A stretch of DNA of 63,842 bases, taken from Chloroflexota bacterium. GTDB lineage: Bacteria > Chloroflexota > Anaerolineae > UBA2200 > JACIWT01. Within the stretch, counting starts at the first letter, position 1. The number at the start of each line of letters is the position of its first letter. The translations under genes and the position numbers were made by a program. Shown here piece by piece: positions 1 to 63,842 of the stretch. The notes beneath the pieces are model-generated. The model had not been told where the DNA came from, ran no database searches, and saw nothing but the letters and a program-made list of their open reading frames with translations. The stretch is taken from NCBI GenBank assembly GCA_014360825.1, contig JACIWT010000013.1, forward strand, positions 1-63,842. The letters are read 5' to 3'.

Positions 1-240
<240 letters not shown>

Positions 241-258
241 CTAATTCGTCACCAGCAA

Positions 259-329
259 CTGGGGGACGAGGATTCGAACCTCGGTACGCAGATCCAGAGT
301 CTGCTGTCCTACCGCTAGACGATCCCCCA
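259..329 (-). tRNA. tRNA-Gln (anticodon CTG)
   Basis: On the minus strand a cloverleaf can be folded. The 7-bp acceptor pairs TGGGGGA with TCCCCCA and is followed by discriminator G. The D arm contains AGCGGTAGGAC. The anticodon stem GCAGA/TCTGC encloses the loop CTCTGGA, so the anticodon is CTG, reading the Gln codon CAG. The T arm is CGAGG TTCGAAT CCTCG. CCA is not encoded, so the 3' end must be added by a nucleotidyltransferase such as the one at 17449-20019. Confidence 0.95.
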
Positions 330-340
330 GCGCGTCCGAA

Positions 341-369
341 ATATTAGCACAAATCTTGTCAATTGGCAA
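341..369 (-). promoter_or_regulatory. Sigma-70-type promoter for tRNA-Gln (and perhaps gap)
   Basis: On the minus strand TTGCCA (364-369) and TAATAT (341-346) are separated by 17 bases. The expected transcription start, near 334, is a few bases before the tRNA 5' end. Found by eye. Confidence 0.6.
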
Positions 370-405
370 ATAGGAGTGGTGCACTCCGAATTAAAGCGAA
401 TGCTA

Positions 406-1890
406 TCAGATCTCTAATAGCCGTGTCTCGGCCTGTTCTAACCTCCGCAGGGTTCGCTCCTTTCCTAAGATGCTCAATGTTCCGAATAGCGGAGGTGAGA
501 CTTCTTTTCCAGTAGTAGCCACCCGAATGGTCCCGAATACTTGTCGCGCTTTCATGCCCAGTTGTTCCACCAACGGCCGCAGCGCTCTCTCCACTGTCGC
601 CTCATCAAAACAGGGGAGCCCCTTCAGTGCCTCCCGCGCTGCCCGTAACACTCGCAGTGCATCTTCCTTCGTCATATCTTTTTCGACAAGCCGTGCTGGA
701 TTATACTCGAGGCTTTCAGAGAAGAAGAAATCCACCATTGCCACCGCATCGCTCAGCCTTTTCAATCGTTCCTGAATGAGCGGCGTGATGCGCCGAAGCA
801 TTTCACGATCGGCATCCAACCCCGCTTTCCTTAGAAAGGGCATGAGACGGTCTGTCAAGTCATCGGGTGCGAGGTTGCGAATGTACAGACCATTCATCCA
901 GTCCAATTTATCGTATGAAAAAGCAGCAGGCGATTTGCTCACTCGATCCAGATCGAACCGGGCAATGATCTCTTCACGGCTCATCACCTCGGTCTTATCA
1001 TCATAAGACCAACCTAAGAGTGCCAAAAAGTTGAACATGGCTTCGGGTAGATATCCCAGGTCACGGAAATCGTGCAGGAGCACCACATATTCTCGCCCGT
1101 CCTCGCCGATGGTCTTGCGTTTGCTCATCTTGCCTTTGCCGCTGGGATTCAGTACCACTGGCAGATGAGCGTACTCTGGAGGCGTCCACCCAAAGGCGCG
1201 GTATAGGACCACGTGGCGTGGAGTGGACGGTATCCACTCGTGGCCACGCATGATGTGGGTGATTTCCATCAGATGATCATCCACTACGTTTGCCAAATGA
1301 TATGTGGGATAACCGTCGGATTTCAGTAGTACCAAATCGTCCATCTGGTCGTTGCGCATCGTGATGAGGCCGTGGATACGATCGTAAAAAGAGGTTTCTC
1401 CTTCCAGAGGCACCTTGAGCCGGATCACCGGAACAATGCCCTGGGCTTCGTAGTCGGCGATTTCTTTGCGGGTCAGATTACGGCAACGCCGATCGTAGCC
1501 TGGTGGTTGTTTGCGTCGGCGTTGTTCTTCCCGCATGGCCTCTAACCGTTCGGTGCTGCAATAGCATTTGTAGGCTTGGCCTTCCGCCACCAGTTTTTGG
1601 GCGTATTCCTGATAAATCGGTAGTCGCTCAGACTGAAAGTATGGCGCGTATGGTCCACCGACTTCTGGGCCCTCATCCCAGTCCAAACCCAACCAGCGCA
1701 ATCCATCGAGCAGGTCTTGGAGAGCCGCAGGCACATAACGGGATCGGTCGGTGTCCTCGATGCGCAGCACAAACACCCCCCCGTGTCTTCTGGCAAAGAG
1801 CCAATTGAATAGCGCTGTGCGTGCTCCCCCAGCATGAAAATATCCTGTGGGGCTTGGGGGATACCGCACACGAACTTTGTTGGTCGTCAC
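406..1890 (-). CDS. gltX: Glutamyl-tRNA synthetase
   Basis: Class I aminoacyl-tRNA synthetase that charges tRNA-Glu; in organisms that use GatCAB it also mischarges tRNA-Gln. The HIGH region is near residue 15 (SPTGYFHAGGART, with HAGG in place of the usual HxGH), and the KMSKR loop (GKGKMSKRKT) is intact. About 494 residues is normal for the family. The GTG at 1890 is chosen because GGAGG lies 8-9 bases upstream; a TTG at 1905 would place that site inside the gene. It is the last gene of the rplY-mre-min-rodA run, 68 bases after rodA, and lies close to tRNA-Gln. Confidence 0.95.
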   Translation of the reverse strand: MTTNKVRVRYPPSPTGYFHAGGARTALFNWLFARRHGGVFVLRIEDTDRSRYVPAALQDLLDGLRWLGLDWDEGPEVGGPYAPYFQSERLPIYQEYAQKLVAEGQAYKCYCSTERLEAMREEQRRRKQPPGYDRRCRNLTRKEIADYEAQGIVPVIRLKVPLEGETSFYDRIHGLITMRNDQMDDLVLLKSDGYPTYHLANVVDDHLMEITHIMRGHEWIPSTPRHVVLYRAFGWTPPEYAHLPVVLNPSGKGKMSKRKTIGEDGREYVVLLHDFRDLGYLPEAMFNFLALLGWSYDDKTEVMSREEIIARFDLDRVSKSPAAFSYDKLDWMNGLYIRNLAPDDLTDRLMPFLRKAGLDADREMLRRITPLIQERLKRLSDAVAMVDFFFSESLEYNPARLVEKDMTKEDALRVLRAAREALKGLPCFDEATVERALRPLVEQLGMKARQVFGTIRVATTGKEVSPPLFGTLSILGKERTLRRLEQAETRLLEI

Positions 1891-1958
1891 AAATCCCGCC
1901 TCCAATCAAGAGTAGCGGCTGTTTAACGATTCGTCTATCTGCCTCAGAGTAATGGCAA

Positions 1959-3071
1959 TCACGCGAAGTCCAACTTCCGGTAACGCATGACCACGTTTTC
2001 TACCAAGCCAACCCCAATGAGCATGGTGGTAAGGGCACTACCACCGTAACTGACGAAAGGCAAAGGTAGCCCAGTCACAGGGAGCAGGTTCACGTTCACG
2101 GCAATATTGACCACTGCCTGGAAAAAGATCATGGTTGCGACCCCGACGGCAATCAGCCGGCCGAAGGCGTCCTGGGCCAGGCTTGCTGCGCGGAGGATAC
2201 GCCATAGAAGCACCGCGAAGAGGGTCAGGAGTAGTATCGCACCCATGAAACCGAATTCTTCTGCCAGAACGGAAAAAATGAAGTCCGTGTGACGTACGCG
2301 CAGGAAGTAAAGTTGGCTCTGCGTGCCCTGTCCATAGCCCTTGCCTAACAATCCCCCGGACCCGACGCTGATCAGTGCCTGCTGCACATTGTAACTGATG
2401 CCGGAAACATCACTGGCCGGGTTCAAAAACACGAGGATACGCTCTCGCATATAACCTTTCATTGAGGCCCAGATAGCCGGTGCGCTCACGGCGCTGATGG
2501 CTGCAAAAACGGCTATATGTGCAGGACGTAGCCCGGCCGCGAAAACCACCCCGAACCAGATGGCTAATATTACCACAGCGGTTCCTAAGTCAGGCTGGAG
2601 GTAAATAAGCCCTATAGGTGCAGCAACGAACAGGAGCGACACAAGTACAGGGACAATGGAGGTCATGTGTTCTTGGTGATCAGACAAATATTTCGCCAGG
2701 AAAATAACGACTACGATTTTGGATAGTTCCGACGGCTGAATAGGAAAAAGGCTGAGGTGAAACCAACTGGTTGCGCCAAAGGAAGTGTGACCAACGACGA
2801 AAAGCGCGGCCAGCGTTACTAACATCCCCACATACAACAGCCAGTGCATACTTGCCAGGTAGCGATAATTAAATCCAGCCACAAGAAACAATATCACCAG
2901 CCCAGCAAACCCGTAGATAGCCTGCCGTACTGCAGCCTGCTCCCACAGCCCGGCCTCGCTATCGAGTTGGGCAGTGGCGCTGTGGATCATCGCCACGCCA
3001 ATGAACATCAAGACCATTGCTGTCAGCAAAAGCAGAGGGTCGAAGTTTCGCCAGATGCGTCGATCTAACAT
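1959..3071 (-). CDS. rodA: Rod-shape peptidoglycan glycosyltransferase RodA (SEDS family)
   Basis: A 370-residue multi-spanning membrane protein of the FtsW/RodA/SpoVE family, which polymerises lipid II into glycan strands with a partner class B penicillin-binding protein. About ten hydrophobic segments are visible. The family signatures WFHLSLFPIQPSELSK near the middle and LPFVSYGGSALTTM near the C-terminus are present. Placement in the same operon as mrdA (PBP2) and mreBCD favours RodA over FtsW. The ATG at 3071 lies 85 bases after minE. Confidence 0.93.
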   Translation of the reverse strand: MLDRRIWRNFDPLLLLTAMVLMFIGVAMIHSATAQLDSEAGLWEQAAVRQAIYGFAGLVILFLVAGFNYRYLASMHWLLYVGMLVTLAALFVVGHTSFGATSWFHLSLFPIQPSELSKIVVVIFLAKYLSDHQEHMTSIVPVLVSLLFVAAPIGLIYLQPDLGTAVVILAIWFGVVFAAGLRPAHIAVFAAISAVSAPAIWASMKGYMRERILVFLNPASDVSGISYNVQQALISVGSGGLLGKGYGQGTQSQLYFLRVRHTDFIFSVLAEEFGFMGAILLLTLFAVLLWRILRAASLAQDAFGRLIAVGVATMIFFQAVVNIAVNVNLLPVTGLPLPFVSYGGSALTTMLIGVGLVENVVMRYRKLDFA

Positions 3072-3156
3072 AATCTAACCTAAACAGCGCTCATTTGGGC
3101 TCTTCGTCTGCACAGGAGCCATTTAACCATTCCCAAAAGCATCGCCAAGGTATCTG

Positions 3157-3441
3157 CTAAGCGTCATCAGGGCCGTAACTAGGGAAATCACGTCGTGGGA
3201 TAAGGGGAATCGTGGCCATTAACCGGCTGTGTCCGCGAGAGTGAGATAACTGGATCTTGATGCCTTCACGATCCACAGGTACATGTTTCGAAATCACAGC
3301 GATGATCTCCGTTTTCAGTATTTCCATCACCCGTGGCGAGATGTCCGTGCGGTCATAACTAAGTACCAAACGAAGGCGCTCTTTGGCTATCTCTTTGCTC
3401 GACGGCTCTCCCCTGCCCAGTATTCGGTTCAAGAAGCTCAT
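3157..3441 (-). CDS. minE: Cell division topological specificity factor MinE
   Basis: A 94-residue protein. MinE stimulates the MinD ATPase and displaces MinC, which drives pole-to-pole movement of the division inhibitor. The N-terminal amphipathic start MSFLNRILGR and the segment AKERLRLVLSYDRTDISP, which corresponds to the MinD-contacting region, are typical; the C-terminal half is the dimerising topological-specificity domain. The ATG follows a GGGGG ribosome site, 52 bases downstream of minD. Presence of MinE implies an oscillating Min system rather than a DivIVA-anchored one. Confidence 0.93.
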   Translation of the reverse strand: MSFLNRILGRGEPSSKEIAKERLRLVLSYDRTDISPRVMEILKTEIIAVISKHVPVDREGIKIQLSHSRGHSRLMATIPLIPRRDFPSYGPDDA

Positions 3442-3493
3442 GGTATTCCCCCGATCTGGCCCTTATCATGGGCCTTCTCAATAACCTGCGCTG

Positions 3494-4291
3494 TTATGCT
3501 CCTATCAGACGCTTCAAGCGGGACAAGAGGCTAACTGGTTCCTCTGTAAGGTCTGGAAAAGGCACGGTCTCGCCTAACAGCCTATGGGCAACGTCGTGGA
3601 ACGCTTTACTGGCAGGCGAATTCTGCTCGTGGGCAATTGGCACACCACGGTTCGTGGATACGATGACCCCTTCATCTTCGGGTATGACGCCGATCAACTC
3701 AATGGCCAATATCTCAATCACGTCCGTCGTATCGAGCATGTCGCCTCGTTTCACCATGGCCGGCTTGATGCGGTTGATGATTAACCTGCCAGGTCCTTTA
3801 CCAGACGACTCCAGAAGACCGATAATGCGGTCTGCGTCGCGCACTGCCGATACCTCGGGCGTGGTGACCACAAGTACCTCATCGGCTCCCGCGATTGCAT
3901 TGCGGAAGCCCCGTTCAATGCCTGCGGGAGAGTCAATCAGCACAAAGTCGGCCAACTCCCGCAATTCCGCACATAAACGGGCCATGTCGTCTGGGCTGAC
4001 AGCAGTCTTGTCGCGGCTTTGAGCAGCGGGCAAAAGGCTCAATTCAGAAATTTTCTTATCGCGGATCAAAGCCTGTTTCAGCCTACAGCGGCCCTCTACC
4101 ACGTCCACGATAGTGTAGACGATGCGGTTCTCTAGTCCCATCACCACATCTAAATTGCGCAACCCAATGTCCGCATCCACGGCAATGACCCGCTGCCCGT
4201 TCAGAGCCAAAGCCACGCCGATATTGGCAGTAGCCGTCGTCTTACCGACACCTCCTTTTCCCGATGTGATTGTAATGACCCTACCTGGCAT
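3494..4291 (-). CDS. minD: Septum site-determining ATPase MinD
   Basis: A ParA/MinD-family ATPase of 265 residues that binds the membrane in its ATP form and recruits MinC or MinE. The deviant Walker A SGKGGVGKTT is at residues 9-18. The switch-type motifs DADIGLRNLD and DSPAGIERGF are present. The C-terminal SLLSRLKRLIGA fits the amphipathic membrane-targeting helix. The ATG at 4291 is preferred over a GTG at 4336 because AAGGAGG lies just upstream of it. Confidence 0.95.
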   Translation of the reverse strand: MPGRVITITSGKGGVGKTTATANIGVALALNGQRVIAVDADIGLRNLDVVMGLENRIVYTIVDVVEGRCRLKQALIRDKKISELSLLPAAQSRDKTAVSPDDMARLCAELRELADFVLIDSPAGIERGFRNAIAGADEVLVVTTPEVSAVRDADRIIGLLESSGKGPGRLIINRIKPAMVKRGDMLDTTDVIEILAIELIGVIPEDEGVIVSTNRGVPIAHEQNSPASKAFHDVAHRLLGETVPFPDLTEEPVSLLSRLKRLIGA

Positions 4292-4343
4292 AGTTGCCTC
4301 CTTGTTTTCTTCTTCGGGCGGTGTCGTGCTATCCACTTTTCCC

Positions 4344-5027
4344 TCAAATGCTCTCCCAAGAATCCACTACGATCGTGCCATCTTTCACGTAGGCTACCTC
4401 GGGGCGTGCTCTATGCTGGGCTTGTTCTTCGGGTGCTCGTGCGATATAATTTCCAATCCGGAGTTGCGCAGGGGCCAGGTTCAGCGCACACACAACCGCC
4501 TCATCGTCGCCGATTGCGCCTGCTTGCACTACACCGCGCACCTTGCCCCAGACAATCACGTCGCCCCCGGCGACGACTTGTCCCCCGGGGTTCACATCGC
4601 CGACGATGACCACGTGGCCAGGATGTTGGACGACCTGGCCGGAGCGTACTGTGCCACGCAAAAGGATGCCCTCGCTTAGGACGGGCCGCTTCACTTCCGC
4701 TTTGGCTCCCCGGCGGTGAGGACGTGGCCGTGGCGGCTGGGCTCGCAACCCCAAGCCGTGAGCAACGGAGATCACGTCTTCGTTTGCGCTCACCACCGCG
4801 TGTAGTTCAATATCGTGCTCTCTCAGAAGAGCCATTACTGTTTTCAGCATCTCGGCGGTGAGCAGGTGCGTGCCTGGGTCCAAGCTCACCTCCGCTCCAC
4901 GGAAAAAGGCAGCCGTATCTTTCAATCGTGACTGCAGTTCAGTTAGTAACGCTTGCCATTCTCCGTCTCCTAAGGAGATGAGTAGCCCTTCGCCTGTGCC
5001 CTTCAACATAACCTGATTCTCAGCCAT
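4344..5027 (-). CDS. minC: Septum site-determining protein MinC
   Basis: The inhibitor component of the Min system, which blocks FtsZ assembly away from midcell. The N-terminal domain (about residues 1-95) is followed by an Arg/Pro-rich linker (QPPRPRPHRRG). The C-terminal beta-helix domain follows, with the hallmarks GTVRSGQVVQHPGHVVIVGDV and GGDVIVWGKVRG. The ATG at 5027 has GGGG upstream. An ATG at 5039 that overlaps the mrdA stop (TGATG) is an equally possible start, and either way the two genes are translationally close. Confidence 0.93.
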   Translation of the reverse strand: MAENQVMLKGTGEGLLISLGDGEWQALLTELQSRLKDTAAFFRGAEVSLDPGTHLLTAEMLKTVMALLREHDIELHAVVSANEDVISVAHGLGLRAQPPRPRPHRRGAKAEVKRPVLSEGILLRGTVRSGQVVQHPGHVVIVGDVNPGGQVVAGGDVIVWGKVRGVVQAGAIGDDEAVVCALNLAPAQLRIGNYIARAPEEQAQHRARPEVAYVKDGTIVVDSWESI

Positions 5028-5038
5028 TCGCCACCCCA

Positions 5039-7009
5039 TCAACTGCCTGGCTCTGGTGTGGGCGAGGGTTGCGGCAGGCCGAAATAATAGCGCAGTATCT
5101 GAGCCGCGATCGGTACGGCAACTGTCGCGCCTGATCCCCCGCCGGCAACAAAGACCACGATAGCAACTTCCGGCTTCTCGTAAGGCGCAAAGCCCGTAAA
5201 CCAGGCGTGAGTGGGGAGGTTGCCCTTTTCGTCGCGTGGGCCGGGGTACTCTGCTGAGCCCGTCTTGCCCGCCACACTCACCTCCGGAAGATTGATACGG
5301 TGCGCGGTGCCACTGGTAACCGCAAGTCGCATCCCTTTGCGCACGATGTCTAACGTTTTGGGCGAAAGCGGCAATTGGTGGATCACTTTTGGGGTGAATG
5401 GAACCACTGTTTTGCCTGCTGCATCCACTATTTGGTACACAAGTTGTGGTTGGAGAAGCGTCCCGCCGTTAGCCACTGCGGCGGTCATGTTGAGCACTTG
5501 GAGTGGTGTAGCCAGGATATACCCCTGGCCAATGGCGGCGTTGTAGGTATCGCCTGTTACCCAGCCCTCGCCGTAGTTAAGCCGCTTCCATCTCTCGTCA
5601 GGCACCAGACCCGCGTTTTCACCAGGCAATGCAATACCAGTTTTCTCTCCGTATCCAAACTGCTTGGCATAATAGCCCAATTTGGTTATTCCTAAGCCAG
5701 CGAAATCCCCGTAGCCGCCAGTGACTTGGTAGAAAAAGATGTCGCATGACTGTGCAATAGCCTCATAGATGTTCAACCAGCCATGTCCCCATTCATTCCA
5801 GCACTTAAAGGGTGTTGCTTTCTCAGGGTCATCTGGGAAGTACTTGTTGGGTAGGTATAGCATGCCCTTGCATTCGAATTTGGTACTCTCATTGATGAGC
5901 CCTTCTTGCAACACTCCGCAGGCCGAGACGATCTTGAATGTCGAACCGGGCGGGTAAAGGCTGCTGATGGCGTGATTAATCAGTGGGTGTTCCGGATCAT
6001 TGCTTAACCGCTCGTAGTCTTCTGACGAAATGCCTTGGGCGAACAGATTGTTGTCATAGCCAGGCAGGGAAACCATGGCCAATATTTCGCCCGTTTGTGG
6101 GTTCATCACGATCACAACACCGGACTTGGAGTTGACTTGGTGCATTGCCTCACGGAGGGTTCGCTCAACGTACTGTTGTAGATCCAGGTCAATGGTGAGA
6201 ATAAGGTTATTGCCTGGCGTGGGTGGGTCAATGGCCAGCACATTGACCTCCCGTTCGAAGGCATCTACCTCGATATGCTTTTGTCCTTTGATCCCGCGTA
6301 ACTGGCGCTCGTAAGTCAATTCCAGCCCAGTCAGTCCCACCTGATCAGTCCATTCGTAGCCGGTGTTTTGATCGCGGAGATAATACTCAGCGTTTTCCGC
6401 AGGGATGCCGCCCGTGAAGCCTAAGATATGCGCCATCAAAGAACCGGTGGTGTATTCGCGTCGAGGCTCTACAGTGACAACTACGCCGGGCAGATCGAGC
6501 CGCTCTTCTTCCAAGATAAAGGCCGCCTCCCGTTCTACGTTAGAGGCTATCACCACCGGAGCATAAGGACTACTCGTCTGCTGATCCAGGATATCCAGAA
6601 TACCTGGTCGGGTCTGGTCAAAAAAAGGACCGCCTAGTCCGGCCACCTTGGGGCTGGTGTCGGTGGCCAGGCTACGACGCACTGGCATGCGTAGCACCTC
6701 TGAGAGACGAGCGACAACTTGTGCGCGTTGGTACTCGTCTTTTGGCAGCCGGGCTGGGATTACGGAGACGGTAAAACTACCTACGTTGCGCGCCAGGAGC
6801 CGGCCCCTGCGGTCATAGAACACACCGCGCGGTGCCTCTATGGATATCAGACGATAGCGGTTTTGCACGGCGTGCTCTTGGTAAACCGCTGCATCGATAA
6901 TTTGCAGCTGCCATAACCGCAGACTGAGCACGACGAAAGCGAGCAGAACGACAATCTGCATAACCAACAATCTCAGTCTCGCTTGCGCAGCGGCGGCGTT
7001 CTCATCCAC
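5039..7009 (-). CDS. mrdA: Penicillin-binding protein 2 (elongasome transpeptidase)
   Basis: A 656-residue class B penicillin-binding protein that cross-links peptidoglycan during side-wall growth with RodA. One N-terminal membrane anchor (residues about 12-33) precedes the dimerisation/pedestal domain with EAPRGVFYDRRGRLLARN. In the transpeptidase domain the active-site motifs are PPGSTFK (SxxK), SCD (SxN-type) and AGKTGSAE (KTG). A GTG start at 7009 is used; its ribosome site (GGTGA) is weak. It lies between mreD and minC in the operon. Confidence 0.95.
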   Translation of the reverse strand: MDENAAAAQARLRLLVMQIVVLLAFVVLSLRLWQLQIIDAAVYQEHAVQNRYRLISIEAPRGVFYDRRGRLLARNVGSFTVSVIPARLPKDEYQRAQVVARLSEVLRMPVRRSLATDTSPKVAGLGGPFFDQTRPGILDILDQQTSSPYAPVVIASNVEREAAFILEEERLDLPGVVVTVEPRREYTTGSLMAHILGFTGGIPAENAEYYLRDQNTGYEWTDQVGLTGLELTYERQLRGIKGQKHIEVDAFEREVNVLAIDPPTPGNNLILTIDLDLQQYVERTLREAMHQVNSKSGVVIVMNPQTGEILAMVSLPGYDNNLFAQGISSEDYERLSNDPEHPLINHAISSLYPPGSTFKIVSACGVLQEGLINESTKFECKGMLYLPNKYFPDDPEKATPFKCWNEWGHGWLNIYEAIAQSCDIFFYQVTGGYGDFAGLGITKLGYYAKQFGYGEKTGIALPGENAGLVPDERWKRLNYGEGWVTGDTYNAAIGQGYILATPLQVLNMTAAVANGGTLLQPQLVYQIVDAAGKTVVPFTPKVIHQLPLSPKTLDIVRKGMRLAVTSGTAHRINLPEVSVAGKTGSAEYPGPRDEKGNLPTHAWFTGFAPYEKPEVAIVVFVAGGGSGATVAVPIAAQILRYYFGLPQPSPTPEPGS

Positions 7010-7079
7010 GATTGCTTCACCATAATGTAACGTACATAAAATATTTTACATCAGAAATTCAAAAACGAAAAAGCGTTTC

Positions 7080-7580
7080 CTATAGTTCCCTCCCGCTATC
7101 TTCTGGGCGTGAACACGCCCAACGTATTATCCAATAAACCGGGATCATGAAAAGGGTATTCAGCACCGCGGAGGGTAGTATTACTTGCCCGATACTGCTG
7201 CCCCAGACAGTGGGATGACCAAGCGCTTGCAAGAATGCCAGAATGACGATATCGTAAACAAAAGTGGATGTGGTGGCTGCGACGATGGGTAAAAAAATCC
7301 CCATTCCGAAAAAGAAACTCTGCATTGAGCCAACGAGGAGACTCGTAGCCAGCAAAGACACGGTAAATGCACCGAAGGGTGCGCTGGATAGGAGATCCAA
7401 AACAAGCCCGCCAATCAGTGCCCACCCTAGACCTTCGCGGTAGCCCCGCGAGAGCGCCCACGAAACCACGACAATCAGCATTAGATCTGGATGGACCCCC
7501 CAAATAGCGAAACGGGGCATCAGAGAAGTCTGCATGATGCCCACGCTAAAGAGAATGGCGAGGGAGACGTAGAGGTTAAT
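7080..7580 (-). CDS. mreD: Rod shape-determining protein MreD, probable ATT/ATC start
   Basis: A small integral membrane protein that links MreB filaments to the wall-synthesis complex. The body shows about five hydrophobic segments and the family feature TSLMPRFAIWGVHPDL. A start at the first usual codon (GTG 7544) would cut the first membrane helix in half. The upstream in-frame sequence INLYVSLAILFSVGIMQTSL restores it, yet no ATG, GTG or TTG occurs before the in-frame stop at 7587-7589. The candidate start codons are ATT at 7580 or ATC at 7583, both placed 6-10 bases after a GGAG. The exact start is inference. Confidence 0.85.
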   Translation of the reverse strand: MNLYVSLAILFSVGIMQTSLMPRFAIWGVHPDLMLIVVVSWALSRGYREGLGWALIGGLVLDLLSSAPFGAFTVSLLATSLLVGSMQSFFFGMGIFLPIVAATTSTFVYDIVILAFLQALGHPTVWGSSIGQVILPSAVLNTLFMIPVYWIIRWACSRPEDSGREL

Positions 7581-7586
7581 GATGAC

Positions 7587-8405
7587 TCACTCCGTTGGCA
7601 GAAAATTCAGGATCACCATGACCATTTCCAAGCGGCTGAAATCGACGGCAGAACGTATTTCTGCCTCCTGAAACATCTCATTGTCGCGTTGATGCACCGC
7701 GATAACTTGTCCGATGACCAGGCGCTTCGGAAACTTGCCTCCTAACCCGGAGGTCAAGACAATATCACCCACGTTTACCGCGTCGCCTTGCTGAATGTAA
7801 CGCATCAGCAAGACTGCCGAAGATTGCCCTTCCACAACGCCTGTAGCCCGCGAACTCTGGATGAGTGCACTTACAGAACTAGACGGGTCGGTGAGCAACA
7901 TCACCTGCGCCGAGTTAGCCGTGGTGTGCGTCACACGCCCCACCAATCCCGCTGCAGTGATGACTGGCATTCCTGGCGCTACACCATCTCGGCTCCCACG
8001 GTCGATGATCAGATAGCGCAAGATGTTGCTAGGGTCACGTCCGATGACTTCTGCGGAGAGCAAGGTGAAAGTTGGATGCGCTTGCTTGAAGTTCAGTTGT
8101 TCGCGCAATGTGGCGTTCTCGATAGCGGCTTCTTGCAGACGAACATTTTCGATCATGAGCAGATCTACCTGTTCTTGCAATTCCTTGACCCTGGTCCGTA
8201 GTGTCCCAATATCGCGCATTGTGGCCCAGAGTTCTCCCACGCTGTCACTTAAGCGGGTCAGGCTGTACTGAAATGGGGCTACAAAGACAGAAACCACATC
8301 CTCTACTGGGCCGAGTCGTCCGAATTGAGACAGGACCATCAGGGCGGCTAAAGTGACCAGAATGAGGAGGCTGGCTGTCTGCCTACTTCGCATAAGTTTT
8401 CGCAC
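7587..8405 (-). CDS. mreC: Rod shape-determining protein MreC
   Basis: A 272-residue bitopic membrane protein that scaffolds the elongasome outside the membrane. One transmembrane helix (residues about 10-28) is followed by a coiled coil (LRTRVKELQEQVDLLMIENV and onward) and the two beta domains, including VIGRDPSNILRYLIIDRGS and VGRVTHTTANSAQVMLLTD. The GTG at 8405 is chosen because AAGGAG stands 4 bases upstream; the ATG at 8393 lacks a site at a good distance. mreD follows within a few bases. Confidence 0.93.
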   Translation of the reverse strand: MRKLMRSRQTASLLILVTLAALMVLSQFGRLGPVEDVVSVFVAPFQYSLTRLSDSVGELWATMRDIGTLRTRVKELQEQVDLLMIENVRLQEAAIENATLREQLNFKQAHPTFTLLSAEVIGRDPSNILRYLIIDRGSRDGVAPGMPVITAAGLVGRVTHTTANSAQVMLLTDPSSSVSALIQSSRATGVVEGQSSAVLLMRYIQQGDAVNVGDIVLTSGLGGKFPKRLVIGQVIAVHQRDNEMFQEAEIRSAVDFSRLEMVMVILNFLPTE

Positions 8406-8450
8406 TCGACTCCTTAATTACCCAGGTCGCACGACGTGTCTCCCAATACA

Positions 8451-8521
8451 GAAAAAGGGTCGGGCGACAGTGGCGCGCTGGGATGTCCTTATAGGAATCA
8501 CGCGCTCGCCTCGCCCGGCCC
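8451..8521 (-). terminator. Hairpin plus T-run between mreB and mreC (attenuator-like)
   Basis: On the transcribed minus strand GGGCCGGGCGA (8511-8521) pairs with TCGCCCGACCC (8457-8467) with one mismatch. A 43-base GC-rich loop contains further GCGCG pairing. CTTTTTC follows directly (8451-8456). This resembles a partial terminator that would lower expression of mreC and later genes relative to mreB. The long loop makes efficiency uncertain. Confidence 0.4.
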
Positions 8522-8548
8522 TCTCGGGTTTGATACTTTGGCGTCTCT

Positions 8549-9610
8549 CTATCTGACCCGGCGAGGGCGTTGTGCCTCCGCCAGCACGTGTCCCAGCGTG
8601 TCCAGGCTTTCCAGCACCTGACCAGCCCCACGCACTACACAAGTCACTGGGTCATCCGCCACATACACGCGCATCTTGGTCTCTTCTGAGAGCCGTTGCG
8701 CCATTCCTGGCAATTGAGCCACACCGCCGGTGAGGGCTACGCCTCGCTCAATCAGGTCGGCCACGAGTTCCGGCGGCGTCTCGTCAATGGCGTTTTTGAT
8801 GGTTTCGACGATCAGATCGAGTGGCCCGCTAATCGCCTCCCGGATTTCGACACTGGAGGCCTCAACGGTTTCTGGCAAGCCGGTGATCAGGTTACGGCCA
8901 TAAAGGGTCAGGGTTTTCTCTTCAGGTAGAGGATAGGCCGAACCAATGGCGATCTTGGTGCGCTCGGCCATGCGCTCACCAATGAGCAGGTTGTATTTTT
9001 GTCGCGCATACTGGATGATTGCCTCGTCCATCTCATCACCAGCCACGCGTAGAGAACGGCTGGTGACGACGCCTCCCGAGGAGAGAACAGCCATTTCTGT
9101 GGTACCCCCGCCGATGTCCACCACCATACTGCCTACAGAGTCGTTAATAGGCAGCCCCGCTCCAATAGCTGCGGCGATGGGTTCCTCGATCAGATAGCAC
9201 TCCCGCGCCCCAGCACTCAAAACCGCATCGTGGACCGCCCGCTTTTCCACTTCTGTCGCGCCACTAGGGATGCCAATTACCACCCGGGGCCGAGGAATGG
9301 GCATCCGGGTCATCTCATGAGCCTTGTTGATGAAGTAATGAAGCATACGTTCCGTTACGTCGAAATCTGAGATGACCCCATCACGTAGCGGGCGGATGGC
9401 CACGATGTTACCTGGAGTGCGCCCCACCATTTCCTTAGCCTCAGAGCCAATGGCCAATACTCGTCGGGAACGCTTCTCGATGGCCACCACTGAGGGCTCA
9501 TGGATGACGATGCCTGCGCCTTTCACCAGCACCAACACCGTCGCTGTCCCCAGGTCTATGCTCATGTCGCGGGAGAAAAGACCAAACAGGCTATTAAGTG
9601 GGCTAAACAA
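8549..9610 (-). CDS. mreB: Rod shape-determining actin homologue MreB
   Basis: Bacterial actin that organises side-wall synthesis. The phosphate-1 motif DLGTATVLV is near residues 19-27. The phosphate-2 region VVDIGGGTTEMAVLS and the adenosine motif ALTGGVAQLPGM are intact, and 353 residues is normal. The start is TTG at 9610: GGAG lies 7 bases upstream, and the resulting N-terminus ends in FGLFSRDMSIDLG, which matches the usual MreB beginning better than the internal ATG at 9565. It begins 20 bases after rplY. Confidence 0.96.
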   Translation of the reverse strand: MFSPLNSLFGLFSRDMSIDLGTATVLVLVKGAGIVIHEPSVVAIEKRSRRVLAIGSEAKEMVGRTPGNIVAIRPLRDGVISDFDVTERMLHYFINKAHEMTRMPIPRPRVVIGIPSGATEVEKRAVHDAVLSAGARECYLIEEPIAAAIGAGLPINDSVGSMVVDIGGGTTEMAVLSSGGVVTSRSLRVAGDEMDEAIIQYARQKYNLLIGERMAERTKIAIGSAYPLPEEKTLTLYGRNLITGLPETVEASSVEIREAISGPLDLIVETIKNAIDETPPELVADLIERGVALTGGVAQLPGMAQRLSEETKMRVYVADDPVTCVVRGAGQVLESLDTLGHVLAEAQRPRRVR

Positions 9611-9630
9611 GCAGTGTCTCCTCTATCAGA

Positions 9631-10293
9631 TTATTTTCCTGGCTCCTCAGCCGCCTCTTCCTTCTCTTTGCCCTTGCCGATCACTTCCACTTCCGCGGGG
9701 GCAGCCTCGGCTACGACTTCCTCGATCTCTTCCTTTTCCATTGGTAGGATCTTGACCACAATTTCCTCGGGCTCGGTCAGAACCTCGATGGCCGGACCTA
9801 ACTGCAGGTCTTTCACCATGATGGTCTGGTCTACCTCTGTAAGAAGGCTCAGGTCCACTACAATTTCCGGGATGAGATCGCTGGGCAGGCATTCCACCTC
9901 GATCGCATCTAAGCCTTGGAACAGAAGTCCTTGGCCTTTCTTCACAATGGGCGACTCGCCACGCAGTTCGATGGGCACTTCAGCAGTGATCCTCTCGGTC
10001 ATCACGACTTCATAGAAATCAACGTGCAGTAAATCCCGAGTGATTGGGTTACGCTGTATCTCCCGCGCCAGGACCATGTGTGGCTCATCGCTGCCTTTGA
10101 CCCGCAAACTGATGAGTCGCGTGCCTCCTGCCTCCTTGAGCAAGTGTTGTAAGGAGCGTGCTTCTACTTTAAGGTTCAGTGTCTTGGTCTTGTGCCCATA
10201 CATTACCGCCGGTACCCACCCCTCGCGGCGCATGCGTCGCACTTGTTTGCCAGTGATATCCCTGGTTTCAGCTTCCAGAATCAATTCTTCCAT
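9631..10293 (-). CDS. rplY: 50S ribosomal protein bL25 (Ctc/TL5 type)
   Basis: A 220-residue long form of bL25, which binds 5S rRNA on the large ribosomal subunit. The N-terminal RNA-binding domain has AETRDITGKQVRRMRREGWV and PAVMYGHK; the second beta domain follows with GLDAIEVECLPSDLIPEI. The C-terminal tail is rich in Glu and Ala, as in Ctc/TL5 proteins. It is first in the run leading to mreB. Confidence 0.93.
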   Translation of the reverse strand: MEELILEAETRDITGKQVRRMRREGWVPAVMYGHKTKTLNLKVEARSLQHLLKEAGGTRLISLRVKGSDEPHMVLAREIQRNPITRDLLHVDFYEVVMTERITAEVPIELRGESPIVKKGQGLLFQGLDAIEVECLPSDLIPEIVVDLSLLTEVDQTIMVKDLQLGPAIEVLTEPEEIVVKILPMEKEEIEEVVAEAAPAEVEVIGKGKEKEEAAEEPGK

Positions 10294-10334
10294 ATGCTTT
10301 TATCGCTCTCCTCGAGATATAGAGTTTCTTGATG

Positions 10335-10364
10335 ATAGTACAGCGAGAATCGGGCTTCGTCTAA
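10335..10364 (-). promoter_or_regulatory. Possible promoter for the rplY-mre-min operon
   Basis: On the minus strand TTAGAC (10359-10364) and TACTAT (10335-10340) are separated by 18 bases, about 40 bases before the rplY start. Both hexamers are imperfect, so the call is moderate. Confidence 0.4.
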
Positions 10365-10370
10365 CAGTCA

Positions 10371-10910
10371 CTATTCCTCCGAGACCAATAATCTGCGGAG
10401 AATGAGGAACAGGCCCAATATCGCACCGATAGTGCCACCTAATACAGCTGCCGTGCGCGTATCTAACGCCGTCTGCACATCACCATGTACCTCACGGGCC
10501 AATAGGATGGCTGTCTTTCCACCATTCACGTGCACACTCCGTCCCGCGACGAGCCCAACACCCGAATCTTGTAGAGTCATCTCCTCACCGATGGTCGCCC
10601 CCACGGCTGAGTTGTGCACGGTTATGTGGGTTCCCTGAACACCACAGGCCAGACTTCTCTTTAGCGACACTTCGGTAGCCTGGATCCCCTGGACGGCGCA
10701 CTGTTCGAGATTCGATGTCTCGGCCGAGAATGTGCCTGCAAAAGACTGGTGTAGCTCGGCACTGCCTGCTTCGATGGTTTCAGCAGCGCTTTGGCTTAGG
10801 ACCACCGATTGGGCTGTCACATCGCCGACTACCTCTCCCTCCAATTCACGCGAAATTTCTTCCTCCGGGGTAGGCGCAGGCTGCTCTACACTCCCTTTTC
10901 TCTTGGCCAT
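10371..10910 (-). CDS. Repeat-rich protein with C-terminal membrane anchor, unknown function
   Basis: A 179-residue protein not recognised as a named family. After a short charged N-terminus (MAKRKGS, EEEISRELEG), residues about 35-145 consist of short alternating segments such as VTAQSVVLSQSAAETIEAG and GVQGTHITVHNSAVGATIG. These suggest a right-handed beta-solenoid, as in bactofilins. A single hydrophobic segment (AAVLGGTIGAILGLFLILRR) ends the chain. No signal peptide is visible, so the repeats would face the cytoplasm. The ATG at 10910 has GGGGG upstream. It stands alone, with its own promoter, just upstream of the mre operon. Confidence 0.75.
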   Translation of the reverse strand: MAKRKGSVEQPAPTPEEEISRELEGEVVGDVTAQSVVLSQSAAETIEAGSAELHQSFAGTFSAETSNLEQCAVQGIQATEVSLKRSLACGVQGTHITVHNSAVGATIGEEMTLQDSGVGLVAGRSVHVNGGKTAILLAREVHGDVQTALDTRTAAVLGGTIGAILGLFLILRRLLVSEE

Positions 10911-10958
10911 CGGAACCCCCTTGTCAAACATATATGGGCCTTCTCGCCCAGTGGTGAT

Positions 10959-10987
10959 ATGATACATCAGAGGCTGGATAATGTCAA
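10959..10987 (-). promoter_or_regulatory. Sigma-70-type promoter for the beta-solenoid-like gene
   Basis: On the minus strand a consensus TTGACA (10982-10987) and TATCAT (10959-10964) are separated by 17 bases. The start would be near 10952, giving a leader of about 40 bases before the ATG at 10910. Confidence 0.7.
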
Positions 10988-11115
10988 ACAACTTGCCCCC
11001 TTGACCTGCTTGTTACGCTCTATGTTCAGGGAGGCTAACCTCTTGCCAAATGCCCCCTACGCTATCCGGAATGCCCCCATAAGCAATTTGGGGATAAGTG
11101 TTCTAACCTCACATT

Positions 11116-11143
11116 TTGTCAAGAGAAGAACTTAGCATAGAAT
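11116..11143 (+). promoter_or_regulatory. Sigma-70-type promoter for the surface-glycan operon
   Basis: TTGTCA (11116-11121) and TAGAAT (11138-11143) are separated by 16 bases, about 50 bases upstream of the lipoprotein gene. It faces away from the promoter at 10959-10987. Confidence 0.6.
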
Positions 11144-11200
11144 GAATTTATTCTTTATGAAACGACCCAACTAGTCCTGCACACATCGCAAGGAGCGCAT

Positions 11201-12751
11201 GTGGAAAGTCACCGCTTTCGGAAGGCACTGTCTTTTACCTTTTTGGTTTTGCTCTTGTTATCCTGTGCTCACAGGGCTACACCACAGGCCCAGGAGGTTA
11301 TACTTCACGTAGATGGCCAGGACTTCGTTGTGCAGGCCGCTGGCCCCACTGTACGCCAAGTGTTGGAGCAAGCAGGAGTGACACTGGGTAGTCTGGACCG
11401 TGTGACCCCAGACCTCTGGGCAGCAGTGGAACCGGATATGCGCATCGAAATCATCCGGGTGCGTGAAGAACGCCAGACACGCGTCCTGGCTTACCCTCGC
11501 CAGGTAGTTAAGGATGAGGGAGTTGCGGTGGGTGAGCAGCGCCTCTTGCAATTGGGAGCCAATGGCACGGAAGAATTGCTCTATCAGATCAGTTATGACG
11601 GGACTGTGGTGTTAGGCAGCGAGTTGATAGCCTCGCGAGTTATCACTCCTCCTCGGCCGGAGATCCTGATGGTGGGTGTCGCCCCACCTACCGTTACAGT
11701 TTCATTCAGTGGCACACTTGCTTACATTGCCAACGGTAACGCGTGGGTAATGCGTGGCTCCAGTGCCAGCCGGACACCACTGACCTTCTCTGGCGACTTA
11801 GATGGGCGTGTCTTCGCTCTCTCGCCTGACGGCAACTACCTGCTCTATTCCCGACGGCTTCCACAGGGCCATCACAGTGGTGCCTTCAATGAACTTTTCG
11901 TGATAGACACTCAGTTTACGGTGCAGGGAGAGCAGTCGCTTGGCTTGCGTAACATTCTGTATGCCAGTTGGTCACCTGACGGCGAACGGATAGCCTACTC
12001 AACAGCCGAGCCGGCTGACGGGGCGCCGGGTTGGATAGCGCATAACGACCTGCAAGTCATGCGGCCCGATGGCTCGATGAACCACGTTATCTTGCCGCCC
12101 TCTTCCCAAGGATTATACAGTTGGTGGGGTACGCGCTTCTTTTGGTCACCTGAGGGCTCGCAATTTGCCTATGCTAATGGCAATGAGGTGGGTTTGATAG
12201 ATGCGAAATGGGGAACAAGGGTAATACTGACCCGTTTTCCGCCTTATCACACTTATAGCGAGTGGGTGTGGACACCCACACTGGCCTGGTCCCCTGATGG
12301 GCGTTACCTTTTGGCCGTGGTCCACGGCGGTGAGGGAAGCACAGTGCCTGAGGAGAGCCCTGACTTCGATCTCTGGCTGTTTGACATAGAAGGCGGAGGA
12401 CGTTATCTTCTAGCGAGAGGGGTGGGGATGTGGTGTGTGCCCGCCTGGTCGCCGATACCGGGCGGACGAGGGCATCGGTCGATCGCGTACACCGCGGCTG
12501 TCCACACCGAGAGTTCGGACAGCAGTCCTTATGCACTTTATTTGGTAGGCCGGGATGGCACCGGTGCGGGGCGCGTATTCCCCCGCCAGAATGAACCTGG
12601 GACAGTTGGGCAAGGGCTGGCTTGGGGGCCTGATGGTCGTACATTGGCCTTCCTCTGGAATGGTGACATAGTCTTGTGGGATATGCACGCTGAACCGCAA
12701 ATTCTAACGGCCTCTGGTGCTTGTACTGCATTGGTCTGGGGAGGACCATGA
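11201..12751 (+). CDS. Lipoprotein with DUF348-like and TolB-type beta-propeller domains
   Basis: A 516-residue exported protein. A hydrophobic signal ends in the lipobox LLSC with Cys at residue 22. Residues about 30-110 (VILHVDGQDFVVQAAGPTVR, VLEQAGVTLGSLDRV) resemble the ubiquitin-like DUF348 domain of YabE/Rpf proteins. From about 165 on, repeats with WSPDGERIAYS, LSPDGNYLLYS, WSPDGRYLLAV and WGPDGRTLAFL form a PD40/TolB-like propeller. The GTG start has AGGAG upstream; an overlapping ATG at 11199 is out of frame. The stop overlaps the next gene as ATGA, so the two are coupled. A role in sensing or binding surface glycan is inference. Confidence 0.85.
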   Translation: MESHRFRKALSFTFLVLLLLSCAHRATPQAQEVILHVDGQDFVVQAAGPTVRQVLEQAGVTLGSLDRVTPDLWAAVEPDMRIEIIRVREERQTRVLAYPRQVVKDEGVAVGEQRLLQLGANGTEELLYQISYDGTVVLGSELIASRVITPPRPEILMVGVAPPTVTVSFSGTLAYIANGNAWVMRGSSASRTPLTFSGDLDGRVFALSPDGNYLLYSRRLPQGHHSGAFNELFVIDTQFTVQGEQSLGLRNILYASWSPDGERIAYSTAEPADGAPGWIAHNDLQVMRPDGSMNHVILPPSSQGLYSWWGTRFFWSPEGSQFAYANGNEVGLIDAKWGTRVILTRFPPYHTYSEWVWTPTLAWSPDGRYLLAVVHGGEGSTVPEESPDFDLWLFDIEGGGRYLLARGVGMWCVPAWSPIPGGRGHRSIAYTAAVHTESSDSSPYALYLVGRDGTGAGRVFPRQNEPGTVGQGLAWGPDGRTLAFLWNGDIVLWDMHAEPQILTASGACTALVWGGP

Positions 12752-15660
12752 CGGAGATAAGCGTGGGTATCAACAGAACCCCCAGAGTGAAAGGGGTGTT
12801 GCGAGCACTGGCGGGTCTAATAGGGCTGCTCAGTGTGTTGCTTCTGGCCTGGGCTGGGGCCAACGTATCCAGCATTGTTTCTACACATCGAATGGCGGTG
12901 CGAGGCATTACATTCGGTTTGCCCGAGCGGCTTCCTGCCACTGTCGCACCGCTCTGGGGCGTGAATACCGCCCTGGAGCAATACGACGATGCCGAGATAG
13001 AACGCGCCTTGGATATGATCCAGGAAGGTGGTTTTGTATGGGTGCGCCAATCTTTTCCCTGGGCGAGCATTGAGCCAGAACCCGGCGCTTTCGAGTGGGG
13101 GCCATGGGATCGCATTGTGGAGGCCGTCACCAGCCGGGGCCTGCACCTCGTAGCAGTGCTGCATACCGCACCGCCTTGGGCTCGGGCGGTCATAGATCAA
13201 TCCAATCCATTCGCTCCTCCACAGTATATGGCGACATACGCGCTTTTTGTGCGAGCCTTTACGCAGCGCTATGGTGACCGGATAGACCATTATGAGATTT
13301 GGGATGAGCCCAACATCTATCCGCATTGGGGAGAGCGTCCTATTGATCCCTCTGCTTATGCGCGTCTTTTACATTTGGCAGCAGCGGAAGTGCGAGCCCA
13401 TGATCCGAAAGCAGTAGTGTTGGCCGCAGGGTTAGCGCCGACCTCGGAATCCGGCGGTCGTAATATGAGCGACATACTTTTCCTCCGCGGTTTGTACGCG
13501 GCTGGTGCAGGACCTGATTTCGATATCCTGGCTGCAAAACCCTACGGTTTCTGGTCTGGTCCAGACGACCGGCGTGTGGATGCCAATGTGCTCAATTTCT
13601 CACGGGTCATACTCTTGCGCGAGGAGATGGAGCGTCATGGCGATGTAGATAAACCCCTCTGGGCAGTAGAGTTCGGCTGGAACGCGCTGCCGCCTGATTG
13701 GACAGGCCAACCCTCACTGTGGGGTACGGATATTGCAGAGAAACAGGTAGAGCGGGTAACGAATGCCATCCGCCGCGCCCGCGAGGAATGGCCGTGGATG
13801 CATGCTATGTGCTGGGCTGAATTTCAGCCTGTTGCCCCGGACGACGACCCGGTTTGGGGATTCGCTCTGGTGCGACGCGACTTCTCACCCACACCTTTCT
13901 ATGTAGCCCTACGCGACTTGGCGCTGGCTCCGCCGGTGGCCTACCCCGGCCGCTACCCTGCCGATGCTTGGAGAGACGGGTTGGTGAGCCGGTCCGGCGA
14001 TGCACTGCACCTGCGCTTCTGGGGGACAGACTTGACCGTAGAAACCGATGGGCACCTCTCTGTAACCGTGGATGGCGAACCCACAACATCTAACCTATCC
14101 CTGGGCGAGCACGAGGCCGTGCTGAGGGGGGAGGGAACACTGCGCGGGTTCACCATTTGGAGGCGAGCACAGTTCAGCGGTTTTTACAAGCAACTCTCTA
14201 TTTACATCGGGCTGCTGGTTTTGGCGCTCACGGGAATAGGCGGAACAATCTGGGCTCTGCGACTGGATGGCTGGGCGATGTGGCTAACCAGTCAATACCG
14301 CGATTTATCCGATACAATGGCCCTTGCGCTCATGACCTTGCTGCTTGTGGGCTTTTACCTAGTTCCGTACGTCTGGCTGAGTCTGATTTCGCTGGTGCTC
14401 CTGGCTTGGATGGCGTATCTGCGCCTTGAACTGGCCTTGCGCCTCCTGGTGTTCAGTGTGCCCTTTTTCCTGTATCCCAAGGCTATCCTCGGCAAGGCCT
14501 TTTCGCTGGTCGAGATATTGACCTTGCTTTCTTTTGCAGTATTGGCTTTGCGCAATCTCGAGAGGTTTAGAACTCTTGCCCTTTCCAAGGCTGGGCCAGT
14601 GAAGTGGCGGCTTTCCGCGTTGGATTGGGCCGTGTTTACATTCGCAGTCATCGGGGCGCTCTCGCTCTTGACGGCCGTATTTCGAGGAGTTGCTATTCGG
14701 GAATTCCGCGTGGTGGTATTAGAGCCCGTTCTGCTCTACATTCTGTTGCGCTTCGGTCGCTGGCGCGAACGCGATCTGCTGTTGTTGGGCGATGCACTGA
14801 TGTGGTCAGGTCTGGCTGTCTCATTCATAGGTCTCTATCAGTATTTTCTAGCCGGTGATGTGATTGTAGCAGAGGGTGTGCGGCGCATGCACAGCGTCTA
14901 TGCCTCTCCCAATAATCTAAGCCTGTTTCTGGGGCGTGTCTTTCCAGTGGCGTTTGCCATCGCCTGGCTGGGTTACTCACGAGGACGACGGTGGCTCGGC
15001 GCTGCTACTGCATTGATTATGTTGCCCTGTCTGTTCCTCACCTACTCGCGTGGGGCGTGGCTATTAGGCGTGCCTTTGGCCCTGTTGACCATTGGCCTGA
15101 TCCGTGGCCGGAAATCGCTTATCGCCATGACAGGGGCAGTGGTGGCTGCCCTCTTAAGCCTTTTGCCATTGGCGGGGACGCAGCGCATCGCGTCGCTGTT
15201 CAATTTCTCGGCCGGCACATCCTTCCTGCGCCTTAAGCTCTGGCAGGCTGCCATTGCCATGATCCGTGACTATCCCCTCACAGGCATCGGGCTGGACAAT
15301 TTTCTGTACCTCTATCCTCGTTATATACTATGGGAAGCCAGAGATGAGCCCAACCTCTCACATCCGCATAATATTCTGCTGGACTTCTGGACCCGGTTAG
15401 GCATCTTGGGTGTGTTGGCAGGCATCTGGCTGCTCGTCGCCTTTTTTGGGGCAGCAACCCGTCTCTACCGACGCTTGGCGGAAGGAGACATGCGAGCATT
15501 GGTGTTGGGGCTGATGGCGAGCATGGTGGACTTCTTAGCCCATGGATTGGTGGATAATTCCTACTTCCTGGTGGATTTGGCTTTTGTATTCATGTTCACC
15601 CTAGGTATCGTACGGGCTGGGGAATTCATAGTGACAGAGAAGGAGGCTATCCCTTGGTAG
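12748..15660 (+). CDS. Glycoside hydrolase (clan GH-A) fused to O-antigen ligase/polymerase-type membrane domain
   Basis: A 970-residue protein. One anchor helix (about residues 19-40) precedes an extracytoplasmic (beta/alpha)8-type domain. This carries IWDEPNIYPHWGER, whose Glu fits the general acid/base, and LWAVEFGWN, whose Glu fits the nucleophile of GH39/GH5-like enzymes. A short beta domain follows (about 410-465). The second half has some twelve hydrophobic segments with LTYSRGAWLLG and LSHPHNILLDFWTRLGILG, signatures of the Wzy/WaaL family that joins polysaccharide units. The ATG overlaps the previous stop (ATGA). Both halves look intact, so one polypeptide could cut and join the same glycan; this is inference. 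Confidence 0.85.
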   Translation: MTEISVGINRTPRVKGVLRALAGLIGLLSVLLLAWAGANVSSIVSTHRMAVRGITFGLPERLPATVAPLWGVNTALEQYDDAEIERALDMIQEGGFVWVRQSFPWASIEPEPGAFEWGPWDRIVEAVTSRGLHLVAVLHTAPPWARAVIDQSNPFAPPQYMATYALFVRAFTQRYGDRIDHYEIWDEPNIYPHWGERPIDPSAYARLLHLAAAEVRAHDPKAVVLAAGLAPTSESGGRNMSDILFLRGLYAAGAGPDFDILAAKPYGFWSGPDDRRVDANVLNFSRVILLREEMERHGDVDKPLWAVEFGWNALPPDWTGQPSLWGTDIAEKQVERVTNAIRRAREEWPWMHAMCWAEFQPVAPDDDPVWGFALVRRDFSPTPFYVALRDLALAPPVAYPGRYPADAWRDGLVSRSGDALHLRFWGTDLTVETDGHLSVTVDGEPTTSNLSLGEHEAVLRGEGTLRGFTIWRRAQFSGFYKQLSIYIGLLVLALTGIGGTIWALRLDGWAMWLTSQYRDLSDTMALALMTLLLVGFYLVPYVWLSLISLVLLAWMAYLRLELALRLLVFSVPFFLYPKAILGKAFSLVEILTLLSFAVLALRNLERFRTLALSKAGPVKWRLSALDWAVFTFAVIGALSLLTAVFRGVAIREFRVVVLEPVLLYILLRFGRWRERDLLLLGDALMWSGLAVSFIGLYQYFLAGDVIVAEGVRRMHSVYASPNNLSLFLGRVFPVAFAIAWLGYSRGRRWLGAATALIMLPCLFLTYSRGAWLLGVPLALLTIGLIRGRKSLIAMTGAVVAALLSLLPLAGTQRIASLFNFSAGTSFLRLKLWQAAIAMIRDYPLTGIGLDNFLYLYPRYILWEARDEPNLSHPHNILLDFWTRLGILGVLAGIWLLVAFFGAATRLYRRLAEGDMRALVLGLMASMVDFLAHGLVDNSYFLVDLAFVFMFTLGIVRAGEFIVTEKEAIPW

Positions 15661-16385
15661 ATCCGTCCAAGATCAGGGTTGACGTAGTAATTCCCGTTTA
15701 CAATGAGGAGAAGGACCTACCGACCAGCATAGAAACTCTACATAAGTTTATGACGGACAACGTGTCCTATGACTGGCGTATTGTGATTGCGGACAATGCC
15801 TCTGTGGACCGCACGTTGGAAATCGCTAAGGCATTATCTGAACGTTATCCCCGCGTGAAATATATCCATCTGGATCAGAAGGGTCGTGGGCGGGCACTGC
15901 GCAAGTCCTGGCTGGAAAGCGATGCCGATATTGTCAGCTACATGGACGTAGATCTCTCCACCAACCTCGATGCCTTTCCGCCCCTCATCGCCGCACTGAG
16001 CACAGGTGTCTATGATGTGGCGATCGGCTCGCGCTTGTTGCCTGCCTCGCGGGTGACACGCCAACCCAAGAGAGAGATCATCTCCCGGATTTACAATTTG
16101 CTCATCAAGTTGATGTTCCGGAATCGCTTTTCCGATGCCCAATGTGGTTTCAAGGCCCTCACACGCCGCGCCGTACAGACCCTGGTACCCTTGGTCAAAG
16201 ATCAAGCCTGGTTCTTCGATAGCGAATTGCTCCTTTTGGCCGAGCGCAAGGGGTTCCGCATTTTCGAGGTGCCGGTGGAATGGGTGGAGGACCCAGACAC
16301 CCGGGTGAAAATCCTTAGCACGGCCTGGGAGGATATCAAGGGGTTGGTGCGAGTGAGATTCAGCAAAGAGTATAATCGAGGATAG
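15654..16385 (+). CDS. Glycosyltransferase family 2, polyprenyl-phosphate-sugar synthase-like
   Basis: A 243-residue GT-A enzyme resembling dolichyl-phosphate mannose/glucose synthases, which load a sugar on a lipid carrier. Motifs are [12 protein letters not shown] at the nucleotide site, [15 protein letters not shown] (the metal-binding DxD region), GSRLLPAS, and [12 protein letters not shown] with FFDSELL. No C-terminal membrane helices are present. The start is TTG at 15654 with GGAGG about 7 bases upstream; it overlaps the previous gene by 7 bases. It probably supplies lipid-linked sugar to the preceding membrane protein. Confidence 0.9.
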
Positions 16386-16396
16386 GAAGGTGGGTC

Positions 16397-17332
16397 ATGC
16401 GCGTACTCATCACTGGCGGGGCTGGTTTCCTCGGCTCTCATCTGTGCGATCGTTTTTTGGCCGAGGGGCATGAAGTCATCGCCATGGACAACCTCATCAC
16501 CGGTTCTACGCGCAATATTGCGCATCTGGCTGGCCACGAGCGGTTTCAGTTCATCAAGCATGATGTGACCAACTATATTTTCATTGACGGGCCGGTGGAT
16601 GCCATCTTGCATTTCGCTTCACCCGCCAGTCCGATTGACTACCTGGAATTGCCTATCCAGACGCTGAAAGTTGGGGCACTGGGCACGCACAAAGCCTTAG
16701 GTCTTGCGCGGGCGAAAGGGGCACGGTTCCTGCTGGCCTCGACCTCCGAGGTCTATGGCGATCCGCTAGTACATCCCCAAAGCGAGGACTATTGGGGCAA
16801 TGTGAATCCTATCGGTCCCCGTGGTGTATACGACGAAGCCAAGCGCTTTGCTGAGGCCCTGACCATGGCATACCATCGCGTGCACGGCGTTGATACCCGC
16901 ATTGCTCGCATCTTCAACACCTACGGGCCACGTATGCGCTTGGATGATGGGCGCGTGGTGCCCAATTTCATCGGCCAGGCCCTCCGTGGTGAGCCTCTTA
17001 CCGTTTATGGCGACGGCTCACAGACGCGCAGCTTCTGCTACTCTGACGATCTCATCGAGGGCATCTACCGACTACTCCTCTCCACAGAGACGGAGCCCGT
17101 GAACCTGGGCAACCCATCTGAGATGACCATTCTGGAGTTCGCACATCGGATCAACGAAGCGGTGGGCAGTAAAGCAGGTGTGGTGTTTAAACCGCTACCG
17201 GCAGACGACCCGAAGAGGCGCCAACCTGACATTACGAGGGCGCGCCGTATTCTGGGGTGGGAGCCCCGGATATCCCTGGATGAGGGATTACGACACACCA
17301 TCGCCTATTTCCGCACCCAATTGATGGTCTAA
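16397..17332 (+). CDS. UDP-glucuronate decarboxylase (UDP-xylose synthase) family
   Basis: An extended short-chain dehydrogenase of 311 residues. The NAD-binding GGAGFLGSH is at residues 7-15, the catalytic YDEAK (YxxxK) is near the middle, and [21 protein letters not shown] and [13 protein letters not shown] are present. This set is typical of UDP-xylose synthases, which decarboxylate UDP-glucuronate to UDP-xylose; a related 4,6-dehydratase or epimerase is less likely. It ends the glycan operon and suggests that the exported glycan contains xylose (inference). Confidence 0.88.
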
Positions 17333-17333
17333 G

Positions 17334-17352
17334 AGTTTCGCCCAGGGAAACT
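17334..17352 (+). terminator. Weak hairpin after the glycan operon
   Basis: AGTTTC (17334-17339) and GAAACT (17347-17352) form a 6-bp stem with a 7-base loop, 2 bases after the stop of the decarboxylase gene. Only TT follows, so it is a weak terminator candidate. Confidence 0.25.
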
Positions 17353-17379
17353 TTGCCGGCGTACCCCTTTGTTCCTTGC

Positions 17380-17407
17380 TTGCGTATCTCCTCCTCTTGA
17401 CTATAAT
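17380..17407 (+). promoter_or_regulatory. Sigma-70-type promoter for the tRNA nucleotidyltransferase fusion
   Basis: TTGCGT (17380-17385) and a perfect TATAAT (17402-17407) are separated by 16 bases. The expected start near 17414 leaves a leader of about 35 bases before the ATG at 17449. Confidence 0.65.
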
Positions 17408-17448
17408 ACTATTTGAGATGTTCTGATCCAGGGATGGGAATCGCGCAG

Positions 17449-20019
17449 ATGAAAGTGATCCTGACCCACGAGCGTGCCGATGGAGATGCGATTGCCTCCA
17501 TGTTGGCCGCATCAAAACTATATCCTGATGCGATCCCTGTTCTGCCGCGCTTGGTAAACCGCAATATTCAGGAGTTCTTGACCCTCTACGGCGAGCAGTT
17601 GCCCTTTGTGGCAGCGAAAGACCGGCCCCATGGTCGCATTACCGAAGTGATTTTGGTAGACACACAGACCATTGTGCCAATTAAAGGCATGGGCCCGAAA
17701 ACACGTATCACTATCATTGATCACCACCCGCCAAGCGAAGAACTAGATAAGCGCGCTACCTACATAGGTAGGACAGTTGGCGCAACAGCAACCATCCTTG
17801 TCGAGCGGTTGCGTGATGCTCGCATCTCCCTGTCTCCGGTCGAGGCTACACTGCTACTGATAGGCATCCACGAGGATACGGGTTCGCTTCTTTACTCTAC
17901 CACTACTCCCGCTGACTTGCGCGCCGCAGCCTGGCTAATGGAGCAGGGGGCGAACTTAAATGTGGCAAATGCGACCTTGCACCATCCCCTGGATAGTCGC
18001 TATCGTGCTGTTTACACGGAGCTAGCCAAAAACGCGGAACTCTTTGAGTTCCACGGCCACAGCGTTTTGATTGCCACTGCTCGGCCCAACGTGTACTTAG
18101 ATGAGCTCTCCAGCCTGGCGCACAAGTTGGGAGATCTTTTCGAGCCCGATGCAACTTTCCTGATCATTCAACTGGACAGCAGCATCCAACTCATCGCCCG
18201 CAGTTCCACCGATGACATTGATGTGGGTGAATTAGCCAAAGCCTTTGGAGGTGGTGGGCACTCCCGGGCCTCAGCGGCCCTTATCAGCGGCCATAGCATC
18301 GGTGAGATCCGTGCCCGATTGCTCCAATACCTACAGAGTGCCGTTAAGCCGATGATAACCGTTCGTGACATCATGTCTTACGGCGTGCACACCCTACCAG
18401 CAGACCTTTCCTTGGCCGAGGCTCAGTCTCAGGCCCGCCGTTACGGTCATGAGGGATTCCCAGTTGTGGACGAAGGACAAGTGGTGGGTGTGGTCACCAG
18501 CCACGAGATTGATCGTGCCATGCACCATCGGCTGGGCCATGCCCGGGTGAGCGCCTATATGCACAAGGGCAACATTTATGTCAGTCCCTCAGATTCGGTA
18601 GCGCGAGTGCAACAAGTGATGATGGAATACGGCGTCGGTCAGGTACCGGTGGTGGAAAATGGTCAGATTATTGGAGTGGTCACTCGGACAGATCTGATCA
18701 AGGCGTGGGGCGGGGTGCCCGAGCCTGCGAGGCGAGCCGAGATACAGGACCGGCTCAAAGCCGCCCTGCCCGCTCCCCTGATCGAACTACTGCTGCAGGC
18801 ACGGGATGTTGCCAATGAGATGGGCTATTCGCTTTACGTCGTGGGCGGGTTCGTGCGTGATTTACTTTTGGGGGTCCCCAATCTGGACCTGGACCTGGTG
18901 GTGGAGGGAGATGCCATTGCCTTGGCCCGCGGTCTGGCACAGCGCGTCGGTGGGCGAGTCCGGGGACACAGCCGTTTTGGCACCGCTAAGATCATCCTGG
19001 GCGAGAAGCGGGCCAAGGGTTTACCGCCCTCGCTGGACTTCGTCACCGCACGCACGGAGTTCTACGAACATCCAAGTGCTTTGCCTGAAGTAGAACGCAG
19101 TTCCATCAAGCAGGACCTTTATCGCCGTGACTTCACCATCAATACGATGGCTATTTGCCTCGACCGTGATCGCTATGGCGAGTTGCTGGATTTCTATGGC
19201 GGCGAGCGAGACCTACGCAACAAACTGATCCGCGTCTTGCATAACCTGAGTTTTGTTGAAGATCCCACCCGGATGCTACGGGCAGTGCGTCTAGAACAGC
19301 GGCTGGGCTTCCGCATTGAATCGCGCACCGCTGAACTAATCACCAACGCTCTTGACCTGCTTGATCGTGTGACGGGTGACCGGCTGCGCCACGAACTCAA
19401 CCTTATATTCGCTGAGCGTGAACCGGAGAACAGCCTCCGTCGTCTCGCTGAATTGGGCATCCTCTCACGACTGCACCCAGCCCTGCGTTGCGATACATGG
19501 TTGATGCGAAAGTTCCGAGACCTACGCGAGCGAGCCACCATGACCGGGGCCCCGGGTATGTACATGGCACTGATGTGCTATCGCCTTTCGTCAGAGGAGT
19601 TAAAGAATTTCGCTGCCCGGTTGCATATTTCTAGAGAGGACCTACGCCTCTTGGAGGAAGTCAACGCCTTGAAGAGCCAAGAGGAAAAACTGGCTGCACG
19701 CTCCATGTCCAATAGCACCGTCTATCGTATCCTGGAGCCGTATCGAGACGAATCCGTTTTCGTTTTCGGTGTGGCGACCGACCAGCGCATGGTGCGGAAG
19801 CGGGTGGATCTATATCTCTCGCGACTGCGCTACGTCCAGGCCGAGGTGAGTGGTGATGATTTGCGACGTCGAAAGGTGCCGCCAGGGCCGCTCTATCGGC
19901 AAATATTGGATGCAGTGCTCGACGCACGACTGGACGGACGGGTGCGAACACGAGAAGAAGAGGAACGCCTGGTGGATGCGTTGCTCACCAGTGCGGGGTG
20001 GAAGCCTATGCCTATCTGA
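17449..20019 (+). CDS. DHH-CBS-CBS-tRNA nucleotidyltransferase fusion (CCA- or A-adding enzyme)
   Basis: An 856-residue multidomain protein. Residues 1-300 are a DHH phosphoesterase with HERADGDAIAS, the DHH at 91-93 and the DHHA1 motif GGGGHSRAS. Two CBS domains follow (about 305-425). The C-terminal half is a class II nucleotidyltransferase with VVGGFVRDLLLG, LDLDLVVEGD and RRDFTINTMAI, plus the RNA-binding helical domain (EDPTRMLRAVRLEQRLGF). Such fusions are known and add all or part of CCA to tRNA; which bases this one adds cannot be read from sequence. The ATG at 17449 is chosen to fit the DHH N-terminus; an ATG at 17434 is possible. Confidence 0.9.
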   Translation: MKVILTHERADGDAIASMLAASKLYPDAIPVLPRLVNRNIQEFLTLYGEQLPFVAAKDRPHGRITEVILVDTQTIVPIKGMGPKTRITIIDHHPPSEELDKRATYIGRTVGATATILVERLRDARISLSPVEATLLLIGIHEDTGSLLYSTTTPADLRAAAWLMEQGANLNVANATLHHPLDSRYRAVYTELAKNAELFEFHGHSVLIATARPNVYLDELSSLAHKLGDLFEPDATFLIIQLDSSIQLIARSSTDDIDVGELAKAFGGGGHSRASAALISGHSIGEIRARLLQYLQSAVKPMITVRDIMSYGVHTLPADLSLAEAQSQARRYGHEGFPVVDEGQVVGVVTSHEIDRAMHHRLGHARVSAYMHKGNIYVSPSDSVARVQQVMMEYGVGQVPVVENGQIIGVVTRTDLIKAWGGVPEPARRAEIQDRLKAALPAPLIELLLQARDVANEMGYSLYVVGGFVRDLLLGVPNLDLDLVVEGDAIALARGLAQRVGGRVRGHSRFGTAKIILGEKRAKGLPPSLDFVTARTEFYEHPSALPEVERSSIKQDLYRRDFTINTMAICLDRDRYGELLDFYGGERDLRNKLIRVLHNLSFVEDPTRMLRAVRLEQRLGFRIESRTAELITNALDLLDRVTGDRLRHELNLIFAEREPENSLRRLAELGILSRLHPALRCDTWLMRKFRDLRERATMTGAPGMYMALMCYRLSSEELKNFAARLHISREDLRLLEEVNALKSQEEKLAARSMSNSTVYRILEPYRDESVFVFGVATDQRMVRKRVDLYLSRLRYVQAEVSGDDLRRRKVPPGPLYRQILDAVLDARLDGRVRTREEEERLVDALLTSAGWKPMPI

Positions 20020-20111
20020 TCAGAAGGGCTCCCGCTCATTCTTTGACGCCCCATTATTACGAGTGACCCAATAGCAAGTTCTGCCTATTGCTTAGCGATG
20101 CGGAGAGTGCG

Positions 20112-20564
20112 TTGGCCAAAAGGACGTTGAACGGAAAGTGCGCGATCTGTGGTGCGGAGCGAGCGACGCGATTTATCCATCCGTCTTTGCGCGACCGGAT
20201 CTTCAGCCGCTTAGGCCACTGGGAGTATCCTGATGTGCCCGTCTGCACGTCCTGTGAGCGTGGTTACAAAACCCAGCGGGCACGTCAACTTCATACCTGG
20301 CTCTTTTTTCTCGTGGCTTGGAGCCTTTTCCTCGGATATGTTTTCTGGCAAAGTGAACTGCCTTTTCTCATCTATGGACGTCAGGTTGTGGAAATACTGC
20401 CTCGTCTGCTCGTTCATGGCAGTATCATCCTGCTCATCGCGTTAGTGTGTGCGACATGGGTTTGGTATGTGGCCTATGCCCTCTACTTCCGACCCGTGGA
20501 GCGTGAATACCAGACCCGAATCCTTGATTGGATTGCGCGGCAGAAGACAGAGGAGGAAACCTAA
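20112..20564 (+). CDS. Small zinc-finger membrane protein, unknown function
   Basis: About 150 residues. The N-terminal part has two Cys pairs, CAICG and CTSCERG, that fit a zinc-binding site. Two hydrophobic helices follow (about residues 60-80 and 98-125), and a charged tail ends the chain. No family is recognised. The TTG at 20112 is preferred because CGGAG stands 6 bases upstream; a TTG at 20088 has no such site. It is convergent with the next gene, and the stops overlap by 4 bases. Confidence 0.65.
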   Translation: MAKRTLNGKCAICGAERATRFIHPSLRDRIFSRLGHWEYPDVPVCTSCERGYKTQRARQLHTWLFFLVAWSLFLGYVFWQSELPFLIYGRQVVEILPRLLVHGSIILLIALVCATWVWYVAYALYFRPVEREYQTRILDWIARQKTEEET

Positions 20565-21577
20565 AACAAGCGAGTGATTTCGTCAGCGTCAAAACGGGGG
20601 AGATCGCGCGTAACTCCCCCGTTTTTGATTCGGATGCCCTCTTCAGGCGGGGTGACGTGGCCGATAACAGAGCAGGGGATACCTGCCTGGGCATACAGAT
20701 GTTGTAGCCGTGCACTGGTGTCGGGCGGCACGGCCACCAGAAGGGCTCCGGAAGCAATGAGTCCCAATGGGTCTAAGCCGAACTCTCGACAAAACTCTAT
20801 ACATTCTGGGAGGATGCGGATACGCGCCCTGTCCACCCACAGGCCGGTGCCCGAGGCATAGGCTAATTCATGCAAGCCCATTGCCAAGCCACCCTCGGTG
20901 GGGTCATGCATAGCATGGACCTTTTTGGTCTCTGCGGCGATCTGTGCCGCGGCCACAACGCTAATGCCCGGATCAAATAAAAAATTGCGGGCCCGGCCAA
21001 TGACATCCTCGGAATAGCCGCGAGCGCGCAGTTCGTCCCCGCGTTCGCGAGCGATAATGGCTGTGCCCTCAATAGCAATGGACTTAACGAGCAGGATCTC
21101 GTCGCCGGGTTGTGCGTTGCCCGTATGAATTAGCCGGTCTTTCTCTACTTCCCCAAGCAGCGTGCCCACCACAATGGGCCGCGGCAGTGCCGGCGTTACC
21201 TCAGTGTGCCCGCCGACGAGAGCGATGCCCAAGTCTTTACAAGCAGCATCCATTTGGGCGAAGATACCCTCTACCAGACCGAGGCTGGCTTTGCCCTCGG
21301 GCAGCAGGATGGTAGCCATCATCCAACGGGGTGTTGCACCCATAACGGCCACGTCGTTAGCATTGACATTCACGGCGTACCAGCCAATTTGATCCGTAGC
21401 GAAAGTAATGGGATCTGTCTTAGCGACAAGATAACGATCACCAATGTCTAAGATAGCAGCATCTTCGCCAATGGCGCCACCCAGGATAACATGCTTATCG
21501 TCTGCGCCGCGATAACGCGCCAATAGCCGCGCCAGAATCTCCAAACGTAATTTGCCCAACGGAAAGATGATGTCCAC
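20561..21577 (-). CDS. AIR synthase/HypE-like ATP-binding protein
   Basis: A 338-residue member of the PurM/HypE/SelD fold. Visible motifs are GEDAAILDIGDRYLVAKTDP and NVNANDVAVMGATPRWM, with GGHTEVTPALPRPIVVGT and HDPTEGGLAMGLHELA. HypE proteins end in a conserved Cys that becomes the cyanide carrier; this one ends DADEITRLF, and no other hydrogenase maturation gene is nearby, so HypE activity is unlikely. The substrate is unknown. GTG start with GAGG 4 bases upstream. It is the last gene of the leftward operon from 26326. Confidence 0.8.
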   Translation of the reverse strand: MDIIFPLGKLRLEILARLLARYRGADDKHVILGGAIGEDAAILDIGDRYLVAKTDPITFATDQIGWYAVNVNANDVAVMGATPRWMMATILLPEGKASLGLVEGIFAQMDAACKDLGIALVGGHTEVTPALPRPIVVGTLLGEVEKDRLIHTGNAQPGDEILLVKSIAIEGTAIIARERGDELRARGYSEDVIGRARNFLFDPGISVVAAAQIAAETKKVHAMHDPTEGGLAMGLHELAYASGTGLWVDRARIRILPECIEFCREFGLDPLGLIASGALLVAVPPDTSARLQHLYAQAGIPCSVIGHVTPPEEGIRIKNGGVTRDLPRFDADEITRLF

Positions 21578-21637
21578 ACGATGCCTCGGGATCAGTAGGG
21601 TGTCACAGCGAACAGGGAAATTGGATTGCTCGGGATC

Positions 21638-22372
21638 TCAGATGCCTGTGGTCACGCTGTTTTTGGCACGCTCCAGCGTTCGAATACCCTCTGCCGATGC
21701 GACGATAACCCGATGTGTCAGGTCCAAGAAGAGGCCATTCTCTATCACCCCCGGGATCAAGTTTAGGTCTCGTTCCAGCAGGTACGGGTTATCTATTCGA
21801 GCGAAATGGCACAAATACAGGTAATTACCATTGTCTGTAACATAAGGCCTGCCATTGGCTAAGCGTAGTATGGGGTCCGCGCCAAGGCTGCGTAATCTGT
21901 CCTCGTAAGTGCCTAATCCAAAGGGGACGACCTCTACAGGCAGAGGGGAACGCATGCCCAACACATCTACTAATTTAGAGTCGTCCACTACAATGATTTC
22001 CAGGCTTGTGGCTGCTGCTACGATTTTCTCCCGCAAGAGTGCGCCGCCCATGCCTTTAATGAGATTTAAATGAGGATCTACCTCGTCCGCCCCATCAATA
22101 GTCAGATCCAGGCGAGGGTGCTCGGCTAACGTGCTCAGCGGGATGCCGACCCGACGGGCCAGCGCGGCTGTTGCTTCTGAAGTGGGAATGCCAATGATAT
22201 CTCGCAGCCTGCTGCGTTGGAGTGCTTCTCCAATCAATTCTATAGCGTAGCGGGCCGTGGAGCCGGTGCCCAGACCTACTACCATGCCACTCTGCACATA
22301 CTTGACCGCCTCGGCGGCAGCCTGTTCTTTCAATCGCTCGACATTAGCGTCTTTTGGGGTAGATGGATGCAT
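21638..22372 (-). CDS. rpiA: Ribose-5-phosphate isomerase A
   Basis: A 244-residue enzyme that interconverts ribose 5-phosphate and ribulose 5-phosphate in the pentose phosphate pathway. The phosphate-binding GLGTGSTARYAIE is near residue 35, the catalytic DGADEVD near 95, and KGMGGALLREKI directly after. Length is normal. The gene starts 3 bases after the EamA transporter stop in the same operon. Confidence 0.95.
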   Translation of the reverse strand: MHPSTPKDANVERLKEQAAAEAVKYVQSGMVVGLGTGSTARYAIELIGEALQRSRLRDIIGIPTSEATAALARRVGIPLSTLAEHPRLDLTIDGADEVDPHLNLIKGMGGALLREKIVAAATSLEIIVVDDSKLVDVLGMRSPLPVEVVPFGLGTYEDRLRSLGADPILRLANGRPYVTDNGNYLYLCHFARIDNPYLLERDLNLIPGVIENGLFLDLTHRVIVASAEGIRTLERAKNSVTTGI

Positions 22373-22375
22373 ATG

Positions 22376-23311
22376 TCAACCCCGATGGTAATGGGTTAGG
22401 ACAATTCCTATTAGGATCACAAATGCGCCGATTAACTGAGACGGGCGTAGGCTCTCCCCAAGCAGCAGCGCCGACGACACTAAGGTCACCACGGGGGTGA
22501 AGTTCGAATATATCGCCGTCCGGGCACTGCCAACGGCACGGACACCTGTAAACCAGGCCAGGTAGCCGAGGGCAATGGCGAAAACTGACGAGAAAATTAA
22601 CCCCAACCACCCACTCTGTGAGACAGCCGCCCAGTTCTGGGAGAAAAGACTGGGTAGACTAGCGAGGAAAATGAGTCCCGCCCCGGAGGCCATGGATAGA
22701 ACGGTGACGCTCAGAGTAGAATAGCGTCGTACATAAGGCTTGGAGAGAATCGTGTAGGCTGACCAGCACATCATCGCGGCGAAGACAAGCAAATCGCCTA
22801 CCAGATGATTCTGTGCCTGGCCATCCTCTACCCCGTTACCCAGGATGAGGAGGCACAGGCCTGTGAAAGAAAGTGCAATGCCAACCCAGGCCCACCAGGG
22901 GATGCGTTCCAGACGCAAGGCCGCCCCCATAATGGCCACTGTGATGGGCACCATGGCTAGGATGAGCGAAGAATTAGTTGCGGTGGTGAAGGCAATACCG
23001 CTGATGAAGAGGAGTTGATAGATCCCGTTGCCAAGTAAGCCCAGCAGAGCGATGCCCAGTAGATCGGGTCGGTGTACTGACACCGTCTGGCCCGTCAAGC
23101 GCACGAGCAGATAGAGTAGGATCGTCGCGCTGATGAATCTCAGCGCGTTGAAGGCCAGCGGCTGCATCTCCGCCAGCGCCCCTTTCACGACCGGGAAATT
23201 GACTCCCCAGATAAGTACCATGCTGAGTAGCAGTAGATCAATGCGCCCGAACCGGCGCGCCTCCTTGTTCTCCGATTCTGAAGACAGAGCCGTAGGCAGT
23301 AGCGATCTCAT
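22376..23311 (-). CDS. EamA/DMT-family membrane transporter
   Basis: A 311-residue protein with ten hydrophobic segments in two EamA repeats, typical of drug/metabolite exporters (RhaT/YdcZ-like). Features are LLSMVLIWGVNFPVVKGAL in the first helix and AIYSNFTPVVTLVSSALLLGE in the second repeat. The substrate is not predictable. The ATG overlaps the stop of the LOG gene (ATGA), so the two are translationally coupled. Confidence 0.88.
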   Translation of the reverse strand: MRSLLPTALSSESENKEARRFGRIDLLLLSMVLIWGVNFPVVKGALAEMQPLAFNALRFISATILLYLLVRLTGQTVSVHRPDLLGIALLGLLGNGIYQLLFISGIAFTTATNSSLILAMVPITVAIMGAALRLERIPWWAWVGIALSFTGLCLLILGNGVEDGQAQNHLVGDLLVFAAMMCWSAYTILSKPYVRRYSTLSVTVLSMASGAGLIFLASLPSLFSQNWAAVSQSGWLGLIFSSVFAIALGYLAWFTGVRAVGSARTAIYSNFTPVVTLVSSALLLGESLRPSQLIGAFVILIGIVLTHYHRG

Positions 23312-23862
23312 AAGCGAACCTCGTTTGGTGGAGGTAATAAACTCACAGCCTCAGGAGCACTGGCCACCCATCGTAAAAGGGCGAAATCTTGCTCCCGAAT
23401 GATAAGGCGACGGCGGAAAAAAGCCAGTGCTTCGGCCCAGACTTCACCCACTACAATGCACGGTCGACCATGCACTTCGCCGATCTGCAAGAGGCTCCAT
23501 GTCAGGCCGAGTTCGGCCAGTGTGCCAATGCCGCCGGGCAAAATGATGTAGGCCCGACCCATTTCAGTCATCGTGCGCAGCCGTGTGATGAAATCAGGTG
23601 CCTCGATCACTTCATCTATCCACGGGTTTGCTCTTCCCCACACAAAGGTCTTTACAGTAACGCCGATGGTGTGCCCTCCCGCTTCTTTGGCCCCCCGGCT
23701 TACGGCCTCCATCAGCCCCCCATAGCCACCAGAGCACACCGCATATCCCCGCTGAGCCACCGCTTGCCCCAGAGTGCGTGCTTCTTCGTAAAGATTCGCC
23801 TCATCAGGTATTTGAGAACTTCCGAACACGGTGACGATAGGTCTTTTAGGTCTATTGCTCAT
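23308..23862 (-). CDS. LOG-family protein (nucleoside 5'-monophosphate phosphoribohydrolase-like)
   Basis: A 184-residue protein of the LOG fold, related to cytokinin-activating phosphoribohydrolases that release a base from nucleoside monophosphates. SGGYGGLMEAVSRGA and PGGIGTLAELGLTW are the two family motifs (PGGxGTxxE). The ATG at 23862 is chosen because the homology begins there, and it overlaps the end of the preceding ParB-like gene by 11 bases. rpiA in the same operon could use released ribose 5-phosphate (inference). Confidence 0.88.
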   Translation of the reverse strand: MSNRPKRPIVTVFGSSQIPDEANLYEEARTLGQAVAQRGYAVCSGGYGGLMEAVSRGAKEAGGHTIGVTVKTFVWGRANPWIDEVIEAPDFITRLRTMTEMGRAYIILPGGIGTLAELGLTWSLLQIGEVHGRPCIVVGEVWAEALAFFRRRLIIREQDFALLRWVASAPEAVSLLPPPNEVRL

Positions 23863-24844
23863 CTTGTTCGCTCTTTGAACGGGATTTTTTCGCGATGGAT
23901 GTCGGCTTGGGTTGGGGCAATATGCCGTTTTCCCGTGCCCCTTCCTGCGCCTGCTTTCGGAGATCCTCGAAGAAATCAGCCAATTCGCGAGCCACTGCTG
24001 ACCATAAACTGTGCTGGCCGAATTTTTCAGCGTAATCGCGGATGGCCTCCTCTGCGCCCACATCTGCCCCATAGGTTTCACTCAGATAATAGCGGTGATC
24101 CATGATCCACAGATAGAGATCAGCCTCGGTGCGTCCAGGGAACTGGGACAAGACATTCTGCTCCCGAATCAGGCGGATAATAGGCATATACACCGTATCG
24201 TACCAACTCATCACTGCCTCATCCTCAGGAATGTGGCGGCCCTGGTGTTGACCGAGGAAATAGCGGTGCACAGCGATGTGCTCTTCGAGTGCCTGATAGC
24301 GGCCAATGGTGGTGAACTCGATGCTTTGATCGGGCCGCAATTTGTCTAGTTTGGTCCGCTCCAAGAATTCGGCGTATTCGCTTTTGATGAGTAATTGTTG
24401 GGGAGTGACCTTCTCGTCGAAAGGCACGGAGGTGTAAAACTCAGTTACCTCAGCATCAATGAACTGCGCGCCATGTTCCCGGGCTACAGAGACGCGGTGG
24501 TTGCCATCGCGCACGAAGTACACGTCGCCGACCTTGTAGAGTTCTACTGGTGGGAGTGCCTCATCGCGGTCCATGGCTGAATCTATGCGCACCCATCGCT
24601 CCTGGGTATGCAACTGAGTGGGCAGGAAAGCGCGGTCGAAATCCCGGTAGCGGCTGACACTGCCCACGATTTTGTCCAGAGGTACCGATTGAAGCCCACG
24701 GTAGCTCTGGCTGTAGGCGCGCAGTCCCTTGCGTACCTCTTCGAACGAGAATAGTTCATTGGGTTGCCGCAGCAATTCGGACGTGATATCGCGCAGGAAT
24801 GCTTTGAAAAGAGCACGGTTGAAGTCGGCCTTGTGGTCAGACAT
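23852..24844 (-). CDS. ParB/sulfiredoxin-fold domain protein
   Basis: A 330-residue cytoplasmic protein. VYFVRDGNHRVSVAREHGA (about residues 107-125) matches the nucleotide-binding motif of the ParB/Srx superfamily. The N-terminal third holds RYRDFDRAFLPTQLHTQERW. The C-terminal half is helical and ends in a Lys/Ser-rich tail. No helix-turn-helix of a partition ParB is evident, and no ParA partner is nearby, so a chromosome-segregation role is unlikely. A DUF4032-like relationship is possible but from memory. The start overlaps the phosphoesterase stop by 8 bases. Confidence 0.7.
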   Translation of the reverse strand: MSDHKADFNRALFKAFLRDITSELLRQPNELFSFEEVRKGLRAYSQSYRGLQSVPLDKIVGSVSRYRDFDRAFLPTQLHTQERWVRIDSAMDRDEALPPVELYKVGDVYFVRDGNHRVSVAREHGAQFIDAEVTEFYTSVPFDEKVTPQQLLIKSEYAEFLERTKLDKLRPDQSIEFTTIGRYQALEEHIAVHRYFLGQHQGRHIPEDEAVMSWYDTVYMPIIRLIREQNVLSQFPGRTEADLYLWIMDHRYYLSETYGADVGAEEAIRDYAEKFGQHSLWSAVARELADFFEDLRKQAQEGARENGILPQPKPTSIAKKSRSKSEQDEQ

Positions 24845-25508
24845 TCCGGCCCCCTGAATTGGCCAGCGGTACGTCTATTAGCCTGTGCCCATATGCATTG
24901 ATAACCCTCGTTTCCCGGTACATCGATTCCATTGGGTTAGTATTGTAATGCGAGTGCGTGTGTCCGTGTATCAGGAAACGCGGTTTGAACACTTGCATAA
25001 CTGTGAGGTAGGTTTTGAAGCCTTGATGACAGAGGTCACCCTGATCATGGATGCCGCGCGGCGGGGCGTGAGTAACGAGGATGTCCAAATAGCGTCCATA
25101 ACGGATCCGATTCCAGATCAAACGGGGGACCAGTTCGAGCGCGTTTAGTGCCATATCGGTTTCCGTGTACTGAAATTCACCTCGCTCTTTATAGCGCATG
25201 GAGCCTTCTAACCCGGCGATGATTAGCCCACTGTGGTGGATCACGCGTTTATGCAAATTGACGCAACCCCCAGGGTATTGAGGCTGATTGTGAGGTCCAT
25301 ACTGCAACTCGGTTCCGTGGTTGCCAATCACATAAAACACCGGCACCCTCAACATAGTGACGATAAATTCCAAGTAGAAATAGGGTAGGTCGCCACAGCT
25401 CAACACGAGATTCACATCGGTGAATCGTTCTGCAATTCTCACATCATATACGATTTCGACCACTCTGTCGCTGATCGCCAGTATCTTCACGTTGCCCTCT
25501 CGTGCCAT
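24837..25508 (-). CDS. Metallophosphoesterase (calcineurin-like)
   Basis: A 223-residue metallophosphoesterase. The motifs are ISDRVVE (first motif, D present but the usual DxH His replaced), SCGDLPYFYLE, VIGNHGTE, VTHAPPRGIHD and HGHTHSHY. Most ligands for the two-metal centre are therefore present. The SDxV form recurs in related proteins of this phylum as far as I recall, so it may not mean loss of activity. The substrate is unknown. It lies in the operon between a lipoprotein and the ParB-like gene. Confidence 0.85.
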   Translation of the reverse strand: MAREGNVKILAISDRVVEIVYDVRIAERFTDVNLVLSCGDLPYFYLEFIVTMLRVPVFYVIGNHGTELQYGPHNQPQYPGGCVNLHKRVIHHSGLIIAGLEGSMRYKERGEFQYTETDMALNALELVPRLIWNRIRYGRYLDILVTHAPPRGIHDQGDLCHQGFKTYLTVMQVFKPRFLIHGHTHSHYNTNPMESMYRETRVINAYGHRLIDVPLANSGGRNV

Positions 25509-25535
25509 TTGAAAAGCACTGACTCCATAAGGACT

Positions 25536-25946
25536 TCACTGCCTGCCATGCTCTTGCGCATAGGCGTCTAATAACTCGCGATATTCCATCAGCCGACTAA
25601 TCCCCCAATCTACCATGAAGTTAGCCTCGGCTACCAGCACGTTGTCTCCTGGCGCGGGCAGAAGCGAGAGCCCCTCGTAGATATAATTGAACGCTTCCAG
25701 CGCTTGCAGGTGCAACTGGCGCAGATCAGGTGGCGGAACGATGGCTTGCATGGCCATCTCCATACGTTGTATTTCGTCCGGGGCTCGGTCCCGCATTTGG
25801 ACGATGGTATTCAATGAAGTGTAATCGTCCACCAGTATCAGGTAGATGCCGAGTGCGTCTGGGGTAGGAATAGGAGTAGGGGTGGGTTTTAACTGGCATC
25901 CTACCAGGGCAAGTCCCAAGCCCACTACTATTAACGCCTTTCGCAT
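25536..25946 (-). CDS. Small lipoprotein, unknown function
   Basis: A 136-residue exported lipoprotein. The signal MRKALIVVGLGLALVGC has a lipobox LVGC with Cys at residue 17. A Pro/Thr linker (KPTPTPIPTPD) and a mostly helical domain of about 105 residues follow. No family is recognised. The ATG at 25946 is the only start that gives an uninterrupted signal peptide, and it lies 8 bases after the cupin stop. Confidence 0.8.
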   Translation of the reverse strand: MRKALIVVGLGLALVGCQLKPTPTPIPTPDALGIYLILVDDYTSLNTIVQMRDRAPDEIQRMEMAMQAIVPPPDLRQLHLQALEAFNYIYEGLSLLPAPGDNVLVAEANFMVDWGISRLMEYRELLDAYAQEHGRQ

Positions 25947-25954
25947 GGGTTTGC

Positions 25955-26326
25955 CTACGCTGCTGTGCTCTGACTGGCACTCATCGAGGTGCTTTGGGTG
26001 AAAACGGTCAGCAATTCCAGAAGGCTTTCGCCAGCATTCGCCAACCCGTGGGGAATTCCCGCTGGGGCATAGCCACATGCGCCCGCCGGGAATGGCATTT
26101 CCTGGCCTCCCATAGTACAGACACCGTTCCCAGAGATGACGTAGAATATCTCTGCTTCTTGCTCATGGGTATGCACTGTGATCTGGGCCCCGGGTTGCAG
26201 GTGTACTACTGCCACACGCATAATGGGATTATCCTGGTGAGTGAGCAGATTCCGAACGCTCACACCACTGTAATTGCGATGGGGCGCCCACTCGCTATCC
26301 GTAGGATAAATGACTTTGCCTTCCAT
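25955..26326 (-). CDS. Cupin-domain protein
   Basis: A 123-residue single cupin. The metal-binding motif 1 (PGAQITVHTHEQEAEIFYVISG) has the His-x-His and Glu ligands; motif 2 is PAGACGYAPAGIPHGLAN. The ligand is unknown. The ATG at 26326 is preferred: AGGAG stands 5 bases upstream. An in-frame ATG at 26386 overlaps the -10 of the promoter at 26385-26413, so it cannot be transcribed from there. First gene of the leftward operon. Confidence 0.85.
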   Translation of the reverse strand: MEGKVIYPTDSEWAPHRNYSGVSVRNLLTHQDNPIMRVAVVHLQPGAQITVHTHEQEAEIFYVISGNGVCTMGGQEMPFPAGACGYAPAGIPHGLANAGESLLELLTVFTQSTSMSASQSTAA

Positions 26327-26384
26327 CATATCTCCTCTTTGGCCCAGCATTGGCCTCTGCGCGAACTCATCCCGTTCGGTTGCC

Positions 26385-26413
26385 ATTATACTGTTCTCCT
26401 GGGAGAGGAGCAA
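26385..26413 (-). promoter_or_regulatory. Sigma-70-type promoter for the cupin-to-AIRS operon
   Basis: On the minus strand TTGCTC (26408-26413) and a perfect TATAAT (26385-26390) are separated by 17 bases. It fires away from the radC promoter 37 bases to the right. Confidence 0.7.
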
Positions 26414-26449
26414 ACGATGCCCCGCTCGTGCATTCCGAGTGTCTCGCCT

Positions 26450-26479
26450 TTGACAACTCTCCCGAATCTGGGGTATAGT
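26450..26479 (+). promoter_or_regulatory. Sigma-70-type promoter for radC operon
   Basis: Consensus TTGACA (26450-26455) and TATAGT (26474-26479) are separated by 18 bases. The leader before the radC ATG at 26512 is about 26 bases and holds a GGAGGAG ribosome site. Confidence 0.7.
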
Positions 26480-26511
26480 CCAGTCCAGGCGATCCATATT
26501 TGGAGGAGAAT

Positions 26512-27261
26512 ATGCCAAAGCAAGCGACTGGTGAGGAACGTGTGGAATATGGCCCGTTGATGAAGGACACCCCGACGGGCGAACGCCCCCGCGAGCGTTT
26601 AGAGAACTACGGGCCTGGCGCTCTTTCCAACGCCGAACTGTTGGCCATCATCCTGCGCACGGGCGTGGGAGGCGAGAGCGTAGTTGCCGTGGCCCAGCGC
26701 GTCCTGGCCAAATACGGCGGGCTGGCTGGCTTAGCCCAGGCCACGATCGGCGAACTCTGTCACGAACACGGCCTCGGCAAGGCGAAGGCCGTCACTCTAA
26801 AGGCCGCTTTCGAACTGGGCCGCCGTCTCCTCGCTACTGCGCCTGAGGAGCGACCCCAGATACGCTCCCCTGCCGATGCTGCCAATCTGCTAATGGCCGA
26901 TATGAGCCTGCTAACGCAGGAACACCTCTGCGTTCTCCTCCTGGATAGCAAGCACCGCGTTTTGCGCCGGCACGAGGTCTACGTCGGCAACGTCAACACC
27001 TCTGTTGTGCGCATCGGGGAATTGTTCCGCGAGGCGGTGCGTGATAATTGCGCCGCTCTTCTGGTTGCTCACAATCATCCCAGCGGCGACCCCACGCCCT
27101 CACCAGAGGACGTAGCGGTTACTGAACAAATGATCGAGGCCGGCAAATTGCTTGGCGTTGACGTGCTGGATCACCTAGTTATAGGCCACCAGCGCTACGT
27201 CTCCCTCAAAGAGCGTGGCCTGGCCTTCGACAAAGGAGGGAAGATCTCCCATGCCCATTAA
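26512..27261 (+). CDS. radC: RadC family JAB/MPN-domain protein
   Basis: A 249-residue RadC protein. The N-terminal helix-hairpin-helix part ([35 protein letters not shown]) precedes the JAB1/MPN metalloprotease-like domain with the zinc motif [14 protein letters not shown]. The annotated DNA repair role of RadC is historically doubtful; the biochemical activity is not established. The ATG at 26512 has GGAGGAG directly upstream. The next gene begins inside its 3' end. Confidence 0.93.
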
Positions 27262-28057
27262 TATCCCTACGAAGGAGAATGACAAATTACGCCAAGTTGT
27301 GGAACGTATCAACCAGGATGCAGAATTACACCAGTTCTGGCGATGTGCCAATATTACTGCTGTGGATCGGCTGGGTCTCAGCGACCACGGTGAGGTGCAC
27401 GTCCGCATCATCGCCAATATTGCCCTGAAGTTGCTGCGCTTGCTCCTCGAAGCCAATATCCAACCAAACGTCGTCCATAATTACGGGCTGACAAACGATG
27501 ACGCCGAGGTAATTGTGGTGACAGCATCTTGTCTGCACGACTTGGGCATCAGCATTCACCGTGACCACCATGAGGGTTACAGCCTATGGCTGGCCTACCC
27601 CAAACTCAAGGAACTCTACGCCGAAATCTACGACGTCTCAACCTGCACGATTATGATCTGCGAGACACTGCACGCTATCATTGCACACAGCCGCGAAGAG
27701 CAGTGCTTGACCCTGGAGGCAGGCGTAGTGAAGGTGGCCGACGCACTGGACATGACCAAAGGTCGCTCGCGCATCCCCTTTGAGGCGGGCGTGGTCAATA
27801 TTCACTCGGTGTCTGCGGCTGCCATTGACCACATCGAGCTGAAGAAAGGAGAGACGCGTCCGATTCGCATCGAGGTGCAGATGAACAATTCTGCCGGTAT
27901 CTTTCAGTTAGACGAACTCTTGAAAAACAAATTGGAGCGGTCGAGCATCGCGCCCTACGTAGAGGTCGTGGCACGCATTGAGGGCGAAGTGGAAAAGCAT
28001 TTGATCGAGGTCTACAGTCTGGGCGCTGGAGCGAATCCGACGCCGCCACATTCCTGA
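27251..28057 (+). CDS. HD-domain phosphohydrolase-like protein
   Basis: A 268-residue protein. [19 protein letters not shown] and [20 protein letters not shown] carry the His and His-Asp ligands of the HD metal site, and a later VKVADALDM supplies the distal Asp. The C-terminal part (about 190-260) is a small alpha/beta domain that is not recognised. The substrate is unknown; members of the superfamily act on nucleotides or cyclic dinucleotides. The ATG at 27251 overlaps radC by 11 bases, with GGAGG upstream. Confidence 0.82.
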
Positions 28058-28069
28058 CGTGGGGCAGTG

Positions 28070-28606
28070 ATGGGGCAGATCAGACAACCGGAGCCAGTGA
28101 AACTATTCGCCAGCCTGTTCGCCGGGCGAGTCGAACTGTTAGACGAGGCCATCGTGCATCTGGCCGCGGAATTCGGGTCAGTGGACTTCTGCAGCGACAT
28201 CTTGCCATTCGACCACACCGATTTCTATACCCCGGAGTTCGGGCCCGATCTGGTGCGCCGCTTCGTAACCTTCGAGCCACTGATGGACCCTGGTGATCTG
28301 GCGGCTGTAAAGCGACGCACAAACGAGATCGAACTCCTGTGGGCGGTGAATGGACGGCGGCAGGTGAATATTGACCCCGGCTACATCTCGGCTGGCAAGG
28401 TGGTGTTGGCCACCACGAAAGACCATGCCCACCGGCTATATTTGGGTGGGGGCATCTACGCCGAGGTCACGCTCCACTATCACAAGGGCACCTTCGAGCC
28501 CTGGTCATGGACCTACCCGGACTACGCCAGCCCTGGTTACATCGCCCTATTCAACGATTTGCGACAGCGATATATGAAACAGTTGCGAGGCAGCAGCAGG
28601 CACTGA
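28070..28606 (+). CDS. DUF4416 family protein
   Basis: A 178-residue protein recognised as DUF4416 from its start MGQIRQPEPVKLFASLFAG and from FDHTDFYTPEFGPDLVRRFV, KRRTNEIELLW and VNIDPGYISAGKVVLATTKD. The function is unknown; the family is found in Chloroflexota and other thermophile-rich phyla. It sits 12 bases after the HD gene. The ATG at 28070 is used rather than the adjoining GTG at 28067. Confidence 0.85.
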   Translation: MGQIRQPEPVKLFASLFAGRVELLDEAIVHLAAEFGSVDFCSDILPFDHTDFYTPEFGPDLVRRFVTFEPLMDPGDLAAVKRRTNEIELLWAVNGRRQVNIDPGYISAGKVVLATTKDHAHRLYLGGGIYAEVTLHYHKGTFEPWSWTYPDYASPGYIALFNDLRQRYMKQLRGSSRH

Positions 28607-28629
28607 CCCCACATAAACATCGAACATCC

Positions 28630-28645
28630 GTTCACTGGAGTGAAC
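28630..28645. promoter_or_regulatory. Perfect 7-bp inverted repeat upstream of glpK
   Basis: GTTCACT and AGTGAAC are separated by GG, 65 bases before the glpK start. It may be an operator for a glycerol-responsive repressor. No good -35/-10 pair was found beside it. Confidence 0.35.
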
Positions 28646-28709
28646 AGTTCGTCACTCACCACTATGGAGAAGATTTCTTCTGTTTGCAGACGAAAGGCGG
28701 GTTAGACTG

Positions 28710-30227
28710 ATGCAAGGAGAATACGCGGCAGCAGTGGATCAGGGAACTACAGGCACTCGGTTCATGATCTTCAGTCGAGATGGCCACGTCGTGGCGTCAG
28801 ATTATGCTGAACACAGGCAGATTTACCCGCAGCCTGGGTGGGTGGAACACGATCCGCTGGAGATATGGGAAAAAACGTGCCAGGTCATTGCTGGAGCACT
28901 GGCGAAAAGCAAGATAGATCCCAGGCGGATTGCGGGCATCGGGGTCACGAACCAACGCGAAACAACAGTCATCTGGGACCCTGAGACAGGTCAGCCGTAT
29001 TACAATGCCATCGTGTGGCAATGCACACGCACTCGTGAGATCTGCCAGCGCTTGATGGACGATGGTCTGGAAGCAATGATCCGCAGGATCACCGGCCTGC
29101 CTATCGCCACTTACTTCTCCGGGCCTAAGATCAAATGGGTTTTAGACCACGTGCCGGATGTGAGGCAACGGGCCCAGCGAGGGCGCGCCCTTTTTGGCAA
29201 TATAGACACCTGGATTATCTGGAACCTCACTGGCGGTCCGAGAGGCGGAGCCCACGTGACGGACGTTACCAATGCCTCGCGCACTATGCTCATGAACCTG
29301 CAAACCCTCGATTGGGACGAGGAATTGCTACGCCTCCTTGATATCCCGCGCCAGATGTTGCCCTCCATCCGGCCGTCAAGCGACGTAAATGGCTATGGTA
29401 TCACCGAAGTCCAGGGACCAGCGAGGGCCGCCATCCCTGTTTCTGGTGACCTGGGCGACCAGCAGGCTGCGCTTTTCGGTCAGACTTGTTTTGACCCCGG
29501 TGAGGCAAAGAATACCTATGGCACCGGGTGCTTCATGCTCTTGAACACCGGCCAGCAAGCCGTTGCCTCTAAAAGCGGTCTCTTGACGACAGTGGCCTAT
29601 GGACTGGCTGAGGGCAAAGCTACGTATGCCCTGGAAGGCTCCATCGCCATCACTGGCGCAGCCATCCAGTGGTTACGTGACAACCTGGGGCTGATCAAGG
29701 ACGCTGCCGAAACAGAAATCGTTGCCCAGTCTGTAGAGGATGCAGGGGGGATTTACTTTGTCCCGGCATTCTCTGGGCTTTTCGCGCCTTATTGGGATAT
29801 GTACGCGCGTGGAGTGATCGTTGGTCTCACCCGATACGTGACTAGGGCTCATCTGGTTCGGGCCGCACTGGAGGCTATCTGCTATCAGACCGCCGATGTG
29901 TTGCACGCTATGCGTGCTGATTCCGGCATTAGACTAAAGGCACTGAAAGTGGATGGTGGGGCGGTGGTCAATAACTTCCTGATGCAACTCCAAGCGGATA
30001 TCCTGGGCGTACCGGTGGTCCGCCCGGTGGTAAATGAAACAACGGCACTGGGTGCGGCCTATGCAGCGGGCTTGGCCACTGGCCTGTGGGCCAATCTGGA
30101 CGAACTGCGAACTAACTGGAGCGTGGACCGCATCTTCCAGCCGCTCTGGCCTGAGGAAAAGCGGGCTGCCGGGTACGCAGGTTGGCAGAAAGCCGTCGCC
30201 CGGGCCCGTGGCTGGCTGGAGAAATAA
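28710..30227 (+). CDS. glpK: Glycerol kinase
   Basis: A 505-residue FGGY-family kinase that phosphorylates glycerol to sn-glycerol 3-phosphate. Motifs are [14 protein letters not shown] at residues 8-21, [48 protein letters not shown] and [20 protein letters not shown]. Length matches the family. It is convergent with the glycerol-3-phosphate dehydrogenase genes at 30300-33397, which would use its product. No glycerol facilitator gene is seen in the window. Confidence 0.96.
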
Positions 30228-30299
30228 CCAGCGTGGGTGGGTTCCTTCACCACTCGTAATCCCTCTGTACGGCCTCGTTTCCGTATATTGAGGGTGGCT

Positions 30300-30668
30300 C
30301 TATCTAACCGGCATGTCTCGGCTGGCAATCACATCAATCCCGGTCCCTGCAGCATCGGCGAGAATGACCTGGCCCAGTGTAACCGGCGCTTGTACCTCGA
30401 TCTCTCTCAGCAAGTTCAGTATGGTAGGGATGCCGGCTTTTGGCACAGGAGCCGCAGTGCGCACTGGCACAAGGGGCCAGCGCCCGCCACGGACGCGTAC
30501 GGTTGTCGCGACCATGCGACGAGGATCGGTTAACTCCGTGCGGACGTATTCCAGGCCGCGCTTGCAAGCCTGACCCTCGGCATCCCGCAACTCTCCGTTT
30601 TCGCAAATGGCTCGAATACGGCAGCCCATCGGGCAAGTAGTGCAGATAAATTCTCGTACTTGGCTCAT
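30300..30668 (-). CDS. DUF1667 protein, small subunit-like partner of the G3P dehydrogenase
   Basis: A 122-residue protein of the DUF1667 family. It has FICTTCPMGCRIRA near residue 8 and a later GQACKRGLEY; the Cys pattern suggests an iron-sulfur or metal site. The family is commonly encoded with the two flavoproteins of anaerobic-type glycerol-3-phosphate oxidation, as here. It starts 6 bases after the preceding gene and ends the operon. Its exact role is not known to me. Confidence 0.85.
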   Translation of the reverse strand: MSQVREFICTTCPMGCRIRAICENGELRDAEGQACKRGLEYVRTELTDPRRMVATTVRVRGGRWPLVPVRTAAPVPKAGIPTILNLLREIEVQAPVTLGQVILADAAGTGIDVIASRDMPVR

Positions 30669-30674
30669 GCTCTC

Positions 30675-31949
30675 TCAATCTGCCTTAGCGATGTCCACCA
30701 CTACGCTATCTGTATTCTCCAGCCATCGACCTACTCGCGGCTCCATCTCAATCTGGATCATCTCACCCGGGCGCACGTAACGGAGCGTTTTTCGAAATAA
30801 CTCTTTGGTTTCGGCAGTGACAGTCAACCTCGTCTTTTCCTCGATGGGTTGCCGGACACGCAACTGAAGTTGAACTCCTTGCTCTAACAACGCGTCAAGT
30901 CCAAAGACCTGGGGCACGACGAGCCGTACATTCTTGCCGGCCACAGTTCGTATTCTCTTCCCACTCGCCCGGTCTAAGCCCAACACATGCTCAGCGGCAC
31001 TGCGCCCCGCTACTTCTCCAGCCCGGGTTACCCAATCCACTAGGTCATAGACGTGTACCACATTGCCTGCTGCGAATACCCCCCTTAACGACGTTCCCAT
31101 CCGCTCATCTACTATCGGCCCACCTGTTGCCGGATCCATGTGTATTCCCATACGCCGTGAGAGTTCGTTCTCCGGGATCAAGCCCACCGAGAGCAACAAG
31201 GTGTCGCAGGGGATAACCTCTTCGGTACCAGGGATCGGACGTCTTTGCTCATCCACTGCGACACTGACCACAGCCTCCACCCGCTTGCGCCCTCGGACTT
31301 CTGCAACCGTGCGACAAAATTCCAGCGGGATGTTGTAGTCGCGTATGCACTGGACATAATTACGGCTGAGGCCATTTAGGTAGGGCATGTTCTCCAACAC
31401 GCGCTCTACCACCGCGCCCTCAAACGTCAGTCGGCGGGCCATAATCATGCCGATGTCCCCAGAGCCTAGGATAACGAAGCGCCGGCCTGGCATATAGCCC
31501 TCGATATTGACTAGCCGCTGTGCTGTGCCCGCCGTATATACCCCCGCCGGACGGGTGCCAGGGATGGCAAGTGCGCCTCGTGTCCGTTCGCGGCAACCCA
31601 TTGCCAGCACAATGGCCTTGGGATGTACCTCCACGATGCCATCGCGGGGGTTGGTAACGTAAATGCGTCGGTCAGGTAGGACATCCAGCACCATTGAGTC
31701 GAGCAGTGCCTGGACACCAGCCTGTCGCGCGCGTTCGATGTAACGTTGGGCGTATTCTGGCCCAGTTAAATCTTGGGCGAAAATCTCAACCCCAAAACCA
31801 TTGTGGATACACTGCTGGAGGATGCCGCCCAACTCGATTTCGCGCTCGATGATCAGAACGCTAACCTCCCGTTCCGCTGCGGCTGTGGCAGCGGCCAGAC
31901 CCGCAGGTCCGCTACCGACCACGGCGACATCAGTAGTCATGGTCTTCAA
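30675..31949 (-). CDS. FAD-dependent NAD(P)-disulfide-oxidoreductase-type subunit of the G3P dehydrogenase operon
   Basis: A 424-residue flavoprotein with FAD-binding VVGSGPAGLAAATAAAERE near the N-terminus, a second dinucleotide site (FVILGSGDIGMIMARRL) and a C-terminal GVFAAGNVVHVYDLVDWV. It likely passes electrons from the GlpA-like subunit to another carrier. The TTG at 31949 is chosen because AAAGGAGG stands 7 bases upstream and the codon overlaps the previous stop as TTGA; an ATG at 31940 has a poor distance. Confidence 0.85.
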   Translation of the reverse strand: MKTMTTDVAVVGSGPAGLAAATAAAEREVSVLIIEREIELGGILQQCIHNGFGVEIFAQDLTGPEYAQRYIERARQAGVQALLDSMVLDVLPDRRIYVTNPRDGIVEVHPKAIVLAMGCRERTRGALAIPGTRPAGVYTAGTAQRLVNIEGYMPGRRFVILGSGDIGMIMARRLTFEGAVVERVLENMPYLNGLSRNYVQCIRDYNIPLEFCRTVAEVRGRKRVEAVVSVAVDEQRRPIPGTEEVIPCDTLLLSVGLIPENELSRRMGIHMDPATGGPIVDERMGTSLRGVFAAGNVVHVYDLVDWVTRAGEVAGRSAAEHVLGLDRASGKRIRTVAGKNVRLVVPQVFGLDALLEQGVQLQLRVRQPIEEKTRLTVTAETKELFRKTLRYVRPGEMIQIEMEPRVGRWLENTDSVVVDIAKAD

Positions 31950-33397
31950 TGATCCACCTCCTTTGTGCCGCGCACCACGAGTTCTGAGCCAGGTCCGTTC
32001 AATGTTACTTTCGTCGCAGGACAACCCAATTCCCTGGCCAGGATCTCAAGCACGCGGGGGGTGTCGAAACCGCCTTGACAGCGACCAGAACCGCACCGTG
32101 TGCGCCGCTTGATAGCGTCGTAATTGCGGGCTGGGACAAGGCCATGAATGGCTGCTACGATCTCGCCCTCCGTGACGGTCTCGCAACGGCAAACGATGCG
32201 CCCATAGCGTGGATCAGTGGCAATCAGAGCCGCCCGTTCGCGATGCGAAAGTTCGCTGAAGTCGGGCGGAGGAACACGGATGGGGTTGTAATCCGATTTC
32301 GGGTATAAAGCCAGGCCCTCCTCTCGCAAGATCTCCACCACCCTCTCTGCAATGGCTGGTGCAGCCGAAAGCCCGGGTGATTCAATGCCTGCCACGTTGA
32401 TCAGCCCAGGTGCTTCCCGCGCAGCCTCGATGAGGAAATCACCCGTGCTACCCACTGCACGTAGCCCGGCGAAAACTCGGATGACCGCTCGTGGGTCGAG
32501 AGAAGGCACGAGCCTTTGTGCGCCGTGAAGGACTTCGTCCAAACCCTCGGCAGTGACTCGTGTATCCTCTTTACTTTCGATATCCTGCGCGTTGGGGCCG
32601 ACCATAGTGTTGCCGTGGGTGGTGGTGGTTACCACAATGCCTTTGCTAACAGGTGTGGGACAGGGGAATAGGACGCTACGCACCGGGCTCATTTCGCGAT
32701 CGAAAACGAAATATTCGCCCCGGCGTGGACGGATGGTGAATCCGTCCAGCCCGGCCATGCGCATGATCTCATCTGCATACACTCCAGCGGCATTGACTAC
32801 AAAATGCGAACGAAATGACTGCGTACCAGCAACCACACCCTTCACACGCCCTTCGTGGCGCAGTAGGCCGGTCACTTCGGTTTCCAATCGGACTTCGACT
32901 CCGTTTGCTACTGCGTTCTCCGCCGCGGCTATCGTCAGGCCAAATGGATCTACAATCCCACCACTGGGAGTATAAAGTGCAGCCCTGACCTCTGGGTTGA
33001 TGTGAGGTTCGGCCCGGATCATTTCCTCTCTTGAGATAATGCGCAGCCCCGGCACACCATTGCGCTGGCCACGCTTGAGTAAATCGTCAAGCGTCTGCAC
33101 ATCGTCATCTGAGAAAGCCACGACATAGGTGCCACAGCGCAGGAAATGCACGCCCAGTTCTGTACAGAGTTGGTCATACATTGCGTTCCCGCCCACATTC
33201 AGGATGGCTTTTTGTGTGCCGGGCTTGGGATCATATCCTGCGTGGACGATGGCTGTGTTGGCTTTGGAAGCGCCACAGCAAACGTCTGCCTCTTTATCCA
33301 AAAGCAGGATTTTGAGTTGGTAGCGGGATAGGGCGCGGGCGATCAGACAACCCACGACTCCAGCACCAACAACGGCGACGTCATAGACCTCGGACAT
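31946..33397 (-). CDS. glpA: Glycerol-3-phosphate dehydrogenase, GlpA-like with C-terminal BFD-type [2Fe-2S] domain
   Basis: A 483-residue flavoprotein of the DAO family that oxidises glycerol 3-phosphate to dihydroxyacetone phosphate. The FAD site VAVVGAGVVGCLIARAL is near residue 7. VNAAGVYADEI and GRIVCRCETVTEGEIV with CGSGRCQGGFDTPRV mark the C-terminal Cys-rich domain (C-x-C and C-x4-C). The ATG at 33397 has AGGT 4 bases upstream; a GTG at 33415 is possible. It pairs functionally with glpK. Confidence 0.9.
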   Translation of the reverse strand: MSEVYDVAVVGAGVVGCLIARALSRYQLKILLLDKEADVCCGASKANTAIVHAGYDPKPGTQKAILNVGGNAMYDQLCTELGVHFLRCGTYVVAFSDDDVQTLDDLLKRGQRNGVPGLRIISREEMIRAEPHINPEVRAALYTPSGGIVDPFGLTIAAAENAVANGVEVRLETEVTGLLRHEGRVKGVVAGTQSFRSHFVVNAAGVYADEIMRMAGLDGFTIRPRRGEYFVFDREMSPVRSVLFPCPTPVSKGIVVTTTTHGNTMVGPNAQDIESKEDTRVTAEGLDEVLHGAQRLVPSLDPRAVIRVFAGLRAVGSTGDFLIEAAREAPGLINVAGIESPGLSAAPAIAERVVEILREEGLALYPKSDYNPIRVPPPDFSELSHRERAALIATDPRYGRIVCRCETVTEGEIVAAIHGLVPARNYDAIKRRTRCGSGRCQGGFDTPRVLEILARELGCPATKVTLNGPGSELVVRGTKEVDH

Positions 33398-33508
33398 AAT
33401 TACCTGACTCTCCACCGGAGGGTGATCTCGAGCTCCGTAATTGGGCAGTATGAATGTGGGATGACCAGAGGGTCCTTTTGTTCTTGAGTGTATTCCTTGC
33501 TACGCGGG

Positions 33509-33537
33509 ATTGTAATCGGAGGGAGCAGGAACGTCAA
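33509..33537 (-). promoter_or_regulatory. Sigma-70-type promoter for the glpA operon
   Basis: On the minus strand TTGACG (33532-33537) and TACAAT (33509-33514) are separated by 17 bases. The leader to the ATG at 33397 is about 105 bases. Confidence 0.6.
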
Positions 33538-33558
33538 TAACCCATAGGTGCGCAATGT

Positions 33559-33574
33559 GACTCCTCTAGGAGTC
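33559..33574. promoter_or_regulatory. Perfect 7-bp inverted repeat between divergent promoters
   Basis: GACTCCT and AGGAGTC are separated by CT and stand between the glpA promoter (33509-33537) and the rightward promoter (33591-33619). The position fits an operator that controls one or both. Confidence 0.4.
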
Positions 33575-33590
33575 TGTGTGCATCGGCCCT

Positions 33591-33619
33591 TTGACACACC
33601 CGAAACTATAAATTACAAT
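33591..33619 (+). promoter_or_regulatory. Sigma-70-type promoter for the YbaK-type gene
   Basis: Consensus TTGACA (33591-33596) and TACAAT (33614-33619) are separated by 17 bases; the start would be near 33626. Confidence 0.65.
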
Positions 33620-33654
33620 TCGTTTACGTAGGGGGATGAAGCCGTAAGGCAATT

Positions 33655-34197
33655 GTGGACTCTATATATGGAGTGTCTGCGGCAGAGAACCTCCTAAAGG
33701 ATGTTTCTGGTTGTAGCGACGCAATGGCCGAGAAGACCAACTCTATGCGCCTACTGGAAGCGCGGAAAGTATCCTACGAAGTCTATACCTTTTCACCAGA
33801 TATCCACTCCGCTCAGGGACTGGCTGAAGCGATAGGCCTCCCCGCCAGCCAAGTTTTTAAGACATTGGTGGTACAACGCGAACGAGGGCGTCCCCTCTTG
33901 GTTATGGTACCTGGGGACAGAGAACTCGACCTCAAACGTCTGGCCCAATCCATCGGGGAGAAGAAACTGCGGATGGCGACACAAAAAGAAGCCGAGACGC
34001 TCACCGGACTGCAGGTGGGGGGTATCTCCGCACTGGCACTGCTCCACAAAGGCTTCGAAATATATATTGACCGCTCGGCTCTAGCGCTCTCTCGGGTGGT
34101 GGTGAGCGCCGGACGACGCGGCATCAACCTGGGGCTGGCGGTGAGTGACCTGATTCGCGTGACCGGCGCGAAAATGGTGGATGCGGCGGAGGGATGA
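33655..34197 (+). CDS. ybaK: YbaK/EbsC-type aminoacyl-tRNA deacylase
   Basis: A 180-residue member of the YbaK/ProX fold, whose best known members hydrolyse Cys-tRNA(Pro). Motifs are FKTLVVQ (with the catalytic Lys), LVMVPGDRELDLKRLA, VGGISALALL and DRSALALSRVVVSAGRRG. The usual family start corresponds to the ATG at 33724. The GTG at 33655 is listed because TAAGG stands 5 bases upstream and it suits the promoter at 33591; the first 23 residues would then be an extension. The choice is uncertain. Confidence 0.85.
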   Translation: MDSIYGVSAAENLLKDVSGCSDAMAEKTNSMRLLEARKVSYEVYTFSPDIHSAQGLAEAIGLPASQVFKTLVVQRERGRPLLVMVPGDRELDLKRLAQSIGEKKLRMATQKEAETLTGLQVGGISALALLHKGFEIYIDRSALALSRVVVSAGRRGINLGLAVSDLIRVTGAKMVDAAEG

Positions 34198-34201
34198 GAA
34201 T

Positions 34202-35097
34202 ATGCTGACCGGAATCCATTTCCTCCTGACGTATGCTTGCAATCAAGAGTGCGACCATTGTTTCGTCTACTCTGGCCCAAATGCCAAGGGGACGTTCACT
34301 TTGGACCAGCTGGAACAGGTGTACGAGGAACTGGTCCGCTTGGGAACTATTGACTGGGTCTATTTTGAGGGTGGTGAGCCTTTTCTCTTCTATCCCTTGA
34401 TGGTAGAAGGCATCCGAATGGCCCGTGACCGCGGCTTTAGGACTGGCATTGTTACCAATTCATACTGGGCCACGTCGGTAGAAGACGCGGAACTTTGGCT
34501 TCGTCCCATCCAAGCGCTCGATCTGGCTGATCTCAGCGTGAGTGATGACGCCTTTCATAGCGACGATGTCGAGCATAGCCTGGCCAAGAACGCGCTGACA
34601 GCAGCACGGAAGATGGGTCTACCTGTGGGCTCGATTTGCATCGAGGAACCCCGAATCGAAATGCCAGTGGGCGAGGCCAAAGGGTCACCGGTGGTCGGGG
34701 GCGGCGCAATGCTGCGCGGCCGGGCGGTGGAGAAACTCGTCGGTGGCCTTCCCACCCGGCCGTACACCGAGTTCACCGAATGCCCCTATGAGAACTTGCG
34801 GGACCCCGAACGGGTTCACCTGGATGCTACGGCCACGTACATCTATGTCAGGGACTGAGTATGGGCAACATGTGGGAGACTCCATTGTCACGTCTCGTTG
34901 CTGCCTACGATCCCGATGCCCACCCCATTTGCGGTCCCCTCTTACGCGGCGGGCCAGCCAGACTTATTAGTGAATACGACGTTGAGCATACTGCCGAGTA
35001 TGTAGATGCTTGCCATTGTTGCTACGTGACCCGTTTGGCTCTACTCGATCGCTTCCCGGAGTATCTGGCACCGCGGCAGGTATACGGGTTGGAGTAG
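34202..35097 (+). pseudogene. Radical SAM protein with a -1 frameshift
   Basis: The N-terminal part carries the radical SAM cluster motif CNQECDHC (about residues 14-21) and VYFEGGEPFLFYP, so it would bind a [4Fe-4S] cluster and S-adenosylmethionine. The frame ends early at 34858. The next frame continues without a gap in homology-like sequence: YGHVHLCQGLSMGNMWETPL, then Cys-rich CHCCYVTR up to 35097. Between GAT (34823-34825) and TAC (34828-34830) only two bases remain, so one base is missing at 34826-34828. A sequencing error or a real mutation are both possible. The ATG at 34202 has GGAGG upstream. Confidence 0.8.
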
Positions 35098-35103
35098 GGC
35101 AAT

Positions 35104-35412
35104 TCAACCCGCCTTTGCTTTCTCGTACTCATCCTGGGTGATAAAGGTGCCGCCGCTGATCTCTTGCGCGTCAATGCGCATGTTCTCATCCAAGTGTATC
35201 TCCGCCCGCATCAGTTGGTAGCACCGATCGTCCATGATCTCCTTGACGAGCGTGTAGCCGGTGCCCGTTTCATCTGGATTCAGGTCATAGCGGCAATCAG
35301 CGCGCACGCGGACTACACTACCACATCGTTGGCACCGCACATAGAGCCAAATCACGTCAGCGTTCTCATCCTCGCCGCCGAATAATGCCCCCAAACGCTT
35401 CAGAAAACCCAT
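35104..35412 (-). CDS. Small zinc-ribbon-like protein, unknown function
   Basis: A 102-residue soluble protein. VRCQRCGSVVRVRADCRYDLN supplies three cysteines in a CxxC-x9-C pattern that could bind a metal, and the rest is mixed alpha/beta. No family is recognised. It ends 6 bases from the convergent radical SAM gene and starts 36 bases after the DUF2142-like gene. Confidence 0.7.
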   Translation of the reverse strand: MGFLKRLGALFGGEDENADVIWLYVRCQRCGSVVRVRADCRYDLNPDETGTGYTLVKEIMDDRCYQLMRAEIHLDENMRIDAQEISGGTFITQDEYEKAKAG

Positions 35413-35448
35413 GTTCTACACACTCCTCATCTGGACTCCGCAGCGATC

Positions 35449-36912
35449 TCACGCGAACGCCGGGACTACGAAGCCGAAAAGACACACAACGTCGAGCACC
35501 GCCAGGGCGAGGTAGCCAAGACCAAGCACTACTGGCCGGGCGCGCTCTGGCAACGCACTGATCACCGCGAAGCCCACACTCAGGCCGCCTAACATAGCAA
35601 TAGCCCATCCGCCTATGTCATCTCGTGCCATGCCCCATAAAGCCAGCACCGCTACAGTCATGCACCCGAGCGCTGCTATCATCCGCGCTGGCTTCGGACG
35701 TAGCACCTCCCGTGCCCCCAGGGCTCCAAAGATGCTCAGCGCGGTCAGGGCGGGGAAGAGATAGCGACCCTGGTGTTGCACAAAGCCAAGGTTGTACCAG
35801 AGATAGGCGATGGCAGTGAACATGATGGATAGCAGAAGCAAAACGAGGGCGCGGCGCTGACTATCTGAGAGGAGATTTGGCTCGTGGCAAGCGCGGGCCA
35901 AGAAAAAGGCCAGGCCACCCATCATAGCGGCGCTGGTCAACGCCAGTGCTATGTAGATGCGCTCATCCACCAAGACGCCCATCCAGCCGAACTGGGCCCA
36001 GAAACTGCGAAATGTGGTCAGCGCGAAGCGACTGAGATAGCCCTGCATCCCATACTGAGCCAGCCATTCGGCAGTGCGCGGTTGACCTGTAACCACCTGA
36101 CTATGTCGCCCCAAGGCCAGTAAGTCATTTGCTCCGTACACCAAAGCGTTCCGGACCAACCACGGTCCGGCCAGGAGCAACGCCGGTAGGAATATCCATG
36201 ATAGAACCTGCACGAGCCGCCGGCGCCGCCCGGGAGCAACGCTGCCCGGCGTGAGCAGGATAGCACACAGGGCCAACGGAATGGCGACATAGGCTGTGGT
36301 TTTGGTGAGTAGGCATAGCCCGATCAAGAAGCCCAGCGCCAGGCACTCTTGTCGCCGGTTGCGGCCGTTCATTATGCGCAGAGATTGCCAAATAACTAGC
36401 GCTAACAGCAATTCGGCCAGGGCGTCATTGTTCACGGCCGCGGTCATGGCCACATGTTGGGGAACAAAGGCAACCCCCGCTGCTGTTGCCAGCGGCATGA
36501 AGGTATCGGTAGGGAAGATAGTGGCAGCAACACCATAAGCGACTAGGATGAGGAGCGCGCCCAAGACCACGGAGAACACACGGAGCACCAGTACCGAATC
36601 GGTGAGTTGGTAGAGAGGCGCAGTCAGGAGGTAATAGAGCGGCGGCTGGTGAGACTCGTAGCGGAGCGGATCAATGCTCATACCAGGGGGGAACTGTCGT
36701 GACACGATGGCTTTCAGGTAGGATTGGTCATAGTCGCCCACCTGAAGAACGGGGAGACGGCTGTTTTCCGTAATGTATTTGACATAATTGAAATGTGCAG
36801 GCTCATCTGGCGCTTCCCAGAGGGGCGTGAAAACAGCGTAGAGCACCCCCAGCACAAAGTAAGACATGACAATAGCAACCAGCGCATGTCTGGTGGCTAT
36901 TCGGATGCTCAC
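35449..36912 (-). CDS. DUF2142/GT-C-type polytopic membrane protein
   Basis: A 487-residue protein with about twelve hydrophobic segments. The first periplasmic loop has LWEAPDEPAHFNYVKYI, an acidic motif at the position of the catalytic loop in GT-C glycosyltransferases, and ESHQPPLYYLLTAPLY. This fits the DUF2142 family, predicted to transfer sugars from polyprenyl-phosphate donors outside the membrane. It is followed downstream by the small zinc-ribbon gene. The GT2s at 38810 and 39718 could supply its donors (inference). Confidence 0.8.
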   Translation of the reverse strand: MSIRIATRHALVAIVMSYFVLGVLYAVFTPLWEAPDEPAHFNYVKYITENSRLPVLQVGDYDQSYLKAIVSRQFPPGMSIDPLRYESHQPPLYYLLTAPLYQLTDSVLVLRVFSVVLGALLILVAYGVAATIFPTDTFMPLATAAGVAFVPQHVAMTAAVNNDALAELLLALVIWQSLRIMNGRNRRQECLALGFLIGLCLLTKTTAYVAIPLALCAILLTPGSVAPGRRRRLVQVLSWIFLPALLLAGPWLVRNALVYGANDLLALGRHSQVVTGQPRTAEWLAQYGMQGYLSRFALTTFRSFWAQFGWMGVLVDERIYIALALTSAAMMGGLAFFLARACHEPNLLSDSQRRALVLLLLSIMFTAIAYLWYNLGFVQHQGRYLFPALTALSIFGALGAREVLRPKPARMIAALGCMTVAVLALWGMARDDIGGWAIAMLGGLSVGFAVISALPERARPVVLGLGYLALAVLDVVCLFGFVVPAFA

Positions 36913-37018
36913 AATATCGCTCCTTTTCTCCCCCGGATGACTACTGAGGTCATAAAGACGGCCAGATTCTCCAAAAGGAGAGGGAGCGGCAAGGCCCTCT
37001 CGCTCCCTCTCATACCTG

Positions 37019-38764
37019 TCACAGTGCTGTTCTCCCCAGCCTCGCTACTTCTTGCTCTACGATCTCCTCGTCCAGTTTCTTGAAAAGCGGGACGGGCTCA
37101 CGTAACCTCTGGCCAACAGGCAACTCACTTGGCGCCCATTTCGCATGGATGGGGCGCGGGTCGTAGCGTAACACCTGGTGGGTTCTGGTCGTCTCCTGGT
37201 GAGTCTCAGTGAACTGTCGGCCCAGCAAGTCATTTTCGTAACCCAGCATCTCATGCAGCCGCTGTGATGAGAAGGGCAGGAAAGGATAGAATAGCATTTT
37301 GAGATTGTCCACCACACGCAAGGTGACATAGCAGGCAGTAGCAGCACGAGCCCGATCCTGTTTGATCACCAACCAGGGCGCGGCTTCGTCCAGGTATCTG
37401 TTCGCCTCATGGGCCACGGCCATGACCTCAGTAATGGCTGCCTTGAATTTACAACTTGCAATCAGTTCGCCCACCGGCCCAAAAGCGTTCTCGGCCCGCG
37501 CCAGAATAGCCTGATCCTGCGCCGTCAACTCTCCAGGCTCAGGCACGCGCTCATCGAAGTTGCGGAAAGTGAAAGTGAGCACACGATGAGCGAGATTGCC
37601 ATAGGTGGCGACTAACTCATCGTTGTTCCGTCGTAAGAACTCGCCCCAGGTGAAGTTTGTGTCAGCCTGCTCAGGCATGTTGATAGTCAGTGTATAGCGG
37701 AGTGGATCAGGGTCATAGCGGCTTAGGTAATCAGGCAGCCACACGGCCCAGTTTCGACTGGAGGAGAATTTCTGCCCCTCCAGATTTAGAAACTCATTGG
37801 CAGGCACATCGTACGGCAGGTTCAGTCCACCATAGCCCATAAGCATACTGGGCCAAATGATGGTGTGGAAAGGGATATTGTCCTTGGCCAGGAAATAATA
37901 GGCTCTGCTGGGCCCCTGCCACCAATCCCGCCACGCCTCCGGTTGGCCGATGATGACTGCCCACTCTTTGCTCGCTGCCAGGTAGCCGATTACGGCGTCG
38001 AACCAAACGTAAATCCGCTTGTGTTCGAAGCCCTTCACCGGCACCGGGATACCCCACTCGATATCACGGGTAATGGCTCGACCATGCAGACCCTCCCGCA
38101 ATAAATTCAGGGAGAAGTTGAGAACATTGGGCCGCCAGTGGGTCTGCACCTCAATCCAGGAATGAAGTCGCTCGCTAAATTGCTGTAGATCGAGGAAGAA
38201 ATGCTCGCTCTCCCGGACCACAGGGGCATGGCCACAGATTTTGCAGCGCGGATGGATGAGTTCGGTCGCATCCAGCGGCTTGCCGCATTTATCACATTGG
38301 TCGCCACGTGCATCCTGGAAGCCGCAGTAAGGGCAGGTGCCCTCCACATAACGGTCTGGCAGGAACTTCCCGCAAGATTCACAATAGAGCTGGCGCGTTT
38401 TATCGCGGTAGATGTAGCCCTTTTCCAAGAGGCGGAGGAACATATCTTGTGTCACTGCCCAGTGGTTCTCGGTGTCGGTGTGAGTGAAAAGATCGAAGGT
38501 GATGCCCAGATCCATCCACGATTTCAGGAATCTCGTGTGGTATCGTTCCACCACTTCCGCTGGGGAGATTCCCTCCCTCTCGGCTGTGATAGTGATCGGC
38601 GTACCGTGGCTGTCGCTGCCTGATACCATTAACACCTCATTGCCAATCAGTCGGTGGTAGCGGGCAAAAATATCAGCGGGGAGGTAGACGCCCGTAACAT
38701 GCCCCAGGTGGATATCGCTGTTAGCATATGGCCAGGCCACTGCGACCAATATTCTCTCGCTCAT
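37019..38764 (-). CDS. metG: Methionyl-tRNA synthetase
   Basis: A 581-residue class I synthetase of the MetG1 type. The HIGH motif is HLGH in [16 protein letters not shown]; the zinc-knuckle insertion has four Cys pairs (CESCG, CPYCG, CDKCG, CKICG). [14 protein letters not shown] holds the KMSKS-equivalent. The C-terminal tRNA-binding EMAP domain found in many bacteria is absent. The gene sits inside a leftward set of envelope genes. Confidence 0.96.
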
Positions 38765-38809
38765 TTTCTCCTCAGCACCTCTTCAAAAATAAGAGCCGTG
38801 GGTCTTTTA

Positions 38810-39583
38810 CTATGCCTCTGCTGCCGAAATACGGTGGTAAAGGCCCCGCCGATCGTTTATCCGCACTTGGGCCAGGTCGCGAAGCATGGCGATAGCATCC
38901 TGCAATGGGCGAACGCGACTGCCAGGCATATAATACCAGTGGATAGGAACCTCCACAACCCGGTATCCCCTCTTCCGAGCGATGTAGAGTACCTCCACAT
39001 CGAATCCCCAACCGTCTAGACGCTGCACTGCGAACAAGTCACGAGCCACCTCGCGCCGGAAACATTTGTAGCCACACTGGCTGTCTTGAATACCAGGCAA
39101 AGCCAGCAGACGGACCACGAAGTTGTAGATGCGACCCATGATATGCCGATATTCGGGCTCATTGTATCGAACCGCACCCGGGGCCTCGCGAGAGCCAATG
39201 GCCACATCATAGTCGTTCAGTTGAGGGGGGAGGAACTTAGATAGCCCCTCGATGGGCATAGACAGATCTGCATCGCAAATGAATAGATAATCGCCACGGC
39301 CATTCAGCATGCCAGTGCGCACTGCGTAGCCTTTACCTCGATGCACGTTACACAATAGGCGAACACAGTCTGCATGTTGAGCAACACTCTGGACAACCTC
39401 CGTGGTGCGGTCCGTGCTGCCATCGTCCACGACCAACACTTCCGCAGGATACGGCTGCTGCTGCAGGTAACACAGGATCCTATCCAGACTCTTGGGTAGC
39501 CGCTTCTCCTCATTGTAGGCTGGGATCACCAGAGTCACGAGAGGTGTTCCGTTACTCAGATTATGAGGGACAGAGTTGATCAT
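38810..39583 (-). CDS. Glycosyltransferase family 2, dolichyl-phosphate-glucose synthase-like
   Basis: A 257-residue GT-A enzyme. Motifs are LVIPAYNEEKRLPKSL, VVDDGSTDRT, HRGKGYAVRTGML, ICDADLSMP (metal-binding DxD) and DSQCGYKCFRREVA with WGFDVEVLYIA. It resembles ALG5/dolichyl-phosphate glucose synthases that load polyprenyl phosphate. No membrane segment is seen. It is 45 bases upstream of metG on the same strand. Confidence 0.9.
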   Translation of the reverse strand: MINSVPHNLSNGTPLVTLVIPAYNEEKRLPKSLDRILCYLQQQPYPAEVLVVDDGSTDRTTEVVQSVAQHADCVRLLCNVHRGKGYAVRTGMLNGRGDYLFICDADLSMPIEGLSKFLPPQLNDYDVAIGSREAPGAVRYNEPEYRHIMGRIYNFVVRLLALPGIQDSQCGYKCFRREVARDLFAVQRLDGWGFDVEVLYIARKRGYRVVEVPIHWYYMPGSRVRPLQDAIAMLRDLAQVRINDRRGLYHRISAAEA

Positions 39584-39601
39584 GATCCTTCATAAGTGTA
39601 A

Positions 39602-39620
39602 CCGCACCGTCACGGTGCGG
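39602..39620. repeat. GC-rich perfect hairpin between two glycosyltransferase genes
   Basis: CCGCACCGT and ACGGTGCGG flank a single C, giving an 8-9 bp stem. No T-run follows on either strand. It could be an RNA processing or pause site within the leftward operon, or a remnant of a small repeat. Confidence 0.5.
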
Positions 39621-39717
39621 CCCTTTCCGATGCGACCTAATGATACTTGTGACTGTGTTTTCAGTCAACCACGGTGCTAACTTTAGGCCCCTTGCCAAGC
39701 ACCTGGGACCGCCGAGG

Positions 39718-40683
39718 CTAAGTTCTACTCACTGGACGCGTTAGGATTGCATCCACATAGTCAACGGATACCCGGCGCGTGGCTTGGACTTTGGGGCGCG
39801 CCTGCAGGGCACGCGGGAGAAGCAGCAAGCCTGCTATTTGCCCACGCAACCGCGCCCGTGCCGCTTCTCCTCTCCAGGCCCGCAGTGCCTCTATGAAAAT
39901 GCGCCATTGTGCCCGCGCCATCTGCCCCCAATACCGCCGCAAGATGGGGCTGGGCACATCTTTGAAAAGTACATACAGCGTGTTACGTCCCACATAGAAA
40001 CTGGCAATGGGCCCACCGCCAGTTGCACTCAATTTGTGGTAGACGATGGCTTTTGGAGCGAATACGCAGCGATACCCCGCCAGTTGTCCGCGCCAGGCTA
40101 AGTCCACATCCTCCAGATACATGAAAAGGCTTTCGTCGAATAAACCCACCTCATCTATCATTGCCCGGCGGTAGGCTGCTGCTCCCCCACACGCGCCAAA
40201 ACAGTAGGTATCACCATCGAATTGCCCCTTGTCCACTTCCCACACACCCCGGTTGATGGGTATGCCATCGATCCCATAGCCGTCACCTGCGGAGTGCAGC
40301 GTATTTCGGCGATCGAAGAGCAGCATCTTGCTGGCTGCCATCCCGGCCTCAGGATGCTCTGCGAGTGCTCGCTCTATTTCTTCCAACCAATGTGGGTCGG
40401 TCTCGGTGTCGTTGTTCAGTGCTACTAAAATATCGCCTTTCGCTGCAAGGAAACCCGCGTTTACGCCGCCCGTTAACCCGCGGTTCTCTGGCAGGGGCAC
40501 GACACGCACCTCAGGGTAATAGTTATACACCAAGTCAAGTGACTCGTCAGTGGAGGCATTATCTACCAGGATGACCTCGAAGTTGGGGTAAGTCTGGGCG
40601 CGTAGCGAGGATAGGCAGGTTGGCAGATGAACTGCACCGTTCCAATTTGGTATGATGACAGAAATAAGCGGGTGGGCCGCCAT
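39718..40683 (-). CDS. Glycosyltransferase family 2 (rhamnosyltransferase-like)
   Basis: A 321-residue GT-A enzyme with SVIIPNWNGAVHLPTCL, VDNASTDESLDLV, ENRGLTGGVNAGFLAAKGD, LNNDTETDP (DxD-type) and MYLEDVDLAWRGQLAGYRC, the WbbL/rhamnosyltransferase pattern. A weakly hydrophobic C-terminal region is present but no clear membrane helix. The ATG at 40683, 10 bases after the preceding stop with AGGT upstream, gives a start directly at the family N-terminus. RfbD at 41324 would make its likely dTDP-rhamnose donor. Confidence 0.88.
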   Translation of the reverse strand: MAAHPLISVIIPNWNGAVHLPTCLSSLRAQTYPNFEVILVDNASTDESLDLVYNYYPEVRVVPLPENRGLTGGVNAGFLAAKGDILVALNNDTETDPHWLEEIERALAEHPEAGMAASKMLLFDRRNTLHSAGDGYGIDGIPINRGVWEVDKGQFDGDTYCFGACGGAAAYRRAMIDEVGLFDESLFMYLEDVDLAWRGQLAGYRCVFAPKAIVYHKLSATGGGPIASFYVGRNTLYVLFKDVPSPILRRYWGQMARAQWRIFIEALRAWRGEAARARLRGQIAGLLLLPRALQARPKVQATRRVSVDYVDAILTRPVSRT

Positions 40684-40693
40684 CGCGCTATAC

Positions 40694-41320
40694 CTACTTG
40701 TAGATGTGTGCCAGGGCAACTTCGGCGGGGGCGCGGCGTGTATCATCGGCCAGCCAGTCTTCGAGCAGCGGTACCACTCGGCGCGGATAGGTCCGGCCGA
40801 TATTGCGCAGACTCGAAGCCACGGCCCGCCAAACGAAGCGGCGTGGGTCAGTGGCTAGAAGTCTAAGAATAGCCAGCCCCACGTCTGGGTAGCGTCTGCC
40901 GAGTGCTTGGGAGAAAGCCATTGCTACGTTCCAGCGCACGACTTCCTCCTCGCGGTGGGCCCATTGGGCAATACGTGGCAAGGCTACATCAGGTTGCACG
41001 TGAGCCAGGCTGGCCAAGGCGAAAGGGCCCACATTGACCCGTACGTAGCGCTCCCGTTCTAACAGCGCAGGCTCCATAGCCTCTAGGAGCAGTGCCACTT
41101 GGCGTGGGGTGCAGCGACCCCGGCGCATCCGGCAGACGACTACACCGGCGCGACGTAGATACGGATGTGAGTTGGCGATCCACGAGCGGACGACGGGAAA
41201 AGCGCGATCGAAATCGGCTTCCAATTCATCCCGCAGACCGAAAGCCCCACCCTCGCGAGCCTCCCAACGCTCGCTCAAGGCCCATGATTTCAACTCGGCA
41301 ACACGACTCCGCCAGTCCAT
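40694..41320 (-). CDS. HEAT-repeat protein (DNA alkylation repair AlkD-like)
   Basis: A 208-residue all-helical protein made of about five HEAT-like repeats, for example REGGAFGLRDELEADFDRAF, NSHPYLRRAGVVVCRM and DPRRFVWRAVASSLRNIGR. This resembles AlkC/AlkD DNA glycosylases, but the fold is also used as a plain scaffold and no catalytic residue can be assigned safely. It sits between rfbD and a GT2, with gaps of 3 and 10 bases. Confidence 0.75.
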   Translation of the reverse strand: MDWRSRVAELKSWALSERWEAREGGAFGLRDELEADFDRAFPVVRSWIANSHPYLRRAGVVVCRMRRGRCTPRQVALLLEAMEPALLERERYVRVNVGPFALASLAHVQPDVALPRIAQWAHREEEVVRWNVAMAFSQALGRRYPDVGLAILRLLATDPRRFVWRAVASSLRNIGRTYPRRVVPLLEDWLADDTRRAPAEVALAHIYK

Positions 41321-41323
41321 CGA

Positions 41324-42175
41324 TCAGTTCCCCCATTCCGCTCCCCGGTATTGAGCAAACCAATCCGCCAGTGCCTCTTTCCATGGGCGCAAGGTAATAC
41401 CTAGTTGCGTCGCCCCCACGAAATTGCGCAATTCACATCTGGCAGGCACCTTTGCCGCTCGCGTGTAGCCTTGTGTCGGGTAAATGGGATAATCAGGCTT
41501 GCCGGCCAGGCGTAATATCTCGACCGCCCACTCGTAACGGGAACACGTCCCTTGGTTGGTGAAATGATAGATACCGTAGAGGGGATGTTCGATCAGTTTA
41601 GTGATGGCCTGGGCCAAGTCAGGAGCGTAGGTAGGCGAGCCCACCTCGTCAGTGACATATTGCAGGGTTGGGTGCTCCGCAGCGTTGCGTAGTACCTTGG
41701 CCACAAAATTGTTGCTGCCTGTGCCATAGAGCCAGGCTGTGCGCACGATGTAAAATTGATGTAGGAGCAGCTGGGTGATCAATTCCCCCGCGTATTTAGA
41801 CTTCGCGTACACGCTCTGGGGATTGGGAGTATCCCATTCCAGATAAGGCTCACCCTTGGTGCCGTCGAAGACGTAATCGGTGCTGATGTACACCATCGGC
41901 ACATTGGAGCGCTGACAGGCCAAGGCTATGTTTTGGGTGCCTAGCGCGTTCACTTTGTAAGCGGTGTCCGGTTCACCCTCGCAGCCATCTACGTTGGTAA
42001 ACGCCGCTGCGTGGATCACCAGGTGGGGTTCGAAGGATGGGATAAGACGGGTCATTTGATCGTAGTTCGTGATGTCGTATTCTGGCAAATCTATGTTGAG
42101 TAGGGTGTGGTGGTGTAGAATCGCACGCAGTGCTCGTCCCAATTGCCCTTCGCTGCCCGTGATGACAATGCGCAT
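41324..42175 (-). CDS. rfbD: dTDP-4-dehydrorhamnose reductase
   Basis: A 283-residue short-chain dehydrogenase that makes dTDP-L-rhamnose. VITGSEGQLGRALR is the NAD(P) site, HAAAFTNVDGCE and STDYVFDG are the RmlD signatures, and YAKSKYAGE carries the catalytic YxxxK. The ATG at 42175 starts directly at the family N-terminus and has a GGAAGG-type ribosome site. The other rml genes are not in this window. Confidence 0.93.
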   Translation of the reverse strand: MRIVITGSEGQLGRALRAILHHHTLLNIDLPEYDITNYDQMTRLIPSFEPHLVIHAAAFTNVDGCEGEPDTAYKVNALGTQNIALACQRSNVPMVYISTDYVFDGTKGEPYLEWDTPNPQSVYAKSKYAGELITQLLLHQFYIVRTAWLYGTGSNNFVAKVLRNAAEHPTLQYVTDEVGSPTYAPDLAQAITKLIEHPLYGIYHFTNQGTCSRYEWAVEILRLAGKPDYPIYPTQGYTRAAKVPARCELRNFVGATQLGITLRPWKEALADWFAQYRGAEWGN

Positions 42176-42213
42176 TTTCCTTCCTCCCTTTGCTCCCTGG
42201 GTATGCGCTTTTC

Positions 42214-43998
42214 TCAGGTATGTCTTCGGTGGAGCAGAAGATTCGCCAACCGCCGTGTGCCGAGGTTCGCTTGATATGCTGTCCAAAGGATGACCAGCGC
42301 TAACCATGGCACCACCAGACCCGCCATCGCGACCAATATGGCTTGCAACAATAAAGTGCCTTGGACGAAAACCAACCGGAAATCGGGCAGATACCAGGTG
42401 ATAAGCGGCCCGTTGAGGTACACCGTGACGGCCAGGCCAAGTGAGAGCAGGTACAGGCTCAGCCCGTTGAAGCCCAACCCGCTGTAGATGACGTCCACCA
42501 CAGTGATCTTAGGATCGCGTCCGGTTTGCCACAGTAAGATCGCCAGACCGGGGAGCAGAGCGATGGCCTCTCGCCTAATCGCTGCCTCGGCGAAACCCCT
42601 CAAATCTCTGAGGCCACTTAGTGAGTACACAAGGCCCTCGTTTACATAAAGCAGGTGGAGGGCTATTACGGATAAGGTGGCGGCTACGATTAGCCAGAGG
42701 ATCCGCCTGCTCCGTGCTCGCCAGATGAAAAGCAGTGGGAGTAACACGGCAATTGTGATTGGTAGAGCGCGCCGCCGCCGTTCAGCCAAAATGCGATCTT
42801 CGCGTGCCTCGCTCATCTCGAGGTCTGCCTGTTCGACCGAGAACCTGGCTAACCAATACGCTGAAGGATAGTTCCGCACTTCTACTGAACTACGTGCTAC
42901 TAGAGCATCACCCTCGGCAGTCTCGCTGAGCGTACCCATGCCGATGCTATACAGATACATGTTCGCTAATCGCACCCGCTGCTCAGCCAGGATAACAGCT
43001 TTCTCGGCCCGATTTTTCTCATCCAGATCAAGCATATCAAAGAGTATGTGACCGTTTGCTGCACTGGGAACCGAGGTGCCCAATATGGCTGCAATCGTGG
43101 GCGCGATATCCTCCCCAGTAATAGGACCGTACTCACCCGGCCGGACCCCTTGACCGAGCATGACGAAAGGCACTCTGCTTACTACAGGCTCATCACCGCC
43201 GCGCCCCCCCTCGTCCAGGTGGCCGTGGTCGCCTACTACTATGAGCACGCTACGGCGTAAATTCAGTTCACTCGCAATCTGACTGACAATGGCGTCGCAG
43301 ACCAGAGCCGTTTCCAGATACTCCTGGCTCGCCCCTCCATGGGCAAGACCCACCGGATCGAGCTGCCCTAACTGTACCACTAACAAGTTGGGGCGGAAAT
43401 AGCGCAGGAAGCCAATGGCCCGTGAGGCTACCCAAGCATCCGCTTCCGCATCCCTGGTTTGGACGTAAAAACGCGTATATAAAAACTCTGGGGACACGAG
43501 TTTTGCCCAAGCCTGATGTCCTACTATGCCGCTATTCAGACCAGCCCGCTGGGCAGCAGCGAACAAGTGATCCACCTTGATCGGTTGGATGTAGTCGTGA
43601 TCCTTCTCCATTTGTGGAGCATTGCTAATCTCCGGGTGTGCTCCCGTCACCAAAGTTGTCCAAGTGCTGTAAGGGTAGGTTGCTGGGTGCTGAATCATGG
43701 TAGCCCACGCCCCGTTCTGTCGCAGGGCTGCCAAGCCAGGTAACTGTTGCGACACATCCTCCCGCAGGCCACTGACAATGACCAGCACCACCTGAGGGCT
43801 CACTGGCTCGGTCTGGCCCTCTTCCACAGGGTGCGGTAGCCCCCGTAGGGGTGTGCGGTATGTATAAAGCGAATCCACATAACTGAGCAGCCAGTAACAC
43901 GATGCGGCCCCAATTGCAGCAAAGGCCAGTAGACTAATGACGACGAGGGAGAGGCGAGCCAAAACGGCACGTCGATGCCGACGTAGCGCTTTCTGCAT
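42214..43998 (-). CDS. Phosphodiesterase/alkaline-phosphatase-like membrane protein with degenerate active site
   Basis: A 594-residue protein: one N-terminal membrane helix, an outer domain of the alkaline phosphatase superfamily (residues about 60-330), and five or six C-terminal helices. The metal motifs are altered. VIVSGLRED has Ser where VxDGxR has the ligand Asp; LGQLDPVGLAHG has Leu where DxxGHxxG has His; GDHGHLDEGGRGGDE has Arg where GGHGG has His. YSTWTTLVTGAHPE, with the likely nucleophile Thr, is kept. It is probably inactive as a phosphatase (inference). It lies between rfbD and the lipid kinase gene. Confidence 0.82.
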   Translation of the reverse strand: MQKALRRHRRAVLARLSLVVISLLAFAAIGAASCYWLLSYVDSLYTYRTPLRGLPHPVEEGQTEPVSPQVVLVIVSGLREDVSQQLPGLAALRQNGAWATMIQHPATYPYSTWTTLVTGAHPEISNAPQMEKDHDYIQPIKVDHLFAAAQRAGLNSGIVGHQAWAKLVSPEFLYTRFYVQTRDAEADAWVASRAIGFLRYFRPNLLVVQLGQLDPVGLAHGGASQEYLETALVCDAIVSQIASELNLRRSVLIVVGDHGHLDEGGRGGDEPVVSRVPFVMLGQGVRPGEYGPITGEDIAPTIAAILGTSVPSAANGHILFDMLDLDEKNRAEKAVILAEQRVRLANMYLYSIGMGTLSETAEGDALVARSSVEVRNYPSAYWLARFSVEQADLEMSEAREDRILAERRRRALPITIAVLLPLLFIWRARSRRILWLIVAATLSVIALHLLYVNEGLVYSLSGLRDLRGFAEAAIRREAIALLPGLAILLWQTGRDPKITVVDVIYSGLGFNGLSLYLLSLGLAVTVYLNGPLITWYLPDFRLVFVQGTLLLQAILVAMAGLVVPWLALVILWTAYQANLGTRRLANLLLHRRHT

Positions 43999-44008
43999 AG
44001 AAAATTCC

Positions 44009-44932
44009 TTATACCTTCACTCGAAGTGCCCGCGGAATCACGCGGAAAGAGACCGGGGTTTCACCGATGAGTTCGCCTTCCGCTTGGAGCAACATGCGTT
44101 CGCGAGACGTTACTGTGACCTCTTTTGAGCGATAGGCATCCACTTTCGGGTGGGTCAGGTGCGTGCCGCGGTAGATGCGAGGCAGGTTCGCGATCAACTC
44201 GGCTTTGGACACATCACCTATCACAATCACGTCGAACATTCCATCGTCGAGGACAGCGTTTGGACCCACATACATTCCACCACCAAAGTAACGGCCATTG
44301 CAGACCACGATCGAGTTGACTCGCTGGTGAAGGTGTGCGCCGTCCAGTTGTACTTCCGCTTCTTTGTTTTGGTAAGAAACCAGGGTCGCAAACAGACCGA
44401 CGAGATAGGGTATCGTCCCTCCCAAAATTTTCGTGCTGGGGTTGACACGCTCCCAAACTTCACCATCAAAGCCCAGCCCTGCTACATTTGCGAAGTAGCG
44501 GCGCTCTTGCTGTCCCCCTCGCATGTAGACCATCTCGCCCAAATCAATGACCCGCTCACCTGTACCACAAGCACAAGCGATAGCCCCCTCGGTTGTGTGG
44601 GGGATACCCACCGTTTTCCTAAAATCCGCGCCCGTCCCACTTGGGATGAGGCTCAGGACAACCTCGGGGTTTACCTGTCCATCGTCCACCAAACCGTTGA
44701 CCACCTCATTCAGCGTGCCATCACCGCCGACAGCGACGATATGCCGGTATCCTGCTTTCATGGCCTCGCGTGCCAGTTGAGTGGCGTGGAGTGGACGCTC
44801 GGTGTGCACTGCCTCAAACTGAAGGCCCGCTGCCAGTAGCCCATCTGCTGTACAGGGCCACTGCCTGCCAACTTTGCCATTTGAGGCCACCGGGTTTACA
44901 ATGACAAACGTTTTGGGTTGGTTCATCTCCAT
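44009..44932 (-). CDS. Diacylglycerol kinase-like lipid kinase (DagK/YegS family)
   Basis: A 307-residue cytoplasmic kinase. VIVNPVASNGKVGRQW opens the chain; the nucleotide-binding VAVGGDGTLNEVVNGLVD is near residue 65; IPSGTGADFRKTVGIP follows; the C-terminal beta domain contains QAEGELIGETPV. The family phosphorylates diacylglycerol, undecaprenol or sphingoid-type lipids; the substrate here is unknown. It is 10 bases upstream of the phosphatase-like gene on the same strand, so the two may act on one lipid. Confidence 0.9.
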   Translation of the reverse strand: MEMNQPKTFVIVNPVASNGKVGRQWPCTADGLLAAGLQFEAVHTERPLHATQLAREAMKAGYRHIVAVGGDGTLNEVVNGLVDDGQVNPEVVLSLIPSGTGADFRKTVGIPHTTEGAIACACGTGERVIDLGEMVYMRGGQQERRYFANVAGLGFDGEVWERVNPSTKILGGTIPYLVGLFATLVSYQNKEAEVQLDGAHLHQRVNSIVVCNGRYFGGGMYVGPNAVLDDGMFDVIVIGDVSKAELIANLPRIYRGTHLTHPKVDAYRSKEVTVTSRERMLLQAEGELIGETPVSFRVIPRALRVKV

Positions 44933-44990
44933 TGCTTACGCTACGATCCTCGATTCTTTGATGCCAAACTTCCCTGTGCTCTCATCGTTA

Positions 44991-45019
44991 ATTCTAATGA
45001 TAAAGCAAGGGAATGCGAA
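44991..45019 (-). promoter_or_regulatory. Possible promoter for the lipid kinase and downstream glycan genes
   Basis: On the minus strand TTCGCA (45014-45019) and TAGAAT (44991-44996) are separated by 17 bases, about 60 bases before the ATG at 44932. Confidence 0.4.
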
Positions 45020-45068
45020 ACCATCGCCCGATCTACGACTCCACTGCGCTAAACCCAAATGGGAGCGA

Positions 45069-45088
45069 GCGAACAGGACCCTGTTCGC
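45069..45088 (-). terminator. Hairpin downstream of the MFS gene
   Basis: GCGAACAGG and CCTGTTCGC form a 9-bp perfect palindrome around two bases, 20 bases after the MFS stop in the direction of transcription. It lacks a T-run, so it may be a weak or factor-assisted terminator. Confidence 0.4.
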
Positions 45089-45107
45089 CCCCCACTCGAA
45101 TTGAGGA

Positions 45108-46241
45108 CTAGATTACAATCGCCAATCCCACTGCTGCTATTACCCCCATCAACCCGCCGAAGTAGAACGGCGCCTGTGGCCCCAACCAATCCCAAAGTAA
45201 CCCAGCCAGCGCCGATGCTGGAAGCAATCCGATGCCCACTACTGTTGCATGCAGGCCGATCATTGTTGCTCGTAGTTCCTGTGGCGCGATATCTGTCACT
45301 AATGCCTTCTCTACCCCCTCGGTGAAAGCCATATACAACCCGTAGACCGCGAAAAGAAGCCAGACTTGAAGCGGAGCTTTCACCAGTGCGAACCCAAGGT
45401 ACACTAAGCCGTAGACCACATAACCTGCCACAAGCAAGGTCTTGCGCCCAAGGCGATCTGACAACCGCCCCGCTGGGAGAGAGACCGTCGCAAAAATGAT
45501 GTTATAAGCCAGATATAGCAGAAGTACTGTCGGCGCATCGAAGCCAACATTCTTTGCTCGCAAAAGGAGAAACTGGTTGGATGAATTGCCCAGGGTAAAA
45601 GCGAGGACAACGAGTAAGAACGCTTTGAGTCGTGGGGGCAAGGTGGACCATTGCAGCGAGGGCCTCTCCCCTTTGGAGAGCCCTTCCCGTTTTGTTTCGC
45701 GCACTAAAGTGAGGATCAAAATAGCCGCCACGGCCGGGATAACTGCCCATAGAAAGACGGCAGCGAAGTTCCCTTGGTAGCGGGTCAGGAAAAAATAGGC
45801 AAGCAAGACCCCCGTGGCGGCCCCCGCCGTATCCAATGTCCGGTGCAATCCGAAGGCTGCCCCCCGGTGATCCGCTGCGGTGCTATCGGCGATAAGTGCA
45901 TCCCGCGGTGCAGTGCGTACGCCTTTACCGAAGCGGTCTACAATACGTCCTGCCAATACCCAGAGCCACGAGGTTGAGAGGTAAAGCAGAACCTTGCCCA
46001 CAGTGGAGGAACCGTAGCCCACCATAGTGAGCACCTTACGCTTGCCCAAACGGTCAGAGATGTAGCCGGAAAATACCTTGAGCAGACTAGCCAGACTCTC
46101 AGCAATACCCTCGATGATGCCGACGATGCCCGGACTGGCACCGAGCCGCGCGGTGAGGTAGAGCGGAAGAATGGGGTAAACCATCTCGGAACTGACATCG
46201 GTGAGAAAACTCACTAGGCCGAGCACAATGACATTGAACAC
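45108..46241 (-). CDS. Major facilitator superfamily transporter
   Basis: A 377-residue protein with about eleven hydrophobic segments. Family features are LVSFLTDVSSEMVYPILPLYL in helix 1, GYISDRLGKRKVLTMVGYGS (the MFS loop 2-3 motif) and LPAGRLSDRLGRKTLLVAGY (loop 8-9). The substrate is unknown. The GTG start at 46241 has GGAGG 5 bases upstream. A promoter candidate lies at 46569-46596, giving a leader of about 320 bases. Confidence 0.88.
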   Translation of the reverse strand: MFNVIVLGLVSFLTDVSSEMVYPILPLYLTARLGASPGIVGIIEGIAESLASLLKVFSGYISDRLGKRKVLTMVGYGSSTVGKVLLYLSTSWLWVLAGRIVDRFGKGVRTAPRDALIADSTAADHRGAAFGLHRTLDTAGAATGVLLAYFFLTRYQGNFAAVFLWAVIPAVAAILILTLVRETKREGLSKGERPSLQWSTLPPRLKAFLLVVLAFTLGNSSNQFLLLRAKNVGFDAPTVLLLYLAYNIIFATVSLPAGRLSDRLGRKTLLVAGYVVYGLVYLGFALVKAPLQVWLLFAVYGLYMAFTEGVEKALVTDIAPQELRATMIGLHATVVGIGLLPASALAGLLWDWLGPQAPFYFGGLMGVIAAVGLAIVI

Positions 46242-46568
46242 AGAGACCTCCTATTTCTGTCGGATCACTTCGCGAATTCCACGATCCTGGGTCGTGCTTC
46301 AGAACTCTACCCCGCCTTAGGGAATAGTGTGGTAGTAGCTGGATGCTTCCTCACCCACCGCTCGCCCCTCACTGGCTCGATACCTTTTTCCAGCGAGCGC
46401 AACACAGAACACAGTATACCTGGGCTAGTTTGATAGCCGGGGCCTGCTCGTTTTTCCACCAACTAGATGCCGTACACAGGACACAGCGTTGCGTGTCAGA
46501 GGACGTGTATGCGCGAATGAACCCCAAAAGAAATCGCGGGCTATCTTTTCCCGGTCTAGGATAGCGAT

Positions 46569-46596
46569 ATTGTAAACCTAACTTCACCCTTGTCAA
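46569..46596 (-). promoter_or_regulatory. Sigma-70-type promoter directed towards the MFS gene
   Basis: On the minus strand consensus TTGACA (46591-46596) and TACAAT (46569-46574) are separated by 16 bases. The next gene in this direction begins at 46241, so the leader would be about 320 bases. Confidence 0.55.
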
Positions 46597-46715
46597 CTAT
46601 CCCACGCACTGTCTCAGCGGGTTTGGGAGTGATCCGTTCTGGCCTAGATCGCTCCTGATTCCGAAAATGATCCCGCTTGCGCAAGTTTGAGAATTTCGAG
46701 TTCGAAAGGGATGGA

Positions 46716-46793
46716 TTGGCATATTTTGAGCTAAATTGGATCTATACAAAGAGCGGAAAATGTGCTAATATTGATATGCCAATAATCCAATTT
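46716..46793. promoter_or_regulatory. Two interleaved inverted repeats upstream of the MocR gene
   Basis: TTGGCATAT (46716-46724) is repeated inverted as ATATGCCAA (46774-46782), and AAATTGGAT (46733-46741) as ATCCAATTT (46785-46793). Both pairs are perfect over 9 bases. They interleave (A B A' B'), and all contain the element TTGG/CCAA. The position just upstream of a MocR/PdxR-type regulator fits binding sites for that dimer. Confidence 0.5.
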
Positions 46794-46818
46794 GGACTAA
46801 TCTCTTGAGGGAGGGGTT

Positions 46819-48351
46819 ATGCGTATTCCTCTGGATCGCGAGAGTTCTGTTCCTCTTTATCAGCAAATCAGGGATTTCCTGCGCAGGGAGATCCAACGCG
46901 GGGATCTGGCTCCGGAAACGCGATTACCTCCCACTCGGGAATTGGCTGCAGCGTTGGGGGTAAATCGTCTTACTGTCTCTAGCGCCTACGCTGAACTGGA
47001 GGCCGAAGGACTTATCTATGCTCATGTGGGCCGCGGCACGTTCGTTGCTTCTTCGCCCCAGTCCGCTACCACTGGCATTGAGAGGCGGACTGCTTTGCGA
47101 ACGGGAGAATGGCCCTCATGGCAACAGGCGTATCCCCGGCCCCTCCAATACGCAGGGAGAACGGAGATAGAGCGTCTCCTAACGTTGGCCGCCAACCCGG
47201 GGGTTATCTCCTTTGCCCAGGGCACTGGTGCCAGCGATCTCTTTCCGGTCGCTCAATTCCGGCAGGCCATGAATGAAGTGTTGCGTCGAGATAAGGCGGA
47301 TGCTCTGGGCTACGGCGAACGAGCAGGTTATCCGCCACTGCGGCTCACTATCGCACGGGTGCTGGCTAGCCAGGGGCTCGCTGTCTCCCCCGACGAGATC
47401 ATTATCACCACTGGTTCCCAGCAAGCCTTAGACTTGGTGGCCCGCACGCTGCTCCGCCCTGGCGACCCGGTGCTGGTGGAAAGCCCAACTTATTCGGGAG
47501 CATTGGAGGTCTTCGAGGGCGTTGAGGCCCGCCTGATAGCCGTGCCTATGGACGAGGAAGGAATGCGCGTGGAGGTCGTGGAGGAGTTGATCCAATATGC
47601 GCGCCCCCGTTTGATCTACACTATCCCCACCTTTCACAACCCGACTGGGACTGCGTTAGGCAATGCTCGACGGCGACAACTGGTGGCGCTCTCTGAATGT
47701 TACAATATCCCCATCTTGGAAGACGACTTCGTTGGTGATCTGCGCTACGACGGTCCCGCCCAACCTGCGCTCAAAACCATAGACGCGCGTGGCAACGTGA
47801 TTTACGTTAGCACCTTCTCTAAGATGCTAATGCCTGGCTTGCGGATAGGCTTTTTGGTCGCCTCTGGCCCTGTCTATGACCATTTGTTGATCCGCAAAAG
47901 GGCCACAGACCTCGCTACATCTAATCTAATTCAGAGAGCACTTGAAGCATACATTACTGTGGGGCGCTATCAAGCACACTTGCGCCGTGCCTGTCGGATC
48001 TACCGTCAGCGGCGCGATGTGATGGTGCAATGCTTGCGAGAACAATGCCCCAGTGAGGTTACTTGGAATATCCCCAGAGGCGGGCTTTTCATTTGGGTGC
48101 GTCTTCCGGGGTCGGTTTCCGTGCCCCAATTGTACCTGGAAGCAATACAGGAGGGAGTGGCCTTCTTGCCTGGTACTTTTCTGTTCCCTGGCAATGAGGA
48201 ATACCCAGCCATACGCCTTAACTTCACGGTGCACCCACCCGACATCATTACAGAGGGCATGCGGCGGCTTGGACGAGTGCTGGGCCGTTTCTTGGCCCGC
48301 GCGGAAAGCGGAACGATTCCGTCCCATGATCAGAAGACTGTTGTGGTGTGA
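46819..48351 (+). CDS. MocR/PdxR-type GntR regulator with aminotransferase domain
   Basis: A 510-residue protein. Residues about 10-75 form a GntR winged helix (YQQIRDFLRREIQRGDLAPE, RLPPTRELAAALGVNRLTV). The rest is a fold type I aminotransferase domain with YGERAGYPPLRLTIARVL, TGSQQALDLVARTLLRPGDP, FHNPTGT and the PLP-lysine segment STFSKMLMPGLRIGF. Such proteins regulate PLP, GABA or amino-acid genes. A role as a true aminotransferase cannot be excluded. The inverted repeats upstream suggest autoregulation. ATG with GGGAGGGG upstream. Confidence 0.9.
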   Translation: MRIPLDRESSVPLYQQIRDFLRREIQRGDLAPETRLPPTRELAAALGVNRLTVSSAYAELEAEGLIYAHVGRGTFVASSPQSATTGIERRTALRTGEWPSWQQAYPRPLQYAGRTEIERLLTLAANPGVISFAQGTGASDLFPVAQFRQAMNEVLRRDKADALGYGERAGYPPLRLTIARVLASQGLAVSPDEIIITTGSQQALDLVARTLLRPGDPVLVESPTYSGALEVFEGVEARLIAVPMDEEGMRVEVVEELIQYARPRLIYTIPTFHNPTGTALGNARRRQLVALSECYNIPILEDDFVGDLRYDGPAQPALKTIDARGNVIYVSTFSKMLMPGLRIGFLVASGPVYDHLLIRKRATDLATSNLIQRALEAYITVGRYQAHLRRACRIYRQRRDVMVQCLREQCPSEVTWNIPRGGLFIWVRLPGSVSVPQLYLEAIQEGVAFLPGTFLFPGNEEYPAIRLNFTVHPPDIITEGMRRLGRVLGRFLARAESGTIPSHDQKTVVV

Positions 48352-48393
48352 GATTGGGACTAATAGTGGAGGATAAAACCCTGGGAGTCGAAT

Positions 48394-48422
48394 TTGACAA
48401 ATTCAGCGACACGTGTTATAAT
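48394..48422 (+). promoter_or_regulatory. Full-consensus sigma-70 promoter of the GntR gene
   Basis: TTGACA (48394-48399) and TATAAT (48417-48422) are both perfect and separated by the optimal 17 bases. Transcription should begin near 48429, inside the palindrome at 48428-48449. Confidence 0.85.
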
Positions 48423-48427
48423 GTGTT

Positions 48428-48449
48428 TTGTCATATTGTCCTATGACAA
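48428..48449. promoter_or_regulatory. Perfect palindromic operator at the GntR transcription start
   Basis: TTGTCATA and TATGACAA are separated by 6 bases. It spans the predicted start site, so a bound dimer would block initiation. The half-site TGACAA also occurs in the -35 region (48395-48400). Autorepression by the product of 48473-49441 is the simplest reading. Confidence 0.65.
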
Positions 48450-48472
48450 TAAACCATATGGAGGATTAGTGG

Positions 48473-49441
48473 ATGCAAATCAGCATTGAGCCAGGTGATC
48501 TTTTACCGATTCACGCTCAACTTAGGGAGCAGATCAGATTCCTAATCCTCAACGGAGAGTTGGCTCCTGGGACCAAACTGCCGACGATCCGTCAGTTGGC
48601 TGGCTTTTTGAGAATAAATCGTAACACGGTCCTCAAGGCCTATCAAGAACTGATGCAGGACGGTCTGATTGAGTGCCAGCGGGGTCGTGGTTGTGTAGTG
48701 GTGGATCGGCCTGTGGCCATTGCCCAACCTGTGTCCGCCCAACTGCTCGCGGTTATTGATTCCGCCATTGAGCAGGCCGGGGAACTCGGAATTAATCCGG
48801 ATGACTTTGCGGCCTTCGCATACGCACGCGCCAAACAGCGCCGCGATGTTCCAGTCAAGCGTCGGCTTGTGTTTGTCGAGTGTGCGGCACGCATTGCCGA
48901 AACATTCGCCAAGATCATCCAGGACAGGCTTGGCATGCAGGTAACACCCATTGTCCTGGAAGACCTGCAGCAACCTACGGCTGAGATAGAGCAGTGCATT
49001 CGTGAGGCCCATGTGGTAGCGACAACCTTCTTCCACCTTCAGGAAGTGAAGCACCTGCTAAGCAAAACAAAGAAGATGGTGGTGGGACTGGGGCTAAAAC
49101 CGCATTTGGAGAAACTGGTCCAGATTGCTGCGCTTCCTGAAGGTACACCTACTGCAATGATATGTGCCAGCGAATGCAGTGCTCTGAACATGAAGCGATC
49201 ACTAGAAAACGCGGGCATCCGAGTGTTAGATGCCGCTGCCTCTGGTGTGGATGACCCGCAAAGGCTGGCTCAGACATTGTCCGGGCGCGCTGTGGTTATC
49301 GCTTCGGATCTCGTCGCCGCTGAGGTACGCCCCCTGTTGCAGCCAGGCCAAGAGTTAATCGTGCTGGATTACCTGGCGTTAGATGAGGGGGGTATCAGCC
49401 TGTTAAAGTCTATGGTAACTGAGGAACTGGCGAAGGTGTAG
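48473..49441 (+). CDS. GntR-family transcriptional regulator with unusual effector domain
   Basis: A 322-residue protein. The winged helix (IHAQLREQIRFLILNGELAP, KLPTIRQLAGFLRINRNTVL) is YtrA/GntR type at residues about 10-75. The remaining 240 residues form an alpha/beta domain (LVFVECAARIAETFAKII, VVGLGLKPHLEKLVQIAAL, VVIASDLVAAEVRPLL) reminiscent of periplasmic-binding-protein-like sensors; the ligand is unknown. ATG with GGAGG upstream. It heads a long rightward gene run, and the operator at 48428-48449 implies that it controls it. Confidence 0.88.
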   Translation: MQISIEPGDLLPIHAQLREQIRFLILNGELAPGTKLPTIRQLAGFLRINRNTVLKAYQELMQDGLIECQRGRGCVVVDRPVAIAQPVSAQLLAVIDSAIEQAGELGINPDDFAAFAYARAKQRRDVPVKRRLVFVECAARIAETFAKIIQDRLGMQVTPIVLEDLQQPTAEIEQCIREAHVVATTFFHLQEVKHLLSKTKKMVVGLGLKPHLEKLVQIAALPEGTPTAMICASECSALNMKRSLENAGIRVLDAAASGVDDPQRLAQTLSGRAVVIASDLVAAEVRPLLQPGQELIVLDYLALDEGGISLLKSMVTEELAKV

Positions 49442-49477
49442 GAGCCATGTTATTCAGAATCAGAGGAGGGGATCGAG

Positions 49478-49828
49478 GTGTCCGGACTTAGCAATCCCTT
49501 CCAGAGGTCGGTTATGGCAGTAGATCAGTATCCGCAATTAGAGCCTTGGGAAGCGGCAGCGGGAACCAAGGACGAGAGATGGTTGGCCCCCATGATTCGT
49601 GGGCTCTTGTGGTCATGGGTGGGCAATGCGGAGCCGTCGCCGACGACCTGGGCCCGAATCAAAGAGCGCCTACTCCGACTGCAGCGGAGAGGGCAATCAG
49701 GTCTGGCAGCACCGGTCATCTCCGAGACCACTAGTCATAGTGTAGCAGAAACGCGCAATTTAGATGCAGCCTCACGATCCAAGGACATAGACGTGGATAA
49801 ATCGCAGCGGAGTTTCATCGCGGTGTGA
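49478..49828 (+). CDS. Small protein downstream of GntR regulator, unknown function
   Basis: A 116-residue soluble protein not recognised. The middle contains RWLAPMIRGLLWSWVGNAEP and PTTWARIKERLLRLQRR, an amphipathic helical pair rich in Trp and Arg; the tail is polar and looks disordered. A GTG start with AGGAGGGG upstream supports that it is translated. It lies 36 bases after the regulator gene. Confidence 0.65.
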   Translation: MSGLSNPFQRSVMAVDQYPQLEPWEAAAGTKDERWLAPMIRGLLWSWVGNAEPSPTTWARIKERLLRLQRRGQSGLAAPVISETTSHSVAETRNLDAASRSKDIDVDKSQRSFIAV

Positions 49829-49859
49829 AAGTCCGCCACAGGAGCATGGGAGGAATAAA

Positions 49860-50099
49860 ATGCTAAACGCGAAAGATATTCTGACACAGCAGGAGTTGTA
49901 CAAGGACCTATTACGCGAAGCCGAGCGGGAGAGGCTCTGTCGCCAGGTAGCGAGGAGGAAAGGAGAGGGCGATCGCTTCTACTGCCAGGTTTTGATCTGG
50001 CTGGGTCGTCGGCTCGTGGCCTGGGGATGGTATCTTCAGGAACGCTACGGCGCTGTAACGGAGAAGCCCGTGACTCTCGTCGCACACCGTGTACGGTGA
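49860..50099 (+). CDS. Small basic protein with one amphipathic or membrane-associated helix
   Basis: A 79-residue protein. A charged N-terminal helix (QQELYKDLLREAERERLCRQ) is followed by FYCQVLIWLGRRLVAWGWYL, which is Trp-rich and could lie in or on the membrane. No family is recognised. The ATG has GGGAGGAA upstream, 31 bases after the preceding gene. The pairing with the 116-residue protein suggests joint function. Confidence 0.65.
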   Translation: MLNAKDILTQQELYKDLLREAERERLCRQVARRKGEGDRFYCQVLIWLGRRLVAWGWYLQERYGAVTEKPVTLVAHRVR

Positions 50100-50155
50100 G
50101 CCGTGAACGCAGGCTGACGTGGGAGAGTCTAAGCAACGCGAGGAGGGACGAAAAC

Positions 50156-50617
50156 ATGGATCTTGCGGATGTGACGTATTGTGGTCTGTACTGTGGCTTG
50201 TGCGCCTGTCGTCGGCGCATCCCACAACAAGCAGCAGCATTGCGAGATACATTGCATCGGGAGGGCTACGACCAGGGTTACTTTGACATTCCCGGCTTAG
50301 AAGGGGCTTTCACCGCTTTCTGGGAAGGGTTGAATTGCCTTGCTGAGACCCCTTGCCCTGGCTGCCGATCTGGAGGAGGTAATCCGGAATGCGCTATCCG
50401 GCGCTGTGCCCAAGAGCGGGAGGTGACTGTCTGCCCGCTATGCGCCGACTACCCTTGCGCACGGCTGGAAGTCCTCCGCAATTATCCATTACTGCTGGCT
50501 GACGGGCGGCGGATGCAACAGATAGGGTTGGAAAAGTGGATCGCCGAACAGGAAGAGCGAGCCGCGACCGGTTTCGCCTATGCGGACATTCGATTTCCAG
50601 CAGGTATGGGGCAATGA
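50156..50617 (+). CDS. DUF3795-type Cys-rich protein
   Basis: A 153-residue protein with many cysteines: TYCGLYCGLCACRRR near the N-terminus, CPGCRSGGGNPECAIRRCA in the middle and CPLCADYPCARLE further on. This matches the DUF3795 pattern, presumed to bind metal ions or iron-sulfur clusters; the function is unknown. The ATG at 50156 has GAGGAGGG upstream. The stop overlaps the next start (ATGA). Confidence 0.8.
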   Translation: MDLADVTYCGLYCGLCACRRRIPQQAAALRDTLHREGYDQGYFDIPGLEGAFTAFWEGLNCLAETPCPGCRSGGGNPECAIRRCAQEREVTVCPLCADYPCARLEVLRNYPLLLADGRRMQQIGLEKWIAEQEERAATGFAYADIRFPAGMGQ

Positions 50618-51120
50618 TACCGGTCCGGACAGTAGTGTTCGATTGGGGAGACACAGTGATGCGTGTTTTCCCAGAATGTCAGGGACCGATGGCTCATTGG
50701 CCCCGAGTAGAGGCCGTGCCAGGTGTCATTGAGACACTTCAGGCTCTCCATCAGCGCTATTGTCTCGTCCTGGCGACGAACGCCGCCGAATCAGGCGCAT
50801 CCCTGGTGCGGGAGGCACTGGGACGAGCAGGATTGGAAGGATGCTTTGATGTTATTCTGACAGCGCAGGAATTAGGAGCGCGCAAGCCCGATCCGGCCTT
50901 TTTCCAGCGGGTCCTGGCCGCCCTGAACTGCACCCCGGGCGACGCAGTAGTGGTAGGAGACGATTATCAGACAGACGTGATCGGTGCTAAAGAGGCTGGG
51001 TTAAGGGCCATCTGGTTTAATCCGAGCGGGGCCTCTTGCCCGCTTGCTCATCCGCTACACGATGCGGAGGTGCGGACAATGGCCGAACTGCCTACTGCGT
51101 TAGAGAATTTGTTCACGTGA
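50614..51120 (+). CDS. HAD-superfamily hydrolase
   Basis: A 168-residue HAD phosphatase-type protein. Motif I is VVFDWGDTVMRVF (nucleophile Asp; the second Asp of DxD is Gly, as in some haloacid-dehalogenase-like members). Motif II is LVLATNAAES, and motif III/IV is ARKPDPAFFQRVL with VVGDDYQTDVIGAKEAGLRA. The cap is small. The substrate is unknown. The ATG overlaps the DUF3795 stop as ATGA. Confidence 0.87.
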   Translation: MIPVRTVVFDWGDTVMRVFPECQGPMAHWPRVEAVPGVIETLQALHQRYCLVLATNAAESGASLVREALGRAGLEGCFDVILTAQELGARKPDPAFFQRVLAALNCTPGDAVVVGDDYQTDVIGAKEAGLRAIWFNPSGASCPLAHPLHDAEVRTMAELPTALENLFT

Positions 51121-51145
51121 AGTCTGATTTGAAGGGCAACTAACC

Positions 51146-52084
51146 ATGACCATGGTGAAAGCGAAAGACTTATTCCTGCAATTGGAAAAACGAGGTTACA
51201 AGGGCCGCATTGTATCTATCCGGCGTCTCCCCGATCTACAGAAAGAGATCGAAGGCCTCTACAAACAGGGTCTATTGGACGAGGGATTTTATCAGGAACG
51301 ACTGGCCTGGTTCACTTTTAGCCCACCCGATAGTCTGCCAGAACCCCGATCCATAATTGTGATCGCGATCCCACAGCCGCAGATTCAGGTTATCTTCAGT
51401 TGGAATGAAGGAGCGTTAGCACTCCTTGTTCCCCCAACATATGTAGCCTATCGTGAGGTGAATCAACGGGTGGAGGATCTGCTCGCGGCGTTTCTGAGGC
51501 CAGAGAGATATCAGGTGACTCAGGCAGCGCTACCGTTGAAACCCTTGGCCGTGCGTAGTGGGTTGGGTTGCTATGGGAGGAACAACATCTGCTACGTTCA
51601 TGGAATGGGGAGTTTTCATCGGCTGGTGGCTTTTTACTCTGACTTTCCTTGTCAGGAGGACGAGTGGCGAGAACCAGAAATGCTAGAGCGTTGCCAGAAT
51701 TGTCAGGCCTGTCTCCGTTCGTGCCCTACCGGAGCGATCGCTCCTGAGCGTTTTCTCCTCCATGCAGAAAGGTGCATCACTTTTCACAATGAGCGCTCCG
51801 ATGACTTTCCCAGTTGGATAGACCCTTCCTGGCACAACTGTCTGATCGGCTGTCTGCACTGCCAAAGGGTCTGCCCCCAAAATCGGGATTTCCTAAACTG
51901 GGTCGAGAGAGGAGAAGAGTTCTCTCGGGAGGAGACCGCTTTGATTTTGGCCAGGGTTCCATTGGATCAATTTCCCAGCGCCACGGCAGAGAAACTGGAA
52001 CGCCTCGACTTGGTCGAATATATGGATGTTCTACCTCGTAACCTGAGAGTTATGCTCACCAGGATGAGCCAACAGCGGGGTTGA
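51146..52084 (+). CDS. Epoxyqueuosine reductase (QueG)-like iron-sulfur protein
   Basis: A 312-residue protein. The C-terminal half has two [4Fe-4S] motifs, CQNCQACLRSCPTGAI and CLIGCLHCQRVCPQN, as in QueG, which reduces epoxyqueuosine in tRNA using cobalamin. LAVRSGLGCYGRNNICYV fits the QueG-like cofactor region. It is shorter than typical QueG and lacks the C-terminal HEAT region, so a related reductase is possible. The ATG at 51146 or 51152 may be used. Confidence 0.82.
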   Translation: MTMVKAKDLFLQLEKRGYKGRIVSIRRLPDLQKEIEGLYKQGLLDEGFYQERLAWFTFSPPDSLPEPRSIIVIAIPQPQIQVIFSWNEGALALLVPPTYVAYREVNQRVEDLLAAFLRPERYQVTQAALPLKPLAVRSGLGCYGRNNICYVHGMGSFHRLVAFYSDFPCQEDEWREPEMLERCQNCQACLRSCPTGAIAPERFLLHAERCITFHNERSDDFPSWIDPSWHNCLIGCLHCQRVCPQNRDFLNWVERGEEFSREETALILARVPLDQFPSATAEKLERLDLVEYMDVLPRNLRVMLTRMSQQRG

Positions 52085-52175
52085 TGATCACGTATCTCCC
52101 AACTAACGATCATCACCTAAGGCCGGTTTGACAGCGGAAGTGCGCCTGGGGTGAAAACAAAAGGAGGTCCTTCGC

Positions 52176-52493
52176 ATGATTGTCAAAAGCGCTCAACGTC
52201 AGGTACGGACGTTTAAGGGGGTTGACTTTCTGGTGGGAGCAACTGGAGAACGCACGATGGTTACCCTTATGACGTTCAAGAAGGGCCAGGAAGTGGGCGT
52301 GCATCGCCACACCCATGAGCAGGCCGGCTATTGCATCCAAGGGCGTTTTCTGTTGACGATAAACGATGTAGAGGCGCTCATCGAACCAGGTGACAGCTAC
52401 GTGATACCAAGTGGTGCCCCCCACAGTTACCGTGTGTTGGGAGATGCCCTGGCTGTTGAAGTCTTTTCACCACCTCGAGAAGACTACCGATAA
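52176..52493 (+). CDS. Cupin-domain protein
   Basis: A 105-residue single cupin with GQEVGVHRHTHEQAGYCIQG (motif 1, His-x-His-x4-Gln) and GDSYVIPSGAPHSYRV (motif 2, His). These would bind one metal. The ligand or substrate is unknown. ATG with AAAGGAGG upstream, 91 bases after the QueG-like gene. Confidence 0.85.
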   Translation: MIVKSAQRQVRTFKGVDFLVGATGERTMVTLMTFKKGQEVGVHRHTHEQAGYCIQGRFLLTINDVEALIEPGDSYVIPSGAPHSYRVLGDALAVEVFSPPREDYR

Positions 52494-52565
52494 AAGGCTC
52501 ACAGGCTATGTTGGAGCGTCTTCTCTTCAGTGTTTCCGCTATTGCGGAGTGTGGGAGGTATTCAA

Positions 52566-52946
52566 GTGATTCTACGCGTATGGGATATCACTTTCACCGT
52601 ATCGGACTTGGAGCGAGGGGTGAATTTCTACGAGAACATTCTGGGGTTGGCTAAGAAGTACCAATTCGCCACCTACGCTGGTTTCGATTGCGGCGGGGTA
52701 GAAATTGGATTGCAGCCCGGCACCCCCATTCGCACGCCAGAAAGCACTCCCTGCGTGAATTTCCTGGTGCGAGACGTGGACGAGGCATACCAAGTGCTGC
52801 GCGAACGGGGCGTGCAGTTCCTCCAGGAGCCGCATGATACGCCCTGGGGTGGGCGCATCGCCCTGTTCGTCGACCCCGATGGCCACCCATTGCAACTGGT
52901 GCAAATAGACTGGCGTAAGTACTTCGCAGTCTGTGCGCCGAAGTAA
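52566..52946 (+). CDS. Glyoxalase/VOC-superfamily protein
   Basis: A 126-residue vicinal-oxygen-chelate domain. Repeats are WDITFTVSDLERGVNFYENI and VNFLVRDVDEAYQVLRERGV, and the end is ALFVDPDGHPLQLVQI. Metal ligands fit some dioxygenase or glyoxalase members, but the function is not assignable. The GTG at 52566 is chosen because GGAGG stands about 8 bases upstream; a longer start at 52530 has no such site. Confidence 0.85.
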   Translation: MILRVWDITFTVSDLERGVNFYENILGLAKKYQFATYAGFDCGGVEIGLQPGTPIRTPESTPCVNFLVRDVDEAYQVLRERGVQFLQEPHDTPWGGRIALFVDPDGHPLQLVQIDWRKYFAVCAPK

Positions 52947-53001
52947 CACACTGTGGAAAAGGCGCCGTGGCAATATGCGATTCTCCGTCTAGCGTTCAGA
53001 A

Positions 53002-53724
53002 GTGAGGATGCCCATGCTTCCCACGAAAGATGAGAGAGGGACTCGTGGGGCGAACGTTGTGATACAGGCGCAACGCGAGGCCCTGATTGGCCTGCTATTG
53101 GTGATTTTGCCCAATTTGGTGCTAGTTGGGGTAGGGCTCCTGATGCGCAGGCAAGCCCAACAGGTGACCGAGGCCCAGGCAGCAGGGGTATTCGGCATCG
53201 AACGGCTCCTGCGCCAGGTGGGATTGAACGCTTTCCTTTTGTTGCCTATGGGCATCTGGCTGTGGCGACGTCGGACTGGATTGGCGGCATGTGGCTGGCA
53301 ACAAGTACGACTGGGGCGAGCAGCAGGGGTAGGTGTGTTGTTGGGGGCGGCAGTATTGTTCCTGCGAGCGCAACCCTTTGCGCCAGAGCGACTGGCCTTG
53401 TCCGACACTTGGTGGGCATTGGCCACGTACAGCGTGGTTGCCGTGTCCGAGGAGACCCTCTTCCGGGGTTTCTTGCAAGGCCGGTTAGAGGCCTGGTTGG
53501 GGCGTTGGTGGGGGTATTTCGCGACAGCCCTGCTTTTCTCCGCCGTTCACCTCCCGACAAGGCTGCTGGGCGGAGAGCCGTTGGCTCAGGCTCTGACCTA
53601 CGCGACGGTGCAACTCTTGCCCATGGCCTTACTCTTCGGCGGGGCAATGTCGGTAGCGAATCATGCCGCCGCGCCAACCCTGTTGCACTTGGCCTGGAAT
53701 TGGGCCAGCGTGATTAGGAGGTGA
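53002..53724 (+). CDS. CPBP-family intramembrane protease
   Basis: A 240-residue membrane protein of the CAAX/CPBP (Abi) family. The catalytic motifs are SEETLFRGFLQGR (EExxxR), FSAVHLPTRL (FxxxH) and LLHLAWNWA (HxxxN), spread over the last four helices. About six to eight hydrophobic segments are present. The target is unknown. The start is ambiguous between GTG 53002, ATG 53008 and ATG 53014. Confidence 0.88.
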   Translation: MRMPMLPTKDERGTRGANVVIQAQREALIGLLLVILPNLVLVGVGLLMRRQAQQVTEAQAAGVFGIERLLRQVGLNAFLLLPMGIWLWRRRTGLAACGWQQVRLGRAAGVGVLLGAAVLFLRAQPFAPERLALSDTWWALATYSVVAVSEETLFRGFLQGRLEAWLGRWWGYFATALLFSAVHLPTRLLGGEPLAQALTYATVQLLPMALLFGGAMSVANHAAAPTLLHLAWNWASVIRR

Positions 53725-53728
53725 AATT

Positions 53729-54451
53729 GTGAATCCGAAAGGCAATCGGGGGCTTTTTGTCGCCGGAGGCGCGTGTGCCGTCCTCTGGCCTATCCTTTCC
53801 TTAGCCTTTTTCGCCGCTTATCCCGTGGCGGCCGGTGGAGCCATGCTTGCCCTGCCCGGCGGACCGGGGGCCTATGCTACCCGCCTGGCCGAACTGGGTC
53901 AACGGCCAATGGTGGTGGCCCTGGAATGGGGCCAGGACGTGCTTCCGCTGATGTTGTGGCCCTTCCTGTTGGCGCTTTACCGACTGCTAAGTTGGCGAAG
54001 CCAGTGGGACCTAACCTTGATAGCCGTCGGGCTGGGGTTGCTGGGGATGAGCCTGATGGTGCTCAGCAACACTTTCAACCCGACTCTCAGCCATACCCTG
54101 GGGCAGGCTTACGTGGAAGCCGGAAGCCCAGCCGAAGGAGCGGCGATCCTGGCTGTCCTGCAAGGGTTGCTCCTCTGGCGGCTAGGACTGAACCAACTGG
54201 CTGGACTGCTCTACCAAGGTTGCGTAGGACTAATCGGTTTGGGTCTGATCCGCAGTTGCACCTGGCGAGTTTTGGGATGGGTGGGCCTAGTGGGAGCGCT
54301 GCTGGCCCTGCCGGCCAAACTGCCCATCGGCCTGCGAGCACCCTCAAACATCATCTGGACCGGCCTGGCCTACGGCATCTGGCCCATCGCTATGGGCATT
54401 GGGCTGCTGCGATATAGGGAAGGGCAAGGCGTCAACCATTCCTCCTGGTGA
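53729..54451 (+). CDS. Polytopic membrane protein, unknown function
   Basis: A 240-residue protein with about seven hydrophobic segments and few charged residues, not recognised as a named family. MNPKGNRGLFVAGGACAVLW opens the chain, and the last helix ends IAMGIGLLRYREG. The GTG at 53729 is 4 bases after the CPBP gene and has GGAGGTG upstream, which overlaps that gene's stop. The close coupling suggests it could be a substrate or partner of the protease (inference). Confidence 0.78.
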   Translation: MNPKGNRGLFVAGGACAVLWPILSLAFFAAYPVAAGGAMLALPGGPGAYATRLAELGQRPMVVALEWGQDVLPLMLWPFLLALYRLLSWRSQWDLTLIAVGLGLLGMSLMVLSNTFNPTLSHTLGQAYVEAGSPAEGAAILAVLQGLLLWRLGLNQLAGLLYQGCVGLIGLGLIRSCTWRVLGWVGLVGALLALPAKLPIGLRAPSNIIWTGLAYGIWPIAMGIGLLRYREGQGVNHSSW

Positions 54452-54610
54452 GTTTCATCCCCACCCGGTTGATCAGGCGGCCTTGATCTGCCACTCTTGG
54501 CAGGCTCGTACCGGGTTTGAGAGAGGTATTGATTGTGAGGGCCAGGAAGCGTCCAAATTGTCGCCAGAGTACGAAACAGTAAAAGGCATCATCACGTTAT
54601 TAAGGATGAA

Positions 54611-55420
54611 ATGGACTGGTTGGCCAACATGAGCGACGCTCTGGGAGAAACCGCCATCATCGAGCGGGAAGAGAAATTGCGGACGTGGTTCACTCGTGAG
54701 TGTGACCCGATCTTGAAGGTCGTGGATGGTCTGGATATCGGCTGGGGTGGAGTGCAGCGTTGGGCTACAGCGCGGATGCCAGTGCCTACCGGCGGGCCAC
54801 ATCTCGATTTCGGCTGCGGCTATGGCACCTTTTTGGCTCAATTGGGCTGGCGTTTCCCCGGCGTCCGGCTGGTTGGCCTGAATATTGACTACGCCGGGCC
54901 GCACGCCCTGATAAGCGAATTGCTGGCCCAGGCGGAGGTGCACGCTGTGCTAGTGCAGGCCGATGCACGACAGATGCCCTTCGCTGATGAGAGCTTCGCA
55001 TCGGCAAGCTGTTTTCTGGGGCTGCAGGACATCGCGATCGGATTCGGGGAATCAGGTGTGCGGACAACGCTCTCCGAAGCCGTGCGCGTGCTGCGCACCG
55101 ACGGCACACTAACCCTGCTGGATGAGTTCCCGTTCGAGAAATTGGATGTCTTGCTGGAGGGGCTGCCGTTGGTGGTGATTGACCGGGAAGAACGTGCACT
55201 GGATGTGCGCTGGGACCGCCGGGTGGCGGAGCGAGCGATCATGCTCTACACCGAGGGGTGGGTGGCTCAAGCCCGCCTCTCCGATGAGGCAGCGCAACAG
55301 CGAACCCGTGTCGAAGTTCGCAGTCGGATGGTGGCAGAGATGGAACGCCAGTTGAGCGCACAAGGGTACTATGTCCCCTTTGGGCCGGTGCGGATGCTGG
55401 TGGCGCAGAAGATCGGGTAA
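54611..55420 (+). CDS. SAM-dependent class I methyltransferase
   Basis: A 269-residue soluble enzyme. Motif I is HLDFGCGYGTFLAQLG (about residues 62-77), the acidic loop is VGLNIDYAGPHAL, motif II is VQADARQMPFADESFASASC, and EAVRVLRTDGTLTLLDEFPF is motif III. The UbiE/MenG-type pattern does not fix the substrate. ATG with AAGGA 4-5 bases upstream. A gap of 159 bases precedes it, with nothing clear in it. Confidence 0.88.
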   Translation: MDWLANMSDALGETAIIEREEKLRTWFTRECDPILKVVDGLDIGWGGVQRWATARMPVPTGGPHLDFGCGYGTFLAQLGWRFPGVRLVGLNIDYAGPHALISELLAQAEVHAVLVQADARQMPFADESFASASCFLGLQDIAIGFGESGVRTTLSEAVRVLRTDGTLTLLDEFPFEKLDVLLEGLPLVVIDREERALDVRWDRRVAERAIMLYTEGWVAQARLSDEAAQQRTRVEVRSRMVAEMERQLSAQGYYVPFGPVRMLVAQKIG

Positions 55421-55476
55421 CCGGCAGATTTGATGTCGAATTACTGCGCTGCCGCAATATTAAGGAGAACCCTGCG

Positions 55477-56292
55477 ATGCCTGAACTCCCCGATGTTCTC
55501 ATCTTAGCGTGTAGCCTGGATCAAGCCCTTCGTGGCCGACGCATCACTGCGGTAAACATCTATCAGCCCAAATGTCTGAACCGGCCGGAGGGCGAATTTC
55601 GCCAGGCTGTTGTCGGTCGCGCCTTCCAGCACGCCTGGCAACGCGGTAAGTGGGTCTTAGCAGACTTGGATCGGGATTGGACGCTGGCCTTCAATTTGGG
55701 GATGGGCGGCGAATTGCGCCTGCATGACCCAGACGAGATACCTGATCCGCGGCGAGAGCGTGTAGTCTTTCACCTGGACGACGGCACAGGGCTCTGGGTG
55801 CACTTCTGGTGGTTCGGCCATGTACACTTGATTCCTTTGGGTGACCTGACTGCCCATCCTATACTAGCCCGCCTAGGGCCAGAACCACTGGCGGATGATT
55901 TCACCCCACAGCGTTTGGAGCGGATGCTGCAGGGTAAACGCGGACCAATCAAGAAGTACCTGCTGGATCAAAGGTTCATCGCCGGTATTGGCAACGTTTA
56001 CGTGCAGGACATCCTCTGGTATGCCAGGCTGCATCCCCTGCGTCCGGCAAACACGTTAGAGCCAGCCGACGTGAAACGGCTGCATCAGGGCATTCGTCGT
56101 GTATTGGAGGAGGGCATTCGTTGGGGAGGTGGCCCACGAGAGTATGATGTGTGGGGTAACGAAGGACACTATGTCGAACACCTACAGGTGGGTTATCGAA
56201 CGGGCGAGCCCTGTCCGGCCTGCGGAACGACGATCGAAACCTTGCGCGTGGGCTCCACTACCAGTTACATCTGCCCCCGCTGTCAGATCTGA
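55477..56292 (+). CDS. Formamidopyrimidine-DNA glycosylase-like protein (Fpg/Nei family)
   Basis: A 271-residue base-excision enzyme. It starts MPELPDVLIL with the catalytic Pro and Glu; the beta-hairpin Lys is in RGKWVL; the helix-two-turn-helix has FIAGIGNVYVQDILW. The zinc finger is CPACGTTIETLRVGSTTSYI followed by CPRC. The Arg that stands five residues before the third zinc Cys in E. coli Fpg and Nei is Thr here. Lesion range may therefore differ from MutM. ATG with AAGGAG upstream. Confidence 0.88.
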   Translation: MPELPDVLILACSLDQALRGRRITAVNIYQPKCLNRPEGEFRQAVVGRAFQHAWQRGKWVLADLDRDWTLAFNLGMGGELRLHDPDEIPDPRRERVVFHLDDGTGLWVHFWWFGHVHLIPLGDLTAHPILARLGPEPLADDFTPQRLERMLQGKRGPIKKYLLDQRFIAGIGNVYVQDILWYARLHPLRPANTLEPADVKRLHQGIRRVLEEGIRWGGGPREYDVWGNEGHYVEHLQVGYRTGEPCPACGTTIETLRVGSTTSYICPRCQI

Positions 56293-56329
56293 AGTGCAGG
56301 ATAATATCCAATAGATCGGGAGGCAAGGG

Positions 56330-57055
56330 ATGGACGAGGAGAAACGTCCTTGGCGCATTTTGTTGGTGGATGACGAAGAGGCTATTACGGTCCAATTGGC
56401 TTCCTTCCTGGAGCGGACGGGGTTTACAGTAACCGTGGCCCACAATGGTGAGGTAGCCTTGCGCCGCATCACTGATTTCACCCCTGACCTCATCGTCCTC
56501 GATGTACTGATGCCTCACCTAGACGGCCGGGAAACTCTGCGCCGTCTGCGCCAGGCTGGGGACTGGACGCCGGTAATCTTGCTCACCCAGGTGGGATTGC
56601 CGGCCGAACGAGCCATGGCCCTCGATGAAGGGGCCGATGATTACCTGAACAAGCCATTCGAACCGTACGAACTGGTGGCCCGCATCCGGGCAGTGTTGCG
56701 GCGAAGTCGCCGCGGCGTTCCCTCCCTCGCAGGTGCGCGCCATTTGACCTGCCAGGCGCTTGTTCTCGATCGTCAGGCTCGTCGGGTTAGCCTGTCTGGT
56801 AGAGAGGTTGCTCTCACGGCGAAGGCTTTCTCGGTCTTAGAGTATCTAATGTTGCACCCCGACGAAGTGTTGAGTCGAGAGCGCTTGCTGGATGCAGTCT
56901 GGGGCTGGGACTATCCGGCCGCCACCCGAGCAGTGGATACACGCATTGCTGAGTTGCGCCGCGCGCTGAATGACGACGTCGAGGATCCCCAGTACATCGA
57001 GACGGTGATTGGAGAAGGGTATCGTTTTGTTGGACGGGTGGAGGTGGGGATGTGA
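56330..57055 (+). CDS. OmpR/PhoB-family response regulator
   Basis: A 241-residue regulator. The receiver domain has DDEE (residues about 14-17), the phospho-acceptor Asp in LIVLDVLMPHLDG and the Lys of LNKPFEPYEL. The C-terminal winged helix has SGREVALTAKAFSVLEYLML and RAVDTRIAELRRALNDD with YRFVGRVE. The partner kinase follows directly. Palindromes at 57975-58011 upstream of the next operon are candidate binding sites. Confidence 0.93.
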   Translation: MDEEKRPWRILLVDDEEAITVQLASFLERTGFTVTVAHNGEVALRRITDFTPDLIVLDVLMPHLDGRETLRRLRQAGDWTPVILLTQVGLPAERAMALDEGADDYLNKPFEPYELVARIRAVLRRSRRGVPSLAGARHLTCQALVLDRQARRVSLSGREVALTAKAFSVLEYLMLHPDEVLSRERLLDAVWGWDYPAATRAVDTRIAELRRALNDDVEDPQYIETVIGEGYRFVGRVEVGM

Positions 57056-57948
57056 AGAAGTTCGTTTTGCCACTCCTGCCTTTGGGCCTGGGATTAATCC
57101 TGGCTGCCTTGTTACAGGCTGGGCTATGGCCTAATCCCGTTCTCTATCTGCGTGCCGACGTGGGCACTTTAGTCCTCCTCCTAGGGCTTGCTGGTGCCAT
57201 TGCCTGTGGATTGGGTCTCGCTTTGTGGGCTCTGGTGGATCGTCGTTGTGAGCAGGCGCTGGCTCGCTTTCGACAGGAACAAGCCGAATCTCATCGTCGT
57301 TTCATCCGCCGCCTGGATCACGAACTGAAGAATCCTCTCACTGCCATCCGTGCCGGCTTGGCTAATCTGGCCGACGGGGGTGACGGCCCTACCTTATTGA
57401 GCGTGCAGGCCCAAGTGGACCGTCTGGCTCGTCTGAGCGCCGACCTGCGCAAACTGGCTGATCTGGAGACACAACCTGTGGAACAGGAGCCGGTGGATCT
57501 CGCGCAGTTGTTGGCAGAGTTATTGGAATTGGCTCAGGAACGGCCAGAAGCATCTGTTCGCCAACTCCGACTGACCCTGCCCCGTGCTCCCTGGCCGTTG
57601 CCGGCAGTGGCTGGTGATCGCGATCTGCTCTTCCTGGCCCTGCACAATTTGGTGGACAACGCTCTCAAGTTCTCTCGTCCGAAGGATACTATTGAGGTCC
57701 GTGCCTTCGAGGATGGTCCATGGGTGATAGTCGAGGTAGCAGATACCGGTCCTGGTGTTGGTGAAGACGAACTACCGCACTTGGGAGAGGAACTGTACCG
57801 GGGAAATGCAGCCCGGAGTGTCGAAGGCAGCGGTCTGGGACTGGCGCTGACACAAGCCATCGTCACTCGTCACCAGGGCACAATGGCAGTGCGGAGTCGT
57901 CTGGGGCAGGGGACGGTGGTTACCTTGCGACTCCCGGTGGCTCGCTGA
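57052..57948 (+). CDS. Sensor histidine kinase
   Basis: A 298-residue kinase. Two N-terminal membrane helices (about residues 4-22 and 38-62) enclose a very short outer loop, so the signal is likely sensed within the membrane. The H box is RRLDHELKNPLTAIRAGL; the N box is NLVDNALKFSRP; the G boxes are VADTGPGVGEDELPHL and GSGLGLALTQAIV. The GTG start overlaps the regulator stop (GTGA). The short loop resembles intramembrane-sensing kinases of envelope-stress systems. Confidence 0.92.
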   Translation: MKKFVLPLLPLGLGLILAALLQAGLWPNPVLYLRADVGTLVLLLGLAGAIACGLGLALWALVDRRCEQALARFRQEQAESHRRFIRRLDHELKNPLTAIRAGLANLADGGDGPTLLSVQAQVDRLARLSADLRKLADLETQPVEQEPVDLAQLLAELLELAQERPEASVRQLRLTLPRAPWPLPAVAGDRDLLFLALHNLVDNALKFSRPKDTIEVRAFEDGPWVIVEVADTGPGVGEDELPHLGEELYRGNAARSVEGSGLGLALTQAIVTRHQGTMAVRSRLGQGTVVTLRLPVAR

Positions 57949-57974
57949 CATGTCAAAATTGTAACATCATGTTC

Positions 57975-58011
57975 TGTAATTATTACACTTTAGCCATACA
58001 GGTGTGACACC
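57975..58011. promoter_or_regulatory. Two short palindromes upstream of the lipoprotein operon
   Basis: TGTAAT-T-ATTACA (57975-57987) and GGTGT-G-ACACC (58001-58011) lie 93 to 57 bases before the ATG at 58068. No strong -35/-10 pair is evident. They may be operators, for instance for the adjacent response regulator. Confidence 0.35.
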
Positions 58012-58067
58012 GGGATGGTAGTATAGGAAGCAGCGGTTGGAGGATCACTCTGTTTGGAGGTGTAACA

Positions 58068-60461
58068 ATGAAAAAGTGTACGTTCCTTTTGCTAACTCTG
58101 CTGCTTCTTTTAACGCCTGTGGCCTGTCAAGGCACCCTGGAAGTAGGCGTCGAGCGTGCTTATACCCCCATGCCCAACCTGGGCAAATTGGCCTATGTTC
58201 AAGGCGGCGACATCTGGGTTAAGGCTCTACCTGACGGGGAGCCCCAACGGCTCACCACCGATGGCCGCAACTCCGAGCCTCGCTGGTCACCATCAGGCCA
58301 ATGGCTGGCTTTCCGCAAAGGGGATTACCAAGTCTGGGTTATGGGTGCCGATGGCAGCGCATCCCACCCCCTAAACGAAGGCGCAGCCGTGGGCGCTTTC
58401 GCTTGGGCGCCTACAGACGATCGATTGGCCTATGTCGTCGGGGATAAGGAATTGCAGACGGTCGATGCAGATGGCAGTGCCCAGACTGTCTTGGTGCTCC
58501 AAAGCCCCTTCGGCAAGATCGGTCAGATTGCCTGGAGTCCCGATGGGGAGTGGATAGCCTACGAATGGCAGGAGCAAGAGGCTGGGCAACCTCCCACCTA
58601 CCAGGGTCTATTGAAAGTTTCAGCGGATGGCAAAAGCCGGATGCCGATCTATCCCGCTTATCCCAGTAAGCCATCTGAGATTCGGGGATTTCACCTGGTC
58701 GGGTGGACGGCCGGTAGCTATTTTCTTCTTTTCCAGGATGATATGGGTTCCGCTTCGCTGCTGGCCGATGGCGCTCCTCTTTACGCCATACCTGCGGACG
58801 ACGGCACGCCTGTGCAACTCGCTGATTCTGTGCTAGCCTACTCAGATTTCGTCGTGCCGAAAGCAACCGATCTCACCCAGGTCGCCGTGATTGTGGGCAG
58901 TTATCGTGGCGCTTGGACTAACAAGGCGTTACAGTTTCTCAACCCAGCCACAGGAGAGGCTACTACGCTGACTTCGGCAGATGTGGCAGTCTCTTCTCCC
59001 TCTTGGTCACCAGATGGCCAAAAGATCGCCTATGTCGCTATGCCTGATCGAGGTGATTTAGGTGGTGGCGAACCGGCTCGCCAGGCATTGATGCAGCGCC
59101 GCCTATGGGTGGCGAATGTTGATGGCGAGCCTCAGGCCCAACAACTCACCAATGATCTGAACTATCGTGATGAGCGCCCTCTCTGGTCAGCCGATGGGAA
59201 GCACATCCTCTTCGCGCGCCTCAACGCCGGGAACCAGGCCTCGCTCTGGGTTATCCCCGCCGCGGGCGGCGAGCCTCTGCAGATGGTGAAGGAGTTAACC
59301 CCGGCCCCGGAATGGTTCGGCTATTATGGCCACATTGACTGGGACGGCCTCTTCGACTGGTGGACAGGCCTGCATCAGACCGCAGATTACTCCGCACTGT
59401 CACCAACGATGACCCCAACTCAAGAGAAGGACCTTTCTATAACTTCGGGCGTGCTTTATCTGAAAGAAGGGATAGCCTATCTTCTGAACGAAGACGGCGA
59501 GCGGCGTATCGGTCCGCTGCCCGAAGATGCTGGTCACCTGACACCCGGGCCTCGCTATTTGGCCTATGTCCAGGACAACCGGATTTGGATCCTTAACCCG
59601 TCCGATGGAACGACGGATACACTTCTCGAGTTCCACGATCTCGTGGGCCAGGACTTCGACTTGTGCTGGTCCACGGACGGCTCGACTTTGGCCTACGCCG
59701 TGACCTGGAGTGGGCCCGATGGCTCGCGGAAAGTAGGGCTAGGCATCACCGATGGCTATGAGCACCGCGTGGCGGACACCCTCATCGCCCGCAGCGCTGG
59801 ACCAACGCCTACGCTGCCTCCGGAACCACCTATGCCACCCGAACCTGGCTTTGCTAGCCTCAGAATCCTGGGGTTCGATCTGGTCGCCGGTAAGTTGCTG
59901 GTGACACCCGTTGGTGGGCAGGAACACTTGAGTTGGGTGGGAACCTACGACCTGTGTAAAGGTGAGCCCATGCGAAAGCAACCCTGGCCCACCGCCGTAG
60001 TGCCACCTCTGATTCCAGTCCTCTCACCAGACCTGACGCTTTTGGCCGCCACCCAGCCGGGCGAGCTGCAAATCTACCGCGCAGATAACATCGGTGCCGA
60101 TTGGATATATGTGGAACTGCCAGCGGAGACACACGTAATGTGGCCCTGTTGGTCACCTGACAGCCAGCGACTGGCCTACCTGTTGAACGAAGGCGCGACT
60201 CCTGGTTTGGATGTGAGTCCCGCCCTGGGTCTCTGGGTTTGGGAGTCCAAGAGCAATCAGGCTCGTCAATTGTTGCCGGCGGTCAGTCCTGAAGCAGTGT
60301 TGCGCGGTTGGACGGCTGACGGGCAGGCAGTGGTACTGGAGATGTTGGATGGTATAAGCCGACAGGTCACTGTCAGTCTAGTAGAAGTAGATACTAGCCG
60401 TAGCAGGCTCATTCCGCTGCCCCAAGATAGCCGAGTGCTGGGCTGGATCGGAAACAGCTAG
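58068..60461 (+). CDS. Large beta-propeller lipoprotein (PD40/TolB-like repeats)
   Basis: A 797-residue exported protein. The signal ends in TPVAC with Cys at residue 20, a slightly atypical lipobox. Repeats along the chain include RWSPSGQWLAFRKG, AWSPDGEWIAYEW, SWSPDGQKIAYVAM, LWSADGKHILFARL and CWSPDSQRLAYLL, so one or two WD40-like propellers are likely. A low-complexity Pro-rich linker (PTPTLPPEPPMPPEPG) divides the protein near residue 590. It follows the two-component system and may be its output or its sensor partner; this is inference. Confidence 0.85.
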   Translation: MKKCTFLLLTLLLLLTPVACQGTLEVGVERAYTPMPNLGKLAYVQGGDIWVKALPDGEPQRLTTDGRNSEPRWSPSGQWLAFRKGDYQVWVMGADGSASHPLNEGAAVGAFAWAPTDDRLAYVVGDKELQTVDADGSAQTVLVLQSPFGKIGQIAWSPDGEWIAYEWQEQEAGQPPTYQGLLKVSADGKSRMPIYPAYPSKPSEIRGFHLVGWTAGSYFLLFQDDMGSASLLADGAPLYAIPADDGTPVQLADSVLAYSDFVVPKATDLTQVAVIVGSYRGAWTNKALQFLNPATGEATTLTSADVAVSSPSWSPDGQKIAYVAMPDRGDLGGGEPARQALMQRRLWVANVDGEPQAQQLTNDLNYRDERPLWSADGKHILFARLNAGNQASLWVIPAAGGEPLQMVKELTPAPEWFGYYGHIDWDGLFDWWTGLHQTADYSALSPTMTPTQEKDLSITSGVLYLKEGIAYLLNEDGERRIGPLPEDAGHLTPGPRYLAYVQDNRIWILNPSDGTTDTLLEFHDLVGQDFDLCWSTDGSTLAYAVTWSGPDGSRKVGLGITDGYEHRVADTLIARSAGPTPTLPPEPPMPPEPGFASLRILGFDLVAGKLLVTPVGGQEHLSWVGTYDLCKGEPMRKQPWPTAVVPPLIPVLSPDLTLLAATQPGELQIYRADNIGADWIYVELPAETHVMWPCWSPDSQRLAYLLNEGATPGLDVSPALGLWVWESKSNQARQLLPAVSPEAVLRGWTADGQAVVLEMLDGISRQVTVSLVEVDTSRSRLIPLPQDSRVLGWIGNS

Positions 60462-60490
60462 AACAGGAAAAAAGAAGGAGATTTGCACAG

Positions 60491-60832
60491 ATGGGCATCC
60501 TCAGAAATCACTCACGTAAGACACTGCTCTATGTGGCCACTTTCATTGCCGTGACAATTGTGGTGGCGGTGCTCGTTAAGCCCGATCGCACTGCGATCGG
60601 GTTCGTCGCTTGGGCCGCTTTAATCTTAGTCAGTTTGCTGCTTCTTGTTGCGTGGCATGCTCGCGCCTTTGCGTATCGCTGCCGAGACTGCGGACACGAG
60701 TTTCAAATATCGCTCTGGACAGATCTGCTCAGTCCCCACGGCCTAAGCAAAGGAGGAGGTTGGAAATACCTGCGCTGCCCCAAGTGCGGGCAACGCACCA
60801 TGGCAATTGTCATTCCTAAGGGGGGAGGATGA
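60491..60832 (+). CDS. Small membrane protein with C-terminal zinc ribbon
   Basis: A 113-residue protein with two membrane helices (about residues 11-29 and 36-54). A cytoplasmic or surface zinc ribbon follows, with CRDCGHEFQISLWTDLLSP and CPKCGQRTMAI, two CxxC pairs 35 residues apart. No family is recognised. ATG with AAGAAGGAG upstream. The stop overlaps the next start (ATGA). Confidence 0.78.
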   Translation: MGILRNHSRKTLLYVATFIAVTIVVAVLVKPDRTAIGFVAWAALILVSLLLLVAWHARAFAYRCRDCGHEFQISLWTDLLSPHGLSKGGGWKYLRCPKCGQRTMAIVIPKGGG

Positions 60833-61359
60833 ATCTTCAGAAACGCCTGTACTTCCTGTTGCCGGCTGTCACGGCCGCCTTGCTGCACAACATTATCCAC
60901 GAAAGCGTGCACTACTTGGCTGCCCGGCTGTTGGGCGAGGGAGTAAAGGAATTCCGCTTTCTGACCAACGGTTGGGGATCCAGTCAGGTGATCTATGCCA
61001 CGCCAGCAGCCGAACGAATTGGTGCCCACTGGTTGGTTATCGCCTGGGGACCTGCGGTGGTGACCACCCTCATTGGGTATCTGCTCTATCTAAAGCGAGA
61101 GGAATGGCTGACTCGTTGGCCATTGATCAACGCGACCCTGTGGTACGCTGGGCTCTTCTTCTTGTGCCTGGACCCGTTCTACTTTGCCCTGTTGTCCCTG
61201 TTCTTCGGCGGCGATGTGAATGCCGTGGACGCCGTGGGCTGGTCACCGTGGCCAGTGCGGTTGGTAGCACTAGGGATTTTTATTTTCAATGCTAGGCTGA
61301 TGGTGCGCTGGCAGCGAGAGGCAAGGGCTCGTCCAGAGCGATATGTGATTGCAGGGTGA
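60829..61359 (+). CDS. M50-like membrane metalloprotease homologue
   Basis: A 176-residue protein with four or five hydrophobic segments. LLHNIIHESVHYLAARLLGE contains HExxH within a hydrophobic helix, as in site-2-type proteases, and a later FFLCLDPFYFALLS could supply the third ligand Asp. The chain is short, with no PDZ domain. Protease activity is inference. The ATG overlaps the zinc-ribbon gene (ATGA), so the two are coupled and may form one complex. Confidence 0.7.
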   Translation: MNLQKRLYFLLPAVTAALLHNIIHESVHYLAARLLGEGVKEFRFLTNGWGSSQVIYATPAAERIGAHWLVIAWGPAVVTTLIGYLLYLKREEWLTRWPLINATLWYAGLFFLCLDPFYFALLSLFFGGDVNAVDAVGWSPWPVRLVALGIFIFNARLMVRWQREARARPERYVIAG

Positions 61360-61408
61360 ACTTGGTGCTTCCCCTGGAACATAGCATAGGCGGGAGGGAA
61401 AATAGCAC

Positions 61409-62812
61409 GTGAGCGGATACAAACTGTTGGCTTTGGTCGCCCTGGCGGGATTTTTCCTGATGGTGATAGCGTACTCTGCACAGGCCGACGACGCCTCGTT
61501 GGGAGCCGTAGGCTATGGCGTAGTGCCTCTGGATAGCAACCAGGTGACGATGACTGCTGAGCAAGTGGAAGCCGAGATCCGCGACGATCAGGCTTGGGTG
61601 ACGTGCGTTTTCACCTTTACGAACGCTGGCCCACCAATCGAGGTGCTGATGGGGTTCCCGCAGGCTCGGTCCATCCGAGAGGGCGAAGCGCCAGAACTGA
61701 TGGAATTCCGGGCTTTTGTGGATGATGAGGAGGTTCCGGTAACCTTTCTCCCAAACGCCCAACCGCAGGGCGAATGGGACTACGAAGGCTGGCATACCTT
61801 CAAGGTTCCCTTTGCCGCCAGTCAGACTCGTACCATGCGCAACACCTATCACGGTCGCCTGACCTGGTACTCAAATGGAGACCGGGCCTTTGAGTACATC
61901 TTGCGCACTGGTTCCACCTGGCAGGGGCCTATCGGGCAGGCCGACATCGTAGTGCGCTGGGAGAGGGATCGGTATGTGGTACCAGAAACTCTCTCTGCCA
62001 GACCATCCGGCTATCTTCAGGGACAACGCGAACTACGATGGCATTTCACTAACTTGGAGCCAACCCTAGAGGATGATATTCGGATATCCTTTCGCCCTGT
62101 CTATGGCCCTCATAACCTGGGCAGCGCATCCGCGTCCTCGGGGCATGTTAACCCCGCTCAGACCGGATACGGTTTGCCTGCTGCTCTCTTTTCGGATGGC
62201 GACCAGGCTACCGCCTGGCAATCCAACGGAGAGACAGCCGGGGCCTGGATCGCTTGGAGTTACACTGGCTATCCTCATTATGCTACCCCCACCTTGGGAT
62301 TGGGCATTTTGCCTGGGGCAACTGATGCGGAGTTCCGCGCCCATGGGCGACCCAAGGAAATACTGGTGCGCCTGGCTCGGCTAAAGGAGGGCGCGGAGTT
62401 GTTGCCTGTTTTCATTCCCATCGAGGAGTCTTTTCTGAACCCCGTGCGTCAGTTAGAGATTACCGAGCACCACCTGACTCTGGAAGATGCCGCCCGTTGG
62501 CAGTTCTTACAACTGGAAAAACCCGCAACCATCCTGGCCTTCCAAGTGGTGGTAGAGAGCGTTTATCCTGGCGAGCGTTACAATGACGTCGCTATTGCGG
62601 AGGTCCTTTTCCCCCTGCTCGAAGAGGATCTCGTGTCCCCGCCAGTTCTCTCACCAAACGCAAGGGAGGAGGGGCCAGTTGGACCCATGAAAGAGTCACT
62701 GCCCCTTGTTCTCCGATCAGTGCTCTTGCCGACAGGAATGATTGTAGCGATACTAGCAGGAGTTGGGCTGTTTTGGCTACGAAGAAGAGGCGCAGGGAAA
62801 AGAACCTGGTGA
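61409..62812 (+). CDS. Secreted, C-terminally anchored protein, DUF4424-like N-terminus
   Basis: A 467-residue protein. The signal peptide (about residues 5-26) ends in QADDAS. The first domain (about 30-220) resembles DUF4424 (VPLDSNQVTMTAEQVEAEI, VLMGFPQARSI, RNTYHGRLTWYSNGDRAFEY). The second (about 230-400) has YGLPAALFSDGDQATAWQSN and LEITEHHLTLEDAA, a discoidin/carbohydrate-binding-like pattern. One C-terminal helix (TGMIVAILAGVGLFWLRRRG) anchors it to the membrane. GTG with CGGGAGGG upstream. It ends the envelope cluster. Confidence 0.78.
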   Translation: MSGYKLLALVALAGFFLMVIAYSAQADDASLGAVGYGVVPLDSNQVTMTAEQVEAEIRDDQAWVTCVFTFTNAGPPIEVLMGFPQARSIREGEAPELMEFRAFVDDEEVPVTFLPNAQPQGEWDYEGWHTFKVPFAASQTRTMRNTYHGRLTWYSNGDRAFEYILRTGSTWQGPIGQADIVVRWERDRYVVPETLSARPSGYLQGQRELRWHFTNLEPTLEDDIRISFRPVYGPHNLGSASASSGHVNPAQTGYGLPAALFSDGDQATAWQSNGETAGAWIAWSYTGYPHYATPTLGLGILPGATDAEFRAHGRPKEILVRLARLKEGAELLPVFIPIEESFLNPVRQLEITEHHLTLEDAARWQFLQLEKPATILAFQVVVESVYPGERYNDVAIAEVLFPLLEEDLVSPPVLSPNAREEGPVGPMKESLPLVLRSVLLPTGMIVAILAGVGLFWLRRRGAGKRTW

Positions 62813-62837
62813 CTTTGCACATTTCCTCGCTTAGTAG

Positions 62838-62868
62838 CCCCAATACAAGTGACGTTGCTAAATTGGGG
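62838..62868. promoter_or_regulatory. Inverted repeat over the promoter of the GAF kinase gene
   Basis: CCCCAAT (62838-62844) and ATTGGGG (62862-62868) are perfect 7-bp arms separated by 17 bases, covering the -35 region. This fits a repressor site. Confidence 0.4.
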
Positions 62869-62883
62869 TGGATGTGGTATATT
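62855..62883 (+). promoter_or_regulatory. Sigma-70-type promoter for the GAF histidine kinase
   Basis: TTGCTA (62855-62860) and TATATT (62878-62883) are separated by 17 bases. Transcription would begin near 62890, very close to the start codon. Confidence 0.55.
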
Positions 62884-62898
62884 AAAGCCGTTAATTGA

Positions 62899-63741
62899 GT
62901 GAAGAATGGGATGGAAATGTCCAATCAAGATGCGGCCTCTAAAGGTCTCGATCCGGCCACGGCTAGTGGTAGCATATCCCTGAAAGCCCAAGCAGTGGAC
63001 AAAGATCGGATGCTGTCAATTGTTTTTGAGATAGCCAAAACTCTGGCCACTGAGCAAGACCTGGAGGCGATCGTAACGAGGGTTTTATCCAGCATCATCG
63101 AAATAGCAGGGGTGGCCGATGCGGGTATTGTTCTGCTCTACGACTCTTCCGACGGCTGGCTGAAAGTAGAGGCTGCGCAAGGTTATGACCTAAGCATTTT
63201 GAAACAGGTCCGTCTAGCGTCCGGGGAATCGATGATCGGTAAAGTGTTTCAAACTGGTCAGGCTGAGCTATACTCTACCCCAGAGGCCGTCGTGGCAGCA
63301 ATGGCGAATATGACGCCGTCGAACCACGAGATCTTCAGAAAGGCAACCATCGGTTTGGGACAACCGCTGAGCGCAGTGTGCATTCCATTAACTGTAGACC
63401 AGACCCGAATTGGAGTCCTGGTACTGGAGAACCTGTGTCAATCCACAAAATTCACTTCTACAGACCTGGACTTCCTACAGGGCGTGGCTGATCTGATTGC
63501 CCTCTCTATCACAAACTGCCGCCTGAGAGAGGAGCGACAGTCCGCCCAGGTCCTCAGCGAGGCTAATCGTCTTAAGGCTGAGTTGATCTCCACTCTGGCC
63601 CATGAGATGCGTACTCCACTGACTTCGATCAGAGGTTACTCTACGGCCTTGCTCATGGAAGAGGCCACCTTCAGTCCCGAGGTCCAACGGGAGTTCCTGC
63701 AAATCATAGATGAGGAAGGTCAAGTCAGGTTTTTCCTGTAA
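62899..63741 (+). CDS. GAF-domain sensor histidine kinase, truncated
   Basis: A 280-residue reading frame. Residues about 40-210 form a GAF sensor domain (IAKTLATEQDLEAIVTRVLS, ADAGIVLLYDSS, CIPLTVDQTRIGVLVLEN). The dimerisation/phosphoacceptor region follows with LAHEMRTPLTSIRGYSTALL. The ATP-binding domain is missing: after FLQIIDEE the usual continuation is replaced by GQVRFFL and a stop. The break near 63718 looks like an insertion point. The product could not phosphorylate itself. The start could also be ATG 62911 or 62917. Confidence 0.8.
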   Translation: MKNGMEMSNQDAASKGLDPATASGSISLKAQAVDKDRMLSIVFEIAKTLATEQDLEAIVTRVLSSIIEIAGVADAGIVLLYDSSDGWLKVEAAQGYDLSILKQVRLASGESMIGKVFQTGQAELYSTPEAVVAAMANMTPSNHEIFRKATIGLGQPLSAVCIPLTVDQTRIGVLVLENLCQSTKFTSTDLDFLQGVADLIALSITNCRLREERQSAQVLSEANRLKAELISTLAHEMRTPLTSIRGYSTALLMEEATFSPEVQREFLQIIDEEGQVRFFL

Positions 63742-63842
63742 AATAGGCGACGTAGGTACGCTATGATCAGTACAGCCCTCCTATGTGTTGTACAATGGCA
63801 ATCCGAGTTCGCGGCGCAGGAGATGCAGTTGTTGCTGCTCCA
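63718..63842. mobile_element. Possible left end of an insertion element disrupting the GAF kinase
   Basis: Kinase-like sequence stops abruptly at about 63717, followed by an A/T-richer stretch with a small hairpin (CAGG-TTTTT-CCTG, 63727-63739). A leftward reading frame enters from the right edge and ends at 63781. This arrangement, with a short non-coding end and then the 3' end of a gene, is typical of an insertion sequence, but the terminal repeat cannot be verified without the other end. Confidence 0.3.
63781..63842 (-). CDS. C-terminal fragment of an unidentified gene, possibly a transposase
   Basis: The last 19 codons before a TAG at 63781-63783 read EQQQLHLLRRELGLPLYNT, a plausible protein end with charged helical composition. 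The rest lies outside the window. The only reason to suspect a transposase is its place beside the broken kinase gene. Confidence 0.3.
   Translation of the reverse strand, partial: EQQQLHLLRRELGLPLYNT

Follow-up and report, generated by a model that had tools for sequence, protein, structure and literature searches.

A single 970-codon frame in a 63,842-nucleotide stretch of Chloroflexota DNA (hereafter, the window) encodes a glycosidase-type barrel of family GH39 fused to a polytopic membrane domain of the WaaL O-antigen ligase type. Relatives of the fusion occur throughout the class Anaerolineae and are common in other classes of the phylum. The central residues of the ligase half are invariant, whereas the catalytic glutamates of the barrel vary, and this pattern supports a reading of the protein as an extracytoplasmic glycan ligase whose GH39-derived module holds glycan. 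We consider this reading about an even bet. The folds, residues, conservation pattern and gene context reported here were all established by computation.

Chloroflexota have layered envelopes but lack lipopolysaccharide genes (PMC5826079, PMC13319060). A surface-glycan ligase that is present in nearly the whole class and is often encoded beside a UDP-xylose synthase gene would provide a direct handle on the composition of those layers. Moreover, repeated loss of the catalytic dyad in a well-kept barrel, with intact free paralogs as a control, amounts to a natural experiment on the conversion of a glycosidase into the binding part of a biosynthetic enzyme, and bears on why polysaccharide synthesis machines carry hydrolases (PslG, BcsZ, AlgL).

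Architecture and occurrence of the fusion

An open reading frame check of the window confirmed one uninterrupted frame from an ATG at 12748 to 15660 on the plus strand, which also applies to all features of the protein given below. The start overlaps the stop codon of the upstream gene (ATGA) and is preceded by GGGGAGG. An AlphaFold2 model of the 970-residue protein (P0001), built from 52 aligned sequences, has a mean pLDDT of 92.1 and a pTM of 0.79, a value that leaves the relative orientation of the domains unfixed. The model places an N-terminal helix (residues 12-51; 12781-12900) ahead of a barrel (about residues 70-393), a beta-sandwich (residues 401-471; 13948-14160) that links the barrel to the membrane domain and differs in length between family members, and a set of polytopic helices (residues 477-967; 14176-15648). 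The N-terminal helix is a putative membrane anchor, which would place the barrel outside. Pfam recognises Wzy_C at residues 754-890 (E 7e-24) and makes a weak clan GH-A match at residues 77-143.

The barrel, which we delimit to residues 67-397 (12946-13938) from phmmer, the model, Foldseek and VIA-align, most closely resembles PslG of Pseudomonas aeruginosa, a GH39 retaining endo-beta-glucosidase (PDB 4zn2, 5bx9, 9g17). PslG was the best solved relative by sequence (phmmer, residues 69-401, E 8e-15), ranked first when the full model was searched with Foldseek (TM 0.65-0.67 by target), and led the VIA-align rows, all of which were barrel matches, with a Z of 32.9; the runners-up were GH39 enzymes, including xylosidases, with Z of about 27-30. 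Hence, the domain is a clan GH-A (beta/alpha)8 barrel for which GH39 is the closest family by both sequence and structure. The catalytic residues of PslG are E165 and E276 (PMC6813494, PMC11912335), and both have aligned counterparts: the acid/base is matched by E187 (codon 13306-13308) in the WDEPN motif, where D186-E187 spans 13303-13308, and the nucleophile by E308 of VEFGW (13669-13671). However, the Asn that precedes the acid/base in GH39, Asn164 in PslG, which contacts the -1 sugar (PMC11912335), is replaced by D186. This change is insufficient on its own to abolish activity.

A preliminary description, made from the sequence, had proposed this fusion of a clan GH-A-like domain bearing both glutamates to a Wzy/WaaL-like polytopic domain with a PHN motif, and had named structure prediction and profile searching as the tests that could overturn it. 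Frame, Pfam, AlphaFold and Foldseek agree on the fusion, and both tests upheld the GH-A barrel and the WaaL fold. The survey of Chloroflexota that it suggested showed the fusion to be widespread. A match was found in 59 of 60 related genomes, and both halves lie in one frame at 39 of 40 Anaerolineae neighbourhoods, the exception (locus L079) having the two halves in separate frames. Among named genomes, the best 80 of 556 candidate stretches are all single-frame fusions, and these 80 carry the label Chloroflexota or that of a group within the phylum (Anaerolineae, and relatives including Thermoflexus and Ardenticatena). Given the single frame at 39 of 40 loci and in all of the best 80 of 556, chance and misassembly are excluded as the source of the fusion. 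Annotated plasmids searched for the same layout yielded single-domain matches only.

The description knew of no characterised protein built in this way, and our literature search likewise found no characterised GH39 barrel on a GT121-like ligase; nor did it find an O-antigen ligase with a glycoside hydrolase domain reported for Chloroflexota or Chloroflexus. The sole source to mention both GH39 and O-antigen ligase does so once each and appears unrelated. The nearest architectural precedent is WadA of Brucella, a bifunctional O-antigen ligase comprising GT25 and GT121 domains (PMC9938171, PMC10920833). In WadA, as in the fusion, a further domain of sugar-enzyme type precedes a WaaL-type ligase domain. 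However, the extra domain of WadA is a cytoplasmic GT25 glycosyltransferase, for which Pfam and Foldseek gave no match in the fusion protein, whereas the fusion has a GH39 barrel that is predicted to lie outside and often carries non-catalytic residues.

The membrane domain and its acceptor

Used as a profile, the membrane half has a single sequence match in the PDB, WaaL (GT121; 7tpg; E 1e-8), and Foldseek superimposed it on the same structure (TM 0.66 by target). By Foldseek and the helix pattern of the model, it has the polytopic GT-C fold and the long loop that characterise GT121; this loop (residues 805-875; 15160-15372) would lie outside by homology to WaaL. The two arginines and one histidine of the GT121 active site are also present. 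Profile alignment to 7tpg places R768 (15049-15051), R828 (15229-15231) and H874 of the HPHN motif (15367-15369) on Arg191, Arg265 and His313, respectively. R828 is invariant in 130 of 130 sequences and H874 is found in all sequences covering that position; the R768 column holds R or K in most members, with exceptions. In WaaL, the two arginines bind diphosphate and the histidine is the proposed acceptor activator (PMC10920833).

Pfam Wzy_C spans polymerases as well as ligases, and the membrane domain might instead be a Wzy-type polymerase that polymerises repeat units while the barrel binds the growing chain as a length gauge. Consistent with this, other parts of the same genome contain genes for Wzx-type flippases and Wzz-domain proteins, and a second Wzy_C protein neighbours the fusion at 39 of 145 loci. 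However, related inverting polymerase families of clan GT-C1 have Asp or Glu where O-antigen ligases have His (PMC10920833), and the fusion has H874 at this acceptor-activating position. In addition, WaaL is the membrane half's only sequence match in the PDB, and the second Wzy_C protein itself reads HAHN. The histidine favours a ligase over a polymerase, and we regard the polymerase reading as rather unlikely. The preliminary description had suggested that the protein could control the length of a surface glycan; given a ligase-like membrane half, such control is not specially indicated.

A separate candidate identity for the membrane half, IctB (TIGR00947), was its best NCBIfam match and was rejected, since the score of 77.8 bits lies below the curated cut-off of 366.4 bits. 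The same genome encodes another fused ligase-type protein, an 1137-residue Wzy_C protein with a long TPR tail, within a polysaccharide cluster (locus L192, contig C7, 5445-8858).

The acceptor of the fusion would have to differ from that of WaaL and WadA. The genome that carries the window is 98% complete and has no match to LpxB, LpxC or Omp85, and the phylum as a whole is without LPS genes (PMC5826079). Since LpxB, LpxC and Omp85 are absent, we rejected lipid A-core, the GT121 acceptor, as the acceptor of the fusion. Thus, the protein shares with WaaL the fold, the long loop and the equivalents of Arg265 and His313, but not the lipid A-core acceptor, and adds an N-terminal anchor, a barrel and a beta-sandwich; WadA, which acts on lipid A-core, differs in the same respect from a fusion whose lineage has no lipid A genes.

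Catalytic residues of the barrel

We compared the catalytic positions in 106 non-redundant Anaerolineae fusions, 39 of which had been chosen without a sequence pattern; these 39 are given separately because the search pattern biases the acid/base counts of the named-genome scan set. Both glutamates are retained in 22 of the 106 fusions, and in 11 of the 39 in the pattern-free subset. No intact dyad is seen in the remaining 84, of which one is truncated at the site and 83 are missing one or both glutamates. At the acid/base position, E is found in 78 of the 106, Q in 14 and N in 13. Just 36 have E as the nucleophile, and the other residues seen there are N, H, A, S, Q, D, G, T and Y. All Anaerolineae fusions covering the site have D or H before the acid/base. 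The window protein reads D-E-E at the three positions; it belongs to a supported clade with five further members, all of which have D-Q-E. One clade has both catalytic positions replaced (N/H). As a control, we examined the standalone GH39 paralogs that these genomes encode, and 21 of 21 keep WNEPN and the second Glu. The canonical N-E-E set is found in 21 of 24 fusions from other Chloroflexota classes.

The variability of the nucleophile is marked. Its column ranks 230th of 333 barrel positions by entropy in Anaerolineae, where two thirds of the barrel varies less, versus 37th of 333 in the other classes. On a FastTree tree, dyad status requires at least 14 changes and the nucleophile state 12; this was a quick tree with the trait columns left out, and the counts treat losses and gains alike. 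By contrast with the glutamates, P188, N189, W194, G310 and W350 are invariant in the barrel, and W305 and W311 nearly so; W305, G310, W311 and W350 are neighbours of the nucleophile. We conclude that in Anaerolineae the barrel is probably, for the most part, no longer a hydrolase, the glutamates having been lost repeatedly while the fold and the cleft aromatics were kept. The copy in the window has both glutamates and may still be hydrolytic, as may the fusions of other classes. Variable catalytic residues could alternatively reflect several specificities instead of a binding role.

Loss of the dyad, taken alone, would also fit a barrel that is a decaying passenger, or a fusion that is an assembly or reading artefact, for neither of which there is direct support. 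However, the mean pairwise identity of the barrel is 44%, versus 40% for the ligase half, and the cleft residues are invariant. Moreover, in the predicted structure of a Thermoflexus member that reads H/N/H (L115), the barrel has pLDDT mostly above 90 and PslG is again the first match. We conclude from the identity and from this confident fold that the fused barrel is not decaying. Together with the intact single frames at 39 of 40 Anaerolineae loci and in the best 80 of 556 from named genomes, these observations refute the artefact and decay readings for the family, and we assign them a negligible probability.

A further alternative is that the altered barrels are transglycosidases that move chains and do not hydrolyse them, which would give each protein two joining activities. 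Many members have lost one glutamate with the cleft preserved, and engineered glycosynthases show the same residue pattern. However, natural transglycosidases normally retain both catalytic residues, and the N/H clade, with both positions lost, would be left without catalytic machinery. We regard this alternative as very improbable.

The main rival for the window copy and for the other classes is that the fused barrel has endo-glycosidase activity and trims or releases the chain that the membrane domain ligates, a PslG-like arrangement on one polypeptide. PslG, a membrane-associated protein, is part of the complex that synthesises Psl; full Psl production requires its hydrolytic activity, and the E165Q/E276Q form fails to restore production (PMC6813494), so that activity in a fused barrel would be reasonable too. 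The window copy has both glutamates, fusions of other classes mostly read N-E-E, and the free GH39 proteins encoded beside unfused ligases of the same clade have both glutamates in six of six cases. However, unlike PslG, which stands alone and has Asn ahead of its acid/base, the barrels of Anaerolineae are joined to the ligase and have Asp or His at that position in every sequence covering it; 84 of 106 show no intact dyad, and the nearest relatives of the window protein have Q as the acid/base. We consider this rival unlikely overall. The preliminary description had proposed cutting and joining in one chain; the two domains and their fusion stand, but cutting does not hold as a conserved function in Anaerolineae, given 22 intact dyads in 106.

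Our preferred reading therefore remains a ligase with a glycan-holding module. Under this reading, the barrel, tethered by the N-terminal helix, would sit outside beside the ligase active site, where it would grip either the donor chain or the acceptor and present it to the ligase. The donor would be a polyprenyl-diphosphate-linked glycan, probably with xylose, and the WaaL-type half would join it to an acceptor other than lipid A. In the window copy, weak trimming or transglycosylation may remain. A more specific version for Anaerolineae, which we offer tentatively and regard as somewhat doubtful, is that a retaining glycosidase became a dead, pseudo-glycosidase holding module and that the fusion attaches the main surface glycan of the multilayered Chloroflexota envelope to a non-lipid-A acceptor.

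Free GH39 partners and gene neighbourhood

Other Chloroflexota classes, in which the fusion is also common, include loci where a GH39 gene is directly followed by a separate ligase gene of the same clade (L194-L197, L206 and L229); a canonical fusion is carried by L223. Many fusions of these classes have a further free GH39 gene directly upstream. Tandem and adjacent free GH39 proteins group together in a single well-supported clade apart from the fused barrels, save for one truncated fusion. The unfused neighbours and the separate clades suggest that free GH39 is an old partner of the ligase, and that the fused barrel derives from a different GH39 lineage. In one clade of other classes (L212, L217 and L219), it is the free GH39, next to or near a canonical fusion, whose site is lost (WHEPN, LSAYGW), opposite to what is seen in Anaerolineae.

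In the window, the fusion gene lies between an upstream gene (11201-12751) for a protein with a lipoprotein-like start (LLLLSC) and, by Pfam, DUF348, G5 and beta-propeller domains, and a downstream gene for a GT2 glycosyltransferase (15654-16385; Pfam), the start of which overlaps the end of the fusion. A UDP-glucuronate decarboxylase (UDP-xylose synthase) gene follows at 16397-17332; all three are on the plus strand. This last assignment is by sequence match: the encoded SDR protein matches UDP-glucuronate decarboxylase with E 1e-119, versus 1e-40 for the next kind. Across 145 loci, a same-strand SDR neighbour occurs in 57 and a G5/propeller protein lies upstream of the fusion in about 40-42; in addition to the second Wzy_C, the other most frequent same-strand neighbours are GT4 (35), free GH39 (19) and GtrA (18). 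The frequency of the UDP-xylose synthase neighbour suggests that the glycan contains xylose, although the enzyme could serve other glycan pathways of the cell.

Several further observations concern the surroundings of the fusion and GH39 genes elsewhere. Divergently upstream, on the minus strand (5039-9610), lie genes for a PBP2-type transpeptidase and for MreD-, MreC- and MreB-like proteins; relatives of MreB, MreC and PBP2 are found near the fusion at about 10-14 loci, a loose link to cell-wall elongation. The window also encodes, at 17413-20019, an 868-residue protein that combines a poly(A) polymerase/CCA-adding head with DHH/DHHA1 domains and a pair of CBS domains. Elsewhere in the same genome, two adjacent GH39-like genes lie on contig C15 (L187, 8185-12555), the longer of which encodes a 970-residue protein with WNEQN in place of WNEPN and a weak GH18 match as well. 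On contig C1 (L185, 7298-11405), a gene for a standalone, membrane-anchored GH39 is followed by an overlapping PMT_2 glycosyltransferase gene. This pair is found in 7 of 20 relatives, within limited flanking sequence, indicating that the pairing of GH39 with a membrane glycosyltransferase recurs.
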